From a virus: a stretch of DNA of 39,575 nt. Below are positions 1 through 39,575 of the stretch, in pieces (positions within the stretch are counted from its first letter, which is position 1; each line of letters opens with the position of its first letter). The notes beneath the pieces are model-generated. The model was not told the origin of the DNA and searched no databases. It saw nothing but the letters and a program-made list of their open reading frames with translations. The position numbers and the translations under genes are program-made. The stretch lies in the IMG/VR virus record IMGVR_UViG_3300009093_000079, positions 1 to 39,575 of that record. The stretch is one strand, 5' to 3'.

Positions 1-287
1 GAGAGCGCCGTGATGCCCGCATCGCTGTGATATGCACGGGCCGGAAGGAGAGAGACCCACCCTCCCGCGCCAGCCACGACGCGAACGCGACGCTGGAGAG
101 CGAAGTCGCCCGAGTACCGTGGATCGATCGTGCCGGAGAGCGTCAGCGTTCCGATCGCGAGCGACACGCGGCCCGAGACGTTGGGGTTCTCGGCAAAATC
201 GCAGTCGGCGAACCAGGGTCCGGCGCTCGGGACGTGAAGCTTCACACCTACGAGAAGTTCGCCGTTGATGGTTGCGAGGAACGTCAT
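1..287 (-). CDS. Baseplate hub protein, N-terminal part (gpD-like), cut by the window edge
   Basis: Starts at ATG 287 (MTFLATINGELLVGVKL) and is open for 95 codons to the left edge. The stretch is rich in alternating beta-type residues, as expected for the first barrel of a gpD/gp27-type hub. It lies directly after the 183-residue tail gene, overlapping it by ATGA, which is the hub position in contractile-tail operons. The last visible residues (HSDAGITALS) fit well in front of the protein that enters at the right end of the window (AAREAGEALGSTFEP), so the two are probably halves of one gene in a circular genome. A direct join leaves two extra bases, which puts the halves out of frame unless about 3n+1 bases are missing. 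The family call rests on position plus the right-hand half. Confidence 0.6.
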   Translation of the reverse strand, partial: MTFLATINGELLVGVKLHVPSAGPWFADCDFAENPNVSGRVSLAIGTLTLSGTIDPRYSGDFALQRRVRVVAGAGGWVSLLPARAYHSDAGITAL

Positions 288-835
288 GGCGCCCCCGGTG
301 GACCAGCGAGCGTCCCGGCCTGATCCAGCTCGTGGTACTCCGTCGTAGCCTGTCTGATCAGGTATTCGTTTTCGGTCTCTGCCGGACCGTTAGACGCGCC
401 CGTCGGCGCGGAGAGCGCGGGCTGAGGATTCCGGTACTCGCAGAGATCAATCTCCACGGTCCACTCCCCGTCGCCCGTCTGTATCGGCGCTTTCACGTTC
501 TCGATCAGGACGGCTCGAATGCCAAGGTCGGCGAGCGTCGGATACTCGATGTCGAGCGCGTGAGCGCGTACACCGATAGGGGGCGCGGCGAGAAGCGGCG
601 AGAAGTTGTCGGTCCAATCCGCGAAGTGCTCGGCCGTGTAGAGCTTTAGGATCAGCTTGAAGTGCGAGAGCATCACGCCCGCGAAGCGGACGCGCGCGCC
701 CGAGAGGCCGACGCCGTTGTGCTCGATGAGGCGACGTGGACTGTTCGCGCCATCGATCGTGGCGATGCCCGGCGAGCGCTGTCCCGCGAGGATCACGTGG
801 TCGTAGTCCTCGCGATTCGAGATCGGGTCGCTCAT
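284..835 (-). CDS. Tail/baseplate protein of unknown function, between tape measure and hub
   Basis: 183 residues starting at ATG 835, overlapping the tape-measure stop by ATGA and ending in an ATGA overlap with the hub gene. No signal peptide or membrane segment is visible. The middle (residues about 30-60) has alternating hydrophobic residues around GVGLSGARVRFAG. Contractile phages keep a small tail-completion or hub-adaptor gene in this slot (gpX or gpU in P2, gp43 in Mu). I cannot match this protein to one of them by motif, so the role as inner-baseplate adaptor is inferred from position only. Confidence 0.6.
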   Translation of the reverse strand: MSDPISNREDYDHVILAGQRSPGIATIDGANSPRRLIEHNGVGLSGARVRFAGVMLSHFKLILKLYTAEHFADWTDNFSPLLAAPPIGVRAHALDIEYPTLADLGIRAVLIENVKAPIQTGDGEWTVEIDLCEYRNPQPALSAPTGASNGPAETENEYLIRQATTEYHELDQAGTLAGPPGAP

Positions 836-2679
836 GCCGGCGCCCCCCTCCCGATCGCGAGGCGTTCGAAGATCCCGGCGAGCTGCGCTTCGAGGCCTTC
901 GCCGACCTCTTCGGCGTTCGAGCCCTCGACGGAAATGTAGAATGGACCGATCGTCGTGGCCGACGATGCCGGCGCCGCACCGCGCGCGTTCGGCGCGACG
1001 TCAGAGCCAGAGGAAGAGAGATCGGTGGCGAGGACCGAGACCGCTCTCGCAGCCGTCGGAGCGCCGCTCTCGATACCGCTCGCGAGGCCTCTCGGGATCT
1101 GCACACCGAGCGAGGCGAAAACGCGCGACGGCGAGTGGATGTCGAGCGCCGAGCGCAACGCGCCCGTGGCGGCGGACGCGACCTCGCCGATCGTTGCTCG
1201 AATGCGAGCGAGGCCAGACCGAAGGCCCGAGATGAAACCATCGATCGCGTTGGCGCCGAGCGATGACCAGTCGACACCGTGAAGAGAAGCGCCGAAGCGC
1301 GCCACGCCAGCCTGGAGTCGCTGATAGAATTCGTACGCCTTGTACACCGCGTATCCGAGCGCGAGCATCGGCCCGACCGTGATCGCGACGACGGCCCCGA
1401 TCGCCACGAGCACGCCGAGCGCGGCACCGAGGACGCCCGTAAGTGCCGCGAAGGCGAGCGTCCCGGCTACGGTCGCGACACGAAGGCCATCGACCTGTCC
1501 GGTCGAGCCCCCGCCGAACGTCTGACGGAGGAAATTGCGGATGCGAAGGATAACGATCCCGGTCCGCAAGAGACCGAGCGTCATGCCCTCGATGAAAGCG
1601 CGGAAGACGGAGCCGCTCGACCCTACGCCATCGAGAAACGGATTGAACAACGACGCTAGTACCGTGCGCAGCGCGTAACCGACCGCGCGCGATTGACTGA
1701 AGATCGAGAGAACCTCGTTCAGCCCGCGTAGGAAGCCCTCGATGTGCACGCCGCGGAACAGGCCGGAGATCGACTCGTGAAGACGACGCATCTGGACGTC
1801 GAGGCCGAGTGCGATCCGGTCGGCGATCGGTCCGAGACGCTGTCGATACGCGGCGGTGAGCCCGTCGATCGACTGGCCGGTGAGACGAGCTTGCGCGGCC
1901 ATCGCGCGGAACCGAGCGACGCCTCGATCACCCTGGACCGCTTGAGCGATCGAGAGACCTTCGAGCGCTGACGTGAGCTCACCGCCCCGGAAGCCGAGCC
2001 GCTGTAGCGATTCGGCGAGTCCGCCCAGCTCCTCGCGGCTCTGCGAGCTGGAGGCGCCGACCCGATCGAGCGCCGCCTGCATCTCGCCCGCGCTCGCGCG
2101 CGTTGCGCCGAACCAATTCCGGAGGGTGGCGAGGCCGGCGAAGTGAAGCTCCTCGGAGCGCCTAGCCGACGCCGATGCGATCGCGAAGCGCGTCATCGCG
2201 ACGCCAGCCGCGAGAACCGCCGCGCTCAGCGCGACGAAGCTCCCGATCAGAGCGACGATCGCGCCGACAGCGAGACCGATCGGGCCAGCAGCGGTGCCGA
2301 GCGTCCCGAGTAGCCCACTCGCCTGCGATGCGATCGCTCCGAGAGGACCGGGCGCCTTCGCTGCCTCTTCGAGGAACCCAGCGAGGCCCGTCTTCGCGCC
2401 GCCGAACATCCCCCCGAGGCGCAGGAACTGATCCTGAGCCGATGCGATCGAAGCCTTCGAAGCCGCAATCCGGAACTGAAGTTCCTTGAAGGCCGCCGCG
2501 CTCGTGGACGTACCGCCTTTGAGATTGCGGAGCGCCGCCTGCATTTCGCCGAGCGCCTTCTTGTCGTCGCTGATCTTCTTCTTCAACAGATCGAGCGTGC
2601 CGGCCGCACTCTTCCCGGCCCCGCTGATGTCATCGCGGAGAGCGATCGAAAACGTAGCGGTGGCGGCGGTCGTACTCAC
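832..2679 (-). CDS. Tail tape measure protein
   Basis: 615 residues starting at GTG 2679. That start overlaps the TGA that closes the frameshifted chaperone (GTGA). The N-terminal ~100 residues are a charged, heptad-like helix (LLKKKISDDKKALGEMQ). Long hydrophobic helices follow at about residues 130-165 and again at about 400-440. Near the C-terminus is the segment LDIHSPSRVFASLG, with Gly/Ala-rich flanks, typical of tape measures. The protein sets tail length and is ejected through the tube. At the usual ~1.5 angstrom per residue it would correspond to a tail of roughly 90 nm. It is the longest tail gene and sits between chaperone and baseplate genes, as in P2 and Mu. Confidence 0.9.
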   Translation of the reverse strand: MSTTAATATFSIALRDDISGAGKSAAGTLDLLKKKISDDKKALGEMQAALRNLKGGTSTSAAAFKELQFRIAASKASIASAQDQFLRLGGMFGGAKTGLAGFLEEAAKAPGPLGAIASQASGLLGTLGTAAGPIGLAVGAIVALIGSFVALSAAVLAAGVAMTRFAIASASARRSEELHFAGLATLRNWFGATRASAGEMQAALDRVGASSSQSREELGGLAESLQRLGFRGGELTSALEGLSIAQAVQGDRGVARFRAMAAQARLTGQSIDGLTAAYRQRLGPIADRIALGLDVQMRRLHESISGLFRGVHIEGFLRGLNEVLSIFSQSRAVGYALRTVLASLFNPFLDGVGSSGSVFRAFIEGMTLGLLRTGIVILRIRNFLRQTFGGGSTGQVDGLRVATVAGTLAFAALTGVLGAALGVLVAIGAVVAITVGPMLALGYAVYKAYEFYQRLQAGVARFGASLHGVDWSSLGANAIDGFISGLRSGLARIRATIGEVASAATGALRSALDIHSPSRVFASLGVQIPRGLASGIESGAPTAARAVSVLATDLSSSGSDVAPNARGAAPASSATTIGPFYISVEGSNAEEVGEGLEAQLAGIFERLAIGRGAPA

Positions 2680-3328
2680 TTCGTCTTTTCAAACACAGAA
2701 CGAATAAGTTCGAGATCGTGAAGACCTGCGGCGAGCGCTAGAGCGCCGGCTACGGCTTCGATCTCCTCGTCGTCGGTCTCGAAGTTCTTCACCCCAAACA
2801 GGGCTAGTAGGGCTCGGGCTCGGGCTCCCAGATCACGCTTGCCCTCGGCGTGAAGGGCTATTGTTTTGCAGCCAGGTCCTCGATGCGTACGCCGCAGAGG
2901 CGGCCCACCGCGTCCCCGAGCGCCGTCGAGAGGAACGGAAGTTCCTTACAGAGCGCGTCAACCGCCGCGAGGTCGGGGTACACGACGTTCGTGCGCCAAA
3001 GGCGCTCGGTCGTGTCATCGATCTCGACGCCCTTCGCGGCCTGGATCTTCGCTTTGTAGGCGGCCCACTCCGGACCGCTCGCGACCTTTACGATCACCGA
3101 GCCCGCTACTGCGCCATCCGCGTACGTCGCGTGGACGATCGCCAGCTTCTTCCCCAGGTCGCCGTGCTTCGATTCCATCTCGGCTACGGCGTCCGCGAGC
3201 TTCGCCTGGCGTTCGAGGTCCTCGACCTCGGCGAGAGCTGCCTTGTCGGCGAGACGAGCGGAACGCTTGGACTCTGCTTCGGCGAGGCGAGCCTTTGCGG
3301 CCGCGATGCGCTGTTCAATGTCGCTCAT
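2676..3328 (-). CDS. Tail assembly chaperone, long form made by -1 frameshift (G-T type)
   Basis: The upstream 156-codon gene ends in GCA AAA CAA TAG. If the ribosome slips back one base on the A-AAA run (2864-2867), it enters a frame that stays open for 62 more codons and stops at TGA 2678-2676, overlapping the tape-measure GTG start. The extension begins TIALHAEGKRDLGAR, ends LIRSVFEKTK and is protein-like, with acidic and Leu-rich helices. The product would be about 217 residues. Programmed -1 slippage making two C-terminal variants just before the tape measure is conserved in long-tailed phages (lambda G/GT, P2 E/E+E'). No independent start with a good ribosome site was found for the extension. 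Confidence 0.7.
2858..3328 (-). CDS. Tail assembly chaperone, short form (G type)
   Basis: 156 residues, ATG 3328 with a GGAG ribosome site about 9 bases upstream. The first ~60 residues form a charged helix, probably coiled coil (AAAKARLAEAESKRSARLADK), followed by a mixed alpha/beta part ending in IEDLAAKQ. The gene lies between the tail tube and the tape measure, the fixed place of the chaperone that coats the tape measure during tail assembly. Its last codons hold the slippery run described for the long form. Confidence 0.75.
   Translation of the reverse strand: MSDIEQRIAAAKARLAEAESKRSARLADKAALAEVEDLERQAKLADAVAEMESKHGDLGKKLAIVHATYADGAVAGSVIVKVASGPEWAAYKAKIQAAKGVEIDDTTERLWRTNVVYPDLAAVDALCKELPFLSTALGDAVGRLCGVRIEDLAAKQ
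2861..2870 (-). promoter_or_regulatory. Putative -1 ribosomal frameshift site
   Basis: Minus strand reads GCAAAACAATAG. The zero-frame Lys codon AAA can re-pair perfectly one base back on the four-A run; the P-site Ala codon cannot. The site is two codons ahead of the zero-frame stop, and the -1 frame is open to the next gene. No downstream pseudoknot was worked out. Confidence 0.6.
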
Positions 3329-3341
3329 CGTGGTTCACTCC

Positions 3342-3809
3342 TCACGCGTCGGACTGATCGAACAGCGAGAGGCCATTCCAGAGGATCTGCATCGTCGAGA
3401 ACTCGACCGCGTCATAGAGCGGGTCCCCGCCGTCATCGGCCTTCGCGGCGTTCTTCGCCCACGTGCAGCGCTGGATCGTGTCCGTGATGAGCCCGCGGCC
3501 CGGCTCCTCGTAGGAGACGACGATCTCGAATTCGACCGTCCCGAAGGACTTCCCGCCGTTCGAGTCGGCGAGGGCCTTGCGAAGATCGGCGAGCTGCCCC
3601 TTCTCGATCTCGGCCGTCGTGTTGTCGGCCGTGTACTTGCCCTGCGTTCGAGCGAGCGGCCCGAACGCGCGCGCGGCGCCGTAGCCGAACACCTGCTCGC
3701 GGTTGTCCGAGTAGTTGATGCTCTTCACGGCGGTCACGAGCGTCTGACCGACGCGAATCGAGACCGATGCGAAGGAGTAGAGCTTGCCGTTGATGCGGGG
3801 GGTGGCCAT
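3342..3809 (-). CDS. Tail tube protein
   Basis: 155 residues (MATPRINGKLYSFASVSIRV). The beta-rich pattern with an FGYGAARAFGPLARTQG turn and the phrase YTADNTTAEIEKG are typical of contractile-tail tube subunits. It follows the sheath gene by four bases and precedes the chaperone, the standard sheath-tube-chaperone-tape order. It polymerises as hexamer rings inside the sheath and forms the DNA channel. Confidence 0.82.
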   Translation of the reverse strand: MATPRINGKLYSFASVSIRVGQTLVTAVKSINYSDNREQVFGYGAARAFGPLARTQGKYTADNTTAEIEKGQLADLRKALADSNGGKSFGTVEFEIVVSYEEPGRGLITDTIQRCTWAKNAAKADDGGDPLYDAVEFSTMQILWNGLSLFDQSDA

Positions 3810-3812
3810 GGC

Positions 3813-5594
3813 TTATCCGTTCACGGTGCGAAGCGCCGGGTTGGTGAACGAGACCTCTTCGTTGATGGTCTCGACGTAGGCGAGAGGGACGATCCGCAAG
3901 GTCGCGTTCATCGTCTTCGTGCTGATGAGGTTGTCCGTGCGCGAGAGAACGAACGTCACGTCAGACGCCTTTGCGGGCGTCCCGAGGAGCGCCGCAGCCA
4001 GCTTCGCCGTGACGGTCGCCTCGATCTGACGAGCCGCCCGCTCCTTGATGAAGCCCGTTGCCGCGTCGACCGCGATCGGGACGTTCAGTTCGAGGATCAT
4101 CGCGAGCCGCGAGATCTCTCGCGCGATGTTCATCACGCGCCGATGCGGCATCAACTGGAAGTCAGAGACGTCGGACGAGAAGATGCGCGGACGGTTCACA
4201 TACACGCCGGGGTAGCCCTCGACCGTGCGTGCGACGCAGAAGCGCGCGTCATCGAGACCGGGATTGACCGACTCGTCGTGGTGGAGGGGGTTGCCGTTTG
4301 CGTCGCGGATCTTCGTGACGGGAAGAGCCCCGAAGCCGACCCACGCTGTGTCTACCTCTTGAGAGGAGGCCGCTTCGCGAGCGGCCATGATGTAGCTGAA
4401 CGGCCGGACGTACTTCCGACCGGAGACAGAGGAGATCGTCTCGACACCACCGGCACAGATGGAGCCGAAGACGGTTGTGAAGTCCGCGAACTCGCCGCCG
4501 AGCGACGACTGGTAGGTGGCTTCGCTCTCGTCACCGACCGGGAGGCGCGTGGACGCGACGAAGGCGTGGTACTTGCCGACGCTCGCCATCCCCGAGACCT
4601 TGAGGTCGATCACCTCGGCGTCGTCCGAGTCGCACGGTCCAACGACGTGGACGATCTCCCAGCTCGCGGCGCTGTTCTTCAGCGCGTCGAGGGCGACGCC
4701 GAGATCGGTGGTGTTCCACTTCGGGGCCACCGTCGGGAACGCGATCGTGGCGCCGGCCGCGATCGTCCCGCTCCCGAGGTTGATCTTCACGCCACCGGAC
4801 TCGGGGACGATGATGTACGTCGCCGTCCCGAGCGCGGTCACGGCCGAGTAGGTCCGGCCGTCGTCGAGGCTCCACTGATACGTGACGCCAGCGACACCAC
4901 GGGTGCCACCGTCCACGAACAGGATCCGGACCTCGTAGTCGTCCCAGGGATGCGTCGCGCCATCAAGGGTCGGCGTATTCTGAAGGCCGGAGGTGACGAC
5001 CTCGCCCGCCGAGCCGGCGATCGGCGCCGTCAGGTTGAAGGAGATGAAGTCACCGGCCACGACGGTGCCCGCACCGATAGCGATGGACGCGCCCGTCGCG
5101 CCGATGGCGAAGGTCGTTGACGCTCCGAGCGCGTTCACGACGCCGAAGGTCGCGCCGCCGTCGAGGCTGATCTGGTAGATGATGCCCGGCGTCCCGCGCG
5201 TCCCGCCTACAGGGAACAGGACAACGACGTTCGCGCCGACGGTCGGCGCGGAACTGTTGTCGGTGAAGACCGACGAGCCCGTGCCCGTCTTCGTGATCGC
5301 GCTGATCGAGCCCGCGACCGGCGAGACCGCATCCAGGTAGGAGCCGGCCGTCGTTGCCGTCGTTCGGACGAGCAAGACGGGCCGCCCATACTTCTCGATC
5401 TCGTGGCACGCGGCCTCGACCAGCGGGCCGGACCCGAACGTCGTAACGACGTCGGAGACGCGTGCGAACGTCGCGGGCGTCGCGATCGGTCCCTGCGACG
5501 AGACACCGGCGAGTGCGTACAGTTTCCCCTCGCTCGGAGGGAGAACGCCGAGCTGGTTCTGCAGTTCGTTCTGATTGACCTTGGGCTGAGCCAT
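3813..5594 (-). CDS. Tail sheath protein with a duplicated insertion domain
   Basis: 593 residues from ATG 5594 (MAQPKVNQNELQNQLGVLPP). The C-terminal third carries the sheath core (PGVYVNRPRIF, ISRLAMILELNV, TFTNPALRTVNG-like end, here SFTNPALRTVNG). Residues about 123-190 and 222-290 are two copies of one beta-domain: FPVGGTRGTPGIIYQISLDG versus FVDGGTRGVAGVTYQWSLDD, with similar flanks, about 99 residues apart. This duplicated block sits where other sheaths carry surface-exposed extra domains, so it probably decorates the outside of the tail. The sheath contracts to drive the tube into the host envelope. Confidence 0.88.
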   Translation of the reverse strand: MAQPKVNQNELQNQLGVLPPSEGKLYALAGVSSQGPIATPATFARVSDVVTTFGSGPLVEAACHEIEKYGRPVLLVRTTATTAGSYLDAVSPVAGSISAITKTGTGSSVFTDNSSAPTVGANVVVLFPVGGTRGTPGIIYQISLDGGATFGVVNALGASTTFAIGATGASIAIGAGTVVAGDFISFNLTAPIAGSAGEVVTSGLQNTPTLDGATHPWDDYEVRILFVDGGTRGVAGVTYQWSLDDGRTYSAVTALGTATYIIVPESGGVKINLGSGTIAAGATIAFPTVAPKWNTTDLGVALDALKNSAASWEIVHVVGPCDSDDAEVIDLKVSGMASVGKYHAFVASTRLPVGDESEATYQSSLGGEFADFTTVFGSICAGGVETISSVSGRKYVRPFSYIMAAREAASSQEVDTAWVGFGALPVTKIRDANGNPLHHDESVNPGLDDARFCVARTVEGYPGVYVNRPRIFSSDVSDFQLMPHRRVMNIAREISRLAMILELNVPIAVDAATGFIKERAARQIEATVTAKLAAALLGTPAKASDVTFVLSRTDNLISTKTMNATLRIVPLAYVETINEEVSFTNPALRTVNG

Positions 5595-5606
5595 AGAGTG
5601 CTCTCC

Positions 5607-6158
5607 TCAGGAGGGAATCGACTCGACCTGATCGGTCGTCGAACCCTCGATAGATGTGACGTGCGCCTTGGTGTCGTCGGGCGCGTAGGTGAGAGGCGCG
5701 TCAGGAATGACCGCCTGAACGGAGGCGACGACTCGGAGGGCCGCCCCGATGGGGCGCTCTCCTCTCGGCATCCACCTCGCGGACTTCACTTCGACGGTGA
5801 TTGATGCCGCGAGGTAGAAGGCGCGATAGAGCGCGTCGAAGAGGAGACGACAGGCCGTGTACTGCGCCAGGTCATTCTCAACGGTCGTTGCGTCTGTCGT
5901 GTCGGCGGCGTCGATGTAGATCGTGAACAGCTCGTCGAGATTCGCGAGCGCTCGCTCCGGCTCGGCGCCCGCGTAGCGGGGCGGCACCAGATCACCGAGG
6001 TTCCCGTCGTCGCCTGGCACCCAGACGAGGCGAGGGAGAGACTCCGCCTGTCGGCTCGGCTCGCGCCAGCCGAAGGTGAATGTCGCGGGCGTGGACTCCG
6101 CCGTGAAGCGGTCCTGTACCGCCTGGTAGAGGATCGGGAGCGCGAGGATCGTGGTCAT
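5607..6158 (-). CDS. Probable tail terminator/neck protein
   Basis: 183 residues starting at ATG 6158, overlapping the upstream gene by ATGA. The N-terminus (ILYQAVQDRFTAES) and the central helix plus beta pattern resemble the tail-terminator class that caps the tube and docks to the head. It lies between the gpG-like protein and the sheath, which is where the terminator is found in Mu-like and P2-like contractile phages. No catalytic motif is visible. Assignment is by position and general shape. Confidence 0.55.
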   Translation of the reverse strand: MTTILALPILYQAVQDRFTAESTPATFTFGWREPSRQAESLPRLVWVPGDDGNLGDLVPPRYAGAEPERALANLDELFTIYIDAADTTDATTVENDLAQYTACRLLFDALYRAFYLAASITVEVKSARWMPRGERPIGAALRVVASVQAVIPDAPLTYAPDDTKAHVTSIEGSTTDQVESIPS

Positions 6159-6559
6159 CGCACGCCTCCCGTCTTCCGCTGGAAGGCCGTCGTCAGGACG
6201 GTCTTGATCGCGCGCGTGACCGGGTCGGGGATCTTCCCCGTAGGAAGGATCTGGCGCTTCACGCCACCCTTCACCGCGCCAAGATGGTGTCGGGCCTCGG
6301 CGCCTTCGAGAGTCGCGACGACGACGTCACCGATCGCTCGGACCGAGAGAGCCTTCGCCGCGTTTCGCAGCGGCGTACGGCCGTCCTGCGTCGCCTTCCA
6401 CGGCCGCCCGTCGGGCCCGACCGCACGCGAGATCTGCGCGTCGAGCTCACGCTCCACCGCCTTCGCGACGGCGGGAGCGGCCTCTGTCGTGAGCGCCGGC
6501 CCGAGCGTCCGAAGACACTCGATCATCCGGTCGAGTTCTGCGAAGCCCTGGTCAGCCAT
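6155..6559 (-). CDS. Virion morphogenesis protein, Mu gpG / tail-completion type
   Basis: About 134 residues from ATG 6559 (MADQGFAELDRMIECLRTLG). That start gives an ATGGCTGA overlap with the upstream stop and has GAGG five bases ahead. In-frame ATG 6574 and TTG 6598 are alternatives. The segment DGRPWKATQDGRTPLRNAAK and the closing RAIKTVLTTAFQRKT match the phage virion morphogenesis family (Mu gpG, HK97 gp10-like). The segment starts with a D-G-x-P-W motif followed by a basic helix. It joins heads and tails late in assembly. Confidence 0.72.
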   Translation of the reverse strand: MADQGFAELDRMIECLRTLGPALTTEAAPAVAKAVERELDAQISRAVGPDGRPWKATQDGRTPLRNAAKALSVRAIGDVVVATLEGAEARHHLGAVKGGVKRQILPTGKIPDPVTRAIKTVLTTAFQRKTGGVR

Positions 6560-7046
6560 CGGTGCCTCGGCCATTTCGAGTCTCGGCCCGACCGACAAGG
6601 GCCTTCCGGCGCTGTGCGAGCACCGTAGACTGTTCGGAATACACGTAGGGAAGACCCTTCGTGATCCCGTTCGAGTTCACGTCTTCGCGCAAAGGAAGCT
6701 CGAAGAGCCCGGCCTCCGCGTCCGCGGCCTCTTTGATCTCGGTCTCGGCGAGCTGACCGTCGGCCTTGATCGCGTCAAACTCGGCATCGAGCTGGTCGAC
6801 GCCGTGACGGAGGTAGGCGAGCGGCGTGACGATCCGCGTCAACCAGTCTTCGATCGCCTCGGGGACTGGAGTCCCGAAAGGCGTCGCGTATCGCTTTGTG
6901 AGCCGCGAATCGATCCAGCGCGAGCGAGCCGTGAGCTTCGCGAGCAACCACCCTGGAGCAATCGTGTTCTCCAGAAGATCGACCATAGACGCCGGCATCG
7001 CCGTGAGCGTCTTGAATCGTTCGACGGTGATGTAACTCGTGCTCAT
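6552..7046 (-). CDS. Head-tail connector, Mu gp36-like (DUF1320 type)
   Basis: 164 residues (MSTSYITVERFKTLTAMP). The helix-rich core ARSRWIDSRLTKRYATPF followed by PVPEAIEDWLTRIVTPLAY is the pattern of the gp36/DUF1320 and gp6-like adaptor families: a small helical bundle that docks under the portal. The gene lies between the major capsid gene and the gpG-like gene, the same order as in Mu. No enzymatic motif. Confidence 0.68.
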   Translation of the reverse strand: MSTSYITVERFKTLTAMPASMVDLLENTIAPGWLLAKLTARSRWIDSRLTKRYATPFGTPVPEAIEDWLTRIVTPLAYLRHGVDQLDAEFDAIKADGQLAETEIKEAADAEAGLFELPLREDVNSNGITKGLPYVYSEQSTVLAQRRKALVGRAETRNGRGTDG

Positions 7047-7174
7047 GGCTGGTTAGTCGCGGAACGAAGAAGAGCCCGGACGCCCGTAAGGGCTATCGAC
7101 GCCGGGCGCGTCGAACGGCGAGGCCGTCGGCATGCGCGTGGGTCGGACAGGGGAGACCGACTCACGCGAAGAGG

Positions 7175-8155
7175 TCAGGGCGTGACCTTCACGAGGGCAA
7201 ACGGGTGCCCAGGGACGAGCTGCGTGCGGCCGCCAGCAACCCAACGGAGCTTGTTGGCTTCCTGGTAGAGCGCGTCCTGCAAGGTCGGGTACTTGATCGA
7301 GTAGTCCTCGCGAACCGACCAGATGAAGGCGCCGATCTCGTTCACGTTGGTGTCCGTGAGGATCAGGTAGTAGTTGACGTCCGAGCCGCCGTACGCCGCG
7401 CCCAGCTCGTTGGAGACCAGCGGCATCCCGAGGTTCCACGCCGTGAGGACCGGCTGGTTGTCCGTCGAGCCCGAACCACCGATGAACTTCGCGCCGAGCA
7501 GATCGGACGCGCGAGTCGCGAGTGCGCCGGGGACGAGGAGCCCGACCGGCTGCATGCCGCGGGGAGAGCCGTCCGGTGCCTTGATCGCGGTCGCCTGGAA
7601 CACCGCCGAGCCGAGGTTCATCCGAGCGACGTCGACCGTCACCGACGTATCGATGGGCTTGGCGCTGATGACGTTGGAGTACGTCCCCATCGACGTGTCA
7701 CCGGCCTTCCCGGAGACGGGATGTGCCGCGTTGAAGAACGACAGACCGTCGTACGCATTCGGGTTGGAGATCATCAGCTTCGCGAGGCGACGCTGAGGGT
7801 CGTAGGCGAACTCAGCTCCCATCTTTGCGACGAAGTCCGTCGCGATGTTCACGCCGTTGCCATCCATGTCCTCGAAGTCCGACTTGAAAAGCTCCAAGCC
7901 TTCCTTGTCGAACTTGTGCTCGTACGCGATCACACGCTGGATCGCGTCCTCGAATTCGACGTTGCCGTCCGTGGCCTCCTGGTGGAGCTTCCACTGATTG
8001 AGCAGCCAACCGAGGATCTCGCGCTTGTTGGACGAGCGTCGCTTCGTCGCGACCTTGTCCCACCACATGTTCTTCGAGCGGTTCTGGTACGAACGGTCGG
8101 ACACGACCTGTAGGTTGGTCGTGAAGTCCGCCATGAATGAAGGGTTGAGCAACAT
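7175..8155 (-). CDS. Major capsid protein, Mu gpT-like
   Basis: 326 residues from ATG 8155, with GAGG upstream. Contains YEHKFDKEGLELFKSDFEDMD, a block I associate with the Mu gpT head-subunit family, then the hydrophobic beta-rich body and a PLVSNELGAAYGGSDVNYYL segment. Length is slightly above Mu gpT (about 305). The gene follows protease/scaffold and decoration genes and precedes the connector. It builds the icosahedral shell after the S49 protease removes the scaffold. Confidence 0.85.
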   Translation of the reverse strand: MLLNPSFMADFTTNLQVVSDRSYQNRSKNMWWDKVATKRRSSNKREILGWLLNQWKLHQEATDGNVEFEDAIQRVIAYEHKFDKEGLELFKSDFEDMDGNGVNIATDFVAKMGAEFAYDPQRRLAKLMISNPNAYDGLSFFNAAHPVSGKAGDTSMGTYSNVISAKPIDTSVTVDVARMNLGSAVFQATAIKAPDGSPRGMQPVGLLVPGALATRASDLLGAKFIGGSGSTDNQPVLTAWNLGMPLVSNELGAAYGGSDVNYYLILTDTNVNEIGAFIWSVREDYSIKYPTLQDALYQEANKLRWVAGGRTQLVPGHPFALVKVTP

Positions 8156-8195
8156 CTCTATGCCTCGTTATTCGAGTGGAATGGTTGTGGAGCGA

Positions 8196-8621
8196 TCACT
8201 CGCTCGGAGCGGCCTTGTCGGCGATCTCGATTCCGATTCGGGCGCCTGCGGCCCCCTCGACGATCCAGACGCGACCCGCGACCGAATACGTGGACGGATC
8301 TGCCGGGACGCTGACCGTTCCGCCGCTTGCGAAGTAGCAAAGCCCTCCGACGTCGCTCGCAGTGAGGGTGTCGGCGGCGTCGTTGAGCAGCCACTGAATG
8401 CGCTTCGGCTCGAACAACTCGATGTCGATCGTCGTAGACCCGTCACCCGTGAGGTCCGAGCAGAATCGCCCGACCGGGATGAGGTGCGTGTCGACGGCAG
8501 CAACGACCGCCTTCCCCTTCGTCGAGCCCGTCGCGCGGTCGATGCAGGCGACAGCGCCCTGAGCCGCCACAACGCTGTTTGCGAGCGGCAGGGTGATCTT
8601 GTGGATTGTCTTGTAGCCCAT
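8196..8621 (-). CDS. Head decoration / structural protein
   Basis: 141 residues (MGYKTIHKITLPLANSVVAA). An almost entirely beta-type sequence with a late VAGRVWIVEGAAGARIGIEI segment, as seen in small capsid cement or decoration proteins placed between scaffold and major capsid genes. No cysteine cluster or signal peptide that would suggest another role. Confidence 0.6.
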   Translation of the reverse strand: MGYKTIHKITLPLANSVVAAQGAVACIDRATGSTKGKAVVAAVDTHLIPVGRFCSDLTGDGSTTIDIELFEPKRIQWLLNDAADTLTASDVGGLCYFASGGTVSVPADPSTYSVAGRVWIVEGAAGARIGIEIADKAAPSE

Positions 8622-8662
8622 TGTCGTGGTTCCTTTGAAATTCGGTTAGGCGGAGCTACAGC

Positions 8663-9224
8663 TCACGCGCTCTTGGGAGCGCCGAAGCGCTGCACGTTGC
8701 CCTCGACGACGACGCCGTAGGTCTTCGCGGAGAGGCCCATCTGCTCATCGAGAGCGGCCTTCGCTTCGGGCGGCAGACGGGAGGCCTTGCCCTCGCCCTG
8801 ACCCTCGCCGCGGGTGATACCCACGGATGCCGCAGCGGCGAGGGCGGGGACCGTGCGCGGGAGATTCGCGACCATCTCGCGGACCATCGCCATCGGCGCC
8901 TTCTTCAGCGAGGCGACCAGCTCGGGCGCGAAGTCATTCCGGCTCGCGAGGAGCGTGGAGCGCTCGGCCTCTTCCTCGCGGCGGCTGATCTCGGCGCGGA
9001 GCTTGTGCACCTCGGCGAGAGCCTTTGCGGCGGTCTCGTCGCCATCGTTGTCGCTCGGAGGAGCGGGCGCGGGAGCGTCCTTCTTCTCCTCCGCTGCGGG
9101 TGCGTCTTCCTTCGGCGCGAGCGCCGCGAGAGCGGCCTTCGCCGCGGCCTTGTCGGCGTCGGTCGACTTGGGGTCGTCGAGTACTGCCTGGAGAGCCTTC
9201 ATGATGTCATCCATGTTCTTCACC
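8663..9224 (-). CDS. Possible nested scaffold protein (internal start in protease gene)
   Basis: In-frame ATG 9224 (MDDIMKALQAVLDDPKS) is preceded by CAGGTGAAGAAC, an AGGTG ribosome-site-like run about six bases away. It lies exactly at the border of the protease and scaffold domains. The product would be about 186 residues. Lambda Nu3 and Mu gpZ are made this way from their protease genes. Inferred by analogy plus the local ribosome site. Confidence 0.4.
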
Positions 9225-9982
9225 TGGGGGGCTGGAGCAGACGCCATCGGGATCGTCCCGAGGAGGACTGCGAGATTGGGAACCTCGATATCGGCGAGGC
9301 GCTTTGAGATGGCGTCGCGACCGAACGCGAGCGCCCCATCGAGGGACCGGACCTGAGCGGCCGGAACCCCTCTCATCTCCTCAACGAGGTTCAAAAAGAG
9401 ATTACCGAGGTACTCGGCGGAGTCCTTCGCCGCCGCAATCGCTCCGTCGCTGATAGCGACGTGAGGATTGCCATCCGTCTTCCGATCACCTGTGGAGACA
9501 ACGCGATAGGCGAGGCCCATCGCCGCGTCGGCGGCGGTCTGGTCCACGAGCGTCTCGTAGACGCCAATAGAGCCCACGACGCTCGACGGCGTCACCGCGA
9601 TCGAAGAGGCTGCACACGCGATCGCGTAAGCCGCCGAGCACGCAGAGCCGTCCACATAGGCGAGAAGCGGGATACCGGCGGCGGACGCCTTCGCGCGCAT
9701 CGCGGCAGCGGCCTCGAAGCAGCCCTGGGCCTGGCCTCCGGGAGAATCGAGGACGAGGACGACAGCGCTCGGCGTGAGAGCGAGCGCGGCATCGAGGCGA
9801 TCCAGGATGGCGTCGTAGCTGTCGAAGCAGCCACCTCGACGCGACGCGAGAGGACCGCGCACCGTGAGAAGCGCCACGCCATCGACGACGCGGGTGTCCG
9901 GAGTCGAGGCGATCGAGAAGAGCGCGCCGAGTGCACGCGGGTCCATCGCCATGCTCCCGACTGGTGCAAAACGCTCGTACAT
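8663..9982 (-). CDS. Prohead protease (S49 family) fused to scaffold domain
   Basis: 439 residues from ATG 9982; the A is shared with the portal stop (TGATG). Residues about 1-220 are an SppA/S49 serine protease domain: VVLVLDSPGGQAQG, then YVDGSACSAAYAIACAA with the nucleophile Ser in SACSAAY, then VVGSIGVYE. The C-terminal half is a charged Ala/Lys/Glu-rich helical scaffold (DKAAAKAALAALAPKED, then AEISRREEEAE) ending in QMGLSAKTYGV. This two-domain layout is the lambda C / Mu I type: the enzyme matures the head and removes the scaffold, including itself. The longer upstream reading frame has no phage-like sequence and overlaps the portal. Confidence 0.87.
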   Translation of the reverse strand: MYERFAPVGSMAMDPRALGALFSIASTPDTRVVDGVALLTVRGPLASRRGGCFDSYDAILDRLDAALALTPSAVVLVLDSPGGQAQGCFEAAAAMRAKASAAGIPLLAYVDGSACSAAYAIACAASSIAVTPSSVVGSIGVYETLVDQTAADAAMGLAYRVVSTGDRKTDGNPHVAISDGAIAAAKDSAEYLGNLFLNLVEEMRGVPAAQVRSLDGALAFGRDAISKRLADIEVPNLAVLLGTIPMASAPAPQVKNMDDIMKALQAVLDDPKSTDADKAAAKAALAALAPKEDAPAAEEKKDAPAPAPPSDNDGDETAAKALAEVHKLRAEISRREEEAERSTLLASRNDFAPELVASLKKAPMAMVREMVANLPRTVPALAAAASVGITRGEGQGEGKASRLPPEAKAALDEQMGLSAKTYGVVVEGNVQRFGAPKSA

Positions 9983-11310
9983 CAGTTGGGCCCTCCACTC
10001 GGGAGGAGAGCCGGCGTCGAGGCCGGAAGTAGCGTCGCGGTGACGCGAAGCGGGATGCCGAAGTCCTTGGCGACCTGGTCGATGTCGAGCCGGTCGCCGT
10101 AGGCGTTTCGGAGCGCGACAAGGGCGGTAGCCACCTGGCCGAGCGCGGTCGCCCTCGTCGCAACGTCGCGCGGAGGCGTGACATCCCACGAGACGACAGC
10201 CGGGTTGGAGAGAGCCGCGACCCCGAATCGGGTAACAACCCACGCCGGGAGACCCTGCGAGTTGATCGTGAAGGCGAGACCGTCAGCGGTGCTCTGGATG
10301 AGGTCCGCTCGAATGCTCTTGTGAACGTCGGCGTTCGCGAACCCGGTGCCCCCGTCCGTCGTGACGGTCTGACCCGTCACGCAGATCATCATCTCCGTGT
10401 TCGCGGCGGAGATCGTCTCGCCGAAGCACTTGTAGCCGGTGCCGTTCGATTCGAGGATCGAAAGCTTGTATCCGGGCTTGAGTCCAAAAAAGGTATTGAG
10501 ACCCCAAGCGCCAGTTACGCGCTTGAAGAATTCCATCACGATATTGTCGGACGCGCCGGCCGGTGCCTCGGCTACGATCGCTGGATTAGCCAGCGTGTTC
10601 TCGTAGTTATCTTTGGCGAGTCCCGCGTTCTCCTTCCGGATGAACGAGCGCGCGACGGCCTTCCAGATTCCTGCGTTCCACGGAGCGATCCGTCCACCGG
10701 GCGTGTGTAGAATCCAGCGTCCATCGCCCGGCGTGATCGGGAGATTCCCGAGTGCGGAGCGGTAGAACCAGCAGCCGGCGAACCAGTCGTACCAGAGATA
10801 CTCCGGATCGAGGCGGACGAGGACAGGATGGTCGCGGCCCGGGACCGGGCGCATCTCTCCGACACCAACGCCGAGGAGCGTCCCGTCTGCTGCGAGCAAG
10901 GCCAGCTCGGACGGCGGGAACATCTCATCGAATGTCGAGCGAACAGCCCCGACCGTCGATTCAAGCTCTTGGACGATCTCGTCCGCGCCAGCGAACGTCT
11001 TCGGGAGACGAACAAGGCCGTCCGTACGAGTCGAGAGGACACCCGCGAGAATTCCATCCCGGCGGGCCGAACGCATGAGCTTGGCGGCCGGTCCGAGGTC
11101 ACCCTTGTCCGCTGCACGCTCAGCGTATTCGAGATCCGCGAGATAGAACTCGGTCCGCGTCGTCGGCATCGGCGACAACTGCCCGCCAAAGGCCTTACGA
11201 CGCGCGTCGATCTCGGGGTCGCCGAGGGACGGCATAGATGCGGCTACGCCGTGCGGACGGTCGTATGCCGACAGTCCGAGGAGAGCGCCGAGTCTATCGA
11301 GCAATCCCAC
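9982..11310 (-). CDS. Portal protein
   Basis: 442 residues from ATG 11310 (MGLLDRLGALLGLSAYDRP). Shows a long N-terminal helical section (LADLEYAERAADKGDLGPAA), a RRDGILAGVLSTRTDGLVRL segment as in other portals, and a central aromatic-rich wing (LDPEYLWYDWFAGCWFYRS). Size and place right after large terminase fit the Mu gp29-type portal. The protein forms the dodecameric DNA entry channel and binds the terminase. Confidence 0.82.
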   Translation of the reverse strand: MGLLDRLGALLGLSAYDRPHGVAASMPSLGDPEIDARRKAFGGQLSPMPTTRTEFYLADLEYAERAADKGDLGPAAKLMRSARRDGILAGVLSTRTDGLVRLPKTFAGADEIVQELESTVGAVRSTFDEMFPPSELALLAADGTLLGVGVGEMRPVPGRDHPVLVRLDPEYLWYDWFAGCWFYRSALGNLPITPGDGRWILHTPGGRIAPWNAGIWKAVARSFIRKENAGLAKDNYENTLANPAIVAEAPAGASDNIVMEFFKRVTGAWGLNTFFGLKPGYKLSILESNGTGYKCFGETISAANTEMMICVTGQTVTTDGGTGFANADVHKSIRADLIQSTADGLAFTINSQGLPAWVVTRFGVAALSNPAVVSWDVTPPRDVATRATALGQVATALVALRNAYGDRLDIDQVAKDFGIPLRVTATLLPASTPALLPSGGPN

Positions 11311-11594
11311 TACATGAGGTCTGCTCTGAGGCTGGATGAGCTAAGTTACGAAGATGGCCCGGTCTCACCCGTAACGGAGAGGACCCCATGAGGCCTGGCT
11401 AATCCCGTAGTGGCTCGACAGTAGCTGACGAGCGCGACGGGCCGGGCGCGAACGACCAGAGCACCACCACGATACGGAGACACGGCTCACGCCCACGCGG
11501 CTTGCGACGACCTCTTAAGTCGTCGACTGGAGGAGACGAAGGAGGGCTCGACGGCCCTCTGTGTGCGCCCTCTCCATCGCTGGCGTCGCGTACA

Positions 11595-13346
11595 TCACCG
11601 GTCGCCCCGACGCTGGTCCCGGGTCACTCGGGCCGGGTCGAGGCGCCTACCACGCCTATCGCCATCCCCGCTCTCGAAGCTCTCCCACCCGCTACCGGCG
11701 GGCGTACGAGATGAAGCGAGGGCACTCCGGTCTCGCTCGACGGAGGCCTGAGCGCTCGGCGGGAGGTCTGCTTGCTGGATGCGGAGAGAGATCGGCTCCC
11801 AACATGCGAGAGCCAACGCGTCCCGTCGATCCGGAGACCGGCCCAGGATCTTCCGGAGGTCATCTTTCGGCGTTGCCTTCAGCCGTTGGTCTACCTGCTC
11901 CTCCCATTGGACGGTGTTCAGCTCCTTCGCGAGCATGTCGTCCTCGGGAATGGATCCCGTACGCATCCACTTTTCGAGATTAGCCAGCAGCTCGTCGCTC
12001 GTGCGCGGATAGACCTGAGGCATTCTCTCGGCGATCGCGGACGCCTTCACCCCGACGTACTCGAAGGGAGCGCGTCGAGGCTCGCGAAACGGAGTGAGAA
12101 ACTCCTGGATCTTCACGTGGAGCTTCCACCCGACCTCACCCTCGCGATCAACGACGACGACGGGCGTCTCGCGATCGAGGCGATGCTTCTCGACGAGGCC
12201 GAGTATCTCGATGAGGTGTGCGTTCTCGTCGAGGCCACGCTTCGGCGTGAGCGAGAGAGCCTTCGTTCCGCGTCGAAGCGCGAAGACGGTCTCGTCGCCG
12301 AGTCCGGACGCGCCGGCTGGGTCCACACCGATGTAGAGGCGTCCGTCCCCGGGATCATCCGCCCATCTCGCGACCGCTTCCGCGATCGTGGCGACGGAGA
12401 AGATCGCCCCGGCTTCGTTCAGGGCGAACTGCCCGAGTACGTGGATGAGGTAGAGGGCGGATGTCTCGCCCCATTTTTCTTTCAGCTCTTCGATCTTCGC
12501 AGCGGTCGCGAGCCCTGGGAACGGAAGCCCACGACTGTCGCGCGCGAGCGCCGCTTCCTCACTCGACATCTGGACGCGGTGGATGCCCTTCGAGACCTTT
12601 GGGTCGTGGAAGAACTCGAAGAAGCGTCCTCGCGTCTTCGTGGGGTTCCCGAGATACAGGGCTTTGAGGTTCCCGCCCAGGCCGTTGCCGTCGATGGCGT
12701 CGAACACGAGATCGTCGATTCCGCACGACTCGTCGAGGATCCAAAGCTGGTTGCCCGAGTAGCCAGAGACGGCCTCAAGAGCCTTACTCGTGACGGCCGA
12801 GATCGTCCGCGCATCTTCGCCGCGAAGACCTGTCGTCGCCCGCGGGGAGAGGATCCCGTCCAGCTTCGCCGAGTGCGGACAGGGTCTCGGTCCCTCTTCG
12901 TCTTCTCGACGACATGCGAGGCACCGGCCGCTCTCGCGATGGAGCGTTGTGATCTCGGGCCAGAGAATCCTTTCGATCTGATCCCCGACCGGCATGTGCA
13001 TGTAGACGCGACCGCCAGGGACCGTTCCCCGGTACCAAAGAGCTGCCGCTGCTGCGAGGCGGCTCTTTCCGGTCTTCCGGCCTGACGCTCCCGCGACCGC
13101 TCCGACGTCACGCAGCGCTTCGAGGATCTCGATCTGCCGCTGCCACGGCTCGAAGCCGAGGACCTCTCGGCAGAACAGAACGGGGTCCCTTGCGTAGCGT
13201 GCCGATGGCCAGCGCATCACGCGGGACTCGGCGATCATCTCGTCCACCAGGGACGTGATGTCCGTGATCATCGTGCGTCGAGGAGCCGGACCCGAAGGCC
13301 CGCGCCTCGCCAAGCGAGCGATCCTCTCCTCGACCGGGAGAGTCAC
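11595..13346 (-). CDS. terL: Terminase large subunit
   Basis: 583 residues. I chose GTG 13346, which overlaps the small-terminase stop (GTGA) and has GAGG close upstream; ATG 13271 is an alternative. ATPase domain: a Q-motif-like FEPWQRQ near residue 69, Walker A-like GASGRKTGKS at about 86-95, and Walker B in LWILDESCGI. The C-terminal RNase H-like nuclease has the acidic residues in YIGVDPAGASG, VVVVDREGEVG and RDALALACWE. The Walker A deviates from the classic form by the inserted RKT, a variant seen in Mu-like terminases. It drives ATP-dependent packaging and cuts the concatemer. A 284-base gap with no convincing gene separates it from the portal. Confidence 0.92.
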   Translation of the reverse strand: MTLPVEERIARLARRGPSGPAPRRTMITDITSLVDEMIAESRVMRWPSARYARDPVLFCREVLGFEPWQRQIEILEALRDVGAVAGASGRKTGKSRLAAAAALWYRGTVPGGRVYMHMPVGDQIERILWPEITTLHRESGRCLACRREDEEGPRPCPHSAKLDGILSPRATTGLRGEDARTISAVTSKALEAVSGYSGNQLWILDESCGIDDLVFDAIDGNGLGGNLKALYLGNPTKTRGRFFEFFHDPKVSKGIHRVQMSSEEAALARDSRGLPFPGLATAAKIEELKEKWGETSALYLIHVLGQFALNEAGAIFSVATIAEAVARWADDPGDGRLYIGVDPAGASGLGDETVFALRRGTKALSLTPKRGLDENAHLIEILGLVEKHRLDRETPVVVVDREGEVGWKLHVKIQEFLTPFREPRRAPFEYVGVKASAIAERMPQVYPRTSDELLANLEKWMRTGSIPEDDMLAKELNTVQWEEQVDQRLKATPKDDLRKILGRSPDRRDALALACWEPISLRIQQADLPPSAQASVERDRSALASSRTPAGSGWESFESGDGDRRGRRLDPARVTRDQRRGDR

Positions 13347-13921
13347 TCGTCCTCGTCCGCCGTGAGCTCGGCCGTCGCCGCCTCCCACTCGCCGAGCGCG
13401 CCCAGCTCGGCCGCCAGGGAGGCGAGCGCCTCGGGGTACTTGGCCAGCGCCGTGCGGATCGCTTCCCGGATGCGGCGCCAGTGCGGGTGGCCCCGGACGA
13501 TCGCGTCCTCGGCGAGCGCGTCGCGGTACTCGATCGAGGCCTTGAGGCGGAGGAGCGCGATCCTCTCGGCGGATCGCTTCGCCCTCTCCTTCTCGACGAG
13601 GGCTCCACCACCCCGCAGAGCGGCCAGCATCTCGTCGATCTCCGCCAGCGAGGTGAGCGCTCGCTTCTCGGTCGTGGCCTCGGGTTCGGGCGTCGTCGTC
13701 CCCGGTAGGCGGGCCCACGAGTCGACCGGGATCCCGACCGCCACGAAGATCTTCCGGGCGTTCGCTCCGCTCGGGCGAGTCGTTCCGGTCCGCCACTCGT
13801 CCAGCCGTTGAGCCGAGACCCCGATCAGCTTCGCCAACTTGACCGGAGGCAGCTTTTGCTCGACCAAGAGCCTTTGGCCCTCGGTGTCGATCTTCAGATC
13901 AATTAGCCGACGCCTGCTCAC
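13343..13921 (-). CDS. terS: Terminase small subunit with N-terminal helix-turn-helix
   Basis: 192 residues from GTG 13921. Residues about 25-55 (LPPVKLAKLIGVSAQRLDEW) form a clear helix-turn-helix. The rest is helical and charged (LAEIDEMLAALRGGG, EKERAKRSAERIALLRLKAS), with an acidic tail. This fits a small terminase that recognises the packaging site and oligomerises, and it is coupled to the large subunit by GTGA. A regulatory protein is possible, but coupling to terL argues for terminase. Confidence 0.75.
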   Translation of the reverse strand: MSRRRLIDLKIDTEGQRLLVEQKLPPVKLAKLIGVSAQRLDEWRTGTTRPSGANARKIFVAVGIPVDSWARLPGTTTPEPEATTEKRALTSLAEIDEMLAALRGGGALVEKERAKRSAERIALLRLKASIEYRDALAEDAIVRGHPHWRRIREAIRTALAKYPEALASLAAELGALGEWEAATAELTADEDE

Positions 13922-13990
13922 TTGTTGGAAATCCTGCGAATCTGGTCAATCGGCCGCTCGGCCTGCACGTACGCGGTGGACCTCATGGCC

Positions 13991-14359
13991 TTAGATGCCC
14001 CTTTTTACTGTAGCGATGGGGGCCAGCCGGGCCCGTGGCACGATGCGCTCGGAGGCGACCCACCTTGGCTGGTCCTCGCCCTCTACTGCCACCAGGGCGA
14101 CCTCGTAGCGATACAGGCCGTCGGTCCCTGGCAGGAGCCGGAGCACGCGCCCCTCGCGGCGTAGGAGACGCGCTGGCTGGTGCCCGACGTATTCCAGGTC
14201 GACGACAACTGGCTGCGCTACGTCGAGAACCGACTGAGGTATATCGGCCCACTCAACCGAGATAACGTCACCGAGCCGAGACAGGAGGGACGACAGAGTG
14301 CTAGCTCCGGTCCCTTGTGTACCGAGATGGTCGGAGAGCACCGCTCCCTCCTTGCTCAC
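13991..14359 (-). CDS. Hypothetical protein upstream of terminase
   Basis: 122 residues from GTG 14359 (MSKEGAVLSDHLGTQGTG). The second half is beta-type with regular strands (VVVDLEYVGHQPARLLRREG, YRYEVALVAVEG), resembling a small SH3-like barrel. Not recognised. It ends about 70 bases before terS and is in the same direction as the late genes. A plus-strand reading frame over the same bases looks like a shadow. Confidence 0.5.
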   Translation of the reverse strand: MSKEGAVLSDHLGTQGTGASTLSSLLSRLGDVISVEWADIPQSVLDVAQPVVVDLEYVGHQPARLLRREGRVLRLLPGTDGLYRYEVALVAVEGEDQPRWVASERIVPRARLAPIATVKRGI

Positions 14360-14371
14360 TCAGGCCTGCCG

Positions 14372-14788
14372 TCATACATCGGCGGAACATTCTCCACGGC
14401 AACTGTCACAACACGTACAGAGGACGCCGTAATCGCCGTCGATCTCGATCAGGTACGGGCACTCATGGGGAAGCGCACGCTTCTGAGCGTGACACTTCTC
14501 GCACAGTGTTACGGCATCGCTCGCTCCCATCACCTCAGCGATGGTCTCCGCGATCTCGTCCCGCTCTTTTGGAGCGGGGAACTCGACGACCGTCGGCCGT
14601 ACGCCAGCCGCAAGTACCATCACCCTCGACTCGAGACGGTGCAGAAGGAAGTGTCTGATTACTTCCAGCCGATCGTGATGGCCGTCGCCCTCAAGGAACC
14701 GGTTCACGACGGCGAAATATTCATCAACTGAGAGACCGAACCTCTCCAGCACGTCGGACTCATCGATGGCTCGGAACGTGTACTTCAC
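14372..14788 (-). CDS. Hypothetical protein with C-terminal zinc-binding cysteines
   Basis: 138 residues from GTG 14788, GTGA-coupled to the upstream gene. The N-terminal part is helical (VLERFGLSVDEYFAVVNRFL). The last 40 residues hold CEKCHAQKRALPHEC and LCTCCDSCRGEC, eight cysteines and two histidines that could bind one or two metal ions. Such small zinc proteins near terminase and HNH genes may act in DNA binding or packaging, but nothing in the sequence decides it. Confidence 0.6.
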   Translation of the reverse strand: MKYTFRAIDESDVLERFGLSVDEYFAVVNRFLEGDGHHDRLEVIRHFLLHRLESRVMVLAAGVRPTVVEFPAPKERDEIAETIAEVMGASDAVTLCEKCHAQKRALPHECPYLIEIDGDYGVLCTCCDSCRGECSADV

Positions 14789-15117
14789 AGAGTACCCGTC
14801 GAGTAGCCGAGCAGATACTCCTGCATGAGAGGGCGCGCCGCATCGAACCGAGCGAGTGCCGTCGGATCTCCGGTACTGGACTGGATCTGCCGATAGACGT
14901 TGAGGAGCCACGCATCCGTAACCGACTCCGCCAGTCCTCCCCACGCGTCGATGACATCCGTGTCGAGCCGCCTTCGCGGCTCTTCTTTGCTGCGTCCGCG
15001 TAGATCGAGCTGGAACACGAGCCTTTGGTCTTTCGGCTGACCGTATACCATCAGGCGGCACACACTCTCATCCGTGACGCTCAGATCGAAGAAGAACACC
15101 AGGCTTGAATCGTTCAT
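14785..15117 (-). CDS. Hypothetical protein
   Basis: 110 residues from ATG 15117 with an excellent ribosome site (GGGAGAG). Begins MNDSSLVFFFDLSVTDESV and looks like a soluble alpha/beta protein. No family recognised. Coupled by GTGA to the Cys-rich protein that follows, which suggests the two act together. Confidence 0.6.
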   Translation of the reverse strand: MNDSSLVFFFDLSVTDESVCRLMVYGQPKDQRLVFQLDLRGRSKEEPRRRLDTDVIDAWGGLAESVTDAWLLNVYRQIQSSTGDPTALARFDAARPLMQEYLLGYSTGTL

Positions 15118-15175
15118 TCAACTCTCCCTCGAACGATCTTACGAGACAGCCAACAATCGGTCTGCCAACACCTGT

Positions 15176-15610
15176 TCAGATTTCGCGAGGCCACCGATAG
15201 TCGAGGACGCGAGAGACCGGATACGCGTGGATGCAGACCCGATTCTGCTGATTACCCCCGAGCATCATGAAGGTCCCGACCGCCACACCGGCGCCGACAA
15301 AGAACCCGACGTGACCGTGAGGACCCTTCGGATCGCCACGAAACAGGACCGTGATCGCTCCGATCGGCGGCGTCGGGCCGACGCTCACGCCGTACCGCAG
15401 CCACGAGCGAGCCGCGCCCGAGTGCGTGATCGGATAGCCCGCCTGCTCCATGCACCAGTTGATGAAGCTGGAACACCACGGGACGTCGTCATCCTGGGCC
15501 GTACCAGCGACCAACTGATATTCCTCGATCCGCGGGTTGCTACCCTTCGGCCCGACGACCTCTTTGACGCCGATCTCACCGCGAGCGATCTTCAACCACA
15601 GAGGTTCCAT
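15176..15610 (-). CDS. Endolysin, TIGR02594-type peptidoglycan hydrolase (NlpC/P60-like)
   Basis: 144 residues from ATG 15610. The sequence WLKIARGEIGVKEVVGPK, then DDVPWCSSFINWCMEQAGY, then GPHGHVGFFVG is the TIGR02594/CHAP-like pattern, with catalytic Cys46 and His100 visible. No signal peptide, so release through a holin is expected. It sits near the start of the late region, while the membrane-protein genes that could be holin and spanins are at its far end (30.3-32.4 kb). Confidence 0.8.
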   Translation of the reverse strand: MEPLWLKIARGEIGVKEVVGPKGSNPRIEEYQLVAGTAQDDDVPWCSSFINWCMEQAGYPITHSGAARSWLRYGVSVGPTPPIGAITVLFRGDPKGPHGHVGFFVGAGVAVGTFMMLGGNQQNRVCIHAYPVSRVLDYRWPREI

Positions 15611-15618
15611 CCCGGACC

Positions 15619-15801
15619 CTACGGCTCGACGGGCGAGTACCGAGGCAGCCGAGCTGCCACGTTGGCGCGCAGGATCATCGCGATGGAACGAAGCTGGGCC
15701 GACGTCGCCTCGATGGCCTCGATCGAGCGCACGGCCTGCTTGTCGGCCTTGAGAAGCGTCGCGAGGAGCCGCTCGGAGCCCTGTTCGGGGAGCTTGCTCA
15801 T
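15619..15801 (-). CDS. Small helical protein
   Basis: 60 residues (MSKLPEQGSERLLATLLKAD), ATG 15801 overlapping the HNH gene stop by ATGA. Predicted to be mostly helix, with a Pro-rich end (LPRYSPVEP). Unknown function; ends nine bases before the endolysin start. Confidence 0.55.
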   Translation of the reverse strand: MSKLPEQGSERLLATLLKADKQAVRSIEAIEATSAQLRSIAMILRANVAARLPRYSPVEP

Positions 15802-16286
15802 ACGCGGCTCCCGCCAGCGCCACGACGCGCAGAGATGGGCCCAGGAGCGTCGCCCCACGCCTGACCGGTGACGACCCTTGAGATCGTCCGCTGGGATAGA
15901 CCCGTCCGGTCCGAGAGCTGCCGTCGCGTGAACACGCCACTCGCGTATCGCTCCCTCAGCCACTCCACCTTGGCGGGCCAGAGGACGGCGCCACGGTTGT
16001 GACCACGTAGGCGGCCCTTCGCGCTCGCATCCTGAGCGTTCATCGCCGTGGTTCCCTCGAACAGGTGTTCGGGAGCGACGCATCGGGGGTTATCGCAGGT
16101 GTGACAGGCCTTGTGGCCCGGCAGAATTGGGCGACCGAGCTTCAGTTCAAGCGCGACACGGTTCGCGTATCGCAACCTTCCATCGATACTGACTCGACCG
16201 TAGCCGTCCGTCGTCGACCTGAGCCAGATCAGGCATCCCGTCGTCTCGTCCGGCCTCGAGATCTCGGCGCTCTTGGTTCTCGGCAT
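15798..16286 (-). CDS. HNH endonuclease with C-terminal helix-turn-helix
   Basis: 162 residues from ATG 16286 with a strong GGAGG ribosome site. The HNH_3-type motif is clear: GHKACHTCDNPRCVAPEHLF, then GTTAMNAQDASAKGR. The C-terminal part has a helix-turn-helix (RRQLSDRTGLSQRTISRVV), as in free-standing homing endonucleases. It could be a selfish homing nuclease, or an HNH partner of terminase of the kind required for packaging in several phages; it lies five genes upstream of terS. Sequence alone does not decide between these. Confidence 0.82.
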   Translation of the reverse strand: MPRTKSAEISRPDETTGCLIWLRSTTDGYGRVSIDGRLRYANRVALELKLGRPILPGHKACHTCDNPRCVAPEHLFEGTTAMNAQDASAKGRLRGHNRGAVLWPAKVEWLRERYASGVFTRRQLSDRTGLSQRTISRVVTGQAWGDAPGPISARRGAGGSRV

Positions 16287-16332
16287 CGCAACCTCCCTGT
16301 ACAAGAGAGGCGCGAATAAAGGCCTAACCGAG

Positions 16333-16869
16333 TTATTCGGACGCGTTGGCTTTCTCGCGAAGAAGCTTGGCCTTCTCCTTGCCGGAGCGGATAGCTTCTC
16401 CCAATCGAGCGCGCATCTCCGGCGTCCACACCCTCTCGCGCTTCTCACGGGCGACGTTCTCGCGGTGCGCGTCAGTCCAGGTGTGCTTCCGCTGCGGCTT
16501 CGGAAGCGACGCCTTGAGCCGCCGACGCGATCCGAAACGCATCGTCGACTGATCCGCGAACATCCACGCGAGGAGGTCCAGCAGCGTCTCGACGCCGTCT
16601 TGCGTCGCCTCGCGTGCCTCCGTCAGCTCGTACGTGAGCGAGGCGTCGATCGTCCCGTTCGCGTAAGACAGGGTGAAGAGGCCGCGTCCGGGCTCGTAGG
16701 CGGTCGCTGGTGCCCCTTCGGGCTCGGGCGCGTGGTAGAGGCCGACGAGGTAGCCGATCGCCTCGTCGAGCGAGACGCCCATCTCGTCGCGGATCTCGCG
16801 GAGCTGGCGGAGCGACTCCTCGCTCATCGTGACGGTGGTCTTCGGGCTCGGGGGCGGCTTATATGTCAC
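16333..16869 (-). CDS. Ribbon-helix-helix type DNA-binding protein
   Basis: 178 residues from GTG 16869, which overlaps the stop of the zinc-ribbon gene (GTGA); this fixes the start. Residues about 11-45 (KTTVTMSEESLRQLREIRDE) fit a ribbon-helix-helix of the Arc/CopG kind. The C-terminal 60 residues are very basic (RRRLKASLPKPQRKHTWTDA), with a repeated W-T-x-x-x-R pattern similar to NUMOD-type DNA-binding helices. Likely a DNA-binding regulator of the late region or a packaging accessory. Confidence 0.6.
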   Translation of the reverse strand: MTYKPPPSPKTTVTMSEESLRQLREIRDEMGVSLDEAIGYLVGLYHAPEPEGAPATAYEPGRGLFTLSYANGTIDASLTYELTEAREATQDGVETLLDLLAWMFADQSTMRFGSRRRLKASLPKPQRKHTWTDAHRENVAREKRERVWTPEMRARLGEAIRSGKEKAKLLREKANASE

Positions 16870-17021
16870 TTCTTCGCCTTCGACTCTTGGCCTGAAGGAT
16901 GGCCGACGTAGCCGCACTTCCCGCAGGTGAGCACCTCCAGATGGGGAGAGCCGTGTACGACTGAGAGCGCCTGTTGCGTGGTGCCCTTACATCGAGGGCA
17001 AGTCATCTTCTTCCGCGTCAT
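16866..17021 (-). CDS. Small zinc-ribbon protein
   Basis: 51 residues from ATG 17021 (MTRKKMTCPRCKGTTQQ), with two CxxC knuckles, CPRC and CGKC, about 22 residues apart, the classic zinc-ribbon spacing. Coupled on both sides: ATGA with the gene before it and GTGA with the ribbon-helix-helix gene after it. Probably a transcription or nucleic-acid-binding accessory. Confidence 0.65.
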   Translation of the reverse strand: MTRKKMTCPRCKGTTQQALSVVHGSPHLEVLTCGKCGYVGHPSGQESKAKK

Positions 17022-17227
17022 CGCCGCCTCCGCAGGCGCCGCTGCTCTTCCTCGCGTTCTTCGGGCGAGAGCCTCGCCCAGCGCTCGGCCTCGTCGAGGT
17101 TGCCAAAGATCGCGCCGAGCTTGTTCTGGGCGCGTTCCTGCTGGATGAGCCGGTTCGCGGCGTCTTCCTCCTCCATCGTGGGCGGTGGGGCGAACAGGTC
17201 GTCCAGATCATCGTCGTTCATACTCAT
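17018..17227 (-). CDS. Small acidic protein, first gene of the late cluster
   Basis: 69 residues from ATG 17227, preceded by GGAGGAG. Very acidic N-terminus (MSMNDDDLDDLFAPPP), then a charged helix ending in a run of arginines (EEREEEQRRLRRRR). It is the first gene after the repeat region, reading leftward. Function not recognised; an adaptor or regulator is possible. Confidence 0.6.
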   Translation of the reverse strand: MSMNDDDLDDLFAPPPTMEEEDAANRLIQQERAQNKLGAIFGNLDEAERWARLSPEEREEEQRRLRRRR

Positions 17228-17638
17228 GCTCTTCTCCTCCATACGCTCTTGGTTAGGCGGCATCTCGACCCGCCAGGCGGCATCTAGGCGGGTTCGGCTT
17301 CGAGATGCCGCCTGGGACTCGTGCCACGAACGCAGCACGATTACTTATCTAGGCGGCTTAGGCGGCATCTCGCCACGGTTCTCGCCTCTCGGATTACCTC
17401 GGGTTCGCGACAAAGCGGGTTTCTGGCCTTCGCCATCGTGGCAACGTACCCCTCCACGTAGGACGAATAGCTATGGTGACTGAGGAGGAGAACGCGCTGT
17501 GCCGAGTTAATTAATTAGACTTTGATCCCGCCTAAGCCGCCTAATTCTCTCTTCCATCATCTTTTCAGTATCTAAACCTAGGCGGCATCTCCGAAACGAA
17601 GCCGCCTGAGATGCCGCCTACCGGGGAGATGCCGCCTA
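17228..17638. repeat. Non-coding iteron region, probable replication origin
   Basis: About 410 bases with no gene I can support, between the primase stop and the first late gene. It carries repeats of TAGGCGGCATCTC. Plus orientation: 17254-17266, 17275-17285 (shortened), 17350-17358 (first nine bases), 17359-17371, 17579-17591. Minus orientation: 17302-17313, 17528-17542 (two head-to-tail halves), 17608-17620, 17626-17638; the last overlaps the primase stop codon. An AT-rich stretch (GTTAATTAATTAGAC, around 17506-17520) lies in the middle and could be the unwinding element. Beside a P4-type primase-helicase this is best read as an iteron origin. Operator function or a terminator role for the inverted pairs is possible as well. 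Confidence 0.72.
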
Positions 17639-20044
17639 ACTGAAGAGATCCGCTTCGAGGTCGTTCAGGTCGACGCGCCCCGTGTTGGCCGGAATCAGAC
17701 GCACCCCGCGCCATCCGTGGACCTGCCGCCCGTCACGCGAGACCTTCACGCCGGCCTCCTCGCCCTCGATCTTCACGCCTTCGGCGAGCCCGGCCTTCTT
17801 CAGCGCGAGTGCGAAGGCACGCTTCGAGAGCGGGCGACGCTCTCCCTCATCCAGCGCGGACGCCTCGTAGGCCTTGTACAGGTCGGCGTTCGCGGTGAGC
17901 GCGCCGCGCTCGAAGACAACGGCGTCACGGAGCCACGACACGACGTAGTCCTCCATCTCGCCACGCGCCTCGGTCTTCGCCGCGAGGATCGCAGCCGGGA
18001 CCGGGCCTAGCCCGTCACGGAAGAAGTCGACCGCGCCCTTCACCGCCCAGGCGAGGGCCGCTCGGCGGACATGCTCGAACCGCTCGCCGGACTCGAACTC
18101 GTTCAACCAGTCGACGTTCTGGCCGTCGGTCGGTACCGCGCCACCGAGCGGGAACTTCACGACGCGGTTCCACGCGGCGTCGTCATCGTCGATCCTCGGG
18201 AGATCTTCCGGGTTCGCGACGAGCCAGAGCTTCCCGCTGAGACAGTACTCGGCCGTCTTCCCGAACTCCGACCGGAGCGGCATTCGCGCACCCTCGCCGC
18301 CCGTAAGAGCCTTCACGCGACCGAGATCGAGCTTCTGGCCCTTGCTCACCTCAGAGGCGCAGATCACGCGCTTCCCGGCGAGGCGCACCAGGTCGCTTCG
18401 CGCCTGGTTCGGGCCGGACGCCTTATGCGCGCAGAACGTCTTGAACTCGCTCCCCACCCAATACGACCCGAGCGCACCACGAAGCGCGGCCATGAAGGTC
18501 GACTTCCCAGAGTGGCCGGGGCCGACGACGAGAAAGAAGTGCTTCACGCCCCGGCCCGTGATCGACGCCCCGACGCAGCGCTGGAGGTATGCGCGGACTT
18601 CGTCGTTCGGAAAGAGGTGACGCAGGAGAGCGTCCCACTCTTCGGCGGTCGCGCTCGGCTCGAAGCTCGCGTTCGCGATCATCGAGCGCATAAGCTTCGG
18701 ATCGAAGGGCGAGAGCGCGCCGGTCGTGAAGTCGACGACGCCATTCGCCGCCGTGAGGAGCCCTTCCTGCGTGTTGAACGCGCTCGGCTGTACCTCGAAC
18801 CGACGGTCAGACCGGAGGGCTTCAAGAAGCGACGACACGCCTCGGGGGGAGTCCATCCGCGACACGAGCCGGATGTACGCCTTGTCCCCGAGCTTCCGGG
18901 CGGCGACGAGCTGCGTGGCGAGCCACGCCTTCGTGATCTCGCGGACCCGGCCGCCGACCACGGGCTCCCAGATCCTCTTGTTCCACACGTACCAGTTCTC
19001 TTCGCCGAGCACGTACCGGACGTGATCCTTCACAGCGTCGCCGAAGGCCCTCGCGAGCTGGTGCTCGGTGAGCGCGAGCCCGGCGACAGCTTCGGCTACC
19101 TCAACCTTCGCGGGGGTGGCCCACACGTATCCGTTGCGGAGGATCTGATCGAGGCTCTTGTGCTCTTCGGGCTTCTTCAGTGCTTCGGGCTTCCCGAGCC
19201 CGTGCACGAGGTAGTCGTCCGCGCCGGTCTTCCCCGGCTTCTTGAGCTCGGGGATCCGAGCGATCCGCGGTACCGCCCCGCGGAGATGCAGCGCGGCAGC
19301 GAGCTTCTCGCGTTGCGAGTCGATCTGTTCCTTCTGCTCGGCGTCCGCGTCGAACAGGATGGTGACGGTGCGATCCCGCAGGTCGAACAGGTTGAAGTCC
19401 GGGAGGAGGTCCTTTCCCGCCTGCCACATCGAGACGCCCGCGATCCCGACGACGAGATAGCCGGCGCCGGACTTGCCCTTCGCGCCCGCGAGTGCCGCCT
19501 CCACGGCGAGCGTCTTCTTCTCACCTTCCACGATCACGAGCGGCGCGCGCACCTCCTTCCATCGCCACCGCTCGCCGCGCGCATCCGGTCCGAGAAAGAG
19601 ACGTGGAGCCTCGGTCTTTCGGATCGGAGACAGGTACTTCGCCGCCTTGCCGTCACGACCGGCGAGAGGCTCGGCCGGCTTCACTCGATGGGTGACGGCG
19701 ACGTCACCACCGCGCTCGTCTGGCATGAAGTACGGAATCACGAGCGCGGGCACGTGCTGGTCCTGGATGCGCTTGTCGCTCCGCCCGAGAAGGTTCGTCA
19801 CCACCTTCGGGTCCCGCTCGGTGTAGAGACCGGCGCGAGCGAGCGTACCGAACGGAATCGCGCTCCCCTCCATCAGCTCCCTCAGATGCACATTCGACAA
19901 CGGCCCTCTCTCGGGGCCTTCGATCGCCATAAGGCTCTCGGCATCGAGCGTGAACGGGACGACCTCTTCGGGCCTCATCAGCTCGTCGAAATCGACGTCA
20001 GAACTAGACGACTCGCCCTCTCGGACGTAAGATACGTTGGTCAT
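17636..20044 (-). CDS. P4-type primase-helicase (TOPRIM + D5/SF3 helicase)
   Basis: 802 residues from ATG 20044 with AGGAGA six bases upstream. The N-terminal TOPRIM/DUF3854-like region has LVIVEGEKKTLA (Glu173) and ILFDADAE (Asp232, Asp234). A linker leads to a D5_N-like part and an SF3 helicase: Walker A GPGHSGKST at about 508-516, Walker B region RLAGKRVICASE near 554-565, and motif C in LWLVANPEDLPRIDD near 607-620. The C-terminal ~100 residues look like the winged-helix found at the end of phage/plasmid primases (P4 alpha, which binds iterons). It would recognise the origin, unwind it and make primers. No separate DNA polymerase is present, so the host enzyme is probably used. Confidence 0.9.
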   Translation of the reverse strand: MTNVSYVREGESSSSDVDFDELMRPEEVVPFTLDAESLMAIEGPERGPLSNVHLRELMEGSAIPFGTLARAGLYTERDPKVVTNLLGRSDKRIQDQHVPALVIPYFMPDERGGDVAVTHRVKPAEPLAGRDGKAAKYLSPIRKTEAPRLFLGPDARGERWRWKEVRAPLVIVEGEKKTLAVEAALAGAKGKSGAGYLVVGIAGVSMWQAGKDLLPDFNLFDLRDRTVTILFDADAEQKEQIDSQREKLAAALHLRGAVPRIARIPELKKPGKTGADDYLVHGLGKPEALKKPEEHKSLDQILRNGYVWATPAKVEVAEAVAGLALTEHQLARAFGDAVKDHVRYVLGEENWYVWNKRIWEPVVGGRVREITKAWLATQLVAARKLGDKAYIRLVSRMDSPRGVSSLLEALRSDRRFEVQPSAFNTQEGLLTAANGVVDFTTGALSPFDPKLMRSMIANASFEPSATAEEWDALLRHLFPNDEVRAYLQRCVGASITGRGVKHFFLVVGPGHSGKSTFMAALRGALGSYWVGSEFKTFCAHKASGPNQARSDLVRLAGKRVICASEVSKGQKLDLGRVKALTGGEGARMPLRSEFGKTAEYCLSGKLWLVANPEDLPRIDDDDAAWNRVVKFPLGGAVPTDGQNVDWLNEFESGERFEHVRRAALAWAVKGAVDFFRDGLGPVPAAILAAKTEARGEMEDYVVSWLRDAVVFERGALTANADLYKAYEASALDEGERRPLSKRAFALALKKAGLAEGVKIEGEEAGVKVSRDGRQVHGWRGVRLIPANTGRVDLNDLEADLFS

Positions 20045-20101
20045 TTGGTTCTCCTGATTCGGCCTCGGGCGTTGCACCCCGGGGCCGAATCGTTTCGGCG
20101 G

Positions 20102-20266
20102 TTACTGCGGGTCGACCGGCTGGACTGGCGCCAGCGTCTCAATCAGTCGGACGATCACCGCTGTGCGCGTCGGGATGCGCCCGGTCTCGCGACCGAGCCG
20201 CATCCGCTCCGCTTCAATCTTCTCGTACACGTGCGGGTCAACCGCGAGTTCGAGTCTTCGTTTCAT
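20102..20266 (-). CDS. Small ribbon-helix-helix protein
   Basis: 54 residues from ATG 20266 (MKRRLELAVDPHVYEKIEAE), stop TAA 20104. A short strand rich in Arg/Leu followed by two helices (VYEKIEAERMRLG and TAVIVRLIETL) is the CopG/Arc ribbon-helix-helix pattern. It sits just upstream of the primase gene and may control it, as Cop-type proteins do in plasmids. Confidence 0.62.
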   Translation of the reverse strand: MKRRLELAVDPHVYEKIEAERMRLGRETGRIPTRTAVIVRLIETLAPVQPVDPQ

Positions 20267-20349
20267 GGTCACCGTCCCTGCTCTCTACGACTATACGGAT
20301 TCCCGGGTTCCCGTCTGCGTAGGGTCGAGTAGTATAGAAGAGATAACGA

Positions 20350-20712
20350 TCAGGCCTCGTCCGCGACGCCGAGGTCCGCTCGAAGCGCGAGCAGCGTTGG
20401 CAAAGCCGTGGACCTCGCGTAGTCGACGATCTTCGTGTGTTCTCGTTCTGCATCCTGAACCGTGCAGAACCTGAAGCACTCGATCTCGTCTCCGAGATGC
20501 CCCTGACAGTCCTCAAGAAAGATCTTCGTCTCGAAGATCGTCCCGTCGCGATCGATGTCGACGCCGAGCCAGATGGTCGAGATGCGCAACGGACCGACCT
20601 GATCGAGGGCGATCCGCGCGTACTCGTGATCCGCGTACAGCTCCAGCCAGTCGTGCAGCGAAATGAGATCGCCCGCCTTGTTGCGATAGATCCGTCCAGC
20701 TGCGGGGATCAT
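20350..20712 (-). CDS. Conserved phage/plasmid-type hypothetical protein
   Basis: 120 residues from ATG 20712, ATGA-coupled to the metallopeptidase gene. The block ISLHDWLELYADHEYARIAL followed by LRISTIWLGVDI and GTIFETKIFLED matches a small family I associate with phages of high-GC bacteria, with no known function. No catalytic residues stand out. Early operon; a role in replication or takeover is only inference. Confidence 0.6.
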   Translation of the reverse strand: MIPAAGRIYRNKAGDLISLHDWLELYADHEYARIALDQVGPLRISTIWLGVDIDRDGTIFETKIFLEDCQGHLGDEIECFRFCTVQDAEREHTKIVDYARSTALPTLLALRADLGVADEA

Positions 20713-21242
20713 ACGGGCGCCTCGATCCAGTCCGGCACGAGGTCGCGGAGGTCGTCCTCTGCGAGCGTCTTCTTCGCGAGCAGGGCTTTTGCGACCTTGT
20801 CGACGTGGGACCAGTTCTTCGCCATCCACGGCCGGAGCCTCGACAGCTCGTCGGCGATCGCGACCGGCGTGTGCATGAGCTCGATCAGCTCGTGGGCGTC
20901 GTCCATGTCGGCCGACCCCGTACCAGCGGCCGTCATGAACCACGGCTCGCGCTTCGGAAAACGAAGGAGTCCCTCGGAGACGAAGCCGCCGAGGGTCATC
21001 GCGAGGATGTCGCGGACGTAGCGGTCCCAGTCCGACACCGACCACGAGGTGATCTCGCGCTTCAACGTGCGGAGCTGCTCCGGCGACGTCTGCTTGATCC
21101 GGTAGTGGGCCACGCGCCCGAGCAGGTTCTTCGACGGGTCGGGAACGATCGTCGCGAGAGCGGGATAGCCGACCGTCGGGATGCTGGCGATGACGTGACC
21201 GGCCTCGTGGTAGGCGGTCTGTCTGATCTGCGAGGTTCTCAC
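20709..21242 (-). CDS. Free-standing M41-type zinc metallopeptidase domain
   Basis: 177 residues from GTG 21242. HEAGH appears at residues 12-16 (YHEAGHVIASIP), and the downstream GTGSADMDDAHELIELM supplies the Asp that is the third zinc ligand in FtsH/M41 peptidases. The order HEAGH, then a helical G-G-F-V-S-E segment, then S-A-D-x-D-D-A follows M41. There is no AAA+ ATPase domain and no membrane segment, so it is a protease module without its own unfoldase. It could cleave a repressor or host protein during early infection, or process a partner in the same cassette. Coupled on both sides (GTGA, ATGA). Confidence 0.75.
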   Translation of the reverse strand: MRTSQIRQTAYHEAGHVIASIPTVGYPALATIVPDPSKNLLGRVAHYRIKQTSPEQLRTLKREITSWSVSDWDRYVRDILAMTLGGFVSEGLLRFPKREPWFMTAAGTGSADMDDAHELIELMHTPVAIADELSRLRPWMAKNWSHVDKVAKALLAKKTLAEDDLRDLVPDWIEAPV

Positions 21243-21421
21243 GACGCCTCCTCTTCCGCGAGGTCGACGTCCGTCTCGGCGATCAGCACATACACGAGCG
21301 CGTCGCGCTGGACGTCGGTGATGTCAGGGATGGCGACGGACATGATCCGCAGCAACCTCATTAGATCACCGTGGGTGTACACGCGACCGTTGATGACGGC
21401 GATTCGGTTTGAGATCCTCAC
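21239..21421 (-). CDS. Small protein of the early cassette
   Basis: 60 residues from GTG 21421 (MRISNRIAVINGRVYTHGDL), GTGA-coupled on both sides, with GGAGG upstream. Short beta start, helix RLLRIMSVAIPD, acidic end. Not recognised. Confidence 0.5.
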   Translation of the reverse strand: MRISNRIAVINGRVYTHGDLMRLLRIMSVAIPDITDVQRDALVYVLIAETDVDLAEEEAS

Positions 21422-21789
21422 GACGCCTCCTCGGCGATCGGGTCGCAGAAAAGGTCCGAGAGCTTCGCCTTGAGCGCACGCTCGCGACGCTTCGCGAGCG
21501 CGACCGCCTCCTCGACCGTGACCGGCCCGGCTTCGCCGTTCAGCGCACGCAGGGCGCGCTCGACCTGCGTCCGCGAGAAGAAGACCTTGCCCGCGTACTG
21601 ACCACGCGACACCTGGCGATAGATCGGAGCGCCGAGCATCGCGCGCTCCTTGCGACCCCACCCGAGGAGGCGCGCGCCGTCCACCAACGTGGCGTCCGTC
21701 GCGTCGAAACGCGTGCCCGTCTCTTCGTCCGTGAGCGTGCGGAAGTAGGGCGCCCTCGCCGGCTCGACGGCGTACTTGCGGGCGCTCAC
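21418..21789 (-). CDS. Hypothetical protein, possible DNA-binding
   Basis: 123 residues from GTG 21789. Contains DATLVDGARLLGWGRKERAM and later FFSRTQVERALRALNGEAG, which read like a MerR- or excisionase-type winged helix (a tip with R-G-Q-Y-A-G-K-V-F-F). The C-terminus has a charged helix (AKRRERALKAKLSDL). It may be a regulator or accessory DNA-binding protein; no close match is claimed. Confidence 0.55.
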   Translation of the reverse strand: MSARKYAVEPARAPYFRTLTDEETGTRFDATDATLVDGARLLGWGRKERAMLGAPIYRQVSRGQYAGKVFFSRTQVERALRALNGEAGPVTVEEAVALAKRRERALKAKLSDLFCDPIAEEAS

Positions 21790-22058
21790 GACGCCACCGC
21801 CATCCGGCTGCCGGCCATGTAGTAGGTGACATCCTGGTCGCGCCGGTCGACCGCGTAGTGCTTGATCTCGGTCTTCGTCGAACCGCACATCTTGCACGTC
21901 CAGGTGATCTCCAGACCTCCGTTGCCCGTGTCCATGCAGTCGAACTCCCCGTCCCTTCCGAACCGATTGATCCGCCATACGTGGCCCAGACCGGCGCGAC
22001 CGTAAGTACACGGGGGACTCTTGCGCGTGGTCTTCTTGTCTTCGATCGAATTGCTCAT
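21786..22058 (-). CDS. Small protein with a CxxC zinc knuckle
   Basis: 90 residues from ATG 22058 with AGGAAGAA upstream. Contains FDCMDTGNGG and WTCKMCGSTKTEIKHYAV. Only one CxxC pair plus extra single Cys and His residues, so metal binding is plausible but incomplete. First gene of the coupled block that runs through the metallopeptidase to the 120-residue protein at 20350. Confidence 0.55.
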   Translation of the reverse strand: MSNSIEDKKTTRKSPPCTYGRAGLGHVWRINRFGRDGEFDCMDTGNGGLEITWTCKMCGSTKTEIKHYAVDRRDQDVTYYMAGSRMAVAS

Positions 22059-22229
22059 GACTTCTTCTTCCTTCTCGTCTTGACCTACCGAGTCTCCGGG
22101 GTTTTCCGTCGACTCGAAGAAACTTACGCTTCGATCTAATTGAGGCTGCTATCAAGTTCACTGAGGCATGCTTGACCCAGAGAATCCCGAAGCGGAATTC
22201 TGCTCGGTGTTAATTGGGCAGCGACCGGA

Positions 22230-22523
22230 TCACTCGTCGTCGTCGCCGCAGAGAGCCGTCATGAGGAACGACTCCATCTCTTCGGCGGTCAGGTTCGGTG
22301 GCTCGCGGGGTGGCTCGCCGAGTCCGAGTGCGCGTCGCGTGACTCGAAGGGCCAGGCGACGCTCCGTCAGCCGCGCTCGAAAGTCGGCACGGGCTCCGAC
22401 GCGCCGAAGAAGATCGCGTTCGTTGTCCCGGAGGCGCTCTTGGTGGTCAGCAAGGAGCGCCTCGGCCAGGACGTCGCGCAGGTCGCGCTCGTCGGGGTCG
22501 GGCGTCGCGATGTTGTCGCTCAC
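22230..22523 (-). CDS. Charged helical protein of the early cassette
   Basis: 97 residues from GTG 22523, overlapping the upstream stop by GTGA. Nearly all helix and strongly charged (ERLRDNERDLLRRVGARADF), with an acidic end MTALCGDDDE. Unknown. Confidence 0.5.
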   Translation of the reverse strand: MSDNIATPDPDERDLRDVLAEALLADHQERLRDNERDLLRRVGARADFRARLTERRLALRVTRRALGLGEPPREPPNLTAEEMESFLMTALCGDDDE

Positions 22524-22753
22524 GACGATACCAAGTTGAAGGACCACTCCCACTTCGCGTCGGGGCGGCCGACCGGACAGAGCGAGAGACGATAAGCTCC
22601 GGGGAGCACGCGGTCCGACATGTACCAGCGTTCGAGTCGGTAGATCGCCTCCGCCATGGCCTCGGAGTCGTCCGCGGCGACGATCATCTTGACGGGATAG
22701 GACCGCATCCTCGGGAGTACGCGGAGGAATTGGAAGCGATAGCGGCGCCTCAC
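22520..22753 (-). CDS. Hypothetical protein of the early cassette
   Basis: 77 residues from GTG 22753 (GTGA overlap). Starts with a very basic strand (MRRRYRFQFLRVLPRMRSYP), then VKMIVAADDSEAMAEAIYRL. The N-terminal part could bind nucleic acid. No family assigned. Confidence 0.5.
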   Translation of the reverse strand: MRRRYRFQFLRVLPRMRSYPVKMIVAADDSEAMAEAIYRLERWYMSDRVLPGAYRLSLCPVGRPDAKWEWSFNLVSS

Positions 22754-23079
22754 GAGCCGACCTTCATCTTCGACAGCATCGGACGGATCCGGTCGCGCGC
22801 GTCCTGACAAGCGTAGGTCAGCCGCGCGGCGTTCTCGGGGCACCTACGCGCGAGAGACGTCAAGCGCGGCTCGCCGAGGTCGGAGCGCCACTGGACAGCG
22901 CCGACCTCCATCAACGACTCAGTCGCGATGATCAACGCCTCGGAGGCGGCTACGTCGTATGCGTGCCATTCATCGTCGCTCCGCTTGGCCGCGTCCTCGG
23001 CCCGGACGGCGAACATGGTCGCGATCTTCGCAAACTCGCGGATGTACTCGTCCGCTTCCTTCTTCTCGTTCTTCTTCAC
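22750..23079 (-). CDS. First gene of the leftward early operon, helical protein
   Basis: 109 residues from GTG 23079 with AGGCAGGT upstream. A Lys/Glu-rich start (MKKNEKKEADEYIREFAKIA) and an all-helical body. Its 5' side is the repeat region at 23156-23226, so it is probably the first gene of the early transcript. Function unknown. Confidence 0.55.
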   Translation of the reverse strand: MKKNEKKEADEYIREFAKIATMFAVRAEDAAKRSDDEWHAYDVAASEALIIATESLMEVGAVQWRSDLGEPRLTSLARRCPENAARLTYACQDARDRIRPMLSKMKVGS

Positions 23080-23155
23080 GGTACCTGCCTGTCTGCTCGC
23101 TAGATTGCGAGGGAGACGAGCAAATAACTCAGATGACGAGCGTTGCGAGGACTGA

Positions 23156-23226
23156 GGGTTGTTCCGGTTGTTCCCGCGTTTCCGGGCGTTGTCCGGACGT
23201 CCGGGTTGTTCCGGTTGTTCCCGCGT
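23156..23226. repeat. Operator-like direct repeats with central palindrome
   Basis: A 24-base unit beginning GGGTTGTTCCGG occurs twice, at 23156-23179 and 23203-23226 (47-base spacing). Each unit contains two tandem GGTTGTTCC nonamers, four in all. Between them is the perfect 12-base palindrome CCGGACGTCCGG (23191-23202). The block lies just upstream of the leftward early operon and directly abuts the stop of the 183-residue gene. It is placed like an operator for the lysis-lysogeny decision. Confidence 0.6.
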
Positions 23227-23778
23227 CTACTTTCCGAAGAAGGACAATGGAATCAACCAGCGACCTCGGCCGCCGGTCGGCTGAAAGGCGCCCTCGATGG
23301 TCGGTGCCAGTCGCTGCGCGTGTTCGAGCGTGCAGCCCAGATGACGTTGTACGGCGACGGTTTCCACGTAGTCCTTCCCGCCGATCCGCCGCGTCAGGTA
23401 AGTGACGCCGTCGATCTCGACGGTCGCTCCGTCGAGAAGCGAGAACCCGTGAAGCTGTGCGTCTTCCAGAAGCTCTTGAAGCTCGCCGGCCTCGTAGATC
23501 TTTTCGTCCGAGATCTCCTCCGAACCGTCCTCCATCACCGAGTACAGGTCGGTCCCACGCCCTTCCCATTCGCCTCGGTCCATGACGACCTTGATCGAGA
23601 GTCCCGGATACGATGGCGCGAGTTCGGAGGCCTTCGCCGCGATTCGCTTCGTCATAGCGCGCACGACCTCCTCGTGCGTCTCACGACGCAGCTGCGGGTC
23701 GTCGCGGATCTCGTAGAACGCTTCGATCAGCTCCGCGGGCATCACGTAGACGAACGTGTTCGGCTTCTTCTTCGGCAT
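23227..23778 (-). CDS. Hypothetical protein at the early control region (possible regulator)
   Basis: 183 residues from ATG 23778; a longer TTG start is possible but has no better ribosome site. N-terminus MPKKKPNTFVYVMPAELIEA, then helices with REDTHEEVV-like charge, then ISDEKIYEAGELQELLEDAQ. The final part VAVQRHLGCTLEHAQRLAP could be a helix-turn-helix, followed by WLIPLSFFGK. It faces the integrase operon across a divergent gap and abuts the GGTTGTTCC repeats. I could not identify a CI-like repressor elsewhere, so this is a candidate, by position only. Confidence 0.5.
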   Translation of the reverse strand: MPKKKPNTFVYVMPAELIEAFYEIRDDPQLRRETHEEVVRAMTKRIAAKASELAPSYPGLSIKVVMDRGEWEGRGTDLYSVMEDGSEEISDEKIYEAGELQELLEDAQLHGFSLLDGATVEIDGVTYLTRRIGGKDYVETVAVQRHLGCTLEHAQRLAPTIEGAFQPTGGRGRWLIPLSFFGK

Positions 23779-23890
23779 CGAGCGCCAGCGTACCAACGCG
23801 AATTGGGCCGCGTCGACCTTCCCGCTTGGAACGATCTAACCGCTCGAATTCCTTCAACCTCGTCCGGCAGACCTACCCACTGCACGCCGG

Positions 23891-23913
23891 GGAGCCTCCG
23901 AGTCGGAGGCTCC
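23891..23913 (+). promoter_or_regulatory. Perfect hairpin covering the ribosome site of the RadC-like gene
   Basis: GGAGCCTCCGA, one base, then TCGGAGGCTCC: an 11-base perfect inverted repeat ending one base before ATG 23915. The only good Shine-Dalgarno (GGAGG, 23906-23910) is inside the 3' arm. In RNA the site would be hidden, and in DNA it would be a good dimer-binding operator. Either way it probably controls the integrase operon. Confidence 0.55.
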
Positions 23914-23914
23914 G

Positions 23915-24367
23915 ATGGAAGAACGAAACGAGATTCTGTGCGTGGTTCGCGAAGTGACCATGACGTACGGCGCGGAGCGCGAGCTACCCGCGACGATCGC
24001 TAGCTCGCGGGACGTGATCGCCTTCGCGAGGGAACTACTCGGGAAGCGCGTCACGGAGAGCTTCCTCGTGATCGCGATCGACTCGCGGCAACGCCCGGTC
24101 GGATGGTCCGAGGTCGCGCGAGGTTCGACCTCCGCGTGTCCGGTCGCTCCGGGCGACGCCTATCGCTTCGCGATCCACGTCGCGGCCTCGGCGGTGATCC
24201 TAGTGCACAACCATCCCAGCGGCGATCCCTTCCCATCGGCCGAGGACGTCAATCTGACCGAGAGACTCGTGAAGGGAGGCGACCTTCTCGGGATCAAAGT
24301 TCTCGACCACGTGATCGTGACTCGCTCCCTCTCGTTCTCGTTTCTCGATGCGGGGTTGCTCCGATGA
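23915..24367 (+). CDS. RadC-type JAB/MPN domain protein
   Basis: 150 residues from ATG 23915. The JAMM metal motif is complete: His98-Asn-His100-Pro-Ser-Gly followed by Asp111 (HNHPSGDPFPSAED). The sequence around SFLVIAIDSRQRPVGWSEV and VAPGDAYRFAIHVAASAVIL is typical of the RadC family. It lacks the N-terminal helix-hairpin-helix of full RadC, so it is the short phage/plasmid form. The true role of these proteins is unsettled. Here it is the first gene of the integrase operon. Confidence 0.85.
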   Translation: MEERNEILCVVREVTMTYGAERELPATIASSRDVIAFARELLGKRVTESFLVIAIDSRQRPVGWSEVARGSTSACPVAPGDAYRFAIHVAASAVILVHNHPSGDPFPSAEDVNLTERLVKGGDLLGIKVLDHVIVTRSLSFSFLDAGLLR

Positions 24368-24614
24368 CCCGGCACGCTTTCTCGGTGGGCGTAAGAGCCT
24401 CGTGGCCGACGCCAAGACCGACCCGCTCGAACGAATCGCAGACGCACTCGAAGCGCTCGTGTCGATCGAGCGCGAGCGCGACGCCCGCAGGAAGCGCGGA
24501 CGGGCTCCCGAACCGGAGCCCGTGCCGAAGATCGTGGTTCGGCCCGAGACGCGCGAGGCCGCGCGCTTGGCGCTCGCTCGCGCCGGTCTCGTGGGTCCGA
24601 AGCGCGGGAGGTAG
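24348..24614 (+). CDS. Small charged protein between RadC-like and integrase genes
   Basis: 88 residues if ATG 24348 is used (20-base overlap with the RadC-like gene), or 70 from GTG 24402. The conserved-looking part is DPLERIADALEALVSIERER, then a basic Pro/Glu linker and REAARLALARAGLVGPKRGR. Small basic proteins just before int often act as recombination directionality factors, but no excisionase motif is obvious. Ends three bases before the integrase start. Confidence 0.55.
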   Translation: MRGCSDDPARFLGGRKSLVADAKTDPLERIADALEALVSIERERDARRKRGRAPEPEPVPKIVVRPETREAARLALARAGLVGPKRGR

Positions 24615-24617
24615 GTC

Positions 24618-26327
24618 GTGACGGAGCGGGCGATGAGGGGTAGCGGGAAGATCGAGACCGACAAGAAGGGGCGCCACCGCGTCCGCTTCGAGATCCGCGG
24701 CAAGAGCAAGAGCTTCTACCTGCCGAAGGGCGCCTCGAAGCAAGACGCAATCGAGTACCGCGAGGCGCTCCGGCTCCAGCTCGCGGGCACGCCGAACGAT
24801 CCCGCGCTCGGGAAGCGCGAGACGCTCGGCACGCACGCGATGGAGTGGCTCGAAGAGCGCGCGAAGACGCATCGAGATGCCCGCGGCGATCGTCAGCGAT
24901 GGGACCACTACCTGAGCGGGACAGACATCGCCGGGAAAGACCTCGGCGACCTCCGCCCGACGGACATGTACGAGTTCGGACGCGGACTCGTCTCGCGAAA
25001 GAACGAGCGACGCGGCGGCGTGATCTCGCGTCAGACGGCGAAGAACATCTGGAACACCGTGCGGGCCGTGATCCGGAGCGCGATGCGCGCGCAGAAGCTG
25101 GACGCGGGGCTCGGCGCTCAGCTTCGAGCGGTCGAGCTTTCTCTCTCGCCGATCGAAGCCTCCGGTCTCGTCGAGATGGACGAGCGCGTCGTCTTCCTCG
25201 ACCGCGCAGAGATCGCGCGCGTCTTCGCGCTCGACCTCACCGACGAGCAGCGGAGCGTTCTGACGGTCGCGCTCTGGGCTGGGCTTCGGCAAGGAGAACT
25301 CGCGGGGCTGCGGTGGGAACGGTGCATGTGGGACGACGGCGCGAACGGAGAGATCATCGTCGCGCGATCGCGACAGAAGGCGACGAAGGGCGGGATGGTC
25401 GCACGCGTGCCGATGCTCCCGCCGGTTCGCAAGGCGCTCCGCGCTCGATGGGTCGCCGCAGGTCGCCCGGCCTCCGGCTTCATCTGGCCGGTGAAGAAGG
25501 GAAAGAACAAGGGCGGCTGCTACTCGGACGGGTACGACTGGCGCTGGAGCGACGACCACGGCGAGAAGTTCCTCACCTTCGGGATCCGTCGTCGCGCTCT
25601 CGTGCGCCCCGAGGTCACGTTCCACGCGTGGCGTCATACGTGCGGCGTCGGGCTCCTCCGCGGGTGGTGGGTCGAGGAAGGGATCGTCCCCGAGCGGTAC
25701 ACTATGACGATGGTGAGCCGCATGCTCCGCCACCGTTCGGTCGGCGTCACGGAGCGCTTCTACGCGAACCTCAGCGCCGCCGATCTCCCGACGAACGTGA
25801 ACCGCTCGGACGACGAGGACGAGGGCTCGGGCGGCGCGAATGATGGGTCAGAAAAGCCCACGAAAACGGAGGCCGAAAATCCGGGTACCGGTGGGTACCG
25901 TAAGGTACCGGTGCCCGATCTATCGTCCGCCTTCGAGCCCGAATCCCCCACGAATTCAGGCTCGGAAAAGCCGCCTCGGAGATTTGAACTCCGGACCTAC
26001 GGTTTACGAACGGCTCCTTCGAACGACGAATCACACAGTAACCATGGAGGATCGTCCTCGGAGCCGGTACCTAAGAAAGTCGCGGGCGGTACCGGTTCGC
26101 TCCGCGAGGTCGCGATGGACCTACTTCGTGCGATTCGCGACGGCTCGCCGGACCTCGTCGAACTCGCGGCGCGGCTCGCGCTCCTCGCCGTCGAGGCCGA
26201 GCCGACCGTCACGCGCCACTTTGAGGTCGAGGACGGCCGGGTGATCAGCGCCCACACGACGATCACCGGAGCGGCGCCCGAGCGATCGCGACCGAGGGCG
26301 GAGAGGTCGAAGCGGGCGATGGCGTAG
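24618..26327 (+). CDS. int: Tyrosine integrase whose coding sequence contains attP
   Basis: 569 residues from GTG 24618, with GGGAGG upstream. N-terminal arm-binding domain (KKGRHRVRFEIRGKSKSFYL), core-binding helices, then the catalytic residues Arg224 (GLRQGELAGLRW), His336 and Arg339 (HAWRHTCGVG), His372 (MLRHRSVG) and Tyr382 (RFYANLS), all in normal order. The catalytic domain ends near residue 390. Some 75 low-complexity codons follow, then a segment (PPRRFELRTYGLR) that is the antisense of a tRNA 3' half, then about 105 more residues. Integration through this site would replace everything after about residue 464 with host-encoded sequence but leave the catalytic domain whole. Mx8 of Myxococcus has the same arrangement, with attP inside its int gene. 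Confidence 0.93.
   Translation: MTERAMRGSGKIETDKKGRHRVRFEIRGKSKSFYLPKGASKQDAIEYREALRLQLAGTPNDPALGKRETLGTHAMEWLEERAKTHRDARGDRQRWDHYLSGTDIAGKDLGDLRPTDMYEFGRGLVSRKNERRGGVISRQTAKNIWNTVRAVIRSAMRAQKLDAGLGAQLRAVELSLSPIEASGLVEMDERVVFLDRAEIARVFALDLTDEQRSVLTVALWAGLRQGELAGLRWERCMWDDGANGEIIVARSRQKATKGGMVARVPMLPPVRKALRARWVAAGRPASGFIWPVKKGKNKGGCYSDGYDWRWSDDHGEKFLTFGIRRRALVRPEVTFHAWRHTCGVGLLRGWWVEEGIVPERYTMTMVSRMLRHRSVGVTERFYANLSAADLPTNVNRSDDEDEGSGGANDGSEKPTKTEAENPGTGGYRKVPVPDLSSAFEPESPTNSGSEKPPRRFELRTYGLRTAPSNDESHSNHGGSSSEPVPKKVAGGTGSLREVAMDLLRAIRDGSPDLVELAARLALLAVEAEPTVTRHFEVEDGRVISAHTTITGAAPERSRPRAERSKRAMA
25884..25910 (+). repeat. Left integrase arm sites, three GGTACCG at 10-base spacing
   Basis: GGTACC at 25884, 25894 and 25904, each followed by G, spaced exactly one helical turn. 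The three copies fall in three different reading frames of int, so the repetition is kept at DNA level and not for protein. About 60 bases from the tRNA-like core. Proposed P-arm binding sites. Confidence 0.65.
25969..26010 (-). other. attP: attP core: 3' half of tRNA-Thr(CGU)
   Basis: On the minus strand this reads as tRNA positions 32-73: anticodon loop TTCGTAA (anticodon CGT), 3' side of the anticodon stem ACCGT, variable loop AGGTC, T arm CGGAG-TTCAAAT-CTCCG, acceptor 3' strand AGGCGGC and discriminator T. The 5' side of the anticodon stem does not pair (AGCCG instead of ACGGT), so similarity stops at the anticodon loop, a known crossover place for tyrosine integrases. Not a functional tRNA gene by itself. 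Confidence 0.8.
26066..26093 (+). repeat. Right integrase arm sites, two GGTACC
   Basis: GGTACC at 26066-26071 and 26088-26093, 22 bases (two turns) apart, about 56 bases from the core on the other side from the triple repeat. Both also lie inside int. Proposed P'-arm binding sites. Confidence 0.55.
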
Positions 26328-26347
26328 CGCTCGACCTCGGCAGACGA

Positions 26348-26370
26348 AACGAGAGAAGGCCCTTCTTCGT
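26348..26370. terminator. Possible terminator between convergent int and the 26375 gene
   Basis: ACGAGAGAA, loop GGCCC, TTCTTCGT forms an eight-pair stem with one bulged G. It lies between two genes that end facing each other. The minus-strand side is followed by a T-rich stretch (TTTCGTCTG). Modest strength. Confidence 0.35.
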
Positions 26371-26374
26371 TCGA

Positions 26375-26878
26375 TCAGCGACGGTCGAGGCGGGCGTAGT
26401 AGACCGACCACGGCACGAGCGAGCGGCGGAGCGCTCGACGCGACGAGAGGTCGTCCCCGTCGCACGTGCATCCGGGGAACGTGCACGGCAGAGTCGCTGC
26501 GAGGAGGGTCGCCTGGAGGTAGTTGAGGGCCTCCTCGACCTTCCCGAGGTCTTCGCGGTTCAGCCAAGCGACCGGGACAACGACAGCGCCATCCTCGCGG
26601 GAGAGCGCCGGGTGGACGGCCTTCGCGACCTGGGGGTTGGCGGCTTCGGAATCCTCGCAGCGGTCGCGATCGATGCGGAGTCGAACGGAGTTGAGGCGGT
26701 GGAGGGAGCGGTGGATGCGATCGATCTGGTTTCGATCATCGCGCTGGGTACGGACCTTTGTGGTGTCCCCCGAGTCCGCGTGAGCGGTCGTCGGGGTCGC
26801 GCTGCGGGACGGCTTCGAGGGCCGCTCCGACGGGCTGTTGGGCTTGCTGGATGAGTTTCTCATCAAGCCTTTAGGCAT
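26375..26878 (-). CDS. Hypothetical protein, convergent with int
   Basis: 167 residues from ATG 26878 with GGGAG nine bases upstream. The first 45 residues are Ser/Pro/Lys-rich and probably disordered. The folded part contains IDRIHRSLHRLNSVRLRIDR, then LGKVEEALNYLQATLLAATL and a short cysteine motif CTFPGCTC. Unknown function. Placed next to attP, it would be at one end of the prophage. Confidence 0.55.
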   Translation of the reverse strand: MPKGLMRNSSSKPNSPSERPSKPSRSATPTTAHADSGDTTKVRTQRDDRNQIDRIHRSLHRLNSVRLRIDRDRCEDSEAANPQVAKAVHPALSREDGAVVVPVAWLNREDLGKVEEALNYLQATLLAATLPCTFPGCTCDGDDLSSRRALRRSLVPWSVYYARLDRR

Positions 26879-27113
26879 TTCGAATATCTCCCGCGGGCGC
26901 TTTTCGTGAGGAGCCTCACACCCCCGGAGGTATCACGAAGAACACCGCAAGGAGATCATCCCCTAAGGAAAAGCGAGTGTTGCGGTCTTCGATCCGCGAC
27001 GAGCTGGCGCGCTTCCGGCCGTTCGAGTAATCATCGGCGGACGTCCACGGGCTTACGTCCGAGGACGAGACGGTCGCCGGAATCCCCCTTCCTGGCGGCC
27101 GTCGCCTTTCCGT

Positions 27114-27311
27114 CTACCTCTGCTTCTTCTTCCCGTGCTCCATCGCGAGTTCTTCGAACCGCGGAATCTTGATCGTGAGCCAGCGCTTTCCGCTCTTCGG
27201 CTTCCAGCTCACGCCCGACGGCTTCACACGGATCGTTCCGACGCGCTCATCCGTGCCTGCCTTCACGAGGACGTGATCCACGAACTTCGGCCGCTTGAAA
27301 TCGTTGTTCAC
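27114..27311 (-). CDS. Small protein, paralogue of its upstream neighbour
   Basis: 65 residues from GTG 27311, overlapping the upstream stop by GTGA. Shares G-T-I-R-x-K-P-S-G-V-x-W-K-P-K with the neighbour (here GTIRVKPSGVSWKPKSGKRW) and also F-x-x-P near the N-terminus. Two strands, a Trp/Lys motif and a C-terminal helix (RFEELAMEHGKKKQ) suggest a small beta-sheet nucleic-acid-binding fold. Function unknown. Confidence 0.62.
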   Translation of the reverse strand: MNNDFKRPKFVDHVLVKAGTDERVGTIRVKPSGVSWKPKSGKRWLTIKIPRFEELAMEHGKKKQR

Positions 27312-27514
27312 TGCTTCACCAGCTTGCCGTTCTCCTCCATCCACGCGGAGAACTTGGTCAGATCCACCGAATAGAACTTGTGAGCGTTCTTCGGCTTCCA
27401 GAGAACCCCCGAGGGCTTCAGGCGAATCGTTCCGATCTTCGTGCTCCCGTCGGACGTCACGATCTCGTACTCGACGTGGTCTGGCTCGTTGAACTTGTTC
27501 TTGTAGTCAGGCAT
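27308..27514 (-). CDS. Small protein, tandem paralogue
   Basis: 68 residues from ATG 27514, with a GGGGG run about seven bases upstream. Core GTIRLKPSGVLWKPKNAHKF, then SVDLTKFSAWMEENGK. Roughly a third of positions match the next gene, so the pair arose by tandem duplication and diverged. The coupled layout suggests a heterodimer. It has the general look of PC4-like single-strand DNA binders (basic strands plus one helix), but I would not assign that. Confidence 0.65.
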   Translation of the reverse strand: MPDYKNKFNEPDHVEYEIVTSDGSTKIGTIRLKPSGVLWKPKNAHKFYSVDLTKFSAWMEENGKLVKQ

Positions 27515-27699
27515 CCCGGCGCCCCCTTCAGACGCACTGTGAATGTACAGGATGGCATTCTGGAAAGGCTAGTGAGGCTTCCGAGAACTCGCCTTTCGTT
27601 ACTGGATGTTGCGGCGTACTGAACGGGTGGGCTCGCTCTCCAGGGGTGATTTTCCCGGCGTTGAAGTCCTGGTACCGTTCGCCACTCACGGGGGAATGG

Positions 27700-28521
27700 G
27701 TGGAGAACCGAACCAAGATCATCATCGCGACGATCATCGCGATCATTCCGGCGAGCTTTTGCGGATGCTGCTGCTTCACGGGGATGTTCGGTAGTCATCA
27801 GGTCGAGGCCGATCGGCAGGCCATCGACGCCGCGAGAGCCGCTTGTGCAGCTCCGAGCACGTTCCGACTCCGAACGGGAGGATTCGCGACGCGGCCCGCG
27901 GATTGGGAGTGCGTGACCGCGGATCAGATCGCGGCGGAGCAAGCTGCGGCAGCCGCCGAAGCGGCTCGCGTTGCGGCGGCTCAAGCAGCGGCGGCCGAAG
28001 AACAACGGGCTCACATCGAAGCGGCCCGAACGGCGTGCGTGGATCCGAACGTCTTCCGAGCGAGTCCCGGTTCCGATCCTCTCCTCGCGTCCTCGTGGGC
28101 ATGCGTGTCCCCCGAGACAATCGCCGCCGAAGAGCAAGCGGCTCACGCAGCCGAAGTCGCGGCGGCCGAGCGCGCCGAACGCCAAGCAGCCGAGGCGGAG
28201 GCCGCTCGTATTGCCGCCCTCCCGATGGAGGTCAGCGCCTGTACGGTGGACAGCGCGTACCACGCGAACGAGATAGCGGCGGACGGTCGGTACCCGGAGG
28301 GTCGGCGGATGCTCGTGACGGGCCGCGTTGATGCCGTCAACGAAACGTTCGGAACGATGAGCATCCGTCCGCGGGGCTGCATGCTCGCGAGGGTCGGCCT
28401 AGCGGACGATCAACGAGCCGCGGCTGGCTCTCTCTCCCGCGGTGACTCCTTCCGAGCGGATTGCACGATGGGTCACTTCCTGATGGGTGCGTCCTGGGAC
28501 GATTGTCGGTTGGTTCGGTGA
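27700..28521 (+). CDS. Exported lipoprotein-like protein with duplicated module and OB-fold (tRNA_anti-like) C-terminus
   Basis: 273 residues from GTG 27700 (GGGGGA just upstream); GTG 27646 would add 18. N-terminal export signal KIIIATIIAIIPASFCGCCC, with cysteines that could be lipidated. Two copies of a Cys-containing module follow: AARAACAAPSTFRL...WECVTADQIAAE and AARTACVDPNVFRA...WACVSPETIAAE, joined by Ala/Glu-rich helices. The C-terminal 75 residues (RRMLVTGRVDAVNETFGTMS, ending in WDDCRLV) match the tRNA_anti-like OB-fold pattern. Such proteins are frequent in Myxococcota. Here it is prophage cargo, likely in the envelope. Confidence 0.7.
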   Translation: MENRTKIIIATIIAIIPASFCGCCCFTGMFGSHQVEADRQAIDAARAACAAPSTFRLRTGGFATRPADWECVTADQIAAEQAAAAAEAARVAAAQAAAAEEQRAHIEAARTACVDPNVFRASPGSDPLLASSWACVSPETIAAEEQAAHAAEVAAAERAERQAAEAEAARIAALPMEVSACTVDSAYHANEIAADGRYPEGRRMLVTGRVDAVNETFGTMSIRPRGCMLARVGLADDQRAAAGSLSRGDSFRADCTMGHFLMGASWDDCRLVR

Positions 28522-28547
28522 GGGGCTCGAACGTGAAGGAGAAGGCG

Positions 28548-29105
28548 ATGAACGGAACGTGGGGGTTGGGGCGCGGGGTTAGCTTCGCGATAGTCATCGT
28601 GATCGTGGGTACGGCGTTCGGCTGTAACGGCTCCGGGCCGGGACCGACGCGAGAGACCTGCTCGCAGCTCGGCTGGGTCTGCGGAACGGACGACTTCGGC
28701 AACGACTGCGGTACGTGCTCGACCGGCTCGTGCGCTCACGGGACGTGTACGACCGGGCCGGGAGGTCCCACGACCCACGCGCTTGGATCGGGAGCGACGG
28801 ACCTCTGGGCCGCAGGTACGAGCTACGCCAAGGGTCCCTACGTGTTCCCGGTGACAGCGACCGTGAGCTACAGCGTCTCGACGACGACGGGAGACACCTT
28901 CGACGTGTCGGTGATGGACGCCGCGAACTGGAGCGTCTACTCCTCGGGAGGCAGCGGCGTTGAGGCGTACGCCCTCCACAACAACACCTCGATCGCGAGC
29001 GACAGCGCGGTCGTTCCGGCAGGTACGTACTACCTCGCATTTCACTGCGAGAACCTCGTCGAGCGCTGTCTCGTCACGAGCTACACGATCTCGGCGACGT
29101 ACTGA
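28548..29105 (+). CDS. Cys-rich secreted lipoprotein
   Basis: 185 residues from ATG 28548 (AAGGAG upstream). Signal VSFAIVIVIVGTAFGC with the lipobox Cys. Then the Cys/Gly-rich stretch CSQLGWVCGTDDFGNDCGTC and CAHGTC, a motif common in secreted proteins of myxobacteria. The rest is a beta-sandwich-like domain (YVFPVTATVSYSVST, YYLAFHCENLVERC). Coupled closely to the OB-fold lipoprotein. Probably displayed on the cell surface in the lysogen, possibly for superinfection exclusion; that last point is inference. Confidence 0.68.
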   Translation: MNGTWGLGRGVSFAIVIVIVGTAFGCNGSGPGPTRETCSQLGWVCGTDDFGNDCGTCSTGSCAHGTCTTGPGGPTTHALGSGATDLWAAGTSYAKGPYVFPVTATVSYSVSTTTGDTFDVSVMDAANWSVYSSGGSGVEAYALHNNTSIASDSAVVPAGTYYLAFHCENLVERCLVTSYTISATY

Positions 29106-29125
29106 TCAACAACGGGGAGGGACAG

Positions 29126-29278
29126 ATGGCAGCAGCTCAAGGTTTCGAGTGTACGCGGTGCAAGATGGTGATCACGGTGGCGTTGCCGAGCGGCAGCATG
29201 CCTCCGAAGAAGCAGGGCGGTGACTGTCCGCGAGATCCGTTCAAGAAGGGCGAGCACGCGTGGAAGAAGGTTCGATAG
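29126..29278 (+). CDS. Small basic protein with cysteines
   Basis: 50 residues from ATG 29126, excellent ribosome site GGGGAGGG. Sequence MAAAQGFECTRCKMVITVAL, later GGDCPRDPFKKGEHAWKKV. One CxxC plus a later Cys and His could bind zinc. Last gene before the terminator at 29355. Confidence 0.6.
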   Translation: MAAAQGFECTRCKMVITVALPSGSMPPKKQGGDCPRDPFKKGEHAWKKVR

Positions 29279-29354
29279 GCTCCTCCTCGACAGCAGCGAG
29301 AACCTCGATCATCCTCCGGCCCGTCTCATCGACAGCCCTGTTGAGGGGATAACC

Positions 29355-29392
29355 CGACGCCCGTCCCCGGAATGAGCCGGAGGCGGGCGTCG
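29355..29392 (+). terminator. Rho-independent-like terminator of the plus-strand moron genes
   Basis: CGACGCCCG at 29355-29363 pairs with CGGGCGTCG at 29384-29392 (nine perfect pairs), followed by ATCTTTC. Lies in the gap where the plus-strand genes meet the FRG gene. Confidence 0.6.
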
Positions 29393-29415
29393 ATCTTTCG
29401 GAGACCCTCTCGCGG

Positions 29416-30240
29416 TCAATAGGGCGGGATGCCGATGAACCGGGCGGAGGCGACTCGGCTGTCCCGGTCCATCTCGTACGCCTCCCGACGCGCAACGTCT
29501 TCCGCATCCCTGGCCAGCCCTGCCTCGCCAGGGAACAGGGACGAGCCTCGAACGTTCCTCTCCGCGAGGAGATCCAGGGCATCATCGAGCCTAAGCGTGT
29601 CGAGGTCGAAGCGGATCAAGCGTCGGTCTACCAGTGCCGCGAGATGTCCCGTCACCAGCTCCATCGGGTTCCGCACGATCGTAGGGTTCGCCCACGTCTC
29701 CGTCTTGGCTAGCTCATTCTGCCCCCACTCTTGCTGACTAAGAGCGCCTCGTTGGGCCGCGAGGTTCGGGTTCGCCGCGAAAGGTACGTTCAACCAGGTA
29801 TGCGGAGAATCCTTCCCGAGCTGGAAGTAGATCGATGCGACTGCGAAGACGGACATGCTCGGCGGAAGCTGTGTTTGCCGGAGGGCTCCTGTCGCAGCGA
29901 AGTACAAAGCGACGTCCGGGTCACTCGTCCAGTCGAGAAGCCTCGTCGGGGCGCCGTAGTGCTGCGCCAGTGCCAACAGATACTGTCGATTACCGATTAG
30001 ACGGTCTGGCATCGAGGTCGTGAACGCGGCGATCTGGGCAATACGATCGAGAGTCGTCGTCTCGTATCGCTCGAAGTCGCGGATACCGGCTACTCGGAAG
30101 ATCGACGGCTCCAGGGCCCAATCCGAGTTCGCTTGACCTCTAAAGAACCAGTTGTCGTTGAGGGCGCTCTTCTCGCCGAGGGAGACCTGCTCGCAGTAGC
30201 CGAGGAGCTGCTTCGGGCTCCCGCACTTCACAACGTACAT
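29416..30240 (-). CDS. FRG-domain protein
   Basis: 274 residues from ATG 30240. The FRG domain is clear: NWFFRGQANSDWALEPSIFR at about 30-49 and QHYGAPTRLLDWTSDPDVAL with the following YFAAT. Both are the signature blocks of the family. The C-terminal part is mixed and ends ARFIGIPPY. The biochemical role of FRG proteins is not settled; they are often found on mobile elements. Here the gene stands alone between two terminators, facing away from the late operon, as a typical moron. Defence or toxin function is inference. Confidence 0.82.
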   Translation of the reverse strand: MYVVKCGSPKQLLGYCEQVSLGEKSALNDNWFFRGQANSDWALEPSIFRVAGIRDFERYETTTLDRIAQIAAFTTSMPDRLIGNRQYLLALAQHYGAPTRLLDWTSDPDVALYFAATGALRQTQLPPSMSVFAVASIYFQLGKDSPHTWLNVPFAANPNLAAQRGALSQQEWGQNELAKTETWANPTIVRNPMELVTGHLAALVDRRLIRFDLDTLRLDDALDLLAERNVRGSSLFPGEAGLARDAEDVARREAYEMDRDSRVASARFIGIPPY

Positions 30241-30270
30241 TCTGCGAGAGTACAACGAGACGACGGAACG

Positions 30271-30304
30271 AAGAAGGCCGCTCCCTCGGGGGAGTGGCCT
30301 TCTT
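30271..30304 (-). terminator. Strong terminator at the end of the late operon
   Basis: AAGAAGGCCGCTCCC, loop TCGG, GGGAGTGGCCTTCTT: 15 pairs with one G-T. On the minus strand the stem's own 3' arm ends in TTCTT and is followed by CGTTCC. Placed 26 bases after the last late gene, it separates that transcript from the FRG gene. Confidence 0.75.
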
Positions 30305-30329
30305 GAGAACGAACCGGCGAGATCGATCG

Positions 30330-30506
30330 CTACGGGCTCGACCACCGCGCGCAGTAGACGTCCTCGGGGTTGGCCCGCTGGCGCCATTCGATGCAGGTAG
30401 GCGACGCGTCGCCGACGACGCCCGCGTCCGAGGCGGGAGGCGCGACGTGGACACGGTCGCAGCCTACGAGGGCGAGGAGAGTGACGAGGAGAGCGAGCGT
30501 ACGCAT
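30330..30506 (-). CDS. Small lipoprotein, candidate outer-membrane spanin
   Basis: 58 residues from ATG 30506, sharing one base with the upstream stop (TGATG). Signal MRTLALLVTLLALVGC has a perfect lipobox (LVGC). The mature part is short with three Pro (VAPPASDAG) and a Cys pair. Small lipoproteins at the end of a lysis cluster are often Rz1-like o-spanins. A simple envelope lipoprotein is the alternative. Confidence 0.55.
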   Translation of the reverse strand: MRTLALLVTLLALVGCDRVHVAPPASDAGVVGDASPTCIEWRQRANPEDVYCARWSSP

Positions 30507-31171
30507 CACTCGTCTCCCTCGCGGAGGACGAGGAGCCCGGCCTTCGCCGCGACCTCGACGACGGCCTTATGCGACGTCGCGCCCGCGAGCGCGAGAAGCG
30601 TCCGCTCGATCTTCTTCGCTCCGAAATTCGGGTGGCTCTTCGCCGCGACCTCGACCGCCTTCCTCGCCGTGTAAAAATTCCACGACGCGGGAGCGCTACG
30701 AAGGTCGACGATCCCCGCCTGGGTCTTCGGCGCTTCCGGAGCCGGCGACGCCGTAGAGGGCGACGTCGAGGCGGGAGCGGTGGCCTTCGTCCTCTTCGTC
30801 GCGGGGTAGCCGGGGATCCCGTTGATCGCGCCGCTCTCGACGCGGATCTCCTTCGGAGCGGGCTCCGCCTCGCGCGCGACGGTATCGCCGCCCCGGGCCG
30901 CCTCGCGAGCGCGGATCGCGGTGAGTGCGTTGAAGTCCTCGACACTCGCGAGGTACGAGTCCACACGACCGCCACCGAGGAGCACACGGATCGCGTCGCT
31001 CTCGGCGCCCTCGATCCTCTGGTTCGTGTCGAGGGACGCGAGGTAGGACGCGACGATGGCGGGGATCTCGCCGGCTCGATCGTGGAGAATCGCGCGGTCT
31101 CCTTCCCGGCGGTCCGAGTAGGTCTGCGCGAGCGAATCGAGGGAGGAAACGAGCTTCTTAGAACTGGTCAT
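30506..31171 (-). CDS. Hypothetical protein near the end of the late operon
   Basis: 221 residues from ATG 31171 (GGAG upstream). Helical N-terminal half (SSLDSLAQTYSDRREGDRAI), a Pro/Ala/Thr-rich linker (ATAPASTSPSTASPAPEAPK) and a compact C-terminal domain ending LLVLREGDE. No enzymatic motif recognised. Confidence 0.55.
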   Translation of the reverse strand: MTSSKKLVSSLDSLAQTYSDRREGDRAILHDRAGEIPAIVASYLASLDTNQRIEGAESDAIRVLLGGGRVDSYLASVEDFNALTAIRAREAARGGDTVAREAEPAPKEIRVESGAINGIPGYPATKRTKATAPASTSPSTASPAPEAPKTQAGIVDLRSAPASWNFYTARKAVEVAAKSHPNFGAKKIERTLLALAGATSHKAVVEVAAKAGLLVLREGDE

Positions 31172-31335
31172 TTCGAGGGCTCCTTGGCGCCTTTGGCGCT
31201 CCGGAATTGGGTAATAGGAACCCTCTCCAGGTACGCCCATCCAAGTGGCCTCGTCTGCTGGAAACTGGCGCGCTTGACGTAAGTGCCAGTAACGACTCAA
31301 GCGATTCTTGATCGCAGCCAAGCTCGAATTGGTCG

Positions 31336-31539
31336 CTACTTAGGCATCGCGTACTTCGCGGCCAGCTCCGCGTCGATCTCCGCTCGCGACGCTTCGAGCG
31401 CCGCGTCGAGCGCGACGAGGACGGCGTCTCGCGAGCCCTGCCCCTTCGCGAGCGCGATCAACGCGGGAAGCGTCTTCTGAACGAACGCGATCACGTCGGG
31501 CGTCTCCGCCTCGATCAAAGCGAGAATCGCGGCCAGCAT
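31336..31539 (-). CDS. Small helical protein of the putative lysis cluster
   Basis: 67 residues from ATG 31539, sharing a base with the upstream stop (TGATG). Nearly all Ala/Leu/Glu helix (MLAAILALIEAETPDVIAFV, LEASRAEIDAELAAKYAM). The N-terminal stretch is amphipathic and could associate with membranes. Function unknown. Confidence 0.5.
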   Translation of the reverse strand: MLAAILALIEAETPDVIAFVQKTLPALIALAKGQGSRDAVLVALDAALEASRAEIDAELAAKYAMPK

Positions 31540-31937
31540 CAGACGCCTCCGTCGAGCGCAGGGGTTTCGATCTCGTGACGGGCTTCGTCGCATCGTGCGC
31601 GTTCGGCTTCGAGCGCGGCTCGGTCCGCTTCGAGCGTTGTCGCCGGACGCGCAACGATCGCCCGCTCGTCCGTCTCGCAGTGAGCGACCTCGCCCGCGTA
31701 CTCGGCGCGCGACGCGTCCGAGAGGGCCGGGCCGCAACCTACGACCGTCGCGCCGAGGGAGACGAAGAGGAGGATCGCAGCGGCGGGAATCGCTGGGCTC
31801 CGAGGCGTGAGATAGCCGATCAGGCCTCCGGTGATGACCGACACGAGCGACGCGTCCGCGTGGAGCGCGACGAGGCCGATCACGGTTGCGAAGCCAAGGC
31901 CCACGACGATGCAGGTTTCGATCTGTTCGGGCTTCAT
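31539..31937 (-). CDS. Membrane protein, holin candidate
   Basis: 132 residues from ATG 31937 (ATGA overlap). Two or three hydrophobic segments: about 9-25 (CIVVGLGFATVIGLVAL), 30-43 and 50-66 (AAAILLFVSLGATVVGC), then a charged coiled-coil tail (ADRAALEAERARCDEARHE). The VVGC sequence after the last segment looks like a lipobox inside the protein. Size, topology and neighbours fit a holin, but spanin-like features make it unclear. Confidence 0.5.
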   Translation of the reverse strand: MKPEQIETCIVVGLGFATVIGLVALHADASLVSVITGGLIGYLTPRSPAIPAAAILLFVSLGATVVGCGPALSDASRAEYAGEVAHCETDERAIVARPATTLEADRAALEAERARCDEARHEIETPALDGGV

Positions 31938-32443
31938 TCGATCTCCTCAACGACGTTACCCGGCAGCTCCGCCGGAATCGGATAGGCCCCGCCCGATGCG
32001 ATCGCGCGCCGGACCTTTTGCAGTTCGTCCCAGAGCGAGGCGCGCGAGCGTTCGAGCACCGCGACGCGCTCGCGAAGCTTCGCGATCTCCGCCTCGTAGC
32101 GCGCGGCCTGTTCGATCATCTCCGCCTTCAGCGCGCGGCGCTCCTCGTCGCAGCGCTTGAGCTCGACACGAACGTCAGAGACAAGCGCGTCGATCTGCTG
32201 GCGGTCCTTCTCGGCGAGAGTGACGAAGCGGCCCGTTGTCTCGGCCTCCGTCTTCTCGACCTCGGCACTCGTGACCTTCACCTTCGCGTCCGCGTCGGCC
32301 GTCGCCACGATGGCCTTCGCTCGCGCGTCGCCGAGCTGCTTGATCACGTAGCCGACCGCCGCTCCGAGAACGCCGATGAGGCTCACGAGGGCCGCGAGGA
32401 CGGTCGGGTCCGAGTGGAGAATGATCTGTAGGGTCTCGTTCAT
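31934..32443 (-). CDS. Single-pass membrane coiled-coil protein, inner-membrane spanin-like (Rz type)
   Basis: 169 residues from ATG 32443. One transmembrane segment at about residues 15-35 (LAALVSLIGVLGAAVGYVI), followed by about 100 residues of charged coiled coil (VEKTEAETTGRFVTLAEKDR, IAKLRERVAVLERSRASLWD). This is the architecture of Rz-type i-spanins, though longer. Coupled by ATGA to the holin candidate and to the esterase. Confidence 0.55.
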   Translation of the reverse strand: MNETLQIILHSDPTVLAALVSLIGVLGAAVGYVIKQLGDARAKAIVATADADAKVKVTSAEVEKTEAETTGRFVTLAEKDRQQIDALVSDVRVELKRCDEERRALKAEMIEQAARYEAEIAKLRERVAVLERSRASLWDELQKVRRAIASGGAYPIPAELPGNVVEEIE

Positions 32444-33204
32444 GGCGCCCAGTCGTTTGCGAGATCGGTCCCGCCTTCGGATGCCTGGATGACGTAGAGC
32501 GTGTGGCCGTACGTGACCCAAAGGGCCCACGCCATAGCCATCTCCATCCCGCACCACGCGCGTCCCGGAGTGACGTACGGGTAATACTTGTCCTGCGAGT
32601 ACGGCTGCCACGGCTTCGTCTTGTGCCGGGTGTCCGTGATCCCCTTCCCTCGGGCCCAGACCCACGCGAGGACGCCCGCGAGGGACGCGTACTTCGGATC
32701 AGTCGCGATGCGCGTGTCCGTCTGACTGAAAACGTTCGACTGACCCTTGAGATCGATGAGCGTGACGCCCGCTCCGAAGCGCGCGTGAATGAGGGATGCG
32801 ACGTAGAGGCCGAGGGCCTCGGCGCCGGCCGCCGTGAAGTGCAGACCGTCTCCAGAGAGTGGGAACGCGTCCGTATTGATCAGGAGGCAGTTCGCGTCCG
32901 TGAGCGCGTAGGCGTCCTGTGCTGCCCGGATCGCGGCGGCGTTCACGACGCCCGAGCTGGCGCTCAGACGAATGATGAAGATGAACATGGAGGGGTCGCC
33001 CCGCTCCGCACGCCACGCCGTAAAGAAGGCTCCGAGGTTCGCCTGATACGCGGCCGGCTTCGCCCCGGTCCCGTCCTGGCCGTCGGTTTCGCCCTGGCCC
33101 CAAAGGCCGCAGGTGCGCGCCGAGGTGATCCCGGGCGGACACCGGTAGGACGCGAGCGCGGCGCGACTCGCCGCCATCGAGGCGGTGTACGTGCTCCCGG
33201 TCAT
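32440..33204 (-). CDS. SGNH/SASA-type esterase with circularly permuted motif order
   Basis: 254 residues from ATG 33204. Blocks of the sialate O-acetylesterase (SASA) family are all present but in swapped order: GQGETD at 36-41 and DGLH at 119-122 come first, and GQSN (nucleophile Ser) at 154-157 with GGTDLANDW at 244-252 come last. In ordinary members GQSN and GGTxLAxxW precede QGExD and DGLH. The protein begins (MTGSTYTASMAASRAAL) where the usual sequence would continue after its own last residues (LANDWAP), so it reads as an exact circular permutation. It is part of the fibre operon and may de-acetylate host surface glycans. Confidence 0.75.
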   Translation of the reverse strand: MTGSTYTASMAASRAALASYRCPPGITSARTCGLWGQGETDGQDGTGAKPAAYQANLGAFFTAWRAERGDPSMFIFIIRLSASSGVVNAAAIRAAQDAYALTDANCLLINTDAFPLSGDGLHFTAAGAEALGLYVASLIHARFGAGVTLIDLKGQSNVFSQTDTRIATDPKYASLAGVLAWVWARGKGITDTRHKTKPWQPYSQDKYYPYVTPGRAWCGMEMAMAWALWVTYGHTLYVIQASEGGTDLANDWAP

Positions 33205-34016
33205 CCCTGTACCGCTCCGATCCGAGCGCCCGCGTAGGCGTGGGCCCGACGTACAGCGCCGACCGTCGCGTTCGGACCGAGAATTCCGAACTGCGAGAGC
33301 GTGAAGTAGCCGAAGACAGAGCTGTCGCCTCGATAGGCGACGTAGAGGTTGGCGCTCGCGAAGTTCCCGGCCGCGTACGAGTTGCTGTTGACGCCTCCGA
33401 GCATCGCGACGCCATCCAGCTCTTGCGCCGTCGAGCCGACCGTGGCTCCGCCGAGCTTGAAGTGAAGAACGCCAGGGTCCGCCCACGGGAAGGCGCCCGC
33501 ATCCGAGCGCCAGACGCCGAGCCCGGCGCCCGAGCCGCGGATGCCTGCCTCGACGGAGAACGAGACGGTGTCGTTGATGAAGATGCCGAACTGACCGGCC
33601 GTGTTGAACCAGGCGATGCCCAGCTCGCACATGGTCTGCGTCCCGGCCTGCGTGTTGCTGACCCCTCCGACGATGACGTGCGCCACCTGGAGCGCGTGCA
33701 TCCGCGTCTTGAAGGCCGCGTCGCTGCACTGCATCCCGTGAGAACCCGCGAACACGAGTCCCGCGTAGGTCTTCGCGCGCTCGTCGGTGATCACCGAAGC
33801 ACCGTACGTCGGGCGAAGACTGCCGGCCGAGGTGAGGTGGTAACCGGGACCTCGACCGAGCCAGTCGGAGGCGAGGTTGTTCGTGAGCGTGAGATCGGTG
33901 CCGACATCCCACCACTCGACGAGATCGGCCTCCGGGTCCGTCCACGGAACGATCGGCTGTGAACTCCCGCCGCCCTCGGCGAGGCTCACGCTCATCCGTG
34001 TTAGTGGGCTCCTCAT
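33201..34016 (-). CDS. Tail fibre/spike protein with lectin-like beta domain
   Basis: About 271 residues from ATG 34016 (ATG 33995 also possible). Begins with a disordered Ser/Gly stretch, then ADLVEWWDVGTDLTLTNNLA and a beta-rich body (VAHVIVGGVSNTQAG, FGIFINDTVSFSVEAGIRG, VLHFKLGGATVGS) like LamG/concanavalin folds. ATGA-coupled to the esterase, suggesting one receptor-binding complex. Confidence 0.65.
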   Translation of the reverse strand: MRSPLTRMSVSLAEGGGSSQPIVPWTDPEADLVEWWDVGTDLTLTNNLASDWLGRGPGYHLTSAGSLRPTYGASVITDERAKTYAGLVFAGSHGMQCSDAAFKTRMHALQVAHVIVGGVSNTQAGTQTMCELGIAWFNTAGQFGIFINDTVSFSVEAGIRGSGAGLGVWRSDAGAFPWADPGVLHFKLGGATVGSTAQELDGVAMLGGVNSNSYAAGNFASANLYVAYRGDSSVFGYFTLSQFGILGPNATVGAVRRAHAYAGARIGAVQG

Positions 34017-34020
34017 CGGA

Positions 34021-34332
34021 TTAGCCCTTGTAGGTCTGGCCGTGGCCCGCACCGTCCGCGCTATCGATCATCGCCACGTGAGTACACGCGTCGGGGATCG
34101 AGAACTTGTAGACGCCAGCGGGAAGCCTCGTGCCCGAGGTCGTCACCGCCACGGTCACGTCGCCCGCGAGGACGTGGAACGAAGCCGTCGAGGCGACGAT
34201 CACCGAGTCGCCAGCCACGAACGGGCCGAACCGCTTCGAGGTGTCAAGCGCGAGCGCGCCGGAGTCTCCGGTAACGGGGAGAAGAGCGATCTGAGCGAGT
34301 TGGTCGAAGGTGTACTTGTTTAGAGTCGACAT
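34021..34332 (-). CDS. Small structural protein in fibre cluster
   Basis: 103 residues from ATG 34332 (MSTLNKYTFDQLAQIALLPV). The second half is a regular beta pattern (SFHVLAGDVTVAVTTSGTRL, GVYKFSIPDACTHV), like a small virion head-fibre or trimerisation domain. Unknown partner. Confidence 0.6.
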   Translation of the reverse strand: MSTLNKYTFDQLAQIALLPVTGDSGALALDTSKRFGPFVAGDSVIVASTASFHVLAGDVTVAVTTSGTRLPAGVYKFSIPDACTHVAMIDSADGAGHGQTYKG

Positions 34333-34340
34333 AGCAGTCC

Positions 34341-35450
34341 TCAGAGATCCATCGGGTGCTTACGCACGACGATTTGATCGACTTCGAAGTAGTAGTTTGA
34401 GGTCGTCCCCGTGCCGCCGAGGATGGCGAAGCCGACCGTGTCGAGCGTCTGCGAGGTCCAGCCAGACGCCAGCGCGCCCATGTCCGCTACGAAGCCGATA
34501 TCAGAGCTGAAGCCGCCGAAGATCTGCGCCTGGTTGTAGCCGGCGTAATTGCAGTAGTGCAGGACCTTGAACTGGGGCTTGGTCGCAGCCGGAGTGCGCT
34601 GGACCATCTCGTCGCGGAACGGAAAGATGAACTTCCGCTCGTCGTTGTCGGACATGAGCCCGCCAATGCTCAGCCACGACGGAGTGCCGTTGGACAGACT
34701 CACGCTTCCGGCCTCGACCTTCGCGCCACGAGTTGCGGTTCCGACCTGAGCCATCGAGCAGAGCGCGTAGTGACTGGCGCCCGCGAGTCGATTCATCGTG
34801 TGCGCCGGCCCGAACGAGTACCACTCGGTGTAGTGGGAGAAATCCGCCACGCCGACGAGGCGGAACTCGAAGATGTAGCGGCGCACGTCCGTGTTCACGA
34901 CCGGTAGAGACAGGTCGTTGATGAAGATGGTCGTGAGCTGGTTACCGCTGATCTTCGTTGGGAACGTGATGCGGAGACGCGGTCCCTCGCGGCCGGCCAC
35001 CCTGGACAGAACGCAAGAGGACTGCTGGTCGACGCCGATCGTGAACTGAGTCGCGTCTGTCTCGTTCCACTTCCAGATGATGGGAGATGATGCGGCGTGA
35101 GCGTCCACGTAGGCCTTTGTGGCCGCGTCCTGGGCGCTCGATGGGTCAGCGACGCTCGTCAACTTCTGCCCGTTGAGGCTCACGGACGCCGTCGCAGCAC
35201 CGAGAGCGAAGCCGACGCGCGCGAAGTTCGTGACCTGCGCGCCGGTCTCGATGCTGTCGATCTTCGTCTTGTCCGTGTGGGACATGAGTCCATCGACAGA
35301 CGTCGTCGCGGTCGAGAGGTCGGCGAGGATGTGGTCCTTCACGTCGCCGAGAACGATCGCCTTCGTGTCTCCGTCGCTCGTGGCGGCCGGGAGGATGTCG
35401 GCGTCATCGGGCGCCGTCGGATCCAGATCTCGGATCTTCTTCTGCGCCAT
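34341..35450 (-). CDS. Tail fibre protein
   Basis: 369 residues (MAQKKIRDLDPTAPDDADIL). Contains two fibre signatures: VDGLMSHTDKTKIDSIETGA and KLTSVADPSSAQDAATKAYVD. The C-terminal 240 residues form a beta-rich head (FEFRLVGVADFSHYTEWYSF). Function: receptor binding at the distal end. Confidence 0.8.
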   Translation of the reverse strand: MAQKKIRDLDPTAPDDADILPAATSDGDTKAIVLGDVKDHILADLSTATTSVDGLMSHTDKTKIDSIETGAQVTNFARVGFALGAATASVSLNGQKLTSVADPSSAQDAATKAYVDAHAASSPIIWKWNETDATQFTIGVDQQSSCVLSRVAGREGPRLRITFPTKISGNQLTTIFINDLSLPVVNTDVRRYIFEFRLVGVADFSHYTEWYSFGPAHTMNRLAGASHYALCSMAQVGTATRGAKVEAGSVSLSNGTPSWLSIGGLMSDNDERKFIFPFRDEMVQRTPAATKPQFKVLHYCNYAGYNQAQIFGGFSSDIGFVADMGALASGWTSQTLDTVGFAILGGTGTTSNYYFEVDQIVVRKHPMDL

Positions 35451-35451
35451 A

Positions 35452-36174
35452 TCAGTTCCTCGGACCGGGGTCGGTCCAGTTGATGTTGTATCCGAGGATG
35501 TAATCGGGAGACGTCCCGCATCCCGCGCTCGAATACACGCTCAGGTAGTACATGTGCCCAGAGAGATCGAGACTCTCGGACACGGTGACATCGATGGTCT
35601 TGTCGCCCGTGGTCCCGCTCGGTTCTGTCGCCGAACCGATGCTCGTCCGCGTACCGAGAAGGTCTGTCTTCCAGAATTCGACCGAGATACGATTGGACGT
35701 AGTCGCCTGAGCCGTTCCGCAGGTGACGCGAAACTCAACCAGCGTGATGGTCCCGCCATTCATCACCAGTTCGAGAGGGCGGACGTACTCGTGGAAGGTG
35801 TAATCCGTGTACACCTTCCCGGTCGTCGTCACGAGGTCGCGCCCTCCGGGACCGGCGCCCGAGGCGTTGACGAAGTGCTCACGCCACAGGCCAGTCGTTG
35901 CAGAGAGGATCGATCCGCCGGGTGGGACGTAGACCGGAGACGGCGTCCCGCCGATGGCGGGAATACGCGTAGCTCGGCCCTTTGCGCTCGGATACGCCCA
36001 CTCGGTCGTGAGACCGGTCGAAGAGCCGCCTACGCGTGCGGCGAGGGTCGCGATCGAGTTCTCGTGCGCCTGGAAGGCGACCTGAACGCTAGCGGCGTTG
36101 GCATCGTCGCCGTCGTCCGGGACGGTCGCGGCCGTGATCGGATAACCGGCGGCCGGGGTGAGTGCGTGAGACAT
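35452..36174 (-). CDS. Tail fibre/baseplate-associated protein
   Basis: 240 residues (MSHALTPAAGYPITAATVPD). The first 50 residues look like a fibre attachment segment (SVQVAFQAHENSIATLAARV); the rest is a beta-sandwich (FHEYVRPLELVMNGGTITLV, MYYLSVYSSAGCG). Located between gpI and the long fibre, the usual place of a fibre connector. Confidence 0.65.
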   Translation of the reverse strand: MSHALTPAAGYPITAATVPDDGDDANAASVQVAFQAHENSIATLAARVGGSSTGLTTEWAYPSAKGRATRIPAIGGTPSPVYVPPGGSILSATTGLWREHFVNASGAGPGGRDLVTTTGKVYTDYTFHEYVRPLELVMNGGTITLVEFRVTCGTAQATTSNRISVEFWKTDLLGTRTSIGSATEPSGTTGDKTIDVTVSESLDLSGHMYYLSVYSSAGCGTSPDYILGYNINWTDPGPRN

Positions 36175-36177
36175 GGG

Positions 36178-36969
36178 TTAGGCCACCTCGATGTGGAAGG
36201 GGTTCGTCGTTTGCCAGGTGCCCCAGCCGGAGCCCCATTTCGCGACGGGTCGCGGGTAGCCCCAAAGGCGGGCTCCCGGATAGAGCAGGACGACGTGGAT
36301 CTGCTCGACATGAGCAGCGCTCCACCCCCGTGGGACGAGCGCGAACTCTTCGGCGATCTCATCGGTGACCGTACCCTCGCCGAGTACAGCGATGAGGGTG
36401 TCGCCGTCGTCGGTGACGAGCGTGTCGCCGTCATCGGTGATCATGTCCGCGGTGACATCGAGGACGTGGAGGTCGTCGAGGTTGAAGAAGATCCAGATTC
36501 GGGCCCAGTGATTCGAGCCGTCTGGGTTCCACGAGATCGAATCCCGCGTGATCGTTCCGTCCGCTGCGATCGAGCGTCGCGTCCCATCGTGGTAGACGAC
36601 GTCGATCGGGACCGTCAGCGTGTCGAGCCAGTACGCGCGGAGCTGTTCGAGCAAGGCGTACGGGCCGCCGCGCGTGCGGTGCGAGTCGAGCCAGAGCCGG
36701 AGGCGCCGCGCATATGTCGCGTCGCTCTCGTTCGGGCCTCGACGGATCAGCCGGTCGCGGCCGATGTACGCGAGCCCGTCGGACGCGTCGGTGAGCCCAG
36801 GGAAGCGAGCCTTCACCCCGAGCGCGGTGCGATCGACGAGGTCATCCACGACCTTCCCGATGGCTCCGAGGAAGCGACCGCCGATCGATCGCTGGAGCCA
36901 CGGCGGCGCGACCGCCTTCGTCGCGTTCTCGAAGCGCATTCGCGCGGGCGGTGCGGTCCTGTAGACCAT
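36178..36969 (-). CDS. Baseplate protein, gpI-like, with tandem 8-residue repeat
   Basis: 263 residues from ATG 36969 (TGATG with gpJ; GTG 36972 possible). The helical segment RGPNESDATYARRLRLWLDS is typical of gpI / tail protein I. The later beta part has TDDGDTLV-TDDGDTLI, an exact tandem duplication of 24 bases at DNA level (36398-36445). gpI joins the wedge to the fibre. Confidence 0.75.
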   Translation of the reverse strand: MVYRTAPPARMRFENATKAVAPPWLQRSIGGRFLGAIGKVVDDLVDRTALGVKARFPGLTDASDGLAYIGRDRLIRRGPNESDATYARRLRLWLDSHRTRGGPYALLEQLRAYWLDTLTVPIDVVYHDGTRRSIAADGTITRDSISWNPDGSNHWARIWIFFNLDDLHVLDVTADMITDDGDTLVTDDGDTLIAVLGEGTVTDEIAEEFALVPRGWSAAHVEQIHVVLLYPGARLWGYPRPVAKWGSGWGTWQTTNPFHIEVA

Positions 36970-38144
36970 CACAGCGCTCCCGTCGCGAGCTGGTGGACGG
37001 TCGGCGTGACGGCCCCGAGCACCGGCGCTTCGGTCGTCCCGATCGAGACGTCACCCGAGGGCGCGGAGACGTCGAGACGGATCAGGTACGACGAGACCGC
37101 GCTCGTGATCGCTCCACGTAGGCCGCTGACGTAGGTCTTGCCGGTGGCGGGAGAGATGATCTCGCCGCCGATCGGCTGGCCGCTGACGTACGTGAGGAGC
37201 GCCGCTTCGATCGCGTCCTCAACCTGCGCGTCCGTCATCGAGGACGTGTTGCGGATCCAGATCTCGTACGTGACGGGGATCGTGACCGGCGTCGCCGAGT
37301 GCAGGCGGGCCGTGATCGCGAGCGGCGCGGCCTGGGTCTGGATCGCGTCGTTGATCACTCCGAGGTCGGTAGCGAGATCGTCGGGGTCGCCATCGACCGA
37401 ACCGTCCGCGTCGGCGACGTAGACATCCACGCCGCCGATCCCGTCCGGGATCGATCGAACCCGAGTCACGCCGATCGAGGAGCCATCGGTGCGCGTCGCG
37501 CTCTTCGCCAAGAACGAGTAGGCGTCCTTCGGTCCGTTGGGAGAGAGCACGCCGAGCTTCTCGCGACAACGGGCGCGGAGCTGCTCGTCGGTCTCGGGAT
37601 CCGATCCGATGAGCGCCGCAGCGTTGATGACGGTGACGCCCGAGAAGGTCGTCACGAGCGCGTCGATCGCTCCGGCTCCGCTCGTCCCGTCGGCGCCGAG
37701 AATCTCGGCCTGGACCGGTACGGTGGCCGTCGTGATGATCGGCGACAACGAGAACGTCGCCGTGTTCCGGTACGTGACGCCGGTCGCGGTGTTCTTGACG
37801 ATCAGGTCGCCGATCGCGACCGACGTGAAGGTCCCGCCTCCACCGTTCGTGAGCGTGACGTTCCCGGTCGCGAAGCTCCCGGTGTTCCGCGTGACGCCGT
37901 AGACGTACTGAGCGACGAGCGTCAGCCAGTCGGCCGTCGCGAGATCGAGGAAGCCTCCCGAGGCGATCGCCGCGATCAGTCGCGCGAAGGCGGCGAGGAT
38001 CACCGCGAGGACGGCGATGATGGTTCGTACGACCGCGCCGGGCTTCCAGCTTGTCGTGCTCACCCCGACGTTGGCGAGGCCCGTGTAGATCGAGGCCTTG
38101 ATCGCGTCGGCGGAGAGCGGTGTCGTGAGGTCGGAGAGGTTCAC
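36969..38144 (-). CDS. Baseplate wedge protein, gpJ/gp47-like
   Basis: 391 residues from GTG 38144, two bases after the upstream stop and with GGGAGGGG ahead. Shows the Baseplate_J features: N-terminal helical hydrophobic stretch (VVRTIIAVLAVILAAFARLI), then LGSDPETDEQLRARCREKLG-like block (here IGSDPETDEQLRARCREKLG), then VRSIPDGIGGVDVYVADADG. Forms the inner wedge with gpI and gp25. Confidence 0.9.
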   Translation of the reverse strand: MNLSDLTTPLSADAIKASIYTGLANVGVSTTSWKPGAVVRTIIAVLAVILAAFARLIAAIASGGFLDLATADWLTLVAQYVYGVTRNTGSFATGNVTLTNGGGGTFTSVAIGDLIVKNTATGVTYRNTATFSLSPIITTATVPVQAEILGADGTSGAGAIDALVTTFSGVTVINAAALIGSDPETDEQLRARCREKLGVLSPNGPKDAYSFLAKSATRTDGSSIGVTRVRSIPDGIGGVDVYVADADGSVDGDPDDLATDLGVINDAIQTQAAPLAITARLHSATPVTIPVTYEIWIRNTSSMTDAQVEDAIEAALLTYVSGQPIGGEIISPATGKTYVSGLRGAITSAVSSYLIRLDVSAPSGDVSIGTTEAPVLGAVTPTVHQLATGAL

Positions 38145-38145
38145 G

Positions 38146-38637
38146 TCATCCCCTCCCGCTCATCGAAGAGATAACGACCTCGGCGCTCGTGACCGCGAGG
38201 GTCATCGAGAAGCCGCCGATCGTTGCGTCGACCGGCGTCACGACGATCGAGACCGTCATCTCTCGCGCGACGAGGTCCGCGTACGAGACCGTCACCTTCA
38301 CCGACGAGACGCGGTCGTCCTTCGTCAGCTCGGAGCGGATGCGCGCCGCGATAGCGTTGAGGTCGCGAGTCGTGGTTCCGCGGTTCAGCTCCGCGCGAAG
38401 GTCCATCCCGTAATCGGGATCGTCGACAAGCGCGCCCCGCGGGCAGTCGAGACGACGCACGAGCGCCTGTGCGAGCGCGAGCGCCGACAGCGGATCGACC
38501 TCGGCCATCGCGGGGTCGAGGTCCCGCTCGCACGAGATGTCGCTGCCGTACCCGAACGGGGGCACGGGCGCGTCGAGAATGCGCGCGAGCTGCGCTAGGC
38601 CTTCCGAAATCGAGGTGGCGACGATGGAGATCGTCAT
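38146..38637 (-). CDS. Baseplate wedge protein, gp25/gpW-like
   Basis: 163 residues from ATG 38637, ATGA-coupled to the hub. Contains DPLSALALAQALVRRLDCPR, GALVDDPDYGMDLRAELNRG and LNAIAARIRSELTKDDRVSS, which match the early baseplate wedge family (T4 gp25, P2 gpW). The ribosome site is in the end of the hub gene. Confidence 0.8.
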   Translation of the reverse strand: MTISIVATSISEGLAQLARILDAPVPPFGYGSDISCERDLDPAMAEVDPLSALALAQALVRRLDCPRGALVDDPDYGMDLRAELNRGTTTRDLNAIAARIRSELTKDDRVSSVKVTVSYADLVAREMTVSIVVTPVDATIGGFSMTLAVTSAEVVISSMSGRG

Positions 38638-39575
38638 TCGACCCTCACTTTCGAGGCGCCGACGTTGGACGATGCCTTCGGAGGAAGACCGGGCCCCCAT
38701 TTTGCCGTGAAGGCCGTGTGGAGCGCGGCACCGCCGTCCATCGAGACGGGTACCGCTGCGGCGAATGCGTCGAGCGCTTCGTTGATCGCATCGAGCTGCG
38801 AGTTGACGGGCGCGTCCTTCGCGGCCTTATCGGTGGCGTTCGCGCCGACCTTGATCGTCGAGATCGCGTCGAGGACGAGCTGCGACGGAGCCCACGAGGC
38901 GCCATCCTTGCCGCCGAAGCTCACGATCACCGGCCGAGTCGACTTGCCCTCGATGAACTGAACGAGGACGCGCGAGCCGCCGGTCAGCTCAGCGTGGAGG
39001 CCGGCCATGCCTGGCCACATGGAGATCGGGAGGATGTCGGGCAGGCCGGCTTCCGAAGAGACCGCCTGCAGCTCGACGCGCTCGCCGGACATCCGGCTGA
39101 CGCGGTACTCGTAGAGTCCGTAGAGACGAACGTCGTTGGCGCGCGACACCAGCGCGGCGAAGGCGTCTTGTAGGCGATCGCGCGAGGAACCCGAGCCGCC
39201 CGTCCAGGCCTTGACGGAGATGGAATTGGCGAGCTCGATCTCAAGTGCGCGAATCGTCTGCGCGCCATCGAGACGCTCGTCCGAGAGGATCGAGCCGATG
39301 CCGACGAGCGACAGGTCGTCATCTCGGAGGACGAGAGACACCACGCGCGAGACGGGATCGAATTCGAGGACCTGGTAGTCGTTGGTGCTCGGAGTCGACG
39401 TCGAGCGCAGCCCTACCTGCGTGGCTCCGTCGAGATCGACCCACCAGTTCGCGCCGCCGATGATCTGTTCGAGAGAGCGCGAGGCGGGGCCCGAGGCGCG
39501 GACGTAGTCGATCCCGACGCGAGCCGCCGCGGGCTCGAAGGTAGAACCGAGCGCCTCGCCGGCTTCGCGCGCCGC
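38634..39575 (-). CDS. Baseplate hub protein, C-terminal part with OB-fold spike domain (gpD + gpV-like)
   Basis: 313 residues visible, open from the right edge to TGA 38634. The first part (VGIDYVRASGPASRSLEQII, DLDGATQVGLRSTS) is hub-like. It is followed by MWPGMAGLHAELTGGSRVLV and STRPVIVSFGGKDG, the OB-fold of gp5/gpV-type spike proteins, and a helical C-terminus. No separate gpV gene occurs in the window, so hub and spike-base functions appear to be fused. The N-terminal 95 codons are most likely those at the left edge of the window. Confidence 0.78.
   Translation of the reverse strand, partial: AAREAGEALGSTFEPAAARVGIDYVRASGPASRSLEQIIGGANWWVDLDGATQVGLRSTSTPSTNDYQVLEFDPVSRVVSLVLRDDDLSLVGIGSILSDERLDGAQTIRALEIELANSISVKAWTGGSGSSRDRLQDAFAALVSRANDVRLYGLYEYRVSRMSGERVELQAVSSEAGLPDILPISMWPGMAGLHAELTGGSRVLVQFIEGKSTRPVIVSFGGKDGASWAPSQLVLDAISTIKVGANATDKAAKDAPVNSQLDAINEALDAFAAAVPVSMDGGAALHTAFTAKWGPGLPPKASSNVGASKVRVE

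Follow-up and report, generated by a model that had tools for sequence, protein, structure and literature searches.

A tRNA-Thr half and candidate arm sites within a phage tyrosine integrase gene point to exchange of the integrase tail on integration

We have found that a stretch of viral DNA of 39,575 nucleotides (IMG/VR record IMGVR_UViG_3300009093_000079, positions 1 to 39,575; hereafter the window) carries half of a tRNA-Thr(CGU) gene within the coding sequence of a tyrosine integrase (Int). Taken as a whole, the evidence is very probably best explained by a complete attP embedded in the phage's own integrase gene, with an exchange of the integrase tail on integration like that of bacteriophage Mx8. 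The layout itself is already known from Mx8, and what is new is how widespread it is; the design is common in myxobacterial elements and is not peculiar to the window phage.

Results

The integrase gene that spans the candidate attP occupies positions 24618-26327 (plus strand), starts with GTG and encodes 569 amino acids. In addition to the open reading frame itself, its assignment as a phage tyrosine integrase comes from a profile match to phrog_1 (integrase, E 7e-32) and from its fold, the model of the protein matching Tn1549 Int (E 1e-9) and lambda Int (E 1e-7) in Foldseek; the PF00589 profile scored 24.2 bits, under the cut-off of 27.1. The catalytic residues R-K-H-R-H-Y occur in order and were placed by alignment at R224, K257, H336, R339, H372 and Y382, with K257, R339, H372 and Y382 invariant in a 13-row alignment. 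The AlphaFold2 model (mean pLDDT 66.5) begins with a beta-sheet domain at the N terminus, followed by the core-binding domain and then by a catalytic domain that extends to residue 391; the catalytic domain is delimited by alignments and model together as residues 196-391 (25203-25790, plus strand). Residues 11-56 (24648-24785, plus strand; pLDDT about 80) are modelled as three beta strands and a helix, a layout that suggests an arm-binding domain. Residues 393-494 are modelled as unstructured; beyond them the model has, with low confidence, two helices and a beta hairpin.

The minus strand at 25969-26010 is identical over 42 bp to positions 73-32 of tRNA-Thr(CGU) and reads, from 26010 to 25969, TTCGTAAACCGTAGGTCCGGAGTTCAAATCTCCGAGGCGGCT. 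This part of the attP core (25968-26010, minus strand) runs from the anticodon loop, beginning at tRNA position 32, through the CGU anticodon, the anticodon stem, the variable loop, the T arm with its 5-bp stem (CGGAG/CTCCG) and the acceptor 3' strand to the discriminator base, a U, and so has the form of a tRNA-targeted attP of the anticodon-loop type. ARAGORN detected no complete tRNA in the window. The core lies in the integrase frame 3' of the catalytic tyrosine, as in Mx8: the Tyr382 codon is at 25761-25763 (plus strand), about 205 bp 5' of the core, which is translated as about residues 451-464 of Int, with TYGLR as residues 460-464. What follows is a C-terminal tail of 105 residues (465-569; 26010-26324, plus strand) that is expected to be lost on integration and left at attR. 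The original prediction, of a 42-base tRNA-Thr(CGU) 3' half with a paired T arm that stops at the anticodon loop, of an attP within the integrase coding sequence, and of a tail of about 105 residues beyond an intact Tyr382 and catalytic core, thus proved exact as to the tRNA half, the length of the tail and the tyrosine, and the core does sit within the 24618-26327 frame with GGTACC repeats on either side. Since phage head and tail genes flank the core on both sides, the window represents the unintegrated form.

An exact scan found the 43 bp at 25968-26010 of the window in one unrelated viral contig, IMGVR_UViG_3300031507_000019 (L002), where they again lie antisense within an integrase gene but in a different reading frame. 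The two integrases are 30% identical overall and 39% across the matched segment. That a different integrase reads the same 43 bp in another frame indicates that the half tRNA is conserved as DNA itself and is a signal at the DNA level. A degenerate core scan of viral contigs returned 23 contigs and, with L021 and L023 merged on account of their identical sequence around the core, 13 phages (the window and 12 others) have half of a tRNA-Thr(CGU) antisense within an integrase frame after the catalytic tyrosine. All three frames are used across these 13 cores (TYGLR, PTVYE and DLRF), and the tails are about 50-110 residues long. L014, L018, L024 and L025 have a complete tRNA with an ordinary integrase close by, and L005 is simply a tRNA-rich contig. 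In L015 the half tRNA-Thr (4828-4870) lies 22 bp 3' of the integrase frame and, unlike the others, in the same orientation as the integrase. The half tRNAs of L008 (about 963-1005) and L010 (about 11226-11268) lie in integrases of a lineage outside the main clade described below.

Five GGTACC repeats, at 25884, 25894, 25904, 26066 and 26088, surround the core at offsets of -86, -76, -66, +55 and +77. The window contains 12 copies of GGTACC against 3.9 expected, and the flanking set of five has p = 2e-4, the lowest value that the 5000 dinucleotide shuffles allow. Extended to 10 bases, the motif reads GGTACCGGtg. The candidate left arm sites are three tandem 10-bp repeats, GGTACCGGTG, GGTACCGTAA and GGTACCGGTG (25884-25913, plus strand); the candidate right arm sites are GGTACCGGCT on the minus strand (26062-26071), the site at 26066 being in reverse orientation, and GGTACCGGTT (26088-26097, plus strand). 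The stretch modelled as unstructured is encoded by the DNA that holds the core, the candidate left arm sites and most of the candidate right ones. The repeats have the layout that had been claimed for them, three to the left at 10-base spacing and two to the right 22 bases apart, and they do differ in reading frame, their offsets from the start codon of int being 0, 1, 2, 2 and 0 modulo 3. The gap between repeats and core, put at 56-60 bases, is 58 bp on the left and 55 bp on the right, the latter just under that range but close to it. Similar arrangements occur in relatives. When the best two-sided 6-mer within 100 bp of the core was scored at 15 attP sites, with 42 stretches from the same loci as controls, enrichment was found at the attP sites (Fisher p 1.3e-5) and not at the control stretches (0.999). 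The motifs vary by phage (GGTACC, GGGAAC, CGTGGA, TCCCCA, GGACAC, CACCAA) and are often similarly placed, about 10-12 bp apart and roughly 45-90 bp from the core; in attP sites of relatives joined from attL and attR, GATTGGTCAA occurs at -59, -48 and +43, and TGCACCCCAA at -92, -80 and +64. Clear two-sided repeats are lacking in some relatives (L007-L010, L019, L022, L148 and L152). We infer that the GGTACC repeats are arm sites bound by Int.

The integrated state is seen in relatives from the Myxococcota. The best match in a profile scan of GTDB contigs was to a Myxococcales MAG (L026), whose integrase enters a complete tRNA-Thr(CGU) gene and has its stop codon in the antisense D arm; the integrases of L026, L114 and L126 all end in ...TYGLRNRCSTN within complete tRNA-Thr(CGU) genes. 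Two further copies of the core on the L026 contig are each followed by an orphan integrase tail in frame. Across 290 genomes of the same class we found 30 loci, and most of the best matches among them enter a complete tRNA on the opposite strand, namely Thr(CGT), Gly(CCC), several Arg or Lys(TTT), the other integrases ending in, or running through, Gly, Arg and Lys tRNA genes. In three genomes we found a matching attR, with an orphan integrase tail in frame behind a direct repeat of 46-47 bp. The repeat shared by attL and attR is 47 bp in G016 and 46 bp in G216, and joining attL to attR in silico gives full-length integrases with tails of 48-70 residues in place of 6 residues in the prophage. 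Counted from stop to stop, the joined integrase has 465 codons against 423 integrated in G016 and 575 against 511 in G216, where attL and attR are on separate contigs. Where the D arm, read antisense, supplies a TGA, the host-encoded end is just NRCSTN, 6 residues; in other tRNA-Thr alleles there is no TGA in frame and the addition would be about 20, 37 or more residues, so how long the replacement end is varies with the allele of the host. The predicted swap of the integrase tail is therefore supported through relatives, both by the truncated integrases of L026, L114 and L126 and by the in-frame orphan tails at attR.

Two side observations concern these integrated elements. A Myxococcales contig (G002 contig C149; L111 and L112) has copies of the tRNA-Thr core at 6761-6794, 15242-15275 and 16390-16423, one an attL and two attR-like, each of the latter with a conserved orphan tail, a pattern which suggests that elements integrated at this one tRNA repeatedly or in tandem. 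On contig C8 of G016 (276009-281353; L147, L150), attL and attR are 5.3 kb apart, making this a very small element of the attP-in-int type.

In a tree of 128 integrases, a clade of 45 (support 100/100) includes 34 with the att site inside the gene. The window Int is sister (support 88/92) to that of L126, an element integrated in tRNA-Thr(CGU) with an identical core frame. L008, L010 and L084 fall outside the clade of 45; we did not retain a single origin of the trait on this account, even though the main clade is strong, and the layout may, judging from the tree, have arisen more than once. Mx8 IntP forms a long branch outside the clade, its exact position being unsure. Among 26 tails, the window tail resembles L149, the orphan attR tail of the L126 element (E 1.5e-4), a resemblance that ties the window to a natural before/after pair. 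Clear similarity among tails is confined to subgroups, and we rejected the idea of one tail family joining all the phages; the Mx8 tail looks alike by eye but scores E 0.03 or worse. The dN/dS of tails in relatives is about 0.3 in the best-sampled groups, because of which the tails appear to be translated and constrained, and 0.6-0.8 in other pairs.

Single-sequence searches with the window Int returned no relative among the viral contigs or, by tblastn, among phage records. The exact 42-mer core had no match in the GTDB collection, and with up to 1 or 3 mismatches it had none in 379 Myxococcota genomes or in 34 genomes from the family to which L126 belongs. While the expected integration into tRNA-Thr(CGU) and the matching attL and attR were thus recovered for relatives, a prophage of the window phage itself was not found in the GTDB and Myxococcota collections examined. 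With capsid and terminase as baits we found no close relative that carries int, only an 11-kb fragment identical to the window phage.

Discussion

We propose that Int recombines the core with a host tRNA-Thr gene near the anticodon loop, as is seen in relatives and would be the case for the window phage. The 3' half borne by the phage would rebuild the host tRNA after integration. At attL, int would then continue into the 5' half of the tRNA, read antisense, and end after a short distance, and attR would keep the right arms together with the orphaned integrase tail. The phage form of the enzyme would be the long Int of 569 residues and the prophage form would have about 464 of these residues followed by a short end encoded by the host; the N-terminal, core-binding and catalytic parts would be retained in both, and excision would bring back the long form. 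Most likely, by analogy with Mx8, loss of the tail would lower the activity of the prophage Int or shift its site preference, helping to hold the prophage in place until excision. That the window phage exchanges its tail in this way is inferred from its relatives.

In Mx8, attP lies within intP and integration is reported to swap 112 C-terminal residues for 13, an exchange reported to alter the activity or specificity of IntP (PMC4701971, PMC6070905). The window resembles Mx8 in having a tRNA 3' fragment antisense within the coding sequence of a tyrosine integrase, past the catalytic domain, but differs in its target, tRNA-Thr(CGU), and in a core that starts with the anticodon loop, whereas the visible tRNA match of Mx8 is the T arm and acceptor end. 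The two enzymes are not close, there being no tblastn match to the window Int in phages and IntP lying outside the clade. SSV-type (suicidal) archaeal integrases likewise have an att site within the integrase gene, but there integration parts Int(N) from Int(C), which holds the catalytic domain (PMC8371274), whereas in the window residues 1-391 precede the core, the catalytic domain would stay whole and the tail alone would be lost. Islander class A elements, in which crossover is at the anticodon loop and the tRNA gene is made whole again by a 3' fragment that starts at this loop, have a core like that of the window, but their integrase gene usually does not span the att core, Mx8 and SSV being named as exceptions (PMC4383910); in the window it does.

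It is possible, with about an even chance in our judgement, that the Mx8 layout is normal across a large integrase clade of Myxococcota phages and islands, in which the whole attP, core and arms, occupies linker DNA and the tail acts as a switch of Int set by the state of integration. The linker would be the disordered stretch that separates the catalytic domain from a C-terminal tail under constraint, and integration into various tRNA genes would remove the tail, the antisense D arm often supplying the stop codon. Alternatively, the att site could be real and the frame through it a tolerated by-product, antisense tRNA halves being open in all frames, with a harmless tail and equivalent long and short forms of Int. 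The core is indeed translated in all three frames, the tails vary greatly among phages, and the att region encodes a stretch predicted to be disordered (393-494). Nevertheless, tails are conserved within subgroups at a dN/dS of about 0.3, one orphan tail at an attR is recognisably related to the window tail, the layout recurs across the whole clade and at several target tRNAs, and the two forms of Mx8 Int reportedly differ in activity. We therefore think it unlikely that the tail is a mere by-product.

We consider it quite unlikely that the GGTACC repeats are sites of a directionality factor or of another DNA-binding protein rather than arm sites of Int. GGTACC is palindromic, and excisionases can bind tandem direct repeats close to att cores, which counts in favour of such a factor. 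Against this, the repeats lie on either side of the core, other attP sites have other sequences at similar positions, and the model of Int includes an N-terminal domain that looks like an arm-binding domain. We note that an 88-residue open reading frame without a family match (24348-24614) ends just 5' of int; it is possible that it encodes the directionality factor.

A further alternative, which we regard as improbable, is that the tail is mainly a degradation tag, such that the phage Int is short-lived and the prophage Int stable, as with mycobacteriophage repressors. An equivalent gene logic exists in the integration-dependent immunity of mycobacteriophages, where attP lies within the repressor gene and the prophage protein is shorter, a host stop codon lying near attL (PMC9934374). 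The window shares with these phages an attP in a coding gene and would likewise leave a 3' remnant at attR, but the interrupted gene is that of the integrase, not of a repressor, and an ssrA-like tag is only hypothesised. Small nonpolar ends are found in the window (...KRAMA), L004 (...RRLA), L010 (...GVLA) and L002 (...ARSA), but there is no common end motif, other tails ending in VGGRR, DESEAS, HAHL or SGWDR, and the part of the tails under selection exceeds the length of a tag. Lastly, phages do carry tRNA genes, as tRNA-rich L005 illustrates, but chance capture of a tRNA or a remnant tRNA gene with no role in integration is hardly credible and was rejected, since a half tRNA recurs at the equivalent place in many integrases and, for relatives, natural attL/attR pairs with restored tRNAs already refute it.

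Returning to an attP embedded in int, its recurrence turns Mx8 from a single-phage curiosity into a comparative system of many integrases and several tRNA targets with natural before/after pairs, in which the role of the lost tail, the reason for placing att within int, and whether the state of integration is read through the enzyme become testable. It also accounts for predicted myxobacterial integrases that end in tRNA-derived peptides such as TYGLRNRCSTN.

The 11-kb fragment recovered with the capsid and terminase baits (IMGVR_UViG_3300025913_000393; L153, L154) carries both proteins at 100% identity and is, judged by this identity, a piece of the window phage in a second record. Adjoining the integrase, positions 23915-24367 of the window match the DNA repair protein family phrog_10276 (E 4e-29) and appear RadC-like by eye.
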